The position numbers were made by a program, and so were the translations under genes. 47,085 nucleotides of DNA from Bacteroidia bacterium (GTDB lineage: Bacteria; Bacteroidota; Bacteroidia; B-17B0; Aurantibacillaceae), in the NCBI GenBank assembly GCA_025362575.1, contig JANYIQ010000240.1, forward strand, positions 1-47,085, given 5' to 3'. Position 1 is the stretch's first letter, and every line of letters starts with the position of its first letter. The notes beneath the pieces were generated by a model that saw only the letters and a program-made list of their open reading frames with translations, was not told the origin of the DNA and ran no database searches. This document shows positions 1-47,085 of the stretch, piece after piece.

Positions 1-2008
1 CTCCAACAAAAGCAGTGAGGTCCATTTCTTCTTTTACCCAACCATCCTGTAAGCCGTCATAAACCGGATCGGTTCCGCCAAAAGAACTTGGTGCGGTTTC
101 GTAACGCGCACATAGGGTTTGCCAGGTACTTCCGTTATTAGTGCTTCCGTAGATCTGAACAAAATCATAATTTTTTTCAAGTTTGAATTTTGTCCAGTAT
201 TGTAAATGCGCATAAGATGCACCGCTTAAATTCAAATTACTTAACAACGAAATGGTTTTGTTGGCGTTGTTGGCGTAGTTACCAATTGGACTGTCTGTAA
301 TACTTCCGGGAGCAGTTTTAAATTTAGTGGTTGAAACTCCCCAGCCGCCGGCGCTCCAATTGGTGGTAGCATTGCAAGGGTCGTTCAATACCGTAACAGG
401 TATTCCGTAAATTTTTGTGATGGTATCGTAATGTATGTAAAAACCATTATCAACTGCTAAAGCATATTTAATGTTTTGAGCTGAGGTTAAACCGCCACTT
501 AAAGTGTAAGAAATAGAATCGTTGATGGTTTGATTTTGCGCCATGCCGGTATAAACTTTTGGAGCGCCTGTTGTGGCTAAACCCAAACCAACAGGAGCAA
601 TTGAAACCGTAAAGTTTCCCGGAGTTAAACCCAAACGTTGAATGTTGTATTTGATATAACCGTTAGAAGAAAAGAAACGATCTTGGTCATCGCGAACCAT
701 CCCAAAATTAGTTACGTTTTTTGCAAGCGTAATGTTTTGATTAAAAGTGGTTTTACAAATGTCAGTAATACGTGATGCAACCGGCCAGAAACCGTCGCCT
801 GCAGAACCTGCTTCAGGCGTCATCGACATAATTTTAGGTTTTGATGTTTGCTCGCCGTACATCCAGTCATCGCTATCTCCATTAGTTACGTACATAACGG
901 TCTGGTCACCTGTACCATATAAAAAACGTGAGGTCTCACACATTAAAACACTCCAGTTCACAAAGGTTGCAGAATCTAAAGCAGGTGTGTAGTAACTTGG
1001 TAAATATCCCCATGGATAAATTAATAAGTTACTATAAGTATGTGCATTCAATGCTGTTTTAAACTGACGCGTATTACAAAAATTACGCATGGCTTGTGTT
1101 TCCGGTTCTGAGAATGCTGCAGTACCGCGATAGGTATCGGAACTTGGAGTCGGTGATGAGCCGGTATTATCATAGCCCCAGTTGTAACCATAATTACGAT
1201 TTAAATCAACACCCATTGTGCCGCCACCATTGTTACGGCGATTTTTGCGCCACATACCACCACCGGTAGGGTTTGTAGTATAGTTGTAAATGTATCCATC
1301 AGGATTTACGCATGGCACAAAAAACATTTCGGTATTATCTACTAAAAATTTCACATCAGGATTGGTTGCATAATTTTCGAGCATGTACCACATGTAAAAA
1401 ATCAATTGCGACATAGAGGCCGGTTCACGCGCATGATGCACGGCGCTGTATAATAATTCAGGCTCGCTTTCGTCAACGTTAGGATTGTCAGAAATTTTTA
1501 AATACCAGATGGTGCGGCCTTCAATGCTTTGTGTTGGATCGATAGCGGCTTTTGCTTTAATAATGCTTGGATATAGTATAGCCATGCTATCAATAATATT
1601 TAAAAATTCAGGATAAGTATAAAAACCACCCATACTGCCTAAGTGAAATTTACTTGGTTTTTTTACGGTAGGATAATTGCAATTAGGAAGTGAAGTTGTT
1701 TTATTGGGATTTAAAAAATCCTGTTTGGCTCGCTCTGCATAAAAAGCGGCCATGTCGTTAATTAAAACGGTATGCTTAATGTGGTTTTGTTTTAAGAGGG
1801 CCAATTCATCATCGCCAATTTCGGTAGTGATGGAATTTTCTTTGCGTTCGGCATGATCAATGGTAATTCCTAACTTTAATAAAGCTTGAGTTAAGGAAGC
1901 ATCGCCCTCAATTTTTACTTTATGATATTTTAAAACAGTTTGTTTTGAATTTTGTGCGTTCGCGAAAATTAAAAAGCAAAGGCAAATTAAAGTGTACAGT
2001 TTTTTCAT
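1..2008 (-). CDS. Secreted zinc carboxypeptidase, M14 family (C-terminus beyond the left edge)
   Basis: The frame is open from an ATG at 2008 to the left edge, 669 residues, so the C-terminus is missing. It starts with a Sec signal peptide (MKKLYTLICLCFLIFANAQ). The M14 zinc site is visible: HHAREP around residues 191-196 gives H192 and E195, the third ligand is H323 in NAHTYS, and the catalytic Glu is E399 in MTPEAGS. The substrate-binding motif DLNRN is also present. The enzyme should remove C-terminal residues from peptides outside the inner membrane. After the catalytic domain (to about 430) comes a beta-rich linker and a MAM-like or immune-inhibitor-A-like segment with motif WTKFKLEKNYDFVQIYGS. 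In this phylum such proteins usually end in a T9SS sorting domain, but that part is outside the window. The small ORFs inside it on both strands are shadows. Confidence 0.9.
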   Translation of the reverse strand, partial: MKKLYTLICLCFLIFANAQNSKQTVLKYHKVKIEGDASLTQALLKLGITIDHAERKENSITTEIGDDELALLKQNHIKHTVLINDMAAFYAERAKQDFLNPNKTTSLPNCNYPTVKKPSKFHLGSMGGFYTYPEFLNIIDSMAILYPSIIKAKAAIDPTQSIEGRTIWYLKISDNPNVDESEPELLYSAVHHAREPASMSQLIFYMWYMLENYATNPDVKFLVDNTEMFFVPCVNPDGYIYNYTTNPTGGGMWRKNRRNNGGGTMGVDLNRNYGYNWGYDNTGSSPTPSSDTYRGTAAFSEPETQAMRNFCNTRQFKTALNAHTYSNLLIYPWGYLPSYYTPALDSATFVNWSVLMCETSRFLYGTGDQTVMYVTNGDSDDWMYGEQTSKPKIMSMTPEAGSAGDGFWPVASRITDICKTTFNQNITLAKNVTNFGMVRDDQDRFFSSNGYIKYNIQRLGLTPGNFTVSIAPVGLGLATTGAPKVYTGMAQNQTINDSISYTLSGGLTSAQNIKYALAVDNGFYIHYDTITKIYGIPVTVLNDPCNATTNWSAGGWGVSTTKFKTAPGSITDSPIGNYANNANKTISLLSNLNLSGASYAHLQYWTKFKLEKNYDFVQIYGSTNNGSTWQTLCARYETAPSSFGGTDPVYDGLQDGWVKEEMDLTAFVG

Positions 2009-2130
2009 GTGTTGTTTATTTTTTTATTTATTGCCACATGCAGTTCGCTTACGGCTCGTGTCATAGGGTTGATTTCAGATAATGAAGTTAAGAAAAGGGA
2101 TTGTAAAAAGCAAGTTTTCTGAGAAGGTTA

Positions 2131-2238
2131 ACCACGGAGGCACAGAGGGCACAGATTTTCACGGAGTTTTTCAGAATTAGATTTTATAAATTCTCCGTGT
2201 ACCTCCGTGTACCTCCGTGTACTCTGTGTCTCCGTGGT
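2131..2238. repeat. Palindromic MITE-like element, copy 1
   Basis: A 108-bp element with imperfect terminal inverted repeats: the left end ACCACGGAGGCACAGAG matches the reverse complement of the right end CTCTGTGTCTCCGTGGT at 16 of 17 positions. An inner pair CACGGAG / CTCCGTG extends the potential hairpin. It carries a short tandem repetition of a TACCTCCGTG unit that copy 2 has fewer times. It lies directly upstream of a promoter and the first lipoprotein gene. No coding capacity is seen. Confidence 0.75.
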
Positions 2239-2248
2239 AAAAAATAAT

Positions 2249-2256
2249 TACCTTTA
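2249..2256 (+). promoter_or_regulatory. Bacteroidota -7 element (TACCTTTA) of the first lipoprotein
   Basis: TACCTTTA fits the TAnnTTTG -7 consensus except at the last base. The ATG is only 6 nt downstream, so transcription would begin at or next to the start codon (leaderless or nearly so). I see no convincing -33 TTTG. The same sequence stands before the second lipoprotein. Confidence 0.5.
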
Positions 2257-2262
2257 TGCGTA

Positions 2263-2763
2263 ATGTTGCAAGCTAAAAAATACCGATTTTGTTTGATTTG
2301 CCTTTCGGCATTATTTTTATTTACCACATGTAAAAAGTATCCTGAAAATAATTTGTGGTTTAAGAATCCGGCCAAAGTTTTAGCAAGAGGTGAAGGCCAT
2401 CCGTGGATCTTAGATTATTATTCTGTAAATGATCTGGATTCCACCGCTTCAGATTTTTTGAAAGTTTATAAAGAGCAAGGTATTGTTATGATTATTAAAC
2501 CAGGGAAATCCGGTGATTATATTTATAATAGTTTTGACGTATTACATGGTTATTGGGAACTAGCAAACAAGAAGAAGAATATAGATTTTAGATTTACGAT
2601 GTATAGTTTCTTTAGTAACAGCCCTTCTAATTCAAATTATTTGAATCAAAGAAATATATTTTTAGAATCAGCTTTTGAATGGAAGATAAACAAACTCACA
2701 AAAGCCCAGTTTTGGATCTCTACAAACTATAATAGTATTAAATACGAGATCCATTTTAAGTGA
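2263..2763 (+). CDS. Small lipoprotein, twin of the next gene
   Basis: This 166-residue protein starts with a lipoprotein signal peptide (MLQAKKYRFCLICLSALFLF, then TTC), with C23 the probable lipidated cysteine followed by KKYPENN. I do not recognise the mature domain. It has an early W..D...V..LDST segment and ends with a WKI..LT...W.STNYN..KYEI..K pattern that also occurs, more diverged, in the following gene, so the mature parts look like distant homologues. The first 30 residues are almost identical to those of the twin, also at DNA level, while the rest differs strongly. A surface or periplasmic lipoprotein of unknown function is all that can be said. Confidence 0.7.
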   Translation: MLQAKKYRFCLICLSALFLFTTCKKYPENNLWFKNPAKVLARGEGHPWILDYYSVNDLDSTASDFLKVYKEQGIVMIIKPGKSGDYIYNSFDVLHGYWELANKKKNIDFRFTMYSFFSNSPSNSNYLNQRNIFLESAFEWKINKLTKAQFWISTNYNSIKYEIHFK

Positions 2764-2816
2764 GAAACTTTTTTAATAGACAGAAAAGATAATGGCAACC
2801 CACTTGTTATTTTTTA

Positions 2817-2914
2817 ACCACGGAGGCACAGAGGGCACAGATTTTCACGGAGTTTTTCAGAATTAGATTTTATAAATTCTCCGTGTACCTCCGTGTTCTC
2901 TGTGTCTCCGTGGT
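2817..2914. repeat. Palindromic MITE-like element, copy 2
   Basis: A 98-bp near-identical copy of the element at 2131-2238, lacking one internal TACCTCCGTG unit. It has the same terminal inverted repeats and the same position directly upstream of a TACCTTTA promoter and a lipoprotein start. The identity with copy 1 continues without break through promoter and signal-peptide codons to about 3025. Confidence 0.75.
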
Positions 2915-2924
2915 AAAAAATAAT

Positions 2925-2932
2925 TACCTTTA
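2925..2932 (+). promoter_or_regulatory. Bacteroidota -7 element (TACCTTTA) of the second lipoprotein
   Basis: Same sequence and same 6-nt distance to the ATG as upstream of the first lipoprotein; it belongs to the duplicated 5' cassette. Confidence 0.5.
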
Positions 2933-2938
2933 TGCGTA

Positions 2939-3439
2939 ATGTTGCAAGCTAAAAAATACCGATTTTGTTTGATTTGCCTTTCGGCATTATTTTTATTTAC
3001 TACTTGTAAATATCCAGAAAACAATCGCCCTTATTTAACTACGGCTAAACATCGCTTGACACATCATAGATGGTTTTTCCATAAAGTAATAATAAATGGC
3101 ATTGATAGTACCATGAGTCATTTACATAAATTTGCCGCTACTGATGATGATCCGAGCAAAATAAATTTTAGTTTAGAAAATTTTCTTATGTCAGATGGAA
3201 CTAATATGAAAATATGGCTCCCAAATGTTGGATATGCTCTTAGTGATAATTTTCTTCTGAAAGATAAAAAGAAATCTGTAATAATAGGACCGGCTCTGAG
3301 TGGAACCTACATCCCGAAACTTTATTTTTTCATAGTAATAGGTGGTACTTGGGAGATAAAAATGTTAACTAGGAAAGATCTCATTTTAGAAATAAATTAC
3401 AATGGTTTAAATATCCGTTTCGAATTTAAGGATCATTAG
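2939..3439 (+). CDS. Small lipoprotein, twin of the preceding gene
   Basis: This protein is also 166 residues long, with the same signal peptide and lipobox cysteine (TTC, C23) and then KYPENN. The mature part differs from the twin but keeps a recognisable frame: W at the start, GIDST near residue 58, and a C-terminal GTWEIKMLT...EINYN...RFEFK pattern. This suggests one fold with fast divergence, or exchange of the mature domain behind a fixed secretion leader. Function unknown. It is followed by a third palindromic element and a convergent prolyl oligopeptidase gene. Confidence 0.7.
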   Translation: MLQAKKYRFCLICLSALFLFTTCKYPENNRPYLTTAKHRLTHHRWFFHKVIINGIDSTMSHLHKFAATDDDPSKINFSLENFLMSDGTNMKIWLPNVGYALSDNFLLKDKKKSVIIGPALSGTYIPKLYFFIVIGGTWEIKMLTRKDLILEINYNGLNIRFEFKDH

Positions 3440-3446
3440 ATTATTA

Positions 3447-3545
3447 ACCACGGAGGCACGAAGAACACTAAGGTGCACGGAGGGTTAATAAAAACCTAAC
3501 TTCAATAGACTCTGTGAAACTCTGTGACCTCAGTGCCTACGTGGT
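3447..3545. repeat. Palindromic MITE-like element, diverged copy 3
   Basis: The ends ACCACGGAGGCAC and GTGCCTACGTGGT form an imperfect terminal inverted repeat of the same family as the elements at 2131 and 2817; the interior (with ACTCTGTGAAACTCTGTGAC) has diverged. It fills the gap between two convergent genes, so its hairpin may also act as a two-way terminator. That last role is inference. Confidence 0.65.
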
Positions 3546-3553
3546 AAAAAAAT

Positions 3554-5653
3554 TTAGTAATTCATGCCAAGATTATAAAACACAAAGGCCCACATATCTC
3601 CGAATTCATCAATTTGTTTGGCGGTTGGTTTGCCTGCTCCATGCCCTGCATTTACATCAATACGAATTAAAGCAGGATTTTCGCCCTGAGCATTCTCTTG
3701 CAAAGTGGCCGCAAATTTAAAGGAGTGCGCCGGCACAACTCTGTCATCGTGATCGCCGGTTAATACCATTGTTGCAGGATATTTTATTTTTTTAATATTA
3801 TGCAGCGGCGAGTATTTTATTAAACATTCAAATTCGGCTTTGGTTTCGCTGTTACCATAATCAACACTCCATGCGCGGCCAATTGTGAATTTATGAAAAC
3901 GCAACATGTCTAAAACACCAACAGTTGGTAAAGCTACTTTAGCTATTTCAGGTTGTTCGGTCATAACGGCACCAATCAATAAACCGCCATTACTTCGTCC
4001 GTGTATGGCCATTTTATCATGCGAAGTATATTTATTTTCAACCAACCAATTACATCCGTAAATAAAATCATCGAACACGTTTTGTTTAGAACACTTTGTT
4101 CCGTCTTTGTGCCATTGCTCTCCGTACTCACCACCACCACGCATATTTATTACCGCATAAATTCCGCCGGCTTCTAAAAAGAAAGCCATGCTGCTGCTAA
4201 AACCCGGAGTAATGGAAATATTGAATCCGCCGTAACCATAAACAAAACAAGGTGTATTGCCTGTTAGAACAAGATCTTTTTTGTGCGTAATGAACATTGG
4301 GATCTTAGTGCCGTCTTTGCTATTGAAAAACACTTGTTTGGTAACATAGTCATCCGTTTTAAAATCGATCTGAGGTTTAAAGATCTGAGTACTTAAACCG
4401 GTTGCAAAATCGTAATAATAATTTTTAGCAGGACTTGTAAACTGAACTACCGAGTAGGTAAAGAACTTCAATGGTTTTTCGGCATGCAATTCGTTGAGCT
4501 TACATAATTCAGGTAAAGGAATTTCTTTTTCGAATTTACCATCCAGGCCAAATAATAGTAAATGCGAAGATACGTCGCGCAAATAATTTCCCAGAATTTT
4601 ATGATTGCTAAACGTAATGCTTTCTAAAAGATCGGCGGATTCAGGAATAACATCTCTCCAATCGGCACCGCGTGGTTTATTGATATCGATCTTGATCAAT
4701 TTATATTTTGGCGCCCCAAAATTAGTTTTCACATATAAATTAGAGCCAACATTTTCTATCACATCAAAATCGAATTGAAAGGTTTCATTGATCACAACAA
4801 ATTCGCCTGCGCCTTTAGAAAGATCTTTTACCATTAAGCGGTTTCCGCTGGTGCTCTCAGTTGTAGAGAGAATTAAAAAACGTTCGTCGTGACTAACATC
4901 GGCACTGAAATTAAAATTCGGATGGTCTTTATCTTCATAAACCAATTGATCTTTATCCTGTGTAGTTCCCACAACGTGAAAAAATACTTTGTGGTATTCG
5001 TTCTTTCCGGTAAATGTTTTTCCGCCTTTGGGTTCATCGTAACGGCTATAATAAAAGCCATTGGCTTTCCAGGCCATGCCAGAAAACTTCACCCATTTAA
5101 TTACATCGGGCAGATCAGTTTTTTTAGAAATATCCATTACGTGAATCTCTACCCAATCGCTGCCGGCTTTTGAAATTCCATATGCTAAAAATTGTCCGTT
5201 TTTAGAAATAGAAATGCCGCTCAACGAAACGGTTCCATCTGTTGAAAGTGTATTTGGGTCCAATAAAATTTCGCCTTTATCGCAGCAAGTGTCTTTTTGG
5301 GAATAGAGTACACTTTGGTTTTGCAAACCATCATTTTTATACCAGAAAAAACGATCACCTTTTTTAAAGGGAGGCGTAGCTTTACTGAAATTCCAGATCT
5401 CGGTCAATCGTTTTTTGATCTTATCCCGGTAAGGAATTTTATCTAAATAAGAATAAGTTAATTTATTCTCTTCTTCAACCCATACTTTGGTTTCGGCGCT
5501 ATTGTCATCTTCGAGCCAACGGTAAGGGTCTTCGATCTTTGTTCCAAAATAATCATCGGTTTGAACAGCTTTTTTGGTTTTAGGATAATTAAAACCGTTC
5601 TGTGCATTTAAACAAAGGCTTGCTGAAAAAAGGAGTAAAAAAAAGTTTCTCAT
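3554..5653 (-). CDS. Prolyl oligopeptidase (peptidase S9A), secreted
   Basis: I start the 699-residue protein at the ATG at 5653 because MRNFFLLLFSASLCLNAQ is a signal peptide; an upstream in-frame ATG at 5698 would place a charged stretch before it and run into the divergent gene. The N-terminal part carries the S9A signature (DDYFGTKIEDPYRWLED), followed by a seven-bladed propeller region and the alpha/beta-hydrolase domain. The catalytic triad is Ser554 in GRSNGGL, Asp at about 636-637 in GDHDDRVVP, and His671 in AGHGAG. Length matches the family (about 700). It should cleave short peptides after proline, probably in the periplasm. It is divergent from the AlkD-like gene with 33 bp between the starts. 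Confidence 0.93.
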   Translation of the reverse strand: MRNFFLLLFSASLCLNAQNGFNYPKTKKAVQTDDYFGTKIEDPYRWLEDDNSAETKVWVEEENKLTYSYLDKIPYRDKIKKRLTEIWNFSKATPPFKKGDRFFWYKNDGLQNQSVLYSQKDTCCDKGEILLDPNTLSTDGTVSLSGISISKNGQFLAYGISKAGSDWVEIHVMDISKKTDLPDVIKWVKFSGMAWKANGFYYSRYDEPKGGKTFTGKNEYHKVFFHVVGTTQDKDQLVYEDKDHPNFNFSADVSHDERFLILSTTESTSGNRLMVKDLSKGAGEFVVINETFQFDFDVIENVGSNLYVKTNFGAPKYKLIKIDINKPRGADWRDVIPESADLLESITFSNHKILGNYLRDVSSHLLLFGLDGKFEKEIPLPELCKLNELHAEKPLKFFTYSVVQFTSPAKNYYYDFATGLSTQIFKPQIDFKTDDYVTKQVFFNSKDGTKIPMFITHKKDLVLTGNTPCFVYGYGGFNISITPGFSSSMAFFLEAGGIYAVINMRGGGEYGEQWHKDGTKCSKQNVFDDFIYGCNWLVENKYTSHDKMAIHGRSNGGLLIGAVMTEQPEIAKVALPTVGVLDMLRFHKFTIGRAWSVDYGNSETKAEFECLIKYSPLHNIKKIKYPATMVLTGDHDDRVVPAHSFKFAATLQENAQGENPALIRIDVNAGHGAGKPTAKQIDEFGDMWAFVFYNLGMNY

Positions 5654-5686
5654 GTGCTGATTATTTTTAATTTTCGTTTTGTAAAG

Positions 5687-6484
5687 ATGAAGCATCACAA
5701 CAAATATATTAACCCAGTTGGATTAAAAAAAATCCTACTGGATAAAGCTATTGAAACCCGCATCACCCAAAATGCGCCTAAATTGCCACAAGAGCATATT
5801 AAAGCAATTACAGCCTACATTGGTACTAAACATAAAATGCTGGGCCTGGGTACAGAGCTTCAAAGGCAACTGGCAAAAGCAAATTACAATTTGCCATCCG
5901 ATCCACACAACGATCTGCCGGCATTTGACTTGCTTTACAAGAGGTCGAAGGTTTTTGAAATGAAAAACGCATCCCTCTTAATGGTAGATGTGAATTACAA
6001 AAAACTGGATAAGCAGCATTTATATAAGCACATGATCGGCTGGGTAGATCACGTGGATAATTGGGCGCACTCCGATTACTTATCTAAATTTTATACCCGT
6101 TTTTTGGAAGAAGAGAAACTTAAAAATGAGTTCTTAACTGTTCTCAAAAAATGGAATTCAGATAAAAATTTGTGGAAGAGGCGCCAGTCGTTGGTAGCAC
6201 TGTTTTATTATGCGCGCACTAAAAAAACGCATCCGACATTTAACACCGTTAAAAACTTGATTGAAACTTTATTGAACGATGAAGAGTATTTTGTTCAAAA
6301 AGCTGTAGGTTGGTGCTTGAGAGAAAGTTACAATGTTTACCCGGAACTCACGTATAAGTTTGCGATGAACAATTTTGATAAAATATCTTCAACGGCATTT
6401 TCAGCAGCTTGCGAAAAAATGACAGAGAAAGAAAAGAATACTTTAAAACTGAAACGAAAACTACATCGAAAAATAAAAAAATAA
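5687..6484 (+). CDS. DNA alkylation repair protein, AlkD-like HEAT-repeat family
   Basis: The 265-residue protein looks like an AlkD-family (DNA_alkylation) all-helical HEAT-repeat glycosylase. Family-typical segments are VDHVDNWAHSD, LWKRRQSLVALFYYAR and the FVQKAVGWCLRE repeat; the W, D and R residues match positions that contact DNA or alkylated bases in known AlkD proteins. The start at 5687 is chosen over the ATG at 5654 because the upstream one would sit in the divergent promoter region. A near-consensus TAATTTTC lies at 5668-5675. The C-terminus is very basic (KRKLHRKIKK). Expected role: excision of N3- or N7-alkylated bases; a non-enzymatic paralogue is possible. Confidence 0.8.
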   Translation: MKHHNKYINPVGLKKILLDKAIETRITQNAPKLPQEHIKAITAYIGTKHKMLGLGTELQRQLAKANYNLPSDPHNDLPAFDLLYKRSKVFEMKNASLLMVDVNYKKLDKQHLYKHMIGWVDHVDNWAHSDYLSKFYTRFLEEEKLKNEFLTVLKKWNSDKNLWKRRQSLVALFYYARTKKTHPTFNTVKNLIETLLNDEEYFVQKAVGWCLRESYNVYPELTYKFAMNNFDKISSTAFSAACEKMTEKEKNTLKLKRKLHRKIKK

Positions 6485-6518
6485 ACCTGTTTGTTTAAGG
6501 CAAATCTCGTGGCGAGGT

Positions 6519-7526
6519 ATGACAATTAAGATCTTTAAAATAGCATTTGTAGTGTTCGCTTTCGCAAGTGTGAATGCCGTTTCGCAGGGCTTTACCATCA
6601 AAGAACTTTTAGAAAAAGAGCAATTCGCAAAAGAGTACATCAAAAAATTTAAAGACGATGCCGTAAAAGAAATGTATCTGCATCACATTCCTGCTAGTAT
6701 TGTTCTGGCGCAAGCCATTTTCGAAAGTAACAGCGGAAGATCAGAACTGGCAATTAACGCCAACAATCATTTCGGCATTAAATGCAAAAAAGAATGGGGA
6801 GGCGATTCATATTTAAAAGATGATGAAGAGCAGGGCGAATGTTTTCGGAAATATACCAACGTTATAGAATCATACAGTGATCATAGTTTGTTTTTAATGT
6901 CGCGTGAGCGCTATGCATTTTTGTTCGATATTTCTTTGGCCGATTATAAAGCATGGTGTTTTGGTTTAAAGGAGGCGGGTTATGCCACCGACCCTAATTA
7001 CGCTTACCGTTTAATTGCCATTATCGAAAAACATAATTTATTTGAATTAGATAAACACGAATCGATCGATAAGCCCGAATTTGTTGTTAAAAGTGAGGAA
7101 AAAAGTCCTGAGTTGGCCATTCGTGAAGTGTATCGGTTCAATCACACCAAATTCATCATCACCAAACCCAACGATTCGTATTTTAAAATTGCCTCTCAAT
7201 TTAACATTGAACTCGAAAAACTGCTCGAATACAACGACATTAAACGCGGCGAAAAAATCGTTTTTGGTCAGAAGTTGTTTTTAGAACCCAAACGCGAACG
7301 CGCCAAAGAACCTTTTCATATTGTTCAAAAAGGTGAGACTTTAAGCACGGTTGCCCAGATCCATGGGGTAAAATTGACCGCTTTATGCAAAAATAACCAC
7401 TTAAAACCCTCAGATACCCTCAAAAACGGCGATATTTTGTACTTAAGGGGCAAAAAACCGACAGAAATGCCCATTGAATTGCCTGAAATTGCCACCACCG
7501 CACAGGAATCGACCAATAATTTTTAG
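6519..7526 (+). CDS. Glucosaminidase (GH73) with C-terminal LysM domains
   Basis: The 335-residue protein begins with a signal peptide (to about residue 22, VNAVSQG). Residues about 35-185 form a GH73-type N-acetylglucosaminidase domain: PASIVLAQAIFESNSGRSEL holds the catalytic Glu69, and NNHFGIKCKKEWGG is the usual second motif. Two LysM-like segments follow, a degenerate one around 210-255 and a clear one around 270-315 (IVQKGETLSTVAQIHGV). It should cut peptidoglycan glycan strands in the periplasm, for wall remodelling or daughter-cell separation. It is 34 nt downstream of the AlkD-like gene on the same strand, so cotranscription is possible. Confidence 0.9.
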   Translation: MTIKIFKIAFVVFAFASVNAVSQGFTIKELLEKEQFAKEYIKKFKDDAVKEMYLHHIPASIVLAQAIFESNSGRSELAINANNHFGIKCKKEWGGDSYLKDDEEQGECFRKYTNVIESYSDHSLFLMSRERYAFLFDISLADYKAWCFGLKEAGYATDPNYAYRLIAIIEKHNLFELDKHESIDKPEFVVKSEEKSPELAIREVYRFNHTKFIITKPNDSYFKIASQFNIELEKLLEYNDIKRGEKIVFGQKLFLEPKRERAKEPFHIVQKGETLSTVAQIHGVKLTALCKNNHLKPSDTLKNGDILYLRGKKPTEMPIELPEIATTAQESTNNF

Positions 7527-7567
7527 CGAATTTTAGCCTAAAAACCTCAGTATTTCGGTTATTCTTT

Positions 7568-7575
7568 TATCTTTG
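7568..7575 (+). promoter_or_regulatory. Bacteroidota -7 element TATCTTTG upstream of the PpiD-like gene
   Basis: A perfect TAnnTTTG match, 23 nt before the ATG at 7599. No clear -33 TTTG stands at the usual distance (a TTCGG at 7554 is the nearest). Confidence 0.55.
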
Positions 7576-7598
7576 CATCTCTTAAAAATTGACTAAAA

Positions 7599-9752
7599 AT
7601 GAGTATTCTCGAGAAAATTAGAAATCGCACTGCCCTTTTGGTGGGTATAGTTGGATTAGCCCTTGTTATTTTTATTCTGGAAAGTTTGTTGGGTTCAGGC
7701 CGTTCTTTATTCGGATCTGACAATACAACTGTTGGAAAAATTGCCGGAAAGGTTATTGATTACACAGAGTATTCTAATAAAATAAACGAACAGATCGCCA
7801 ACATCATGAAAGCGAATCCAAATGCCACCATTGATGATAAAACTCGCGAACAAATTGCAGATGGAGTTTGGGGACAAATGGTTTCTGAATTGGTTATTAA
7901 GCCAGAATACAAAAAAGTTGGAATATCTGTAAGTGAAGATGAATTATATGAATTAATGCTGGTGCACCCGCACAACATGGTTATTCAGCAATTGACCGAT
8001 CCAAAAACGCGTGAAGTGTACGATGCTTTTAAAGGACCAAACGGAACTTTTGATGTCGGTAAATTAAATCAGTTCGTAAATCAAATGACACCGGAGTATG
8101 AAAACTTCTGGGTTAATCTTGAAAAAAGTATTGGCGAATTACGTGAAGGTGAAAAATACATTAACCTTGTAAAAAAAGGTTTATATGTTACCAATGCAGA
8201 AGCTAAGCAGGCATTTGCAGATAACAACCGTCAGATGAATGTGAGTTTTGTAATGAAACGCTACTCTACAGTTTCCGACTCAGCGGTTGCGGTTAGCGAT
8301 GCAGATATTCAAAAATATTATAACGATCATCAGTACGAATTTCAGGCAGCTGAAACTACACGTAAAATTGAGTATGTAAGTTATGATGTTGTTCCAAGTC
8401 AGGAAGACTTAGTAAATCTTGAAAAAGATGCTCAGCGTGTTGCAGATGAATTTAAAACAAAAACCGCAAAAGAAGATTCGGCATATATTGCTCAGGAAAG
8501 TGAAGGCGGACAAGTTAGCATCAGCGATTTCTCTAAGAAAGCAATGATTATTCGTGATTCAGCTGTATTTACTGCTCCTGCAGGAACAGTTTATGGTCCT
8601 TATAACGAAGGAGCATTTATTAAAGTATATAAATTAGTTGCTGTAAAATCAGTTGCCGATTCGGCGCGTGTTCGTCACATTTTAATTGGATTGAAAGATC
8701 CAAGAACAAATCAGGATCGTCCGCAGCCGGTAGCAAAAAGAACAGCTGACAGTTTGTTGACCTTGATCAAAGAAAAGAAAGTTGCTTTTGATACTTTGGT
8801 AAAATATGCTTCAGATGATCAGGGTTCAATTGATAAAGGCGGAGATTATGGCTGGTTCGATGAGAACAAAGGATTTGTTGAGCCATTTAAAAATGCCGGA
8901 TTAGAAGGTACAAAAGGAAATATTTCGGTTGTAGAAACTCAGTTTGGTTACCATATTATTGAAGTGTTAGATGTTGCGAAAGCTCACCACACCATGTATA
9001 AAGTAGCTCAGATCTTTAAATTAATTGCACCAAGTGTAGAAACCAGTAAAGAATATTATTCATTGGCAAATAAATTTGGCGGAGAAAATAATACGCCTGA
9101 ACTATTCAATAAAGCCATTGAAACGCAAAAACTAAGCAAGCGTTTAGCTGATAACATTAAGGAATCTGATAAGAGCATTGCAGGTTTAGAAGGAACCAAA
9201 GAATTGGTAAAATGGATGTATGCAGCAAAGAAAGGTGACATCTCTCCGGTATTTGAATTTAAAGATAAATTCATTGTTGCTAATTTAGTTGGCATCAGAG
9301 AAAAAGGAACTTTGCCTTTAGATGAAGTTAAAGAAGAAGTGGTTTTAAAAGCCCGTCGCGATAAAAAAGCTGAAGAATTCATTAAAGAATTCAATACTAA
9401 AGTTGGCGCAAGTAAATCGGTTGTTGACATCGCAGCTAAAATGGGCTTGCAAGTTGAGAACCAGGATAATTTGGCTTTTGCTGCCTTTAACGTAAGCAAC
9501 ATTGGCCGCGAAGATGCTTTAATTGGAACAGCTGCAGGTTTAAAACCGGGCGCAGGTTCAAAAGCCATTAAAGGCGATAACGGTGTATTTATTGTAGTTC
9601 TTAATTCAGCAAACGAAGGAAATGTACCATCGAACTGGAGCGGACAAAAAATGCAGACACAACAAGCATTATCAGGTCGTGCCGATTACGAAGTGTTTAG
9701 CGCTTTAAGAGAAAAGGCCAACATTGAAGACCACAAAAGCCGTTTCGAATAG
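7599..9752 (+). CDS. PpiD-like peptidylprolyl isomerase / periplasmic foldase
   Basis: The 717-residue protein has the PpiD layout: a short cytoplasmic N-terminus (MSILEKIRNRT), one membrane anchor at about residues 13-31, a SurA_N-like chaperone region, and a parvulin rotamase domain at about 355-455 (starting ARVRHILIGL, with GGDYGWFDE and FGYHIIEV). A second, degenerate parvulin-like or chaperone part continues to the end. It should assist folding of exported envelope proteins, here including several large secreted ones. A consensus promoter precedes it and a strong terminator follows, so it is probably monocistronic. Confidence 0.9.
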   Translation: MSILEKIRNRTALLVGIVGLALVIFILESLLGSGRSLFGSDNTTVGKIAGKVIDYTEYSNKINEQIANIMKANPNATIDDKTREQIADGVWGQMVSELVIKPEYKKVGISVSEDELYELMLVHPHNMVIQQLTDPKTREVYDAFKGPNGTFDVGKLNQFVNQMTPEYENFWVNLEKSIGELREGEKYINLVKKGLYVTNAEAKQAFADNNRQMNVSFVMKRYSTVSDSAVAVSDADIQKYYNDHQYEFQAAETTRKIEYVSYDVVPSQEDLVNLEKDAQRVADEFKTKTAKEDSAYIAQESEGGQVSISDFSKKAMIIRDSAVFTAPAGTVYGPYNEGAFIKVYKLVAVKSVADSARVRHILIGLKDPRTNQDRPQPVAKRTADSLLTLIKEKKVAFDTLVKYASDDQGSIDKGGDYGWFDENKGFVEPFKNAGLEGTKGNISVVETQFGYHIIEVLDVAKAHHTMYKVAQIFKLIAPSVETSKEYYSLANKFGGENNTPELFNKAIETQKLSKRLADNIKESDKSIAGLEGTKELVKWMYAAKKGDISPVFEFKDKFIVANLVGIREKGTLPLDEVKEEVVLKARRDKKAEEFIKEFNTKVGASKSVVDIAAKMGLQVENQDNLAFAAFNVSNIGREDALIGTAAGLKPGAGSKAIKGDNGVFIVVLNSANEGNVPSNWSGQKMQTQQALSGRADYEVFSALREKANIEDHKSRFE

Positions 9753-9772
9753 TAGTAGAAAATATTTGAAAG

Positions 9773-9803
9773 AACCCCAATCGAAAACGGTTGGGGTTTT
9801 TTG
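9773..9803 (+). terminator. Rho-independent terminator after the PpiD-like gene
   Basis: Stem AACCCCAA / TTGGGGTT with a 10-nt loop, followed by a T-rich run, 20 nt downstream of the stop codon. Confidence 0.9.
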
Positions 9804-9831
9804 TTTTGAGAGAATGAGTGAAGTAGGATTT

Positions 9832-11685
9832 TTACCTCAACGAATCTTTAAGACTTAAATAAAGATCTCCGTAAATACTGGTAATTACTTTTCCTTTCTT
9901 TCTTCGGTTTCCGTTAATGCTGGTCACTTCTAATTTAACCCGTAACATTTCATTTTTCAATTCGATGATCATTTTATCAGCATCTACCTGAATGGAACCG
10001 TAATTATTATTCACAGGGGTATTCTCTCCGTTCTTTAGAATACTTTCCAAAGAAAGATCAACAAGGTTTTTATGATTGCGTTCAAGCACAATTTTATTAT
10101 TCAGTGTATCTAAACTCATGCTGATGGAATCGTTTGCTGCTAAAGCAAATGTTTGTGCGGTTGAGTAAGTATAATTATACAAGCTTAGGTTAACTAAATA
10201 ATCGTAGCCTTTAATTAATTTGTAACCTTTGAAAACGGTTTCGTTGCGGTAAAAATAGAATGTTTCGTTTTCACCGGTGCCATCTTCGCCATAGCGCTCG
10301 TTCACAAATTCAATTCCCATGGCGGTGTGTATGGCGCCAAGCTTATATGCATAGTCTTCATGTTTTGGATTAAGAATAGTATCCATTGGTTCTTTGAACT
10401 AGGCTTGTAAAATGTAAAGTTCATGTGTGCGGTCAATGTACTGCAAGATCGAAGAGATACGCGCATTATCTTTGTATGGGATCTTCGCGTGCTTTTTTTC
10501 GATGGTTCCGTTAACCAGAATTTTATTTTGGATCAATAATTCTTCAAGTCGGTTCATCTGACTGCGTTTTGAAACACTGAAAGAGCTCAGCGGACCAACC
10601 GAACTTAAAAAAGCAATAAGGCACAAGCTTACCGGAATGACCTTTATGTTTTTCACCGAACTTAATAAAAAATAGGCGGCAATAGCAGCTAACCAAACAG
10701 CGAGCACTAAAATGTAGTAACGGTTTTCGGTAATGCCATAATCGCTCACGCGTTTGTAAATGGCAATGATCAGTAAAAGAATTAAAGGGTAAAGAGCACG
10801 GTAAAACCAACGCGAGAAAACCTTTATCCAATTGTTTCCTTCAGCCTCGCGTATAGGATAAATTAATAATAGCGATAATATTCCCGCAATGGAAAAGCTG
10901 ATCACCAGGTAAGAAACCCAGCCTTTTGGTAATTGCCATTTGATCCCGATCTTGATCAGGTAAGCGTATAGTATGGCAAGATAAATGGTAACTAAAGGAA
11001 GTAATACAAATTGCGTGAATATTTTTAAGCCTTTTGGATAGCTTGTTTCCTCATTTAGCTGATGCAGATCTTTAGGAACGCCAGCTAAAAAGAACCAGGT
11101 ATTGAATAAGCTTACTAAAATAACCCACAACCTGAAATAATTTTTACCATCGATCTTTACATTAAATAATTGATCAACGGCAAGCATGGCCAAAGCCAAT
11201 CCTACATAAAGTACTCCGGTGTACAATCCGGATAAAAGTATGCGTAGGAAAAATGTTTTATTGAATTGCCAGAATCCGTTAATGTTGCCCTGATTAATGA
11301 AAGGCGAAAAAGAAACCAGCAAATGCAGTCCGATGTTAAATAATAAAAAGCGATACATTTCAATTTGTTCGAAACGTTCCGGTAAAAAGAAATAATAAAC
11401 AGCCAGAGCAGCCGCACCAATAACATTGGCAGAAATTTTAAAGTTCAGATTTTTTTGATTGGTTTCTGTGTATAAAGCAATCGACAAAAATAAAGTTAAG
11501 CCTAAAGAGGCAACAAGCAACAAGTGGTATGAAGTTACTTTTGCAGTTTCATTAGAATAATCAATGCCGATCAGGTAAATAGAAACGACAGCTCCTATGA
11601 GTGAGCAAAACAATACTAATGGAAACCGTTTTAAAGTAAATAATGCACCGTTCAATAAATTTTGTAAGGATGGTAATTTCAGCAT
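9832..11685 (-). pseudogene. DUF4153 membrane protein interrupted by an in-frame TAG stop
   Basis: Two frames lie end to end in the same phase: 11685-10399 (428 residues) and 10386-9832 (184 residues from the first ATG). Between them, read from the stop, are TAG TTC AAA GAA CCA ATG with no shift. Together they give about 617 residues, which is the size I expect for Bacteroidota DUF4153 proteins. The N-terminal part has about ten hydrophobic helices; the C-terminal part (YGEDGTGENETFYFYRNE, LIKGYDYLVNLSLY) is a soluble beta-rich domain I take to be the natural C-terminus of the same family. The stop sits in LQA-stop-FKEP, where a TGG to TAG change of a tryptophan is the simplest explanation. 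It could be a real mutation, an assembly error, or two working genes with a restart at 10386. The protein's function is unknown. Confidence 0.7.
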
Positions 11686-11831
11686 TTGAATAGTTTTAAA
11701 AAAGGTTGGAGGACATTAGTGCATAACAAATGTAATTAAAATACAATTGCTGTATTAGCGGAAAGACGCCTGAAAAGAATGTTTTGCATTTTTTAGGAAT
11801 TTTGCACCGCGAGGCCTAAACCAAAAATGCT

Positions 11832-11933
11832 TTTGTCATCCTGACGAAGGAAGGATCTGTTCTAAACAAAAGAATTCAAAATCATATACCTTTGTAAGAG
11901 GCATTCACGACGCGTCGGGATCAGGATGACAAA
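11832..11933. repeat. Intergenic palindromic repeat with 13-bp ends
   Basis: TTTGTCATCCTGA at 11832-11844 is the perfect reverse complement of TCAGGATGACAAA at 11921-11933, separated by 76 bp. It resembles the GTCAT...ATCT palindromes farther right at 12311 and 12665. A TACCTTTG (-7-like) lies inside at 11887-11894. The remaining bases of the 11686-11972 gap hold nothing else I can identify apart from the ferredoxin promoter. Confidence 0.7.
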
Positions 11934-11938
11934 GGAGG

Positions 11939-11968
11939 TTGTGGGTCCAAATATTAATTATAATTTTG
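11939..11968 (+). promoter_or_regulatory. Promoter of the ferredoxin gene: TTG - 19 nt - TAATTTTG
   Basis: TTG at 11939-11941 and TAATTTTG at 11961-11968 match both parts of the Bacteroidota sigma-ABfr promoter. The -7 box ends only 4 nt before the ATG at 11973, so the transcript should start at or within a few bases of the start codon (leaderless). Confidence 0.65.
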
Positions 11969-11972
11969 CAAC

Positions 11973-12302
11973 ATGCCCGATATAAACATACATGTTCAGA
12001 ACGCAGATAACTCAATAACTACGTTACAAGGCCCAACCGACATGGGTTTGAGTTTAATGGAATTTTTAAAAGCGAGTGAGTTCGATATTTTAGCTACTTG
12101 TGGAGGAATGGCGCTTTGTGCTACCTGCCATGTTGAGGTACTTAAAGGCTTCGATACTTTACCCGAAATCACCAACGATGAATACGCGATGTTAGATACG
12201 CTTCCGAACATTACAGATACTTCCCGCTTATCTTGTCAGTTAAAATTGTCTGAGCAAATGGAAGGGATTACTGTGAAGATCATGGGAGATGGGCTAGCGT
12301 AG
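11973..12302 (+). CDS. 2Fe-2S ferredoxin, adrenodoxin type
   Basis: The 109-residue protein has the four cysteine ligands of a vertebrate/ISC-type [2Fe-2S] ferredoxin: C43, C49 and C52 in ATCGGMALCATCHVEV and C88 in RLSCQL (spacing C-x5-C-x2-C-x35-C). The N-terminal beta-grasp strand and the acidic stretch after the cluster loop also fit. It is cytoplasmic with no signal peptide and should carry electrons, most likely for Fe-S assembly or a hydroxylase; the neighbours do not say which. The consensus promoter placed right before the ATG supports this start. Confidence 0.92.
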   Translation: MPDINIHVQNADNSITTLQGPTDMGLSLMEFLKASEFDILATCGGMALCATCHVEVLKGFDTLPEITNDEYAMLDTLPNITDTSRLSCQLKLSEQMEGITVKIMGDGLA

Positions 12303-12310
12303 GGTTTCCC

Positions 12311-12337
12311 GTCATGCCGAACTTGTTTCGGCATCTT
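12311..12337. repeat. REP-like palindrome, left of the GIY-YIG gene
   Basis: An asymmetric 27-nt unit starting GTCAT and ending ATCTT around an 8-bp stem (AT-GCCGAA / TTCGGC-AT, loop CTTGT). The reverse complement of the unit at 12665-12691 matches at 24 of 27 positions, and the two stem differences are compensatory (G-C in one copy, C-G in the other). It may also terminate the ferredoxin transcript. Confidence 0.8.
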
Positions 12338-12353
12338 CAAAATTGATGAATTT

Positions 12354-12647
12354 ATGAGAGCGGTTCGTGCTTTTGTATACATAATGTCTAACACAGGAAG
12401 AACTACCTTTTATATTGGAGTAACTAACAATATAGAAAGAAGAGTGGGTGAACATAAACGCTTAGAAGGTTCTGCTTTTTCAAGAAAGTATAAACTTATC
12501 CATTTGGTTTACTATGAAGAGATTTCGGGAATTACCAAAGCAATTGCAAGAGAAAAGCAACTCAAAAATTGGCATCGCGATTGGAAAATAAATCTGATAA
12601 AGGAAATGAATCCAGAAATGTTAGATTTGGCTAAAGATTGGTTTTAA
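12354..12647 (+). CDS. Single-domain GIY-YIG endonuclease-like protein
   Basis: The 97-residue protein is a complete stand-alone GIY-YIG domain of the small COG2827-like type: VYI at 8-10 stands for GIY, YIG is at 20-22, followed by TNNIERRVGEHK with the conserved Arg and His, and AIAREKQLKNW with the metal-binding Glu67. The start at 12354 is needed because the next ATG would cut off the first beta strand. No DNA-binding domain is attached. The gene is bordered by inverted copies of one palindrome, at 12311-12337 and 12665-12691; the right copy reaches into the stop codon of the next gene. Small GIY-YIG proteins of this type are often of unknown role. A nuclease acting on these palindromes is a hypothesis. 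Confidence 0.88.
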   Translation: MRAVRAFVYIMSNTGRTTFYIGVTNNIERRVGEHKRLEGSAFSRKYKLIHLVYYEEISGITKAIAREKQLKNWHRDWKINLIKEMNPEMLDLAKDWF

Positions 12648-12664
12648 TTAAGATTTGGGTTGGA

Positions 12665-12691
12665 AAGATCCCGAAACGAGTTCGGGATGAC
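12665..12691. repeat. REP-like palindrome, right of the GIY-YIG gene, inverted
   Basis: Inverted partner of the unit at 12311-12337: stem AT-CCCGAA / TTCGGG-AT with loop CTCGT when read on the minus strand. Its last base is part of the stop codon of the serine hydrolase gene on the minus strand, so the element abuts that gene's end exactly. Confidence 0.8.
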
Positions 12692-13863
12692 TACCGGCAA
12701 TACATATCCAACGCCGCTTGCACACAAGTACCAACATCATCGGGATAATGATACAAACCGCTTTTAGGGCGCCGTTTGCGCGATAGTTTTACGATCACTA
12801 ATTTTTTATCGGGCACACAAATAATGTGCTGACCTAATATGCCTCTGGCAAAATAAATTTTCATTCCTTTATATTCGGTGAGCCACCAATTGTAACCGTA
12901 CGTATGATTAGCGGTGCCGTCTTCTTCAAGACAATTAAAGGGAGTAATGCTATTGGCTACAAATTCGGAATCAACAATTTGTTTCCCATTCCATTTACCA
13001 TAATTTAAATACAGCATTCCCATTCGTGCAAAATCAGTTGGATTGGAATTTAAGCAACAAAAACTTTTTTCGAATCCGTCTTTTTTATCTAAGCTCCACC
13101 AGGCGGGTTGCTGACAATTCAGATCTTTCCACAAACGTTCGCTTAAATACTGTGATAAAGGTTTGCCAACTGCCCTTGCAATGCAGATACCAAGTAAAGC
13201 AGAATTTCCGCTTAAATATTTAAAAACTTTTCCGGGCGCTTCACCAACATTGTATTGACAGCTTGCTTTTAAAAGATCGGCGCCATAATAACCTTCGGCA
13301 GGGTAGGCGAAAGGACTCATGTAATTTTCATCAAAATCAATTCCGGAGGTCATGGTAACAAGGTGACGTAAAGTGATCTTTGCTTTTTCGCCGGTGTTAA
13401 AATCCGAAATGTATTTTCCAACCGGTTCATCTAAATTTTTTATGAAGCTGTCTTTTAAAGCGCAGCCTAGCAAAACACTGCAATAGGTTTTTGCAATGCT
13501 GAAGCCGTTGGTGTGCGATGTATCACCATAACCATCCCAGTATTGTTCGTGAATTAAACTATCATTTTTAATAATAACAAAAGCATGCGCTTCAAAATTT
13601 TTAAAAATAGTTTCAGCTTCAGCCGGTAAACGTGAAGTATTATAAAGTTTGGATCTTAATAAGGATTTCGGATCTAAAACCTCCACTTTTCGGTTATCGA
13701 AAATTAAATATTCGGTGACGCTTGGTCCGGTTCGGCCCGACAGATAAGTATTCGCGAGCGCTTTATAAAGATACCACCTTCCCGAAAAAAGAATGACTAA
13801 GCTTAGCAGCACAGTTATTGTGGCAGTAAAGTATAAGATGAATTTGAGAATTCTTTTCAGCAT
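12691..13863 (-). CDS. Serine hydrolase of the beta-lactamase / class C PBP family, membrane-anchored
   Basis: The 390-residue protein has one N-terminal membrane segment (about residues 7-28) and then a beta-lactamase-fold domain. The nucleophile motif is S122-I-A-K125 in GFSIAKTYC, and Y216 in KYLSGNSALLG fits the second motif of the class C / esterase VIII group; LRHLVTMTSGIDFDE is another family signature. It is probably a periplasmic D-aminopeptidase, esterase or carboxypeptidase rather than an antibiotic-resistance enzyme; the substrate cannot be told. Its ATG overlaps the LipB stop by one base (TAATG), so it is translationally coupled and last in a minus-strand operon. Confidence 0.85.
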   Translation of the reverse strand: MLKRILKFILYFTATITVLLSLVILFSGRWYLYKALANTYLSGRTGPSVTEYLIFDNRKVEVLDPKSLLRSKLYNTSRLPAEAETIFKNFEAHAFVIIKNDSLIHEQYWDGYGDTSHTNGFSIAKTYCSVLLGCALKDSFIKNLDEPVGKYISDFNTGEKAKITLRHLVTMTSGIDFDENYMSPFAYPAEGYYGADLLKASCQYNVGEAPGKVFKYLSGNSALLGICIARAVGKPLSQYLSERLWKDLNCQQPAWWSLDKKDGFEKSFCCLNSNPTDFARMGMLYLNYGKWNGKQIVDSEFVANSITPFNCLEEDGTANHTYGYNWWLTEYKGMKIYFARGILGQHIICVPDKKLVIVKLSRKRRPKSGLYHYPDDVGTCVQAALDMYCR

Positions 13864-14594
13864 TATGAATTAAAAACGTTCGAAGTCTCCACAATATTGC
13901 ATTCAAACAAAACACTGAAATATTTTTTGAGTTTTTCTTTTACTTCATTCATGTTCACTTCCTTTACACCAAGCTCTTTGTTTAAACTTGTCACCGCTTT
14001 ATTTTGTATGCCGCAAGGAATGATGTTGTTGAAATAATTAAGATCTGAATTCACATTAAAACCCCAACCGTGCATGGTAACCCAGCGGCTGCATCTTACG
14101 CCGAATGCACATATTTTACGGGCTTTGGCAGGATCTTTAGCATCTAACCAAACTCCGGTTTCGCCTTTGCTGCGCTCACCTTTAATGCCATATTCGGCCA
14201 ACGTAAGAATGATGGTTTCTTCCAGCAAACGTAAATATTTATGGATGTCGGTAAAAAAATTATCGAGGTCTAAAATAGGGTAGCCTACTAATTGCCCCGG
14301 ACCGTGATACGTTATATCGCCGCCACGATTTATTTTATGAAAGGTGGCTTCTTTATTTTGTAGCTGAAGTTCATTGATCAAAAGATTTTTTTCGTCGCCG
14401 CTTTTTCCTAATGTGTAAACATGCGGATGTTCAACAAACAATAAATAATTTGGAGTTGGGATGCGAGTGTTGTTGTTTCTGTTCTCGGTTTTTATAGCAA
14501 CAGTTTTGTTGAACAGAATTTCCTGATGATCCCAACAGGTTTTATAATCCAGCAAGCCCAGATCTTCAAATATTACCTGCTTGTTTTTTTGCAT
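13863..14594 (-). CDS. lipB: Octanoyl-[acyl-carrier-protein]:protein octanoyltransferase LipB
   Basis: The 243-residue protein carries the LipB signature RGGDITYHGPGQ at residues 90-101, the catalytic Lys160 in ARKICAFG and the catalytic Cys194 in IIPCGI. It moves octanoyl groups from ACP to the lipoyl domains of 2-oxoacid dehydrogenases and GcvH as the first step of lipoate synthesis in the cytoplasm. PdhC, encoded at 43053-44663, has two such domains. The start directly follows the stop of the sugar-phosphate isomerase gene, and its stop overlaps the next start, consistent with an operon. No lipA is present in the window. Confidence 0.96.
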   Translation of the reverse strand: MQKNKQVIFEDLGLLDYKTCWDHQEILFNKTVAIKTENRNNNTRIPTPNYLLFVEHPHVYTLGKSGDEKNLLINELQLQNKEATFHKINRGGDITYHGPGQLVGYPILDLDNFFTDIHKYLRLLEETIILTLAEYGIKGERSKGETGVWLDAKDPAKARKICAFGVRCSRWVTMHGWGFNVNSDLNYFNNIIPCGIQNKAVTSLNKELGVKEVNMNEVKEKLKKYFSVLFECNIVETSNVFNS

Positions 14595-15575
14595 TTAAAA
14601 TTTTGAAAGTTGGTCTTTCAAATGATTAATAACATTTACTTCAATTGGGTCAATGTTCTTTAATTCTGCTAAGTCAACACTTATCCAATCACCTAAGTGG
14701 ATCAAATAAAAATATTGTTCGAGCTTGGTTTTTCCTTTGGCTTCGATATCGATAACGCCACTTGAATACTTTTCGAAAATGGGTTTGCATACCTCGTAAC
14801 GCTTCACAGTGCGGGCGTAATCGAAAGATGTTTTGAAAGTAATAACAGCTAAATTATCGTTCTTGGTGGTCCAGCCCACTAATTCATTGTGATTCATTTC
14901 CGGAAAAACGTGATGCCAGCAAAGCATTTTACTGTTCTCGTTTATTTGCTGACGAAAACGAACACTAACACCTTCGGCACTTCCCAAAGAGTAAATAACG
15001 GTGAGTTTATTGAATAATTTTTCTGCGATCTGTTTCGAACTTGACTTTATGTTTTCGCTTTCTGACTTTAAAAGTGAAACGCTTTTTTCTACATCGCCCA
15101 AAAGAGATGCGGGCGCAAATTTATAGTGTGTAAATATTTTTATCAGCTGAACTAAAGAGTAACCGATGCAAGAACGGGGTGGGTTGCCACCCGGAATTTT
15201 AATAACATCAAAATTATTTGCTTTGGCCAGTTCATCAACCTTGCCGCCGCTGGTAACACAAATTACCTGAGCTTTTTTATCAATGGCCTGCTGCATGGCC
15301 TGTAAAGTTTCTTCGGTATTACCGGAGTATGACGAAATTATGACAAGTGTATTTGAATTAACGAATGCGGGTAAAAAATAATCTTTATTAATAAGAATGG
15401 GAACCGGACAAACATCAGCAACTAATTCCGATAAAATGGTACCACCTATTCCTGATCCGCCCAAGCCTGTAACAATAACATTTTGTATATTATTTTTAGG
15501 GCTTAAGTTTGCTTTATTGGCAATATCAAAAGCTTCTTGAAGTTGTTTTGGAAAATTTTCGATCAGGGTTTTCAT
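14595..15575 (-). CDS. Bifunctional phosphoglucose/phosphomannose isomerase (SIS family)
   Basis: The 326-residue protein has two SIS subdomains: GLGGSGIGG at about residues 37-45 and SSYSGNTEET at about 88-97 bind the sugar phosphate, and the later HNELVGW segment supplies the catalytic His typical of the PGI/PMI family first known from archaea. It interconverts glucose-6-phosphate or mannose-6-phosphate with fructose-6-phosphate. The family is common in Bacteroidota. The gene stands between NUDIX (29 nt upstream) and LipB (no gap) and is likely cotranscribed with both. The isomerase specificity could be narrower than the name says. Confidence 0.88.
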   Translation of the reverse strand: MKTLIENFPKQLQEAFDIANKANLSPKNNIQNVIVTGLGGSGIGGTILSELVADVCPVPILINKDYFLPAFVNSNTLVIISSYSGNTEETLQAMQQAIDKKAQVICVTSGGKVDELAKANNFDVIKIPGGNPPRSCIGYSLVQLIKIFTHYKFAPASLLGDVEKSVSLLKSESENIKSSSKQIAEKLFNKLTVIYSLGSAEGVSVRFRQQINENSKMLCWHHVFPEMNHNELVGWTTKNDNLAVITFKTSFDYARTVKRYEVCKPIFEKYSSGVIDIEAKGKTKLEQYFYLIHLGDWISVDLAELKNIDPIEVNVINHLKDQLSKF

Positions 15576-15604
15576 ATTACAAGGGCAATAAAGGTAAGTA
15601 AAAT

Positions 15605-16156
15605 TTAGATTTTGCCCTGTTCAATGAGGATTTTGGTTTTTAATATGGCTGCAACTGTTATGGCGTCTGTAATTTTACCTTCCATAACCCAGTTATAAGC
15701 TTCATTTAAGTGAATTTTTTTTATTTGTAAGATCTCACTTTCCTCAGGCTCAGCCTCTTCGAAAGTTAGGCCGGTGGCCAAATACACAATTGCCAGTTCG
15801 TCGGTGGCCGAGTTACTTAGGTGTAAACGCATAATTTCCTTGAAGTTTTGTGCAATTATGCCTGTTTCTTCTTTTAGTTCTCTTTTAGCCGAATCTAATG
15901 GATCAACATTTAATTGTCCGCCACCCTCAGGAATTTCCCAACTATATTCATTAACCGGGTATCGCCATTGTCCAACAAGCCATGTATTGTGTTCATTATC
16001 AAGTGCTAATATTCCAATTGCCAAATTTTTAAAATTAACAACACTGTATGTTGCGGGGTTATCTGCAGGATTCAAAACGTCGTGTTTTACTACTTTTATC
16101 CAAGGCGATTCGTAAACGAGTTCTGATTTTTTGGTTTTCCAGGGATTATGTTCCAT
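15605..16156 (-). CDS. NUDIX hydrolase, ADP-ribose pyrophosphatase-like
   Basis: The 183-residue protein has the NUDIX fold with the core AKRELKEETGI, which holds the metal-binding RE..EE residues, preceded by EIPEGGGQLN. Compared with the textbook GX5EX7REUXEEXGU motif the first Glu is replaced by Val (NVDPLD). The later segment (AIVYLATGL, then EPEESEI) fits ADP-ribose pyrophosphatases, which split ADP-ribose and similar nucleoside diphosphate sugars. It is cytoplasmic, the first gene of a likely four-gene minus-strand operon, and divergent from the SprB-repeat gene across 141 bp. The exact substrate is not determined. Confidence 0.88.
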   Translation of the reverse strand: MEHNPWKTKKSELVYESPWIKVVKHDVLNPADNPATYSVVNFKNLAIGILALDNEHNTWLVGQWRYPVNEYSWEIPEGGGQLNVDPLDSAKRELKEETGIIAQNFKEIMRLHLSNSATDELAIVYLATGLTFEEAEPEESEILQIKKIHLNEAYNWVMEGKITDAITVAAILKTKILIEQGKI

Positions 16157-16297
16157 AAACTAATTTTTTAATGCATCTCACTAAACCACAACGTATTTTC
16201 ACACAGTCAAATTGTTAATTATATGGTTATGTGCCGTAAAATTAGTAACTTTTAACACTTAAATTCGTAAAACTTAAACGGAACTAAGGCCGCGAGG

Positions 16298-19200
16298 ATG
16301 GTTAGACATTTACTATTTATATTACTTTTCTCTTCTTTTCTGGGGCTAAATGCTCAAACCCTTTATTGGGTGGGCGGTTCAGGCAATTTTAATGATGGCC
16401 AACATTGGAGTTTGACAAGTGGGGGTGTTTCTTCTGGAAAAATTCCAAACTCAAGTTCAGATGTTATTTTTGATGATAATTCTTCACCCGATTACAATAA
16501 TCCCGTAGTAAGTTTCGTAGGATTGAATTCTGTTCGGTCGATTTACTGCAAACAGGAATATTTTTCTATTCATTTTAACGGACTTATTTCTTCGAACTTA
16601 AGAATTGGTGGAGATTTTCAGTTAAACAGCAAATCCGTTTTTTCGGCAAGTACAAAACTTATTTTTTCAAACAGTAATTCAGTAAGCAGTTCTGTAAATT
16701 TTGCCGGTAATGTTTTACAAGCCGATGTGCTTTTTGAAGAGGGGAAATGGAATTTAAGAAGTTTTACTTTATCTGATAACAATGTTTTATCTTTTGTAAA
16801 AGGAGAATACGATCTTGGCCGCTCTATGATTATTGCCGGTGATATTATTGCGAATAGCGGAGGAGTAAAATTTAATTCGCAACAAGGTTTTGTAAAAGCA
16901 AAAAATAGATTAGATTTTGGTTCAAACGTAAAATTTAATGCAAATAATTTAACTGTTATTGGTCAAAAAAATAACCCGAATTTATTTAGAATTGATCCCA
17001 ACGCAGACCTTGGAAATAATTCCAAAATAATTAATAGTGTTATGGCTTGTAATATGGCCTATTCTTTCACAAGCCCCTCATGTAAAGGTTTATGTGATGG
17101 TTCGATGACTATTAATTTAAGTGCCGGTTGTACAACAGGTCCATACACATTAGTAACAAACACTTCGGCAACGGCTTGTGTTATTCCCGGAACAATTACC
17201 GGGGTTTCTGCACCAACATGGACCTTGGGTGGTTTATGTGGATGCCAAGGACAACAAATAGATTTTACTCTTTATGATGCAGGTGGTCCCGTGGATTTAC
17301 TTAGTGGGCTAAGTATGCCTGCTGACCCTACAAAAATAAAAATGCAAAACGTAGTTTCATTTCAGCCGAGTTGTTTTGGAGGTTGTAACGGATCATTTAC
17401 CTTTATTTTTATTGGAGGAGCAGGTCCGTATAGCTACACTGTCAATCCGCCCGGAAATAGTGCTGCCGGAATTTTCCCGGTAGTTACAACTACTGCTGCT
17501 GGTTTGTGCGCCGGAACGCATACGTTTACCATAAAAGATTCAAAGGGCTGTAAGGTCGATACTTCTTTTGTGATTGTGCCGCAAACTTCAATCACTCCAA
17601 ATCCTTCATCTGCTAATGTTACTTGTTTTGGTGCCAATAATGGAACTGCCGCGGTTAGCCCAACAGGTGGAACACCAGGATATACGGTTAATTGGAGTAA
17701 TGGAGCATTGAATACAGTTTCAGTTACCGGATTACCACCAACTCCACCTATACTAACGGCAACAATCACCGATACTAAAGGATGTGCGGTTACTCAAACA
17801 TTTAGTATAAGTCAACCACTAATAATGACTATTGTTCCTACAAAAACAAACGTCAGTTGCGGAGGTGGTTCCAACGGAACGGCATCTATTACAGCGGGTG
17901 GAGGAACGCCCGGCTATACTTATGTCTGGTCAGCACCTGGTGGTACAACAACTTCCATAACAAATATAATAGCCGGAACGTATACCTGTACAGTTACAGA
18001 TTCTAAAGGGTGTTCTACTTTTACGACAATTACAATTACCCAACCACCACCAATTACATTAACTCCAACATTTACCACTAACGTTTGTTTTGGAAATTGT
18101 CTGGGTTCGGCCAATGCTAACCCTACCGGAGGTACACCCGGCTTTACTTTTACGTGGACAGCACCCGGAAATGTGGTAATAGGTAATTCGCAAACCGTTA
18201 GTGGATTGTGTAATGGGATTTACACTGTAAATGTGAAGGATGCGGCAGCATTAGGCGGATGTACAAAACAAACCACCGTTCAGATCACATCACCCCCTGC
18301 CATTACATTAACAATAAATACGGCCAGTGTAAATTGTTTTGGTGCCTGTAACGGTTCGGCAACTGCTACTGCTATTGGAGGAACCGGAATATTTACCTAT
18401 ACTTTTGTAAATTCGGTTGGCACAGTGGTGAGCAGTACAAACACAGCTGTTAACTTATGTGCCGGTAATTATACAGCCACCATTAAAGATGTGCCCAACG
18501 GCTGTTCTACTTTTATCACCTTTAACATTGCACAGCCAACTCCAATTGTACAAAACGTTACCACCACAAGTGTTTCCTGCAGCGGTGCCTGTAATGGAAG
18601 TATCAATTCAATTCCATCTGGTGGTACCGGACCATATACCTTTACATTAGCATCATCAACTGCAACAGTATTTACCGCACCGCCGTACATTAATTTATGC
18701 GCCGGTATTTATACTTTAACGGTTGGAGGAAATCCTGCAAGCTGTAAAGTAACACAAACAGTAAGTATATTACAGCCCAATACATTTACCTTAAGTATCG
18801 TTACCACTTCACTTTCCTGTTTCGGAGATTGTAATGCTTCCCTTGCAGGAAGTATAATTGGAGGAACAGGACCTTATACATTCACGTGGACAACTCCTTC
18901 TACAACTTTATCAACTGCAGCCATCAACGGTCAGTGTGTTGGTAATTATACCTTCGCTGTAAAAGATGCAAACGGTTGTACAAGTAGTGTTACAGCAACA
19001 ATTACTTCACCTCCACCAATAACCGTTACCATAACAGCAACTGCAGCAACCTGTAATGGTTCGTGTAACGGAATATTAAGTGCCGGTGTTGGAGGTGGTA
19101 CGCCTGGGTATACTTATAATTGGTCATCGCCAGGAAGTGTTTTAAGTTCAATGAATGGTTTGTGTGCCGGCAATTATACATTAACAGTTACCGATGTTAA

Positions 19201-22200
19201 AGGATGTACCGTTACTGCAACATCAACAATAACTGCTCCACCTGCAATTGTGATCACCACCACTGCAGTTCCAACTAATTGCGCTGGCAGTTGCGACGGA
19301 CAAGCCATTGCCAATGCGGTTGGCGGAACACCGGGATATGTTTATTCATGGAATTCCATTCCTACTCAAACAACAGCGGCAACAACGGCTGTTCTGTGTG
19401 CAGGAAATTATGTTGTTAATGTTACCGATTCAAAGGGTTGTATAAATTCAGCGAACGTAATTATTACTTCTCCGCCTGCTTTATCGGCAGCGATAACAGG
19501 AGTAAAACCAAGTTGTAATGTCTGTATAGGTGCAGCAACTGTAACTGCCGGTGGTGGAACAGCTCCCTATCAATACACATGGACACCATCTGCACAAACA
19601 ACTTCGGTTGCAACGAATTTATGTATTGGTAATTATACGGTTTTAGTTAAAGACAGCAAAGGATGTACTGTAACAACGACAGTTAACATTGCCCAAACCA
19701 TTCTAATTATTTTAACTACTAACGGATCAACACTAGCCTGTAATGGAGCTTGCACGGGTATTGCAACTGCAAATGCTGCCGGGGGATTACTTCCGTATAC
19801 ATACGTTTGGAACAATAGCATTCCTGCTGTGATCTCAAATACCGACGTTGCTACTAATTTATGTGCAGGAGCATATACAGTTACAGTTTCTGATGCTAAT
19901 CTTTGTTCTAATACAGCAACAATTGCTTTTTCAAATCCACCTGCAATAAATGTAACTTTTACCACAACAAATGCTAAGTGTAACACACAATGTAATGGAG
20001 CCATTTCGGTTACCGCAACCGGTGGAACAGGCGCTATCTCATACACCTGGTCGCCAGGAAATCCTACAGGACAAGGTACACCAAACATTACTAATTTATG
20101 TGCGGGCACTTATACTTTAAATCTTAAGGATGCAAACAGTTGTGTGAAGCAGCAAACTTTTACGATAACTGATCCACCTGCAATAGTTTCTACGTTCACG
20201 GCAAATAATCCTACTACTTGTACAGGAACAAACGGTTCTATTTTTTCGACTGTTTCCGGTGGAACAGGTCCTTATCAATATACCTGGACTCCTCCCGGAA
20301 CCATTAATACTTCTTCAATAGGAGGCATTAGCGCCGGAACTTATTCCTTGGTGGTGAAAGATTTTGCCGGATGTACAACCACATTAATTACTACACTTAG
20401 TGATCCATTAGGGCCAACGGTTACTGTAACATCTAATTCTATTTTGTGTAATGGATCTTGTTCAGGAACTGCAACTGTTTCTGCTTTGGGTAGCGGACCA
20501 TTCAACATCTTATGGTCGGCACCTATTTCATCTACTAACACAACTGTAAGCGGAATATGTCAAGGAACATTTGCTGTGAATGTTACTGATGCTTTAAATT
20601 GTTTAACAAGTAAAACATTAAGTATAAGTCAACCGCCAACGTTCAGTTTAAATCCTACAGTAACAAATCCGGGATGCGCAAGTGCCTGCACGGGCTCGAT
20701 AGTTACTGCACCGGCAGGTGGAACTCCTGTGTATAATTTTACCTGGTCGCCGGGAGCAGTGAATTCACAAAATTTAAATAACATTTGTTCAGGCACATAT
20801 ACGGCAAATATTAAGGATGCTAATAATTGTGCGTATACTCAAACATTCAATATTGTGCAACCTTCAATTTTATCATTAACGTTTACTACCGCTAATGTAA
20901 AATGTAATTCGATTTGTAATGGCTCAATTTCTGTTTCTGTATCCGGTGGAACCGCACCTTATACATATAGTTGGACACCGGTTGGAGCATTTCCGGGATC
21001 ACTGCTCAGTAATGTAATAAACTTATGCGCCAATATTTATTCTGTAACCGTAAAGGATGCCAATAATTGCAGCACAACAGCTACAGTTCAGATAACGGAA
21101 CCCGCAGCATTAACAACAACAGTTGTGGCAGTAGGAGCAATTTGTAACGGACAGTGTAACGGAAGTGCAACGGTAACCATTGCCGGCGGTACACCATTAT
21201 ACGCGATCAGCTGGAGTGGTTCAGGAGTTATTACGAGTACAATAAATTCTTTATGTGCCGGAAATTATACTTCAACAGTTACCGATGCGAATGGATGTGT
21301 GGTTACAAAAAGTTTAAGTATTTCTCAGCCTGCTCCGATAACGGTTACTCTCACGCCAACAAATCCAAAATGTAATGGGTCTTGCGACGGAAGTATTTCA
21401 ACATTGGTTGCAGGAGGTACACCGGCCTATACTTATTCATGGATCCCGGCCGGAGCCGCAGTGCAAAACCCAACAAATTTATGTGCCGGAAGTTACACCG
21501 GTATTGTTACAGATATTAATGGATGTAAAGGGCAAAACGTAACCGTTTTAACTAACCCGGCAAAATTATTGGCAAACGTTACGTTTACAAATCCTTCCTG
21601 TGCGGCGAATTGTAACGGAGCAGCAATAAGTAATCCAAGTAACGGAACAGCACCTTTTACTTATACATGGACCGGTCCTCCCGTTCAGAATACACAAAGT
21701 GTAAATGCTTTATGCGCAGGAACGTATTCATATATAGTAAAAGACAGTAAAGGTTGTCTGGATACTCAGCAGGTTGTATTGGTTAATCCTCCTACATTAA
21801 CAATAAACCCTGCCATTGCACCTGCAACTTGCGGAGCAGCTTCATGTAACGGTTCAATTACAATAGCAGCTTTAGGTGGTACACCTAGTTATTCATTTGC
21901 GTGGTCGGCACCAATTGTTTCAACAACTTCGGTGGTAACAAATGTTTGCGCAGGTTTATATACTGTTACAGTTACCGATTCGAAAAGTTGCTCTGCTACA
22001 TTTACGATTCCGGTAAGTAACTCAAACGGACCAAGCGGATCAACAATTTCATTTACCAACGTAACTTGCAATAGCTTGTGCAATGGTGCCGCATCGGTAA
22101 CCAATCCTGTTGGTGGAACGCCAACGTATACGGTCATGTGGGTTGCCACCTCTTCAACCGTTATGCCATTCACGAATTTATGTGCTAATACTTATACAGT

Positions 22201-24877
22201 AAAGATAACCGACTCTGCTCTTCCTACGGGTTGCATACTTTTCCAGTCTGTTGTAATTTCTCAACCTCCACCTTTACTTGCCAATTCAACAATTAATTTA
22301 CCATTGTGTAATGGTGTTTGTAACGGAAGCATTACATCTGCACCAACAGGGGGTAATCCCGGATATAATTTTAACTGGAGTACAGGTGCATCTAATGCCG
22401 GATTAACTTCAACCGTTACCAGTTTATGTACAGGAAATTATACATTGAACATTACGGATACTAAAGGTTGCGTTTCTACGCAAACATTTAATATGCCGGG
22501 TTCAACAAGCATTACCGGAAATACAGTAGCCGTAAATAATAAATGTTTCGGAAACTGTAACGGAAGTATTTTAGCAGCTGCAGTTGCAGGAGGATCACCG
22601 CCCTATACTTTTAACTGGAGCGATCCGATGGGACAATCTACCGCACAAGCCACAGGATTATGTAACGGAAATTATTTTGTTATCATTAAAGACACAAAAG
22701 GATGTTTCGATACTTTAAAATCAAAGATCACTTCGCCTGCGGCCATAACTTTAACTTCATCAGTTGTTCAGCCAACTTGCGGATTATGTAATGGAACATC
22801 TACGGTTGGTGCTTTAGGCGGAACTGCTCCGTTCACGTACTCATGGAGTAGCGGAGCAACAGGGATAACTGCAAGTAATTTATGTGCCGGCTTATACATG
22901 GTATCTATCACCGATAATCAGGGCTGTGCCCAAAACGTAAGTGTAACAATTAATAACTCCAGTACCATAAGTTCAACGATCAGTTCTACAAACGAAACCT
23001 GTTTTGCACAATGTAATGGTACAGCTTCGGTAACCGCAAGCGGTGGAACGGCTCCGCTCAGTTTTGCATGGGTTTCACCAACATCTACACTTTCTTCTTT
23101 AAGTGGATTATGCGGCGGAACCTATTTTGTTCAGATAACAGATTCCAAAGGTTGTATACGAACCGAATCGGCAACAATTAATTCTGCAACTAATTTAACG
23201 GTTACACCATTTGTTACCCAGCCAACCTGTCTTGCGAATAACGACGGAACAATAACGGTGAATGTAACCGGCGGAGCAGGTGCAATTACTTACAACTGGG
23301 CACCTGTTGCCGGAGCAACCGCAACATTAAATAATATTGGAGCAGGAACCTACACCTTAACAATAACCCGTGGTGGTTGTACAAAAACTTCGGTATTTGT
23401 AATTTCAAACCAAAACGGACCTGTTGTAAATCTAACTTCAACAAATCCTCTTTGTAATGGCGTTTGTTCAGGTGTTGCCAATTTAACGGTAACATCAGGA
23501 GTTGGTCCTTATGTATTTAATTGGAGTAGTGGCGCGGCAGTAAATACACCATCAGCAAGTACGGCGAGTGGATTGTGCAATGGTCTGGTAACCGTAACCG
23601 TAACAGCAGGCAATGGTTGTAAGGTAACTCAAAATGTAAACATTACTCAACCAACACCAATTGTAAATAGTTTACCGATCATAAAAATTCCAAAATGTAA
23701 TAACGATTGCAATGGATCTATAAGTTTAGTAACCAGTGGAGGAACATTACCTTATATATACGCATGGAATCCTGCAGGGAACACAAACCCATTAATTAAT
23801 TTATGTGCAGGACCATATACAGCAACCATCACAGATGCGAACGGTTGTGCTTCAGCTTCCACATTTACATTATTAAATCCACCTCCGTTTGGTTTAGCAG
23901 TAGGCACAGTAAGTTCATCCTGTAACACAACTCCTGACGGCGCGATAACAACTACGGTTACCGGCGGTGTTCCGGCTTATTCTTATACATGGACGGGTCC
24001 CGCAACATTTACAAGTAATGCAGCAATCCTAAATAATATCTTATCCGGTACTTATTCGTTATCCTTAACTGATTTTGCAGGTTGCAAAAAAGACACAGTG
24101 GTTCAGGTGATCTCAACAGTAACTGTAATTGCAAATGCCGGTAAAGATTCAGCTTTCTGTCAAAATGAAAATTATCTTCTGAACGGTTCATTATCTACAG
24201 GTGCATTAACCTATCAATGGATCCAGGTAACAAGTGGCGGAACAGTAAATATTGCACCTACTCAAACTACTATTGTAAGCCCTGTTTTAGGAACATCAAC
24301 CTTTGTATTAATTGCCTCGAATAGCGGATGTGTGAGTAAAGACACTATGAAATTAACCTCAAATGCACTTCCTATTGTTGATGCTGGTCCGGATGCCATC
24401 ATGCCGATCTATACTTCAACTGTAATTGGAGGTTCTCCAACAGCACCAACAGCAATTACATTCAGTTGGACACCATCTACATTTTTAGACAATGGAACAA
24501 TTGCGAATCCAATGGCATCCAATACTGTAAATACAACTTATACTGTAACGGTTACTGATGCAAATGGATGTACCGCATCGGATACAATGCACGTATTGAT
24601 TTACCCTCAAATAGTAATTCCGAATGGATTTAGTCCGAACGCCGATGGTAAAAATGATACCTGGATGATCGATAATATTCAGCAGTTCCCGGATTGCACC
24701 GTTGAGGTATTTAACCGCTGGGGCGAATCCTTATTGTATTCTAAAGGATATACTCAAACCTGGGACGGAAGGTATAAAGGAAAAGAATTACCGGTGGGTA
24801 CTTATTATTACATAATTGATCTGCATCATCCGGCATTTACGAAAGCATACACGGGACCACTTACCATATTCAGATAA
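16298..24877 (+). CDS. Giant SprB-repeat cell-surface adhesin with T9SS type B C-terminal domain
   Basis: The 2859-residue protein has a signal peptide (MVRHLLFILLFSSFLGLNAQ), an N-terminal domain starting LYWVGGSGNFNDGQHWS (to about residue 250), and about 30 SprB-type repeats of roughly 75-80 residues. Each repeat follows the pattern C-x-x-x-C-N-G ... G-G-T-x-P-Y-x-Y-x-W ... L-C-A-G-x-Y-x-x-x-V-x-D-x-x-G-C. Two PKD-like domains and a gliding-motility-associated C-terminal domain follow (IPNGFSPNADGKNDTW, FNRWGE, WDGRYKGKELPVGTYYY), the signal for type IX secretion with PorP/SprF-type partners. SprB itself is a mobile gliding adhesin in Flavobacterium; this protein may serve gliding, attachment or biofilm. 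The repeat cysteines suggest many disulphides. PorP/SprF starts 2 nt downstream. Long antisense ORFs within it are composition artefacts. Confidence 0.95.
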   Translation: MVRHLLFILLFSSFLGLNAQTLYWVGGSGNFNDGQHWSLTSGGVSSGKIPNSSSDVIFDDNSSPDYNNPVVSFVGLNSVRSIYCKQEYFSIHFNGLISSNLRIGGDFQLNSKSVFSASTKLIFSNSNSVSSSVNFAGNVLQADVLFEEGKWNLRSFTLSDNNVLSFVKGEYDLGRSMIIAGDIIANSGGVKFNSQQGFVKAKNRLDFGSNVKFNANNLTVIGQKNNPNLFRIDPNADLGNNSKIINSVMACNMAYSFTSPSCKGLCDGSMTINLSAGCTTGPYTLVTNTSATACVIPGTITGVSAPTWTLGGLCGCQGQQIDFTLYDAGGPVDLLSGLSMPADPTKIKMQNVVSFQPSCFGGCNGSFTFIFIGGAGPYSYTVNPPGNSAAGIFPVVTTTAAGLCAGTHTFTIKDSKGCKVDTSFVIVPQTSITPNPSSANVTCFGANNGTAAVSPTGGTPGYTVNWSNGALNTVSVTGLPPTPPILTATITDTKGCAVTQTFSISQPLIMTIVPTKTNVSCGGGSNGTASITAGGGTPGYTYVWSAPGGTTTSITNIIAGTYTCTVTDSKGCSTFTTITITQPPPITLTPTFTTNVCFGNCLGSANANPTGGTPGFTFTWTAPGNVVIGNSQTVSGLCNGIYTVNVKDAAALGGCTKQTTVQITSPPAITLTINTASVNCFGACNGSATATAIGGTGIFTYTFVNSVGTVVSSTNTAVNLCAGNYTATIKDVPNGCSTFITFNIAQPTPIVQNVTTTSVSCSGACNGSINSIPSGGTGPYTFTLASSTATVFTAPPYINLCAGIYTLTVGGNPASCKVTQTVSILQPNTFTLSIVTTSLSCFGDCNASLAGSIIGGTGPYTFTWTTPSTTLSTAAINGQCVGNYTFAVKDANGCTSSVTATITSPPPITVTITATAATCNGSCNGILSAGVGGGTPGYTYNWSSPGSVLSSMNGLCAGNYTLTVTDVKGCTVTATSTITAPPAIVITTTAVPTNCAGSCDGQAIANAVGGTPGYVYSWNSIPTQTTAATTAVLCAGNYVVNVTDSKGCINSANVIITSPPALSAAITGVKPSCNVCIGAATVTAGGGTAPYQYTWTPSAQTTSVATNLCIGNYTVLVKDSKGCTVTTTVNIAQTILIILTTNGSTLACNGACTGIATANAAGGLLPYTYVWNNSIPAVISNTDVATNLCAGAYTVTVSDANLCSNTATIAFSNPPAINVTFTTTNAKCNTQCNGAISVTATGGTGAISYTWSPGNPTGQGTPNITNLCAGTYTLNLKDANSCVKQQTFTITDPPAIVSTFTANNPTTCTGTNGSIFSTVSGGTGPYQYTWTPPGTINTSSIGGISAGTYSLVVKDFAGCTTTLITTLSDPLGPTVTVTSNSILCNGSCSGTATVSALGSGPFNILWSAPISSTNTTVSGICQGTFAVNVTDALNCLTSKTLSISQPPTFSLNPTVTNPGCASACTGSIVTAPAGGTPVYNFTWSPGAVNSQNLNNICSGTYTANIKDANNCAYTQTFNIVQPSILSLTFTTANVKCNSICNGSISVSVSGGTAPYTYSWTPVGAFPGSLLSNVINLCANIYSVTVKDANNCSTTATVQITEPAALTTTVVAVGAICNGQCNGSATVTIAGGTPLYAISWSGSGVITSTINSLCAGNYTSTVTDANGCVVTKSLSISQPAPITVTLTPTNPKCNGSCDGSISTLVAGGTPAYTYSWIPAGAAVQNPTNLCAGSYTGIVTDINGCKGQNVTVLTNPAKLLANVTFTNPSCAANCNGAAISNPSNGTAPFTYTWTGPPVQNTQSVNALCAGTYSYIVKDSKGCLDTQQVVLVNPPTLTINPAIAPATCGAASCNGSITIAALGGTPSYSFAWSAPIVSTTSVVTNVCAGLYTVTVTDSKSCSATFTIPVSNSNGPSGSTISFTNVTCNSLCNGAASVTNPVGGTPTYTVMWVATSSTVMPFTNLCANTYTVKITDSALPTGCILFQSVVISQPPPLLANSTINLPLCNGVCNGSITSAPTGGNPGYNFNWSTGASNAGLTSTVTSLCTGNYTLNITDTKGCVSTQTFNMPGSTSITGNTVAVNNKCFGNCNGSILAAAVAGGSPPYTFNWSDPMGQSTAQATGLCNGNYFVIIKDTKGCFDTLKSKITSPAAITLTSSVVQPTCGLCNGTSTVGALGGTAPFTYSWSSGATGITASNLCAGLYMVSITDNQGCAQNVSVTINNSSTISSTISSTNETCFAQCNGTASVTASGGTAPLSFAWVSPTSTLSSLSGLCGGTYFVQITDSKGCIRTESATINSATNLTVTPFVTQPTCLANNDGTITVNVTGGAGAITYNWAPVAGATATLNNIGAGTYTLTITRGGCTKTSVFVISNQNGPVVNLTSTNPLCNGVCSGVANLTVTSGVGPYVFNWSSGAAVNTPSASTASGLCNGLVTVTVTAGNGCKVTQNVNITQPTPIVNSLPIIKIPKCNNDCNGSISLVTSGGTLPYIYAWNPAGNTNPLINLCAGPYTATITDANGCASASTFTLLNPPPFGLAVGTVSSSCNTTPDGAITTTVTGGVPAYSYTWTGPATFTSNAAILNNILSGTYSLSLTDFAGCKKDTVVQVISTVTVIANAGKDSAFCQNENYLLNGSLSTGALTYQWIQVTSGGTVNIAPTQTTIVSPVLGTSTFVLIASNSGCVSKDTMKLTSNALPIVDAGPDAIMPIYTSTVIGGSPTAPTAITFSWTPSTFLDNGTIANPMASNTVNTTYTVTVTDANGCTASDTMHVLIYPQIVIPNGFSPNADGKNDTWMIDNIQQFPDCTVEVFNRWGESLLYSKGYTQTWDGRYKGKELPVGTYYYIIDLHHPAFTKAYTGPLTIFR
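17064..24115 (+). repeat. SprB-type repeat array inside the giant adhesin (about 30 units)
   Basis: Counted by eye from the C...CNG motif, 30 units follow one another, each about 75-80 codons. Units are diverged at DNA level, so this is an old array kept by selection on the protein rather than a recent amplification. The limits are approximate. Confidence 0.8.
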
Positions 24878-24878
24878 A

Positions 24879-25796
24879 ATGAAGAAAATAGTATACATAT
24901 TTATTTTTGTGATGGTGTTGGCTAACATTAAGGCGCAGCAATTACCTCAGTATACCCAATACATGCTGAACGAATTTGCCATTAACCCTGCCGCCGCCGG
25001 AAAAAGTAACTATGCTGAGGTAGTTTCAAATAACCGCTATCAGTGGGTAGGAATTGTTGATGCTCCAAGAACTTATAATCTGGCCGTGAATGGTCCCATG
25101 AAAAATCGTAACATGGGATTAGGCATGCAATTGTTTACTGATATCGTTGGTCCTACCAGAAGAGTTGGTATTAATCTGTCTTACGCTTATCACATTAAAA
25201 TTAATGATGACACCAGAATATCAATGGGATTAACCGCCGGGATTTTACAATGGGGTATCGACGGTCATAAATTGTTATTGCATGATAGCGGTGATGATAA
25301 TCTTTTGGTGCAGTATCAAACAGTGGTAGTTCCGGATTTTGGAGCAGGAATTATGCTGCATGGCAAAAAGTATTATCTGGGGGTTTCAGTTCCTCAATTG
25401 TATCAGAGTAAACTTAATCTTTACCCGGGAGGTGATAGTAAAGGTAAATTGGTATCTCAATTAAATGTGAATGGCGCCTATAAATTTGATGTGGGTGATG
25501 ATTTTAAAGTTGAACCTTCTTTTCTGGTTAAATATGAAAGTCCTGCCCCGGTTAAATTTGATGGCGGCGTTAGGGTAATTTATCAGGATCAGGTTTGGTT
25601 GGGTGGAACATACAGACATAATGATGCGTTTACAGCATTAATAGGATTTATGTTCAAGAATTACCTGATGATCGGATACTCTTACGATTTTTCAACAACC
25701 CGTATACGCAAATACAGTTCAGGCACACATGAAATTGTGCTTGGCTTGCGTTTTTCGCGCAAACAAAACAAAAACTGGACACAGGATGATAAATAA
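24879..25796 (+). CDS. PorP/SprF family type IX secretion membrane protein
   Basis: I start the 305-residue protein at the ATG at 24879 (MKKIVYIFIFVMVLANIKAQ, a signal peptide); the longer frame overlaps the adhesin. The mature start QLPQYTQYMLNEFAINPAAAGKS is the hallmark of the PorP/SprF family of outer-membrane beta-barrel proteins. SprF is needed for export of SprB in Flavobacterium, and genes of this family usually follow their T9SS type B cargo. The distance of one base between the adhesin stop and this start points to translational coupling and a dedicated partner role. Confidence 0.95.
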   Translation: MKKIVYIFIFVMVLANIKAQQLPQYTQYMLNEFAINPAAAGKSNYAEVVSNNRYQWVGIVDAPRTYNLAVNGPMKNRNMGLGMQLFTDIVGPTRRVGINLSYAYHIKINDDTRISMGLTAGILQWGIDGHKLLLHDSGDDNLLVQYQTVVVPDFGAGIMLHGKKYYLGVSVPQLYQSKLNLYPGGDSKGKLVSQLNVNGAYKFDVGDDFKVEPSFLVKYESPAPVKFDGGVRVIYQDQVWLGGTYRHNDAFTALIGFMFKNYLMIGYSYDFSTTRIRKYSSGTHEIVLGLRFSRKQNKNWTQDDK

Positions 25797-25937
25797 GCCT
25801 GTCTGTTTCAGATTTACAATCTTTTATCTTTTCAATACTAATTCGTAGCTAAATAATCGCTTAGATTAATTATTTTTACCCTGTTGGATTCAAGTTCCGG
25901 ATCAAAGGTATTTCGAATTAAAGATCCTAAAGGGTTT

Positions 25938-27584
25938 ATGTCACTGAAAAGAGTTCTATATAATAGCATTGTTGTATGTGTTGTTTTTATACGATGTGCG
26001 CAGGTTGCGCCTTTAAATGGAGGTAATCAGGATACCAGCCCTCCAAAACTTCTGGAAGCAAAGCCGCTTAATGCCAGTTTAAATTTTAATTCGGGGACCA
26101 TAGAATTAAAATTTGATGAGTTTGTTCAGGTTGTGGATATGGCCAATCAGGTTTTGATAACCCCACAAACAAAAGAATTACCATTAATTGAAGCAAGAGG
26201 CAAAAAGATCGTGATCAAGTTCACCGAAACCCTTTTGCCTAACACAACCTATCGTTTATATTTCGGAAATGCCATTGCAGACATGCACGAGCGTAATATT
26301 CTGGCCAATTTTGAGTATGTGTTCTCAACAGGTAGTAGCATTGATTCGATGCATATAAGAGGAACGATACGAAGCGCGTTTACTTTGAAGCCGGAAAAAG
26401 ATGTTACAGTGGCCTTATATGAAGTTAATGAAACGGACAGCGTTGTCTTCAAAAAAAAGCCGGCCTATCTTACAAAAACCAATACCGAGGGTAATTACAA
26501 GATATCGTATTTGCCAAAAGCTAAATTTATGGCCTATGCTTTTAGCGATAAAAATAAGAACATGGTATATGATGGTGGAGAGGAGCAGATCGCATTTAGT
26601 GATAGTATAACTGAAACTCCTGCTGATTCGATCATCAATTTCAGGATGTTTAAAGAAGGATCGGCTAAAACATATATTAAACGTGCTTATTCTTTTTTAT
26701 ACGGGCAGGCCAGTATTGTTTATAATAAAGAGATACTGAACAAGGTTTCGGCTTTGAATAAAGATCAAAAGACATTGATAAGATCAAACCATGAAGTAAA
26801 TGACACCTGTGTTGTATACTATCACGGCATTTATGACACATTGAATCTTTTGATCGCTCATGCAAGCTCAGATGAAATAGACACGGTTAAAGTATCAATA
26901 TTGTCAAAAGATCAGTTTGAAAAACAGAAGAAGGGCAGAAAAATAGTTTTGGATATGATCCCAGAGCCTTTGGAAAACGGAAAACTGGCCTTTTATAATA
27001 AACTGAGCCTTGTTTTTTCTAAATGGATAGATCCTGCAAGGACCGACACGTCAAAAATAAAATTCAGTTCAAAAGATGATACCCTTTTCAAACCTCTCCC
27101 ACAGCTGAGCGAGCTTGATATTAATAAACTGAACATTAATAATAAGTTTGTTCAGGGAAGCGAATACCAGTTATTATTTAATAAAGGTGCTTTTACCGAT
27201 AAGAATGGAATTGAGAGCGATTCGGCACTATTTAAGATCAAGATCAGCTCAAAAGAAGATTATGCGAACCTTAACCTTAAACTTATTTTCCCTCAAAAAG
27301 AAAGTTATATCGTACAGATCGTAAATGGTTTTGGTAAGATAATTGCAGAACAATACCTTGAATCAAGCATTGCGTCTAGCTCAGAGAAGATATTGAAATT
27401 TAATTATCTGATACCCGGAGAATATTTTGTGAAAGTAATTGAAGACAAAAACAAGAATAAAATATGGGATACAGGTAATTTAATGATGAAAAAACAGCCC
27501 GAAACAATTTATTTCAATGCCCAGGCCATAAAATTATTGCCCGATTGGGACGCAGATATTGAATGGAAAGTAACTGAGAATTGA
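25938..27584 (+). CDS. Ig-like (Big_5) domain lipoprotein of the outer envelope
   Basis: I start at the ATG at 25938 because MSLKRVLYNSIVVCVVFIRC is a lipoprotein signal with C20 lipidated; the upstream ATG at 25884 would bury it. The 548-residue protein continues with the family-typical GGNQDTSPPKLLEAKPLN and a Big_5 bacterial Ig-like domain at about residues 32-130 (GTIELKFDEFVQ ... TYRLYFGNAIAD). Beta-sandwich or carboxypeptidase-regulatory-like segments follow (YAFSDKNKNMVYD; VKVIEDKNKNKIWDTG near the end). Such lipoproteins are near-universal in Bacteroidota and of unknown function. It is 141 bp downstream of PorP/SprF on the same strand. Confidence 0.85.
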   Translation: MSLKRVLYNSIVVCVVFIRCAQVAPLNGGNQDTSPPKLLEAKPLNASLNFNSGTIELKFDEFVQVVDMANQVLITPQTKELPLIEARGKKIVIKFTETLLPNTTYRLYFGNAIADMHERNILANFEYVFSTGSSIDSMHIRGTIRSAFTLKPEKDVTVALYEVNETDSVVFKKKPAYLTKTNTEGNYKISYLPKAKFMAYAFSDKNKNMVYDGGEEQIAFSDSITETPADSIINFRMFKEGSAKTYIKRAYSFLYGQASIVYNKEILNKVSALNKDQKTLIRSNHEVNDTCVVYYHGIYDTLNLLIAHASSDEIDTVKVSILSKDQFEKQKKGRKIVLDMIPEPLENGKLAFYNKLSLVFSKWIDPARTDTSKIKFSSKDDTLFKPLPQLSELDINKLNINNKFVQGSEYQLLFNKGAFTDKNGIESDSALFKIKISSKEDYANLNLKLIFPQKESYIVQIVNGFGKIIAEQYLESSIASSSEKILKFNYLIPGEYFVKVIEDKNKNKIWDTGNLMMKKQPETIYFNAQAIKLLPDWDADIEWKVTEN

Positions 27585-27811
27585 TATGAATTCTTCGATT
27601 TTTCTCATCAAAAAATTAATTTTATTTTTTTTGAAAGCTCGGCGAGTATAGTAAAATCAATAGTTTCAGAGGCATCAATTTTTTATGAATGTATTTTATT
27701 TCGATCAGAAAAAAAATCTGAAAAAATGCCGTTTCAAAGTAATTAACAATATGAACAAATTTATGTTGAAAAAATAATAAGATAAAACATAGTAGTGAAC
27801 GATTAATTTTA

Positions 27812-27825
27812 TTACTTCGTAGTAA
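27812..27825. promoter_or_regulatory. Small perfect palindrome upstream of the histone-like gene
   Basis: TTACT-TCGT-AGTAA lies 24 nt before the ATG of the 36-residue protein, where an operator or 5'-UTR hairpin could act. The rest of the gap 27585-27849 is very AT-rich with nothing else I can name. Confidence 0.3.
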
Positions 27826-27849
27826 CAAATAACTCAAAAAACAGAAAAC

Positions 27850-27960
27850 ATGGCAAAAAAAGCAACAAAGAAAAAAGCCGCTCCTAAGAAAAAAGCAGCA
27901 GCTAAGAAAAAAGCCGCTCCTAAGAAAAAAGCAGCTAAGAAATCTTCTAAGAAGAAGTAA
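27850..27960 (+). CDS. Histone H1-like Lys/Ala/Pro-rich small protein
   Basis: A 36-residue ORF made almost only of K and A with two AAPKKK units (MAKKATKKKAAPKKK...SSKKK). The composition matches the C-terminal tails of eukaryotic H1 and bacterial H1-like proteins such as Hc1 and AlgP, which bind DNA through repeated basic motifs. No globular part is present, so this would be a tail-only nucleoid protein. It has a proper ATG after an A-rich leader and a terminator 7 nt behind its stop, which argues for a real gene. RNA or polyphosphate binding are alternatives. It is too short for usual ORF cut-offs and is masked by an antisense ORF. Confidence 0.8.
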   Translation: MAKKATKKKAAPKKKAAAKKKAAPKKKAAKKSSKKK

Positions 27961-27967
27961 TAAAAAG

Positions 27968-27992
27968 CCCCGAGAGATCGGGGTTTTTTTTT
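27968..27992 (+). terminator. Rho-independent terminator of the histone-like gene
   Basis: Stem CCCCGA / TCGGGG with a GAGA tetraloop followed by nine T, starting 7 nt after the stop codon. Confidence 0.93.
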
Positions 27993-28140
27993 GACCTTTT
28001 TTCCCGTGTGTCATTAAGCACCTCCCTCATTACCGCAGGCCCTACCGGGCAATATCTGCATCATCAATACAATATATTATATCGTTACCAAGGCCATTAA
28101 ATAATATTTAGTCAGCTATGGTAAAATCGTGTAAATAAAT

Positions 28141-28148
28141 TATCTTTA
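28141..28148 (+). promoter_or_regulatory. -7 element TATCTTTA of the lipoprotein at 28170
   Basis: Near-consensus TAnnTTTG box, 21 nt before the ATG. No clear -33 element is seen. Confidence 0.45.
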
Positions 28149-28169
28149 CCCAAACAAAACGTAAAACAA

Positions 28170-28697
28170 ATGAAAAAACTATTATTTATTATTTCAGCTA
28201 TCGCGCTGTTTACTTCAGTACAAAGTTGCGGAGGTAAAAAAGAGGAGACTGCAAATGTTGAAGCTCCGGCGGGCATGATCACTTTAGATCTTACCAAATA
28301 CGGTAAACCCTTCACTATTTTTGTTCCGGATTCGGCTAATGGCAAAATTGAGATCATTGAACAAACCTGGGGTGCTTTGGAAATTAAATCAGGAAAGAAC
28401 TTCCAGATCTCTATTACTGAAGATCCGGGAGATATTGAACTTCGTAAAACAGATATAAAGGGTGACGAAATAAATAAGTTTAAGTCGTTTGTTGTTGAAG
28501 AACCAACCACTATTATGTGGGAAAGCGAGATCACCAAGCCTGAATTCCATTTTTACATTATTCAGAAGCTGGGCAATTCAACTTATGTATTCGAAGACAT
28601 TAAAGCAACAGATGCAGAGCCTTTCGGTAAAGAAGCTGTTCAGAAAATGCTGGATTCAGCAAAAGCAATAAAAGAAGCTAAGAAACCGGCTGCTTAA
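28170..28697 (+). CDS. Lipoprotein of unknown function
   Basis: The 175-residue protein has a clear lipoprotein signal, MKKLLFIISAIALFTSVQSC, with C20 lipidated and a GGKKEE spacer. The mature domain (about 35-150) is predicted mixed alpha/beta with KYGKPFTIFVPDSA and FHFYIIQKLGNSTYVFEDI; I do not recognise the family, though similar small lipoproteins are common in this phylum. It ends in a charged helix (KAIKEAKKPAA). It has its own promoter box and terminator and so is probably monocistronic. Confidence 0.8.
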   Translation: MKKLLFIISAIALFTSVQSCGGKKEETANVEAPAGMITLDLTKYGKPFTIFVPDSANGKIEIIEQTWGALEIKSGKNFQISITEDPGDIELRKTDIKGDEINKFKSFVVEEPTTIMWESEITKPEFHFYIIQKLGNSTYVFEDIKATDAEPFGKEAVQKMLDSAKAIKEAKKPAA

Positions 28698-28721
28698 TAA
28701 GCCTCTAACTATATATATTAG

Positions 28722-28750
28722 GCCGTCTCATTTAATTGAGACGGCTTTTT
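28722..28750 (+). terminator. Rho-independent terminator of the lipoprotein at 28170
   Basis: Perfect 9-bp stem GCCGTCTCA / TGAGACGGC with a 6-nt loop followed by T6, 24 nt after the stop. Confidence 0.93.
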
Positions 28751-29004
28751 TGTTTTTAAGAGATTCGGAAATAGAACGCTGATGACACAGATCGCTTAAA
28801 TAAGGTTTTGAAGAAAATCTATTATGAAGTGGTTGAGTGAGGGATTGCTTGTCTTTGGCTTGTTTTTTAATGGCGAAAGCTATTGCTTCGAAGTTGAGGC
28901 ATTGTTTGAGCTCTTTTTTGACGAAGCGAAGCGGAGACAGAAAAAGCAAGTGGCGAATCACGACGCGTTGTGACGACTCGAGGAACGAGGGGGGGCACAC
29001 ACAC
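28751..29004. other. Gene-free stretch, possibly remnant of an intergenic repeat
   Basis: No believable gene. It begins with a CGCTGATGACACAGATCG sequence of a type I recall as scattered between genes in this phylum and ends with a G7 and a CACACACA tract near 28990-29003. Overlapping short frames on both strands (for example 28837-29088 plus and 28728-29048 minus) run through it with no family motif. I cannot show repetition from this window alone. Confidence 0.4.
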
Positions 29005-29334
29005 CTAAATAAAATCTTGTTTTTTGAAATAATCGATAATGGCATCAATTATCAATTTGTTTTGCTGTTTGGCATCGAGATATGGTAAATTTTCTTTTAA
29101 GTTCCAGTGTGGCCATCCTTCTTCATCGTTTCCTGCATATTCATAAAACCCGAAAGGCTCCAGCAAAGTACAAATGGCCACATGCATTACCTCCAGTTTT
29201 TCATCTTTCTTAAATTTCTGATAAGGTTTCCCTAATTCCTGCAGGCCGATCACAAATAAAATGCCATCATAATCCATTTCGGCACCAAAGCGTTCGGCTA
29301 ATCTCTCCTGAAGTATCTGCCAGTCGCTTTTCAT
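29005..29334 (-). CDS. Conserved-looking small acidic protein coupled to engB
   Basis: The 109-residue protein is not recognised. It is soluble, acidic and mixed helical, with DYDGILFVIGLQELG, a MHVAICTLLEPFGFYEYAG stretch and a Trp-rich EEGWPHWNL segment; no signal peptide, no cysteine cluster. Its ATG overlaps the engB stop by one base (TAATG), so it is translationally coupled and is probably a real gene. A role linked to ribosome assembly is only guilt by association. Confidence 0.75.
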   Translation of the reverse strand: MKSDWQILQERLAERFGAEMDYDGILFVIGLQELGKPYQKFKKDEKLEVMHVAICTLLEPFGFYEYAGNDEEGWPHWNLKENLPYLDAKQQNKLIIDAIIDYFKKQDFI

Positions 29335-29939
29335 TATTTTTTATTGATCTCATTAATATGAAGACCTATGAAACCTAAAACCTCAGTTTTACCGGTTTTA
29401 TCCTGAGCAGAGCTGACAAAATAATTGGGTTCTTCATCAAAAATATAAGAGAGTTTCTGAAGATAATTGCTCAGGTTCTTTTGTTTTTCAACCTTGCCCA
29501 GCTTATCTGTTTTGGTGAATATAATGCAAAATGGAATTTCTTTCTCGCCAAGCCATTGCATGAACTCAGCATCAATTTGCTGCATGGGCAGGCGGCTGTC
29601 AATTAATACAAATAAACAATTCAGATTCTCGCGTTTCGAAATGTATTCAATAATGATGCCCTCAAATACCTCGCGATTGGTTTTACTGGCTTTAGCGTAG
29701 CCATAACCCGGCAGATCGACCAGGTACCAGTTATCATTAATTAAAAAATGATTGATGATCTTTGTTTTACCCGGAGTGGCTGAGGTTTTTGCAAGCTTAT
29801 TGTTATTGCAAAGCATGTTAATGAGCGATGATTTGCCAACATTACTTCGGCCAATAAATGCATACTCGGGTAAGTTTGATTTAGGGCATTCAGTAATCTT
29901 AGCCGAACTTTTAGCGAATATGGCTTTTTTAATAATCAC
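29334..29939 (-). CDS. engB: Ribosome biogenesis GTPase EngB (YsxC/YihA)
   Basis: The 201-residue TrmE-Era-EngA-YihA-Septin-type GTPase has all the G motifs: G1 GRSNVGKSS at about residues 30-38, G2 around SATPGKTK, G3 DLPGYGYA, G4 TKTDK and a G5-like VSSA. Size and order match EngB. It acts in late assembly of the large ribosomal subunit and is usually essential. It is 10 nt downstream of the N-acyltransferase gene and overlaps the small partner gene behind it, so all three may form one transcript. Confidence 0.96.
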   Translation of the reverse strand: MIIKKAIFAKSSAKITECPKSNLPEYAFIGRSNVGKSSLINMLCNNNKLAKTSATPGKTKIINHFLINDNWYLVDLPGYGYAKASKTNREVFEGIIIEYISKRENLNCLFVLIDSRLPMQQIDAEFMQWLGEKEIPFCIIFTKTDKLGKVEKQKNLSNYLQKLSYIFDEEPNYFVSSAQDKTGKTEVLGFIGLHINEINKK

Positions 29940-29949
29940 AGTAAGATCT

Positions 29950-30891
29950 TCAAATTAATATACCTTTTTCTTTACGGTAGGAGTTAATGTGTCTTTCCTT
30001 TTTACTTTCGTAAATATCAGAAATGGTTACGATGAGACCGGTTTCTTCAACACCTCCAAATGTAGGATTAATAGCAGTACCAAACACTTTCATGGTACTC
30101 GACAAGTTCATATAGGCGTTAACCAACGGAGGAATGTTCTCACCCAAAGCCCTTACGTTTTTATTTAAAATGCTATGGCCTTCCTTATAGGCTAATCCTT
30201 TTATGGCATTTAAAAAATCGGTCACATCCGTTTTGATGTCTATTTTATGAATAGGGGTCACCAGCTGATCTTTATCAGGAAAATAATATTTAAAGAAAGC
30301 CAGGATCAGATCGCGGGCATGAATATTAAAATCGGTGTACATTGTAACTTTTCCGTAATAATATCTCATGAAAGGATTGTCAACCACAATAGCTCCTAAA
30401 CCGTCCCATAAATTATCCAGACTGAACAAACCTTTTCTGAATTGTTCGGAAGGCTGATATTGAGGCTGAATAAATGAACGCCCTAATTCAATTGTATAAG
30501 GCAAATATTCTTTGTAAAAATTTTCACTGAAATCAAAAAGTTCGGTAGTGGCCAGATTAACTTTTCCGTTAATGTATTCGGCATCTTTACAGGCAATGTA
30601 ACGGTAAGCGCCTACTATTTCTTTGTCCTCGGGGTTCCAAACCAGTAATTGTTTGTAGGGGTGATTACTAAGGTCAAATTCATCAATGTCAATTTCTTTT
30701 CCTGTACCACCACCGGCATGCCTGAAAGTAACCTCCCTTAAACGACCAATTTCCCGCATCACATTTGGAGAGTCGTGATGTGTAATTATGTAGATCTCGT
30801 TATTGCCATTATTGGTTTTTCGAACGTAACGATCTTTGTTAAGCTCCTCCAATAAAACTTCACGTGGCACTTTATTAATTATTTCTTGCAT
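29950..30891 (-). CDS. GNAT-fold N-acyltransferase, OlsB/GlsB-like (COG3176 'hemolysin')
   Basis: The 313-residue protein looks like the long GNAT-type acyltransferases annotated as hemolysin or OlsB-like: IGRLREVTFRHAGGGTG at about residues 48-64, LLVWNPEDKEIVGAYRYI, ELGRSFIQPQYQ, and a final helical part. In Bacteroides the related GlsB makes glycine lipids by N-acylating glycine, and OlsB does so with ornithine; the O-acyltransferase partner (GlsA/OlsA) is not next to it here. Likely role: first step of aminolipid synthesis at the inner membrane. A consensus promoter (TTTG-17-TATCTTTA) lies directly upstream, 12 nt before the start. Family call fair, substrate unknown. Confidence 0.75.
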   Translation of the reverse strand: MQEIINKVPREVLLEELNKDRYVRKTNNGNNEIYIITHHDSPNVMREIGRLREVTFRHAGGGTGKEIDIDEFDLSNHPYKQLLVWNPEDKEIVGAYRYIACKDAEYINGKVNLATTELFDFSENFYKEYLPYTIELGRSFIQPQYQPSEQFRKGLFSLDNLWDGLGAIVVDNPFMRYYYGKVTMYTDFNIHARDLILAFFKYYFPDKDQLVTPIHKIDIKTDVTDFLNAIKGLAYKEGHSILNKNVRALGENIPPLVNAYMNLSSTMKVFGTAINPTFGGVEETGLIVTISDIYESKKERHINSYRKEKGILI

Positions 30892-30903
30892 AAACGATTT
30901 GCA

Positions 30904-30932
30904 TAAAGATAGCTATTATCCTTTCAAACAAA
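30904..30932 (-). promoter_or_regulatory. Promoter of the N-acyltransferase-engB operon: TTTG - 17 nt - TATCTTTA
   Basis: Read on the minus strand, TTTG (30932-30929) and TATCTTTA (30911-30904) are 17 nt apart and 12 nt before the start codon, a good Bacteroidota promoter. Confidence 0.65.
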
Positions 30933-31087
30933 AATCTTAAAAAAGTTTAAAAAATGCAGCTAAATTGCATATAAATATATCGGTCATGATTTTTCTGTTT
31001 TTCAGGAATTCATCAGGAATAATACCTAAAAACGCTAATACTTCTTTATTATTATGCCTAAAAAGGCCAATAAATGGGGCTTTATCC

Positions 31088-31118
31088 TTGCATAAATACT
31101 ATTAATTTGATATCTTTA
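31088..31118 (+). promoter_or_regulatory. Promoter of the small lipoprotein: TTG - 20 nt - TATCTTTA
   Basis: TTG at 31088-31090 and TATCTTTA at 31111-31118, 36 nt before the ATG at 31155. It favours the ATG at 31155 over the one at 31074, which lies upstream of this promoter. Confidence 0.55.
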
Positions 31119-31154
31119 ACCAAATTTAATGTTGTAATTAATAAAATAATAATC

Positions 31155-31421
31155 ATGAAAAGCTTTTTTACTGTTTTGATCGTATTTTGTTTTTGTGCTT
31201 TTGCATGCAAGAAAAAATACACATGTAACTGCACTACGGCTCCATTAACTCAGACCACTTCAAATACAAATACCATTACGGCCGGACAAAGTACCGGTTA
31301 CATGAATCAGGTGCATTATTCTATTAAAGCTTCCGACGAATCTGCTGCTCAAACCAAATGCGAAGCACAGTACGAGAACAGCGGTTACGTTGTTAACGGA
31401 ATGAAATGTACCGTTTATTAA
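31155..31421 (+). CDS. Small cysteine-rich lipoprotein, unknown function
   Basis: I start at 31155 (MKSFFTVLIVFCFCAFAC, lipobox Cys18); the longer frame from 31074 would hide the signal. The mature chain is about 70 residues: KKKYTCNC, a Thr/Asn-rich linker, then a small domain with SIKASDESAAQTKCEAQYENSG resembling short phylum-specific lipoproteins in which an Ala/Cys helix follows a CxC motif. Not recognised as a named family. Its stop is 23 nt before the next gene. Confidence 0.72.
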   Translation: MKSFFTVLIVFCFCAFACKKKYTCNCTTAPLTQTTSNTNTITAGQSTGYMNQVHYSIKASDESAAQTKCEAQYENSGYVVNGMKCTVY

Positions 31422-31444
31422 TTTAACCCGCTTCGGGCTAATTT

Positions 31445-32059
31445 ATGGCAAACATTTTCGAATTTAACGGCTACAAACCCGTTATTCATAAATCTTCTTT
31501 CATTCATCCAAATGCCACAGTTACCGGTAATGTTATTATTGGTCGCGATGTTTATGTTGGTCCCGGTGCTGCCATTCGCGGCGATTGGGGACAAATAATA
31601 ATTGAAGACGGTTGCAATGTTCAGGAAAACTGCACCATTCATATGTTTCCGGGCACAACCGTTCTTTTAAAAGAAGGAGCACATATTGGGCACGGCGCGA
31701 TCATACATGGCGGAACGATTGGAAAAAATGTTCTTGTTGGAATGAACAGCGTAGTTATGGATAATGTTGTGATTGGCGACAATTGTATCATTGGCGCATT
31801 ATGTTTTGTGCCGGCCGATACAATTATTGAAGATAGAAAAGTGGTAGTTGGTAATCCGGGCAAAGTTGTAAAAGAGGTGAGTGATCAAATGATCGAATGG
31901 AAGACTGCCGGAACAAAATTATATCAGCAATTACCTAAAGATTGTTTTGATACTTTAAAAGAATGTGAGCCATTAAGAAGAATGCCGGCATACTTGCCAA
32001 AACAACAGGATATTTATAAAACCTGGAATGAAGAGAAGACAAAAGAAGACAAAAAATAA
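31445..32059 (+). CDS. Gamma-carbonic-anhydrase-like hexapeptide-repeat protein (PaaY/CaiE type)
   Basis: The 204-residue protein is a left-handed beta-helix of hexapeptide repeats (GNVIIGRDVYVGPGAAIRGD, IGKNVLVGMNSVVMDNVVIG). The metal-binding histidines of the gamma-carbonic anhydrase group are present: one in IHMFPG and two in HIGHGAIIHGG. Its length and its C-terminal extension (about 170-204, LRRMPAYLPKQQ) fit the PaaY/CaiE subgroup better than short gamma-CAs. PaaY proteins act as thioesterases in phenylacetate breakdown, but no paa gene is near, so activity stays open. Probably a cytoplasmic trimer. Confidence 0.85.
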   Translation: MANIFEFNGYKPVIHKSSFIHPNATVTGNVIIGRDVYVGPGAAIRGDWGQIIIEDGCNVQENCTIHMFPGTTVLLKEGAHIGHGAIIHGGTIGKNVLVGMNSVVMDNVVIGDNCIIGALCFVPADTIIEDRKVVVGNPGKVVKEVSDQMIEWKTAGTKLYQQLPKDCFDTLKECEPLRRMPAYLPKQQDIYKTWNEEKTKEDKK

Positions 32060-32256
32060 TGCCTTTTTGAGATTTTAAGCAAAAATGATAGCTTTATACT
32101 TGTGTACCGAAGCCCAATGGCGAAGGCACAAATCTAAAATCTAAAAATAGTATTCCTAAATTAATGTTAAGAATACAATTATTGAAAAATTACAAAGCTT
32201 ACTGGCATTTTATTTGAGTTAAATAAGTTCAATATTTGTAAAACAAAACACAACCT

Positions 32257-32772
32257 ATGAAGAAGATCCTATTAATTACAGCAGCCGTTTTCACTTTGTG
32301 TTCGGCATTTATTACGTCTGATGGTGATAAGATCCCATCAGCCACCTTAAAAAAACTGGATGGAACCAAAGTGAACAGTTCTACCTTCAGTAATAACGGT
32401 AAACCTATTGTGATCAGTTTCTGGGCTACCTGGTGCAAACCTTGCAAAAAAGAACTGGACGCTATCGCCGAAACTTATGCTGACTGGCAAAAAGAAACCG
32501 GCGTTAAATTAATTGCCATTTCAATTGATGATGCCCGCAGCTCCGGTAAAGTAGTTACCGATGTGAAAACCAAAGGCTGGGAATACGAAGTGTATTTAGA
32601 CGAAAACTCTGATTTTAAACGTGCAATGAACGTAAATAACGTGCCTCATACTTTTTTAGTGGATGGAAACGGTAAGATCGTTTGGAGTCATAACTCTTAT
32701 TCAGAGGGTGACGAAGATAAATTATATGAGAACATTCAGGCTTTGGTAAAAGGCGAAAAACTAAAGCACTAA
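32257..32772 (+). CDS. TlpA/ResA-like thioredoxin, exported
   Basis: The 171-residue protein has an N-terminal signal or anchor (MKKILLITAAVFTLCSAFIT), then a TlpA-type thioredoxin fold with the active site WCKPC (C60, C63) and the cis-Pro motif VNNVPHTFLVDGNGKIVW. It should reduce or isomerise disulphides in the periplasm. It stands 15 nt upstream of the DUF6029 gene and two genes before Omp28, itself thioredoxin-like; the three look like one operon for envelope redox or protein folding. Confidence 0.9.
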   Translation: MKKILLITAAVFTLCSAFITSDGDKIPSATLKKLDGTKVNSSTFSNNGKPIVISFWATWCKPCKKELDAIAETYADWQKETGVKLIAISIDDARSSGKVVTDVKTKGWEYEVYLDENSDFKRAMNVNNVPHTFLVDGNGKIVWSHNSYSEGDEDKLYENIQALVKGEKLKH

Positions 32773-32787
32773 ACTTTTTTAAAAACT

Positions 32788-34572
32788 ATGGCATTGTTTA
32801 AAAGCATCAAAAGAACTGTTCTTTTTTCAGCATTACTTTTCGGCGCAGGATATTTTAAAGCTCAGAACACAATAACCGATGAATTAAGTTCTGTTCACGG
32901 AAATTTTCAGATCGACGCGCAGTATTATCAACCCGATTCATTGATCGGAGCCCCAAAGGTTCCTGAAAAATTTCTTTCAAATGCTTTTGGAAACATAAAT
33001 TACTCTAAGGGTAAATTTTCGGCAGGTTTAAGATACGAGGCCTATAATAATTTGCGTCAGGGTTTTCCTGCAGGTTATAAAGGACAAGGTATTGCCAACC
33101 GTTATGCACGTTACCAGGATAAATTACTGGATATAACCGTTGGTAATTTTTATGAGCAATTTGGAAATGGTTTGATGTTACGTGCTTATTACGAACCGGG
33201 TTTGCTTTACGATAACTCCATTGATGGTGTTCGCGTAATTTCCAATCCTTACAAAGGTTTTACGTTTAAAGGTGTACTTGGTAAACAGCGTTTGTTCTTT
33301 GGTGTTGGTCCTGGCATCGTGCGTGGATTTGACGGAGAGTTGAACGTGAACGAATTATTTGATTCGATATTAGGAAATAAAAAAACCAAAGTTATTTTAG
33401 GAGGAAGTTTCGTAAGTAAATTTCAAACCGATGCTGATGCTAATTTGATCTTACCGGAGAACGTAGGATGTTACGGAGGCCGTGTTAATATTATAAGAGG
33501 CGGTTTTAACCTTAATACTGAATATGCCTATAAGATCAACGATCCTTCGGCCGATAATAATTTCTCTTATAAATACGGCGATGCATTATATTTAAATACA
33601 TCTTATGCTACAAAAGGACTTTCTTTTTTGTTTCAGGGAAAACGAATTGATAACATGAGTTATCGCAGCGACAGAAACGAAGCGATCCAGAATCTATTGA
33701 TCAATTATTTGCCGGCCACCACCAAACAGCACTCTTATACTTTACTGGCCATGAATCCTTATGCTACACAATTAAAAGGCGAGATCGGTTTCATGGGCGA
33801 GATGCAGTTCAAAATTCCGAAAAACACACCACTTGGCGGAAAATATGGAATGGAAGTGACCTTGAACTATTCTCAGGCCAGCGGCCTGCAACAATATGCC
33901 GTTCACGATTCACTAACAAACATGACCTTTTATCAGACCAAGTGGGATTTTAAAGAACTTTCCCAAACTCACCAAACAAGAATTGATACGGTTGCCGGAT
34001 TGCCCGTGAGTAAAGACCTGGGAAGCAATTATAACAATCATTTATACTACCAGGATTTCTTCATTGAGATCAACAAAAAGTTCAATAAAAAATTCAAGAG
34101 CACATTCATGTATGCACACCAGTTCTATAACCGTAACATTATTCAGTCGGGCTCTGCCAATGCAGGGCACAAAAATCTGGAATCTGATCTGGCCGTAGTG
34201 GATCTGACTTATAAATACAGATCTAACAGTTCTATTCGTTTCGAGTTTCAGGGTTTATTTGTGAGTAATCATGATGCAACTGTAGAAAGTAATGCCAGCG
34301 GTATTGCAACAGGCGACTGGGCTACAGGTTTGGTAGAATGGTGGCCAAACAACAATTGGTTCTTTGCTGTTTTTGATCAGTGGAATTACGGAAACCCGAA
34401 TGATAAATTGAAGATCCATTATTATTTAGGTACACTTGGTTATAATCAGGGCCCGCACCGAATTACCATCAGTTATGGTAAACAAAGTAAAGGTATTTTC
34501 TGTGTAGGTGGGGTTTGTCGTCAGGTACCCGCTTCAAACGGTTTAACACTTTCAATTACCAGCAGTTTTTAG
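32788..34572 (+). CDS. DUF6029-type outer-membrane protein
   Basis: The 594-residue protein has a signal peptide (to about residue 25, GYFKAQ) and a beta-strand-rich body of the kind found in outer-membrane barrels: VHGNFQIDAQYYQPD, NRYARYQDKLLDITVGNFYEQFG, and a C-terminal strand ending in Phe (TLSITSSF). I assign it to the Bacteroidota DUF6029 group by these segments and by its place between TlpA and Omp28. No catalytic motif is seen. Function unknown; a pore or scaffold for the neighbouring redox proteins is possible. Confidence 0.75.
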   Translation: MALFKSIKRTVLFSALLFGAGYFKAQNTITDELSSVHGNFQIDAQYYQPDSLIGAPKVPEKFLSNAFGNINYSKGKFSAGLRYEAYNNLRQGFPAGYKGQGIANRYARYQDKLLDITVGNFYEQFGNGLMLRAYYEPGLLYDNSIDGVRVISNPYKGFTFKGVLGKQRLFFGVGPGIVRGFDGELNVNELFDSILGNKKTKVILGGSFVSKFQTDADANLILPENVGCYGGRVNIIRGGFNLNTEYAYKINDPSADNNFSYKYGDALYLNTSYATKGLSFLFQGKRIDNMSYRSDRNEAIQNLLINYLPATTKQHSYTLLAMNPYATQLKGEIGFMGEMQFKIPKNTPLGGKYGMEVTLNYSQASGLQQYAVHDSLTNMTFYQTKWDFKELSQTHQTRIDTVAGLPVSKDLGSNYNNHLYYQDFFIEINKKFNKKFKSTFMYAHQFYNRNIIQSGSANAGHKNLESDLAVVDLTYKYRSNSSIRFEFQGLFVSNHDATVESNASGIATGDWATGLVEWWPNNNWFFAVFDQWNYGNPNDKLKIHYYLGTLGYNQGPHRITISYGKQSKGIFCVGGVCRQVPASNGLTLSITSSF

Positions 34573-34611
34573 TATATTTAATAGACGTAAAAGAATTTAA
34601 TACCAGGGAAA

Positions 34612-35523
34612 ATGAAAAAACTAATTATTATAGGCTCAGCCATCATGGTGTTTGCGGCTTGCGATAAGGTTAAAAATCCAAATCAAAACCCTAACACGAA
34701 CAGTAATTGTGTTGTTACTCCCAATATTGTAAAAACAAATTCGTTGACCAGCGGATATAGAAAAGTTTTGGTTGAAGATTATACCGGCCACACTTGTGGT
34801 AACTGCCCTAAAGCTGCACGATTTATCGAGAACATAGAACTTACAGCAAGCTTTAAAGATAGCATGATCGTTATGGCTGTTCACGCAGGTGGCGCGGGTG
34901 GTTTTGCTGAACCAAACATGCCCGATTATCCGGATGAATTCAGAAATGAAGCCTCCAATGACTGGGATGTTTTTTTAGGAATGTCAGTTGCGGGTTTCCC
35001 AAAAGTTTTGGTGAATAGAACTCCTGCAAGCCCTCAGGCTTATTCAGCTTTAAATACCTTGATCCCTCTTAACGTAAGAAAACCGCAAAGTGCGAAATTA
35101 GATGTTACTACTTATTTAGATACAGCTAAATTATTACTGAATGTTGATGTAAAAACAACTTTTAAAATGGCATACACCAATAGTGTCAAATTAGTTTTAA
35201 CGATGCTTGAAGACAGTATAATTGCACATCAAAAAGATTATTTACCGCCTGTTGGTACTGTTGTTTCTACTTCTGATCCCGATCTTACTCTTTTTTATGT
35301 GTTCAATAACATGAATCGCGGTGCCATTAATGGTTCGTGGGGCGATCTTGTTAAAGCAGGACCAATTGCGGTGAATGATACGGTAACAAAAAAATATACT
35401 TGCTTTAAAGTGAATTCGTATAACGGCAGTAAAAAAAGTATTAAGAACATGAGTGTACTCGCTTTTGTTTACGATGATATCACTAAAGAAATTCTCCAGG
35501 CAGAAAAAATAAAAATAAAATAA
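34612..35523 (+). CDS. Omp28-family outer-membrane lipoprotein with CxxC
   Basis: The 303-residue protein has a lipoprotein signal (MKKLIIIGSAIMVFAAC, Cys17), an Asn/Pro-rich spacer and the Omp28-typical start of the mature domain, VLVEDYTGHTCGNCPKA, with a thioredoxin-like C62-x-x-C65 motif. The region to about 160 has the thioredoxin-like elements (MVMAVHAGG, GFPKVLVNR), and the rest is a beta-sandwich domain. Omp28 of Porphyromonas is a surface lipoprotein. It closes the TlpA-DUF6029-Omp28 run, 39 nt behind DUF6029, and is followed by a terminator. Confidence 0.88.
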   Translation: MKKLIIIGSAIMVFAACDKVKNPNQNPNTNSNCVVTPNIVKTNSLTSGYRKVLVEDYTGHTCGNCPKAARFIENIELTASFKDSMIVMAVHAGGAGGFAEPNMPDYPDEFRNEASNDWDVFLGMSVAGFPKVLVNRTPASPQAYSALNTLIPLNVRKPQSAKLDVTTYLDTAKLLLNVDVKTTFKMAYTNSVKLVLTMLEDSIIAHQKDYLPPVGTVVSTSDPDLTLFYVFNNMNRGAINGSWGDLVKAGPIAVNDTVTKKYTCFKVNSYNGSKKSIKNMSVLAFVYDDITKEILQAEKIKIK

Positions 35524-35541
35524 TTCCAATCATTAAAAATG

Positions 35542-35570
35542 AACCCAGGCCAAAGCGTCTGGGGTTTTTC
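35542..35570 (+). terminator. Rho-independent terminator after the Omp28 gene
   Basis: Arms AACCCAG and CTGGGGTT (one bulged G) followed by T-rich sequence, 19 nt after the stop. It ends 13 nt before the shikimate dehydrogenase ATG, which argues against the ATG at 35539 as its start. Confidence 0.75.
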
Positions 35571-35583
35571 ATTACATTTATAC

Positions 35584-36318
35584 ATGAACTTCGGCCTCAT
35601 CGGTAGATCCTTATCACATTCTTTTTCCAAGACCTATTTTGAACAAAAATTCAAAACTTTGGAGCTTAAAGATTGCAGTTATCAGAATTTTGATCTTAAC
35701 GATCTTTCTGAATTCACATCTTTATCCAAATATAATTTGAAAGGACTGAACGTTACCGCTCCTTATAAAGAATACATCATTCCATACCTCGATACTATCA
35801 GTGAAGAAGCGAAAAGCATTGGGGCAGTGAACTGCATAAAATTCATGAATGGAATCACGGAAGGATATAATACCGACGTGTATGGTTTTAAACAAAGCAT
35901 AAAGCCTTTTCTGGAACCCATTCATAACAGGGCATTGATCTTTGGTACAGGCGGAAGTTCAAAGGCGGTTGCTTATGCATTAAAACAAATTGGGGTCGAC
36001 TATTATTTTGTGACCTCATCAGTTTCCAAAAAAACAGAGAATACTTTTTTTTATTCTGAGCTCAATGAAATTATTTTGTCTCAGTTCTTATTACTCATTA
36101 ACTGCACGCCATTAGGCATGCATCCATTGGTTAATGATTGCGTGCAACTGCCTTTTCAATATGTTACAGATAAGCACCTGGCATATGATCTTATTTATAA
36201 TCCCTCAGAAACTTTGTTTTTAAAACAGTGTAAACAAAAAAATGCTGTCACCATTAATGGCTACAGCATGTTACAATTGCAGGCTGAAAAAAGCTGGGAG
36301 ATCTGGATGAAACCCTGA
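35584..36318 (+). CDS. aroE: Shikimate dehydrogenase
   Basis: The 244-residue protein is a short AroE. The substrate motifs are GLIGRSLSHSFSK at the N-terminus, NVTAPYK with catalytic Lys62 (Ala in place of the more usual Ile/Val) and NTDVYG with catalytic Asp98. The NADP-binding loop is FGTGGSSKAVA at 120-130, and NCTPLGM and NGYSMLQLQAEKSWEIW complete the pattern. It reduces 3-dehydroshikimate to shikimate in aromatic amino-acid synthesis. I start at 35584 because the upstream frame codes through the terminator of the preceding gene. It is convergent with the PorE-like gene, 11 nt away. Confidence 0.95.
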   Translation: MNFGLIGRSLSHSFSKTYFEQKFKTLELKDCSYQNFDLNDLSEFTSLSKYNLKGLNVTAPYKEYIIPYLDTISEEAKSIGAVNCIKFMNGITEGYNTDVYGFKQSIKPFLEPIHNRALIFGTGGSSKAVAYALKQIGVDYYFVTSSVSKKTENTFFYSELNEIILSQFLLLINCTPLGMHPLVNDCVQLPFQYVTDKHLAYDLIYNPSETLFLKQCKQKNAVTINGYSMLQLQAEKSWEIWMKP

Positions 36319-36329
36319 TCAACTAAGAA

Positions 36330-38345
36330 TTACTTCCCGGCAGCGTCTCTGTATATGCCCATTCTCACAAGATCAGATAAGTAAGCGCGTTTACCTTTAT
36401 AAACTGTGGTAATAAAAGCGTCGCCTTGACCAGCTGCTTTTACTTCTTTTAAAAAGGCATCGGCTGTTTTTAATTTATCAAATTCTTTATCTGTTATTAA
36501 AAGCTGAATGTCACCGTTTATGGTTCCTTCTTGTTTAACTTTGCAAATATTTTTCAAAATACTTTTATTGTATTTAGCAGGGTTTTTCGTTGCAGCAACC
36601 TGAATGTAATATTTTAAGTCAGGAATAACTAAAAGGCCGTACTTGCCAACCAATTCTTCGAAACTCGCAACTTTTGGTGCCGGCGCAGCAGTTGGTGTGC
36701 CTGTGGCTTCTTCTTTCATTACAACTGTTTGATGATTTGTAGCACTTGTATCGTTCATGCCGAAGTTAACGTTAATTATTTTTTCAGCGTAGCCATCAAC
36801 TTTTTCAGCAACAATGTCAAATACTTTATCACCCAAAATAGGATGGTAGTAACTTAATTTGTAGTTAAAGCCTGAAGGCAAATTCACAAGGTAATGTCCG
36901 TTCTCAGGATTTGATTTGTAAGTTCCGTAACTACGGTTGTCGCCGCCATTTACAGAAACATGTATCTCGCACTCAAATGGAGCAAGCATTTCAGTGATGG
37001 TTCCTTTGATAATAGTTACGTGCGATTTTTTAGAAACGATAGCCGGATCAACAACATAAATATCCTGATCGCCAAATCCGTCTTTTTTTGCGGTTGAATA
37101 ATATCCGCGCTTACCATCTGCCGATAAAACATAACAAAGATCGTCGTCAGTAGTGTTTACAGGATATCCAACGTTGGTTGGGTCTTTCCAGGCATTGGTT
37201 GATTCATCAAGGTCAGAAATAAAAATATCGAAATCACCCATGCTGTTGTGACCTTCAGAACTGAATACCAAAGATCGTCCGTCAGGGTGTATGAATGGAG
37301 CATCATCATCAAAAGGTGTATTAATTTTATTACCTAAATTCTTAACGTTACCCCATGTTCCGTTTGGAGTCATGGATGCCATGTAAATATCTTTACCGCC
37401 TAATCCACCGGGTCTTTCACTTGCAAAAAATAAATTGCGCTGATCTCCTGATAAAGAAACGCTTCCTTCCCAGCTGCTGCTGTTAACTTCGCCTTTTAGT
37501 TTTTCCGCTTTTCCGAATTTACCGCCCGCTAATTTACTCACGTAAATATCTCCACCGTCTTCTTTTGTTTCCTTGAAAAGAAATAGCTGCTGACCATCAT
37601 TCGAGATCGCGATCACTGCATCGTTATCAATCGTGTTAAGTTCGCCAATGCTTTCCGGCGCACTCCATTTGCCGTTTATTTTTTTTGAAATAAAAATATC
37701 TTCGTTATAGTTTCCTTCAGGATCAGGTTTATTCAATTCATCAACTAAACCGCCTTTACTTTCTTTACCGCGATACGTATAAATAAGAGTTTCTTCATCG
37801 GAAGTTAGAACCGGTGCGTACTCTGATGAAGGGCTATTCGGAGGAGTGCCAATATTTTCGATCTTAACAGTAACCGGATTTTCCATTAAAATTTTCCCAT
37901 TCTTGCAATAAGTCGTTAAGCGAAGTAAATAAGCTTTTTGCTCAGGCGTTGTTTTTGCATCAGCCATAAGCGCATTGATCAACTCAAGGGCTTTATCAAA
38001 TTGGTAAGTTTTGTGATAAAGAATGGCAAAATAAAAATTGATGTTGAGTGCCTTTTTATCAGCGGCATAAACTTCATCCAATAAAGCTAAAGCTTCAGCA
38101 TGGCGGTCACTTAAATTTGCGCCACAAATTCCCATGTTATATTTCAAATAATTGTCACCGGGATGTGTAGTCAACAATGTTTTATATTTATCAAAAGCGC
38201 TCGCATAATTTTTATTGCTAAAAAGTGCGTTGGCTTTATCAAATGTTTTTTGATCCTGGGCCGACCAGCCTTTAGTATTCGCTTTTTGTGAATACAAAGT
38301 GTTAATGCTGAATACCGCTAAAAGGATGTAAAAAAGTTGTTTCAT
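36330..38345 (-). CDS. PorE-like protein: TPR, PD40 beta-propeller, CRD and SPOR-like domain
   Basis: The 671-residue protein has a signal peptide (MKQLFYILLAVFSINTLYSQ), TPR-like helices at about 25-150, a six-bladed PD40/WD40-like propeller at about 165-430 (repeats such as DAVIAISNDGQQLF, GSVSLSGDQRNLFF, DAPFIHPDGRSLVFSS), a carboxypeptidase-regulatory-like beta domain at about 440-530, a short linker, and a C-terminal SPOR-like region (LKYYIQVAATKNPAKYN). The first three parts match PorE of the type IX secretion system, which ends in an OmpA peptidoglycan-binding domain; here a SPOR-like domain replaces it. Likely a periplasmic link between the outer-membrane machinery and the cell wall. 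It has a tandem paralogue upstream. Confidence 0.8.
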   Translation of the reverse strand: MKQLFYILLAVFSINTLYSQKANTKGWSAQDQKTFDKANALFSNKNYASAFDKYKTLLTTHPGDNYLKYNMGICGANLSDRHAEALALLDEVYAADKKALNINFYFAILYHKTYQFDKALELINALMADAKTTPEQKAYLLRLTTYCKNGKILMENPVTVKIENIGTPPNSPSSEYAPVLTSDEETLIYTYRGKESKGGLVDELNKPDPEGNYNEDIFISKKINGKWSAPESIGELNTIDNDAVIAISNDGQQLFLFKETKEDGGDIYVSKLAGGKFGKAEKLKGEVNSSSWEGSVSLSGDQRNLFFASERPGGLGGKDIYMASMTPNGTWGNVKNLGNKINTPFDDDAPFIHPDGRSLVFSSEGHNSMGDFDIFISDLDESTNAWKDPTNVGYPVNTTDDDLCYVLSADGKRGYYSTAKKDGFGDQDIYVVDPAIVSKKSHVTIIKGTITEMLAPFECEIHVSVNGGDNRSYGTYKSNPENGHYLVNLPSGFNYKLSYYHPILGDKVFDIVAEKVDGYAEKIINVNFGMNDTSATNHQTVVMKEEATGTPTAAPAPKVASFEELVGKYGLLVIPDLKYYIQVAATKNPAKYNKSILKNICKVKQEGTINGDIQLLITDKEFDKLKTADAFLKEVKAAGQGDAFITTVYKGKRAYLSDLVRMGIYRDAAGK

Positions 38346-38753
38346 AGGGCTAAAAATTTAAACGCTAAAATAATTAAAATAAATGACCTTGTGTTTATGG
38401 CTATTTTGCGATGATTAAGTATTTGATATACAGTATATTATGAAAATTATTATAGAGTTAAAGACCTTGATAAGAAGTTGTTTTTTTGAGCAAAAAGAAG
38501 AAATTAATGATGCATCAAAAGCCTTTGAAGTGCTGTATTTACAGGCTTTCTAAGGAAATTCTAATTTCCTGAATCAACTTTAAAACGGCTAAAGTGCTTT
38601 TGAAAGCCTTGAAAAGCTACTTTTAAACAATTGATTATTAATTACTTATGTTGTCAAGCAAAAATCAACATAAATCGATGAAAATGAGTTTGTTACAACC
38701 CAAAAGACGTGAAGCTTAAATTAGTGAAGAATACCTATAGCTCAATAAAGAAA
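38346..38753. other. Intergenic region between the PorE-like paralogues
   Basis: No gene in 408 bp. It holds a small perfect palindrome AGGAAAT-TCTA-ATTTCCT at 38553-38570 and, at 38618-38647, a 30-bp sequence that recurs in front of the other paralogue at 40990-41019. The remainder is AT-rich and must include the promoter of the gene at 38345, which I cannot place with confidence. Confidence 0.5.
38618..38647 (-). promoter_or_regulatory. Shared 30-bp upstream motif, copy at the proximal paralogue
   Basis: Matches 40990-41019 at all of its first 17 positions (TACTTTTAAACAATTGA) and its last 9 (TAATTACTT), with 4 diverged bases between. It lies about 270 bp upstream of the 671-residue paralogue. 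It could be a regulatory site or a remnant of the duplication. Confidence 0.5.
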
Positions 38754-40928
38754 CTACAAACTCGAATTTGCCCAAATTCCCATTTCTGTCAGCTCTTTCA
38801 AATAATAGCGTTTGCCATTATAAAGTGAAGTTAAGAACGCGTCTGTTTGTCCTGCAGCTTTTACTTGATTTAAAAATGTATCGGCTTCTTTCCAGGTATC
38901 AAATTCTTTATCGGTAATAATTAAATTCACATCTCCCATAATTACACCTGCGCGTTTTGTTGAACATAAGCTTTGAATTTTATTAGCCTTATAATTTTCG
39001 GGATGACGATATGCACCAACCTGAACAAGGTATTTTAAATTACTCACTTTTGTTGATCCATATTTTTCAAGAAGCTGCGCGCGACTTAATGTTTTCATGA
39101 TGTCTTTTTCACTGCTCGCCGTTGCCGGTGCTTCCGTTGGTTTTGTTTCAGCTAACGGAGTTGGCTCAACAGTTTTTGTTTCTTTTACTTCTTTAGCGGC
39201 TACCGGTTCTTGTGTTTTTGTTTCAGGTTTATTCTCACTAGCTGCAACCGGCGCGGTTGTTGGTGTTTCGGCAACTACAGGTGCTTTAGTTGCAAGCGGA
39301 CCATCAAATGTAATGGTTTGGTGCCGTGCTGTTGTATCTTTTTCTCCGAAATTTATATTCACTACTTTTTCTGCGTAACCATCTACTTTTTCAGTGATCA
39401 CATCGGCAGTTTTTTCGCCGTATTGTGTGTGATAAAAACTTAATTTGTAATTATATCCTGATGGTAAACTCAATAAATAATTTCCACTTGCTGAGTTCGA
39501 TCGGAATGTTCCGTAATTTCTTCCGCCGTTAACATTTATCTGCACAATAACTTCACCCTTGTAAGGCAAAAGATTTTCAGTTAATTTTCCTTTGATAACA
39601 GTTAAATATGATTTTTTTGCACCGATCGCCGGCTCTACCATATAAATATCTTTATCTCCTTTTCCACCAACTTTCGCGCTCGCATAGTATCCGCGTTTTC
39701 CATCTGCTGAAAGAACATAATAAATATCATCATCAGGTGTGTTGATCGGATAACCAACATTCACAGGCTTTTTCCAGGTACTGTCCAGTTCATCCAGGTC
39801 CGACATAAAAATATCATAGTCACCCATGCTGTTATGACCTTTTGAACTGAATACAAGTGTTCTTCCGTCGGGGTGAATGAAGGGCGCATCATCATCTAAT
39901 GCCGTATTAATATTGTTACCTAAATTTTTTACATTTCCCCAACTTCCATCTTCTAATTTTACGGCCGAGTAAAGATCTTTACCTCCGTTTCCTCCGGGCC
40001 TTTCGCTGGCAAATATCACACGTTTCTGATCTCCCGATAAAGAAATACTTCCTTCCCAGCTTGAAGTGTTAATGTCACCTTTTAATTTTTCAGCAGTTGT
40101 AAATCGTGTACCGTCTAATGTACTTACATAAATATCTCCGCCATCTATCTCATTAGCTCTGAAAATAAAAAGTTGCTGCCCATCATTTGATAAGGCAATA
40201 ACGGCATCATTACTTTCTGTATTATTTTCTCCAATGCTAACCGGTTTTTGCCATTTGCCATCGATCTTTGGCGATAGAAAAATATCTTCATAATAATAAC
40301 CGTAAGGATTTGGCACATCATGAATATCTCTTAAACCACCTGTACTTTCTTTACCGCGGTAAGTAAAGATCATGAATTCTTCATCGGATGTGATAACCGG
40401 CGAATACTCCGCTGCTTCTGAGTTTGGAGGCGAGCCAATGTTTTCGATCTTAGCGCTAACAGCTTTTTCAAAAAGTATTTTTCCGTTCTTGCAATTTTCT
40501 ATTACAAGATTCAGATCAGATCTTTGCTCCGGTTTTAATTTTGGATTTTCTAAAACTTTTGTGGCAAGTTCGATGGCTTTATCAAATTGATAGGTCTTGT
40601 GATATAGATGTGCAAAATAGTAATCGAGATCAGCTGCTTTTTTATTTTTTATTTTTACTTCGCTTAACAATATCAAAGCTTCATCATGTTTGTCGCTTAC
40701 ATAAACGCCGCAAATTCCAACTAAATATTTTAAATAAAGATCATCGGGGTGCGCTTCCAATAAATTTTTAAATCTTTCGTAAGCTAAGGTGTAAAGCTTT
40801 TCTTCAAACAGACCATTACCACTTTCGAAAATTTTTTGCTCGTCTTCGTTAAATTTTGAATCCGGTCTTTGACCAAAAATAAATCCAAAATTCAGGATCA
40901 AAACAAGAATAAATACGCACTTCTTCAT
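38754..40928 (-). CDS. PorE-like paralogue with long linker and SPOR-like domain
   Basis: I start at 40928 (MKKCVFILVLILNFGFIFGQ, signal peptide), giving 724 residues; an ATG at 40949 would add seven residues in front of the signal. The domain order is the same as in the neighbour: TPR-like helices, PD40 propeller (DAVIALSNDGQQLF, GSISLSGDQKRVIF, DAPFIHPDGRTLVFSS), a CRD-like domain, then a linker of about 65 residues rich in Pro, Ala, Thr, Glu and Lys that the neighbour mostly lacks, and a SPOR-like end (LKYLVQVGAYRHPENY). SPOR domains bind denuded peptidoglycan, so both proteins probably anchor an outer-membrane complex. The pair arose by tandem duplication. Confidence 0.8.
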   Translation of the reverse strand: MKKCVFILVLILNFGFIFGQRPDSKFNEDEQKIFESGNGLFEEKLYTLAYERFKNLLEAHPDDLYLKYLVGICGVYVSDKHDEALILLSEVKIKNKKAADLDYYFAHLYHKTYQFDKAIELATKVLENPKLKPEQRSDLNLVIENCKNGKILFEKAVSAKIENIGSPPNSEAAEYSPVITSDEEFMIFTYRGKESTGGLRDIHDVPNPYGYYYEDIFLSPKIDGKWQKPVSIGENNTESNDAVIALSNDGQQLFIFRANEIDGGDIYVSTLDGTRFTTAEKLKGDINTSSWEGSISLSGDQKRVIFASERPGGNGGKDLYSAVKLEDGSWGNVKNLGNNINTALDDDAPFIHPDGRTLVFSSKGHNSMGDYDIFMSDLDELDSTWKKPVNVGYPINTPDDDIYYVLSADGKRGYYASAKVGGKGDKDIYMVEPAIGAKKSYLTVIKGKLTENLLPYKGEVIVQINVNGGRNYGTFRSNSASGNYLLSLPSGYNYKLSFYHTQYGEKTADVITEKVDGYAEKVVNINFGEKDTTARHQTITFDGPLATKAPVVAETPTTAPVAASENKPETKTQEPVAAKEVKETKTVEPTPLAETKPTEAPATASSEKDIMKTLSRAQLLEKYGSTKVSNLKYLVQVGAYRHPENYKANKIQSLCSTKRAGVIMGDVNLIITDKEFDTWKEADTFLNQVKAAGQTDAFLTSLYNGKRYYLKELTEMGIWANSSL

Positions 40929-40982
40929 ATGAATTATTTTATATTCCAAAATAATGGAACTAATGGTGGCACTTTTTGAGAT

Positions 40983-41019
40983 AATTGTTTACTTTTAAAC
41001 AATTGAATTTTAATTACTT
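40983..41019. promoter_or_regulatory. 22-bp palindrome overlapping the shared 30-bp motif, between divergent genes
   Basis: AATTGTTTA (40983-40991) and TAAACAATT (40996-41004) form a perfect 9-bp inverted repeat around CTTT. The shared motif begins at 40990. The site lies between the start of the PorE-like gene (minus, 40928) and cdd (plus, 41027), the right place for an operator serving one or both genes. Confidence 0.45.
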
Positions 41020-41026
41020 GTATACC

Positions 41027-41515
41027 ATGAGTGAAAATTTTACCAGGCATAAGATCGAAACCGAACTTGAAGTTTATGCATCCGAAAACAATTTAATGCC
41101 CCAAGAAAAAGATCTTCTACATCAGGCGAAATCCGCAATTGACAAGGCTTATGCGCCATATTCCAATTTTCTCGTTGGCGCGGCAGTACTGCTCGAAAAC
41201 GGGGAAATTATTAGCGGTAACAACCAAGAAAACGCTGCGTACCCCTCGGGTGTTTGCGCAGAGCGTGTTGCCATTTTTTACGCCAGTTCAAAATATCCGG
41301 GAGTAGCTGTAAAATCAATTGCTGTAGCTTGTAAAACTCAGATCCAGGAAGCTTCATCGCCCTGCGGCGCTTGTCGTCAGGCCATTGCAGAGTATGAGGT
41401 GCGGTTTAAAAAACCGATCCGTATCATTATGGCGGGCCAAAATGGTAAAGTGTTTGTGGCCCAAAGCATAGAAAGTCTTTTGCCCCTTATGTTTAACTCT
41501 AAACACTTGAAATAG
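41027..41515 (+). CDS. cdd: Cytidine deaminase
   Basis: The 162-residue protein is a homotetrameric-type cytidine deaminase: PYSNFLVGAAVLLENG near residue 44, the zinc and catalytic motif C77-A-E79-R, and the second zinc motif PC113GAC116RQ. Three cysteines rather than one His and two Cys ligate zinc, as in the short family. It turns cytidine and deoxycytidine into uridine forms for pyrimidine salvage. I start at 41027 (MSENF) because the extended N-terminus from 40985 would overlap the palindromic site. pdhA follows after 66 bp. Confidence 0.95.
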   Translation: MSENFTRHKIETELEVYASENNLMPQEKDLLHQAKSAIDKAYAPYSNFLVGAAVLLENGEIISGNNQENAAYPSGVCAERVAIFYASSKYPGVAVKSIAVACKTQIQEASSPCGACRQAIAEYEVRFKKPIRIIMAGQNGKVFVAQSIESLLPLMFNSKHLK

Positions 41516-41552
41516 AGTAGTTTAAAATTGAGCTTTGTATCGCATTTTCTTT

Positions 41553-41560
41553 TATTTTTG
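41553..41560 (+). promoter_or_regulatory. -7 element TATTTTTG of pdhA
   Basis: Perfect TAnnTTTG match, 21 nt before the pdhA ATG. A TTG at 41528-41530 is 22 nt upstream, at the outer limit of the usual spacing. Confidence 0.55.
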
Positions 41561-41581
41561 TAATCTACTAATACTGTCTTT

Positions 41582-42592
41582 ATGGGTAAAACCGCTGAAA
41601 AAAAATCGAAGTTCACAAAGGAGCAATATCTTAAGTGGTACGAGTCAATGTTATTGATGCGTAAGTTCGAAGAAAAAACCGGACAAGTTTACGTTCAACA
41701 AAAAATAAAAGGTTTCTGTCATTTGTACATCGGACAAGAAGCAATTGTTGCAGGAACAGTTAGCGCAACAAAAAAAGATGATAAACATATTACTGCATAT
41801 CGTTGTCATGCTCATCCGATCGGTTTAGGCATGCATCCAAAATACATCATGGCCGAAATGTATGCTAAGATCACGGGTTGCAGCAAAGGCAAAGGTGGAT
41901 CGATGCACATTTTTTCTAAAGAACATAATTTTGTTGGTGGTCATGGTATCGTTGGCGGACAAATTCCTTTAGGTGCAGGTATCGCTTTCGCGGAAAAATA
42001 TTTAGGAACTCAAAATGTTTGTGTTTGTTCCATGGGCGATGGTGCTGTTCGTCAGGGTGCATTGCACGAAGCGTTTAACATGGCAATGACCTGGAAACTT
42101 CCTGTAATTTTTATTGTAGAAAATAATATGTACGCCATGGGAACATCTGTTGAGCGTACCAGTAACGTGCACGAGCTTTGGAAATTAGGTTTAGCATACG
42201 ATATGCCAAGTAAACCGGTTGACGGTTTAACTGTTGAAGCAGTGCATGAAGCCATGGAAGAGGCGGTAGCACGTGCACGCAGAGGCGATGGCCCGACTTT
42301 TTTAGAAATGAAAACCTATCGTTACAAAGGCCACTCGATGAGTGATGCACAAACGTATAGAACAAAAGATGAAGTAAAAGAATATCAGATGCAAGATCCA
42401 ATTGAAAAAGTTTTGCATACACTAAAAGAAAATAAATGGATCGACGATGCAGGAATTGAAGCTGCTGAGGCAAGAGTAAAAGCATTGGTTGATGAATCGG
42501 TGAAATTTGCTGAAGATAGTCCGTATCCAGAGGTAGAAGAGTTGTATCATGATGTTTATGCCGACAAGGATTACCCTTTTATCAATGAATAA
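41582..42592 (+). CDS. pdhA: Pyruvate dehydrogenase E1 component, alpha subunit
   Basis: The 336-residue protein has the E1-alpha features: YRCHAHPIGLGM, GCSKGKGGSMHIF, and the thiamine-diphosphate motif GDG at 152-154 running to the VENN pair about 28 residues on. The phosphorylation-loop-like segment YRYKGHSMSDAQTYRTKDEV also fits. With E1-beta it decarboxylates pyruvate and passes the acetyl unit to the lipoyl domains of E2. E1-beta is not in the window; in many Bacteroidota pdhB lies elsewhere. E2 follows, but a four-helix-bundle gene stands in between. Confidence 0.95.
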   Translation: MGKTAEKKSKFTKEQYLKWYESMLLMRKFEEKTGQVYVQQKIKGFCHLYIGQEAIVAGTVSATKKDDKHITAYRCHAHPIGLGMHPKYIMAEMYAKITGCSKGKGGSMHIFSKEHNFVGGHGIVGGQIPLGAGIAFAEKYLGTQNVCVCSMGDGAVRQGALHEAFNMAMTWKLPVIFIVENNMYAMGTSVERTSNVHELWKLGLAYDMPSKPVDGLTVEAVHEAMEEAVARARRGDGPTFLEMKTYRYKGHSMSDAQTYRTKDEVKEYQMQDPIEKVLHTLKENKWIDDAGIEAAEARVKALVDESVKFAEDSPYPEVEELYHDVYADKDYPFINE

Positions 42593-42608
42593 TGGTTCGT
42601 AATGAATT

Positions 42609-42622
42609 TTGAATGTTAAATT
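42609..42622. repeat. Inverted repeat, left border of the IVP gene
   Basis: TTGAATGTTAAATT is the exact reverse complement of AATTTAACATTCAA at 43016-43029. It ends 4 nt before the IVP start codon. Confidence 0.75.
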
Positions 42623-42626
42623 TTAA

Positions 42627-42977
42627 ATGGAACCAAAAAAAAATTTGATAGTTGATAAAACGTTTGACTTTGCTGTAAAAATTACTCTATTGTACGATAA
42701 ATTAAGAAAGGAACATGAATATAATCTATCAAGTCAATTATTTAAAAGTGCAACTTCGATAGGCGCAAATGTTGAAGAAGCACAAGCAGCGCAATCGAAG
42801 AAAGATTTTTTATCTAAAATGTCAATTGCTTCCAAGGAAGCACGTGAAACAAGATACTGGTTAAGGATTTTAGATAAGACAAAGTTCTTAAAAACAGATT
42901 TAAAACCGTATTTAAATGAAATTGAAGACATAGTTAATATTATTACAAAAATTGTAAAAACCTCTTCGGGTACATAG
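42627..42977 (+). CDS. Four-helix-bundle protein, 23S rRNA intervening-sequence (IVP) family
   Basis: The 116-residue all-helical protein matches the S23/IVP family: FDFAVKITLLYDKLRKEHEYN, LFKSATSIGANVEEAQAAQSKKDFLSKM, and ASKEARETRYWLRILDKTKF. Relatives are encoded in intervening sequences within 23S rRNA genes and, as Avd, in diversity-generating retroelements; they bind nucleic acid. No reverse transcriptase or variable repeat is near, so an Avd role is unlikely. It interrupts the pdhA-pdhC pair and is bordered by a 14-bp inverted repeat, which looks like a small inserted cassette. Confidence 0.9.
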   Translation: MEPKKNLIVDKTFDFAVKITLLYDKLRKEHEYNLSSQLFKSATSIGANVEEAQAAQSKKDFLSKMSIASKEARETRYWLRILDKTKFLKTDLKPYLNEIEDIVNIITKIVKTSSGT

Positions 42978-43015
42978 AAGAAAATTAAACTGAACATTAA
43001 ATTTATTACAAACTC

Positions 43016-43029
43016 AATTTAACATTCAA
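43016..43029. repeat. Inverted repeat, right border of the IVP gene
   Basis: AATTTAACATTCAA, exact inverted partner of 42609-42622. Further AATTTAACATT-type words follow at 43038-43047, just before the pdhC start. Confidence 0.75.
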
Positions 43030-43052
43030 CATTTATAATTTAACATTTAAAA

Positions 43053-44663
43053 ATGGCCGAGATAGTAAGAATGCCCAAACTAAGTGATACAATGACCGAA
43101 GGTGTTATTGCAAAGTGGCATAAAAAAGTGGGAGATAAAGTGAAGAGTGGCGATCTTTTAGCGGATATTGAAACCGATAAAGCTACCATGGAGTTCGAAT
43201 CTTTTCAGGATGGCGTTCTGTTGCATATTGGCATTCCCGAAAAGCAAGCTGTTCCTGTTGATTCAATTATAGCCGTTTTAGGAAAAGAAGGTGAAGATAT
43301 TAAAGCAATTTTGGCTGAAGCCGGAAAACAATCTGCAAACGATAGTAAGCAAGAGACCGTTAGTAAAGATGTTAAGACCGATCAAGCCGCTGTTGTTTCG
43401 AGCGGAGTCGAGAAACAAGCAAAACTGCCTGAAGGTGTTGAAATAGTTCGCATGCCGAAACTAAGCGATACCATGACAGAAGGTGTTATTGCAAAATGGC
43501 ATAAAAAAGTTGGAGATAAAATTAAAAGCGGTGATCTTTTAGCAGAAATAAACACCGATAAAGCCACCATGGAATTTGAATCATTCCAGGATGGTGTTTT
43601 AATACATATTGGTATTGAAGAAGGCAAAGCTGTGCCTGTTGATTCCATAATTGCTATTTTAGGGAAGGGTGGAGAAGATGTGAAAGCAATTTTAGCTTCA
43701 GCAGACCAAGGCGGAAGTGCAAAGGCAGAAGTGAAAACTGAGGCTAAAGTGACAACTGCAGCCAAAACGCAAGACACTGCTGTGGCAAAGAAAACAGAGA
43801 CTGTTGTAAAACAAAGCTCTTCTAATGGTCGCGTTATTGCTTCGCCGCTTGCAAAAGCTTTAGCAAAAGAAAAAAACATTGACATTTCCCGCGTAAGCGG
43901 AACAGGTGATAATGGCCGTGTTACTAAAAAAGATATTGAAGCCTTTAAGCAAGGCGGAGCCTCAAATTTTGTTTCAGGTAAAGAAGGATTTACCGACGAG
44001 CCTGCATCGCAAATGCGTAAAGTTATCGCAAAACGTTTATTGGAAAGCAAGAACGGTGCGCCGCATTTCTATTTAACCATTGAAGCCGACATGGATAATT
44101 GCATTGCATCGCGCACCGCAATTAATAATGTGAGCGAAAGCAAAATTTCTTTCAACGATATTGTTATTAAAGCTTGTGCCATGGCATTGCGCAAACATCC
44201 GCGTGTAAATTCTTCGTGGATGGGCGATAAGATCCGTTTATTTCAGCACATACATATTGGCATGGCAGTTGCTGTTGAAGATGGCTTGCTTGTACCTGTA
44301 ATTCGTTTTGCCGATCAAAAAGCATTATCGCAAATTGGCGGCGAAGCAAAAGATCTTGGCAAACGTGCCAAAGAAAAGAAATTACAACCGGCAGATTGGG
44401 AAGGAAATACCTTCACGGTTTCTAATTTAGGAATGTTTGGTATCGAATCGTTCACCTCAATTATTAATTCACCCGAATCGTGTATACTTTCAGTTGGTGC
44501 AATTCGTCAGATACCTGTTGTAAAAAATAACATGGTTGTGCCGGGTAATGTTATGAAATTGACTTTAGCCTGCGATCACCGTTCTGTAGACGGCGCAACC
44601 GGCGCGGCGTTCCTTCAAACATTAAAAATGTATTTAGAGAATCCGATCGCGATGTTGGTTTGA
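43053..44663 (+). CDS. pdhC: Pyruvate dehydrogenase E2, dihydrolipoyl acetyltransferase
   Basis: The 536-residue protein has two lipoyl domains with lipoylated Lys43 (ETDKATMEFES) and Lys170 (NTDKATMEFES), a peripheral-subunit-binding domain at about 260-298 (ASPLAKALAKEKNIDISRV), and a catalytic acetyltransferase domain from about 310 ending with DHRSVDGA, where His509 and Asp513 are the active site. It carries the acetyl group from E1 to CoA. The two lipoyl domains are nearly identical as protein, but their codons differ, so they are kept by selection. LipB at 13863-14594 should start their lipoylation. Confidence 0.96.
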   Translation: MAEIVRMPKLSDTMTEGVIAKWHKKVGDKVKSGDLLADIETDKATMEFESFQDGVLLHIGIPEKQAVPVDSIIAVLGKEGEDIKAILAEAGKQSANDSKQETVSKDVKTDQAAVVSSGVEKQAKLPEGVEIVRMPKLSDTMTEGVIAKWHKKVGDKIKSGDLLAEINTDKATMEFESFQDGVLIHIGIEEGKAVPVDSIIAILGKGGEDVKAILASADQGGSAKAEVKTEAKVTTAAKTQDTAVAKKTETVVKQSSSNGRVIASPLAKALAKEKNIDISRVSGTGDNGRVTKKDIEAFKQGGASNFVSGKEGFTDEPASQMRKVIAKRLLESKNGAPHFYLTIEADMDNCIASRTAINNVSESKISFNDIVIKACAMALRKHPRVNSSWMGDKIRLFQHIHIGMAVAVEDGLLVPVIRFADQKALSQIGGEAKDLGKRAKEKKLQPADWEGNTFTVSNLGMFGIESFTSIINSPESCILSVGAIRQIPVVKNNMVVPGNVMKLTLACDHRSVDGATGAAFLQTLKMYLENPIAMLV

Positions 44664-44709
44664 TCTCTTTTACTACGAACTCCGAACTAATAACTCTTAA
44701 CTTATCATC

Positions 44710-45468
44710 ATGGAACCTTACGTAAAATCAGAAATAAAGGATGGTGTAGGAACCATCACTTTTTTTCATCCTCAAAGTAATTCAATGCCCGGAACTCAGT
44801 TGCGCAATTTAGCCGCCGAGATAGAAAAATTAGGTAAAGATGATAATGCAAAAGTCATTGTATTAAAAAGCGAAGGCGAAAAAGCATTTTGCGCCGGAGC
44901 AAGTTTCGATGAGCTTATTGCCATTAAAGATATTGAAACAGGTTTAAAATTTTTCTCGGGTTTTGCACTCGTAATAAATGCCATGCGTAAAGCCCCTAAA
45001 TTTGTTATTGCTCGCGTTCAAGGTAAAGCAGTTGGCGGCGGCGTAGGCATTGCATCGGCAGCCGACTACACCATTGCTGTTACAGGCGCTTCTGTAAAAT
45101 TAAGCGAGCTTGCTGTTGGTATTGGTCCTTTTGTAGTTGGCCCGGCCGTTGAACGCAAAATTGGAACGTCTTCTTTTTGTCAGTTAACCATTGATGCTAC
45201 CGAATGGAAAAGCTCTGAATGGGCAAAAGAAAAAGGTTTGTATGCCGAAGTATTTCCTTCGCCTGAAGAAATGGATACTGCCATTACTTTTTTAACCGAT
45301 AAATTATCAAAGTCAAACCCCGAAGCCATGGCCATGCTAAAAAAAGTAATGTGGGAAGGAACAGAACACTGGGATAAATTATTGATCGAACGCGCCGGTA
45401 TGAGCGGAAAATTAGTGCTTTCTGAGTTCACAGTAAATGCCATTAATAAATTTAAAACCAAGGCTTAA
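44710..45468 (+). CDS. Enoyl-CoA hydratase/isomerase family protein lacking one catalytic Glu
   Basis: The 252-residue protein has the crotonase fold with oxyanion-hole segments (AFCAGASFDEL and GKAVGGGVGIASAADY). In hydratases the second segment reads GGGxEL, with the Glu known as E144 in rat mitochondrial enoyl-CoA hydratase; here it is Gly (GGGVGI). The other Glu is kept (LSELAVGIGP). This favours an isomerase or another crotonase reaction over plain hydration. It follows pdhC by 46 bp and is followed by a terminator, so it may be in the pdh transcript. The C-terminal helical part is complete. Confidence 0.85.
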   Translation: MEPYVKSEIKDGVGTITFFHPQSNSMPGTQLRNLAAEIEKLGKDDNAKVIVLKSEGEKAFCAGASFDELIAIKDIETGLKFFSGFALVINAMRKAPKFVIARVQGKAVGGGVGIASAADYTIAVTGASVKLSELAVGIGPFVVGPAVERKIGTSSFCQLTIDATEWKSSEWAKEKGLYAEVFPSPEEMDTAITFLTDKLSKSNPEAMAMLKKVMWEGTEHWDKLLIERAGMSGKLVLSEFTVNAINKFKTKA

Positions 45469-45487
45469 TTTAATTGTAAATGAATTT

Positions 45488-45517
45488 AAAGGATGTTTGA
45501 AAGGACATCCTTTTTTT
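45488..45517 (+). terminator. Rho-independent terminator after the crotonase gene
   Basis: Perfect 9-bp stem AAAGGATGT / ACATCCTTT, loop of 8 nt, followed by T-rich sequence, 19 nt after the stop. Confidence 0.92.
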
Positions 45518-46044
45518 ATTTACAAAAATTTACAGCTAGTCGGGAATTTTTAATCCCGACCCACGAAGGTTAAAATTGTGCTGATGAGGATGATCTAATA
45601 AAAATAATCATGAGAATTGTTAGGCCGGGAGCGTAGCTCACCGACCAGCGGGAAGCATCTTTATTTTGTGTGACGGATTTAATATCATTAATATTCGAAA
45701 AATTTAATATATCACCCCTACGGGGTTTTGAAAGGGGTGGTGTCATTGTTCCTATTAATATTAAACCCCACCGGGGTTATGCGTAATAATAGGCTCCATA
45801 GGTTTTGAACGGTGTGTTGTAATTGTTTCTATTAATGTTAAACCCCTCTGGGGTTATTCTTAGTGATAACAGGCTCCATTGGAGCCGGATATTATTAGAA
45901 ACAATTAAATAGAAGGATTAAGAGTGCCGTAGGTACGATATATGGTTTAACGAATTTCGAACGTTAATGATTTAATGCCGATTGCTATCGGGACCGTGCT
46001 AACTGGGAAATTAGTAAATGGATTTATTTTTCTTCAGAGGAAAA
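45518..46044. repeat. Gene-free mosaic of degenerate palindromic repeats
   Basis: No gene in about 530 bp. Visible parts: palindrome GTCGGGA / TCCCGAC at 45539-45560; ACCCCTACGGGGT at 45714-45726; two degenerate tandem units of about 77 bp at 45724-45800 and 45801-45880, each with GGTTTTGAA, TCTATTAAT-like words, an AACCCC / GGGGTT hairpin and AGGCTCCAT; perfect GGCTCC-ATT-GGAGCC at 45872-45886; the word GTGCCGTAGGTACGATAT near 45924; and CCGAT-TGCT-ATCGG at 45978-45991. I recall similar words scattered through Bacteroidota genomes but cannot check that here. Confidence 0.7.
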
Positions 46045-46622
46045 TTATTTAACAAATTTGTTAGTGCTATCTGGCTTAGGGTTTAATGCTTTAAAATGAT
46101 AAGTTTCGTCTTCTGCGCTTTTTTTCTTCTTTTTTCCTCTAACAAATCTATAACTTTCTGTAATAATAAAAGTGGTATCATTTAAAATAGTTCCTTCCCT
46201 AACGTATGCTTTCAGTGTCAGGCCATCGCCCAGATACCATCTTTCGAATTTGATGCCATTACCATCAATGTGAAAAACGCCCCAACAATATTTGCTTTTT
46301 GATGAAAATGTATAATACGACCCATCTTTAAATTCATTTTCCTTTTGGATTATTTCAGATGAAGAAAAGGAAGATCCACATTCAATAATGCCGTTATTAT
46401 AAAAAAATAAGTGTCCCATTTTGTGGAACCATTGCTTTCGTATTCCGTGTAATAATAACCATTAATCTTAAGTTCATTACCATAATAATTTTGTTTTTTT
46501 AAACTTAACTTGTCATCTGTGAAAGGTGTTTTTTTGCAACCAGTTTCAAAAAAAATGAAAATAACTAAAAAGGAAAATGTTTTTATAACTGTCTTCAATA
46601 TGTTTTTATATTTTTCTACCAT
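46045..46622 (-). pseudogene. Lipoprotein gene split by a frameshift in a seven-T run
   Basis: The first frame starts at 46622 with a lipoprotein signal (MVEKYKNILK ... FIFFETGC, then KKTPFTDD). It changes to nonsense after GSTKWDTYFF. The second frame (from about 46419 down to 46045) continues naturally as YNNGIIECGSSFSSSEII and runs to the end (DSTNKFVK). The shift is at a run of seven T on the minus strand (46401-46407 as A on the plus strand); one extra T restores a single protein of about 190 residues. It could be a sequencing error, a phase-variable tract or a decayed gene. The intact protein would be a lipoprotein with a beta-rich domain (WGVFHIDGNGIKFERW) of unknown function. REP-like palindromes lie on both sides. 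Confidence 0.75.
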
Positions 46623-46631
46623 GAAATATTA

Positions 46632-46647
46632 CCGGTATCGCTATCGG
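46632..46647. repeat. REP-like palindrome upstream of the frameshifted lipoprotein
   Basis: CCGGTA-TCGC-TATCGG, a 6-bp stem with one G-T pair, similar to CCGAT-TGCT-ATCGG at 45978-45991 on the other side of the gene. Confidence 0.45.
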
Positions 46648-46784
46648 CGCCTTAATAATGGGGTGTGGCCTTAGCCGGTTTTTACTAAGTACAAGTTACA
46701 CATTTGAGCGTTAACATGCAAAAAATAGGGCAGGACCGCTGTTAGCCCAGGTGTTGCACGCCATGAATTTCATCTAGTTGCCGG

Positions 46785-46816
46785 TTTGCCAATTTGTTTG
46801 AAAATTACTACCTTTA
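46785..46816 (+). promoter_or_regulatory. Promoter of the kinase-like gene: TTTG - 20 nt - TACCTTTA
   Basis: TTTG at 46785-46788 and TACCTTTA at 46809-46816. The -7 box ends 5 nt before the ATG at 46822, again giving a nearly leaderless transcript. Confidence 0.55.
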
Positions 46817-46821
46817 TGTAA

Positions 46822-47085
46822 ATGTCCTTAAAACATGAATTACAAAGTATCATTTCAGGAAATGGATCGGTTAGGAATGGAAAAATTATCCAAGCAATTA
46901 CCGATTACCTTAGAAGAAAAAAGAAAACAGTTCAAGGAACTGCAAAAGCAAAGCTCATCAAGGAGCAAGAAACGCAGGTCTTAATTGAATTTATCGAAGC
47001 CAAAAGCCTTTGGTATATAGATGTTGATGAGTCAAATTACATTGGAGAAGGGGCTGAGCAAAAAGTTTACGAATTTTCTGATCCA
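46822..47085 (+). CDS. Polyvalent-protein kinase-like protein, N-terminal part (right edge)
   Basis: The frame is open for 88 residues from an ATG at 46822 to the right edge. The start MSLKHELQSIISGNGSVRNG, the segment EFIEAKSLWYID and the glycine-rich loop YIGEGAEQKVYEF (with Lys81 placed like an ATP-contacting lysine) resemble the kinase-like domain described in polyvalent proteins of phages and mobile elements, also found as stand-alone chromosomal proteins. The catalytic loop and DFG-like motifs lie beyond the window. The alternative start at 46835 is in another frame and soon hits a stop. The well-placed promoter supports 46822. Confidence 0.65.
   Translation, partial: MSLKHELQSIISGNGSVRNGKIIQAITDYLRRKKKTVQGTAKAKLIKEQETQVLIEFIEAKSLWYIDVDESNYIGEGAEQKVYEFSDP

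What the first reader, a model, noticed from the sequence alone, without database searches (positions are those of the whole stretch)
2128..3025. Two lipoproteins share one promoter and signal-peptide cassette but have different mature domains
From 2128 and from 2814 the sequences are nearly the same for about 210 bp: palindromic element, -7 box, start codon, signal peptide, lipobox and YPENN. Then identity collapses, although both proteins are 166 residues and share faint C-terminal patterns. A plain old duplication should diverge evenly, so this looks like recent 5' gene conversion or exchange of mature domains behind a fixed export leader, as in antigenic or immunity repertoires.
Basis: partly seen in the sequence, partly recalled or inferred. 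Interest (0 to 1): 0.72.

Follow-up and report, generated by a model that had tools for sequence, protein, structure and literature searches.

The report
Leader-sharing mosaic pair of lipoprotein genes
Two neighbouring surface-lipoprotein genes in a Bacteroidota genome carry the same recently copied upstream region and export signal but belong to two long-separated branches of one protein family, a local gene-conversion event of a known kind that seems to have happened elsewhere in the family too.

Summary
About 208 bp (window 2128-2348 and 2814-3021) are 98% identical; the rest of the two genes is 49% identical (2dlnL 190). The shared part is a REP-like palindrome, a spacer and the whole signal peptide. 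The mature parts share 24% of residues and are not sisters (AU p = 1.4e-4): P0001 groups with congeners' PENNLWFKNP lipoproteins, P0002 with an own-genome paralogue on C229. So this is a recent recombination between two old paralogues, not selection on the leader and not an even old duplication. Both belong to a multicopy, lipocalin-like lipoprotein family (64 of 87 family genomes). The 1.4-kb pair is absent from the same site in the five congeners where it could be read. The cassette has no other copy in the genome or seven congeners, so no repertoire of silent copies is seen. Two tandem pairs in other genera (G035, G101) also have near-identical leaders and diverged mature parts; 12 of 15 adjacent pairs compared do not. 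Many relatives sit directly before a large T9SS-exported protein, as potempins do before KLIKK proteases; the window genes are orphans. Their role as surface binder or inhibitor is inferred.

The parts
2131..2238 (.). REP-like palindrome 1 (ACCACGGAGGCACAGAG...CTCTGTGTCTCCGTGGT), upstream edge of cassette copy 1
   Evidence: hairpin, z -8.1; arms recur about 20 times in the genome
2128..2348 (+). Shared 5' cassette, copy 1: palindrome, spacer, start codon, signal peptide, lipobox, YPENN
   Evidence: 98.1% identical to 2814-3021 against 48.9% outside; 2dlnL 190.5
2263..2763 (+). Lipoprotein gene 1 (P0001), 166 aa; leader 2263-2331 (lipobox Cys codon 2329-2331), mature part of the PENNLWFKNP subfamily, lipocalin-like model
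2817..2914 (.). REP-like palindrome 2, upstream edge of cassette copy 2, 10 bp shorter than palindrome 1
2814..3021 (+). Shared 5' cassette, copy 2
2939..3439 (+). Lipoprotein gene 2 (P0002), 166 aa; lipobox Cys codon 3005-3007, mature part groups with own-genome paralogue C229, lipocalin-like model
3447..3545 (.). REP-like palindrome 3 after gene 2, with different inner sequence
   Evidence: read; left arm found
1..2008 (-). Flank: zinc carboxypeptidase (Peptidase_M14), cut by the window edge; next to the prolyl oligopeptidase in congeners
   Evidence: Pfam E 9e-64; synteny
3554..5698 (-). Flank: prolyl oligopeptidase
   Evidence: Pfam S9_N E 1e-118 and S9 E 5e-59

Best explanation
The pair consists of two old paralogues of one lipocalin-like, lipid-anchored outer-membrane protein family, sitting as a lineage-specific insert between a zinc carboxypeptidase and a prolyl oligopeptidase gene. 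Recently one gene's 5' end (palindrome, spacer, start and signal peptide) was copied onto the other by local recombination, most simply gene conversion. The tract is bracketed by two stretches that were probably homologous already: the REP-like palindrome upstream and the conserved codons of the lipobox motif CKKYPEN downstream. Shown: the mosaic, its limits, its recency, the non-sister mature domains, the insertion, the family. Inferred: conversion rather than a duplication-and-capture event with the same outcome, the role of the two brackets, and the direction (the leader is slightly closer to the C171 paralogue on gene 2's side of the tree, so gene 1 may be the recipient). The likely work of the proteins is to bind a partner at the cell surface. 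Because many relatives directly precede a large T9SS-exported protein, I think the family works like potempins, as a cognate inhibitor or guard of that exported protein, and that the window genes are orphans without it. That last step is a guess by analogy (about 0.3).
For: Break in identity 98.1% to 48.9%, 2dlnL 190.5. Identical codons at identical residues: leader 20/22, mature 16/33, Fisher p 0.0013. P0001 and P0002 mature parts not sisters, AU p 1.4e-4; P0001 with congeners 100/97, with L023 99/87; P0002 with C229 93/83. Leaders elsewhere in the family diverge freely: other adjacent pairs share 21-73% of leader residues, so leader constraint is weak. Insertion: POP and M14 are separated by only 61-154 bp in five congeners where the junction could be read. 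Family: 7 members in own genome, 64 of 87 family genomes. Lipocalin-like models, top matches 5byp, 4qrl and potempin E at Z 9.4-9.9. Gene B (T9SS sorting domain) lies directly downstream of a lipoprotein in 13 of 17 B matches of the taxonomic family, by my count.
Against: One genome (98% complete, 327 contigs), so donor and recipient cannot be told by strain comparison. The left edge coincides with the palindrome's edge, which also fits duplication of a palindrome-leader unit. No B-type gene stands next to the window genes, so the function analogy rests on relatives only. B is not recognisably a protease. Foldseek E-values for the fold are modest (best 0.001-0.002), and VIA Z under 10 can reflect a common barrel.
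Confidence: 0.72

Rival explanations
1. Duplication of a palindrome-leader unit followed by capture of a foreign mature domain: a new gene is made by placing a paralogous mature part behind a freshly duplicated expression and export leader.
For: Left edge of identity is exactly the palindrome's edge. In G035 the second gene of a similar pair carries a 33-bp fragment of the 3' end of the upstream gene in front of its leader, as a duplicated upstream segment would.
Against: Needs more steps; both mature parts are full-length, family-typical proteins with their own CKKYPEN-like motif, so both probably had leaders before.
Confidence: 0.2
2. A system that shuffles mature domains behind a fixed leader for antigenic or immunity variation.
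For: Three tandem pairs in three genera with near-identical leaders (window 67/69 nt, G035 72/72, G101 56/60). Mature domains diverge strongly; the family is often next to T9SS-exported proteins.
Against: No further copies of the cassette in the genome or congeners; no promoterless copies found; 12 of 15 adjacent pairs compared do not share leaders.
Confidence: 0.05
3. Purifying selection on promoter and signal peptide alone keeps the 5' ends alike after an old duplication.
For: The FTTCKKYPEN end of the leader is conserved at protein level in several own-genome paralogues.
Against: Synonymous sites and the inside of the palindrome are also identical; the best leader outside the pair scores 20 against 65 within it; the AU test rejects sisterhood of the mature parts.
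Confidence: 0.01
4. Assembly artefact in a fragmented genome: a repeat joined two genes wrongly.
For: 327 contigs, 3.7% contamination.
Against: The copies differ by substitutions and indels; no third copy exists that could have caused a wrong join; both flanks match congeners.
Confidence: 0.02

Closest known systems
Gene conversion between tandem paralogous surface-protein genes
   Same: Sharp identity break, flanking homology, tandem old paralogues
   Different: Only the 5' cassette is homogenised and the mature domains stay far apart; no silent copies
Mycoplasma vsa/vpma loci (promoter and N-terminal coding DNA moved onto silent genes; PMC4534519)
   Same: A common promoter-plus-N-terminus joined to different mature parts
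   Different: There by site-specific inversion among silent genes without promoters; here both genes carry their own complete 5' end and no inversion site or silent gene was seen
Potempins of Tannerella forsythia (small lipoproteins directly preceding KLIKK proteases; PMC7296668)
   Same: Small lipoprotein, similar barrel (8ehc Z 9.7), relatives directly before a T9SS-exported protein
   Different: Partner B is not a recognised protease; the window genes have no partner; inhibition untested; the sequence profile does not retrieve potempins from the PDB
Bacteroides lipocalin-like proteins (4qrl, 5byp; Pfam Lipocalin_4, Calycin_like)
   Same: Fold of the models; weak profile matches
   Different: Pfam matches are far below cut-off

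Membership tests
Gene-conversion mosaic | Abrupt identity change not explained by selection | tested here: met
   2dlnL 190.5; synonymous and noncoding identity
Gene-conversion mosaic | Phylogenetic conflict between segments | tested here: met
   Mature parts not sisters, AU p 1.4e-4, while the leaders are 67/69 nt identical
Gene-conversion mosaic | Donor sequence identified | tested here: inconclusive
   Direction only hinted by the C171 leader; no close strain available
Antigenic-variation repertoire | Several silent or alternative copies of the cassette in the genome | tested here: not met
   Only the two copies found
Antigenic-variation repertoire | Switching within a population | not testable with these tools
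   One genome per species
Lipocalin-like lipoproteins of Bacteroidota | Signal peptide with lipobox Cys | tested here: met
   Invariant Cys in the family alignments
Lipocalin-like lipoproteins of Bacteroidota | Antiparallel beta barrel of the lipocalin type | tested here: met
   AlphaFold models pLDDT 77.7 and 83.3; VIA Z 9.4-9.9 to lipocalin-like proteins
Lipocalin-like lipoproteins of Bacteroidota | Pfam/NCBIfam profile above its cut-off | tested here: not met
   Only sub-threshold matches
Potempin | Directly upstream of a T9SS-exported protease gene | tested here: not met
   No such gene beside the window pair; relatives precede a T9SS protein that is not a recognised protease
Potempin | Inhibits the co-encoded protease | not testable with these tools
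   needs biochemistry

The most novel reading that the evidence does not exclude
The lipoprotein and T9SS-protein modules of this bacterial family form a polymorphic effector-guard system in which recombination at a constant junction (upstream tail or palindrome plus lipoprotein leader) repeatedly places new mature guards behind an existing leader, and the window pair is an orphan remnant of it.
Probability: 0.1. Interest if true: 0.62.

Novelty: new member of a known kind. Interest (0 to 1): 0.33.

Why it matters
It is a clean natural example of recombination that resets the upstream region and export signal of a surface protein while leaving its working part untouched, seen in up to three genera. 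It also points to an apparently unnamed operon (S74-like tail protein, lipocalin-like lipoprotein, large T9SS-exported protein) whose lipoproteins resemble potempin inhibitors in position and fold.

Tried and rejected
Selection on the signal peptide alone: rejected by synonymous and noncoding identity. Plain recent whole-gene duplication with fast mature divergence: rejected by the tree. A genome-wide leader cassette: no other copy. The window palindromes being mobilised by the REP-associated transposase on C57: that gene is flanked by a different palindrome, so I make no such claim. Phage origin: no match in phages or viral contigs. Known RNA at the palindrome: none in Rfam. Sigma-70 promoters and terminators in the stretch: no more than shuffles. 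Anti-phage defence family: none. Solved relatives of the exported protein B by sequence: none. The full M14 start in congener G004 was not covered by the match, so its junction was not counted.

Full report
Observation. Genes 2263-2763 and 2939-3439 encode two 166-residue lipoproteins. A two-breakpoint fit on the aligned pair gives a segment 2128-2348 / 2814-3021 with 98.1% identity over 208 sites, against 48.9% outside (2dlnL 190.5). It starts at the edge of a palindrome (2131-2238 and 2817-2914; hairpin z -8.1) and ends around YPENN. Up to the lipobox Cys codon the differences are three substitutions and a 10-bp indel; both leader substitutions are synonymous.

Not selection, not an even old duplication. 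Among identical residues, codons are identical in 20/22 cases in the leader and 16/33 in the mature part (Fisher p 0.0013). Noncoding DNA is just as identical. The mature parts share 29/123 residues; P0001 is closer to a congener's protein (L023, 55/124) and P0002 to own-genome C229 (48/131). In a tree of 48 mature parts, P0001 sits in a well-supported congener clade (100/97) and P0002 with C229 (93/83). Forcing the two together is rejected (p-AU 1.4e-4). The event is therefore recent and the genes are old.

Family. There are seven members in this genome, and matches in 64 of 87 genomes of the taxonomic family, often in tandem. Most share a lipobox followed by KKYPEN or a variant. AlphaFold models of both window proteins (pLDDT 77.7 and 83.3) are lipocalin-like barrels; the best VIA matches are Bacteroides lipocalin-like proteins 5byp and 4qrl and Tannerella potempin E (Z 9.4-9.9). 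Foldseek E-values are modest and Pfam gives only sub-threshold matches.

Is the cassette elsewhere? No. Own genome: only palindrome arms (20 exact matches of a 13-base core) and one 78% leader fragment in paralogue C171. Seven congeners: fragments only. The leader is closest, weakly, to C171 (score 20 against a shuffled 95% limit of 15), which hints that gene 1 was the recipient.

Recurrence. Among 15 adjacent pairs compared (window included), two more have near-identical leaders and diverged mature parts: G035 (leader 72/72 nt, mature 258/450; 113 bp at 100%, 2dlnL 117) and G101 (56/60, 218/402; 119 sites at 91%, 2dlnL 72). In G035 the shared piece includes 33 bp of the 3' end of the upstream gene, a copy of which precedes gene 2; here sister status of the mature parts is not firmly rejected (p-AU 0.077), so this case is softer. 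In the remaining 12 pairs leaders are about as diverged as mature parts, or partly alike (L108, 16/22 residues). Homogenised leaders are thus recurrent but not the rule.

Locus. The flanks are a zinc carboxypeptidase and a prolyl oligopeptidase. In five congeners these two are neighbours with only 61-154 bp between them and no lipoprotein gene. The pair and its three palindromes are a lineage-specific insert. One congener (G001) has another palindromic element at the same place.

What the family may do. In relatives the lipoprotein often stands directly before a roughly 770-820-residue protein (B) with a T9SS sorting domain, and after a protein whose tail resembles S74-type chaperone tails (by eye; no Pfam match). 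By my count, 13 of 17 B matches in the family have a lipoprotein directly upstream. In T. forsythia, KLIKK proteases are directly preceded by small lipoproteins, potempins, reported to inhibit the co-expressed protease, and the pairs are highly variable (PMC7296668). Position and fold agree; B is not a recognised protease, so this is an analogy. In this genome the B search found only truncated pieces beside C57 and C323, and the window genes have none.

Mechanism. I favour gene conversion between tandem paralogues bracketed by the palindrome and the conserved lipobox codons. Duplication of the palindrome-leader unit with capture of a mature domain gives the same picture and cannot be excluded without strains. 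The antigenic or immunity repertoire reading lacks silent copies and evidence of switching.

Noticed in passing
L028 (G000:C323), reverse complement positions 2541 and 3374: A lipoprotein relative plus a truncated B gene sits right after glmS, flanked by a 20-bp direct repeat AGTGTTACGGTAGAGTAATT, the 3' end of glmS: looks like an insertion that duplicated its target.
   Followed up: partly
L027:3685-4233 (G000:C57): REP-associated tyrosine transposase (NF047646, E 4e-31) near another lipoprotein relative, flanked by its own GGTCGGGAGC palindromes, unlike those in the window.
   Followed up: partly
L142:5508-11107 (G007:C1): Apparently unnamed operon: S74-like tail protein, lipocalin-like lipoprotein, 811-aa T9SS-exported protein without known catalytic domain, and two further small secreted proteins.
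   Followed up: partly
L047 (G001:C43), between POP and M14: A different palindromic element (CTCGCAAAGACGCAGAG...CTTTGCGAG) occupies the same intergenic site as the window insert.
   Followed up: no
L112 (G101:C207), reverse complement about 1427-1632: Truncated B gene (about 69 aa) between two lipoprotein genes with near-identical leaders, a likely remnant of a module array.
   Followed up: no
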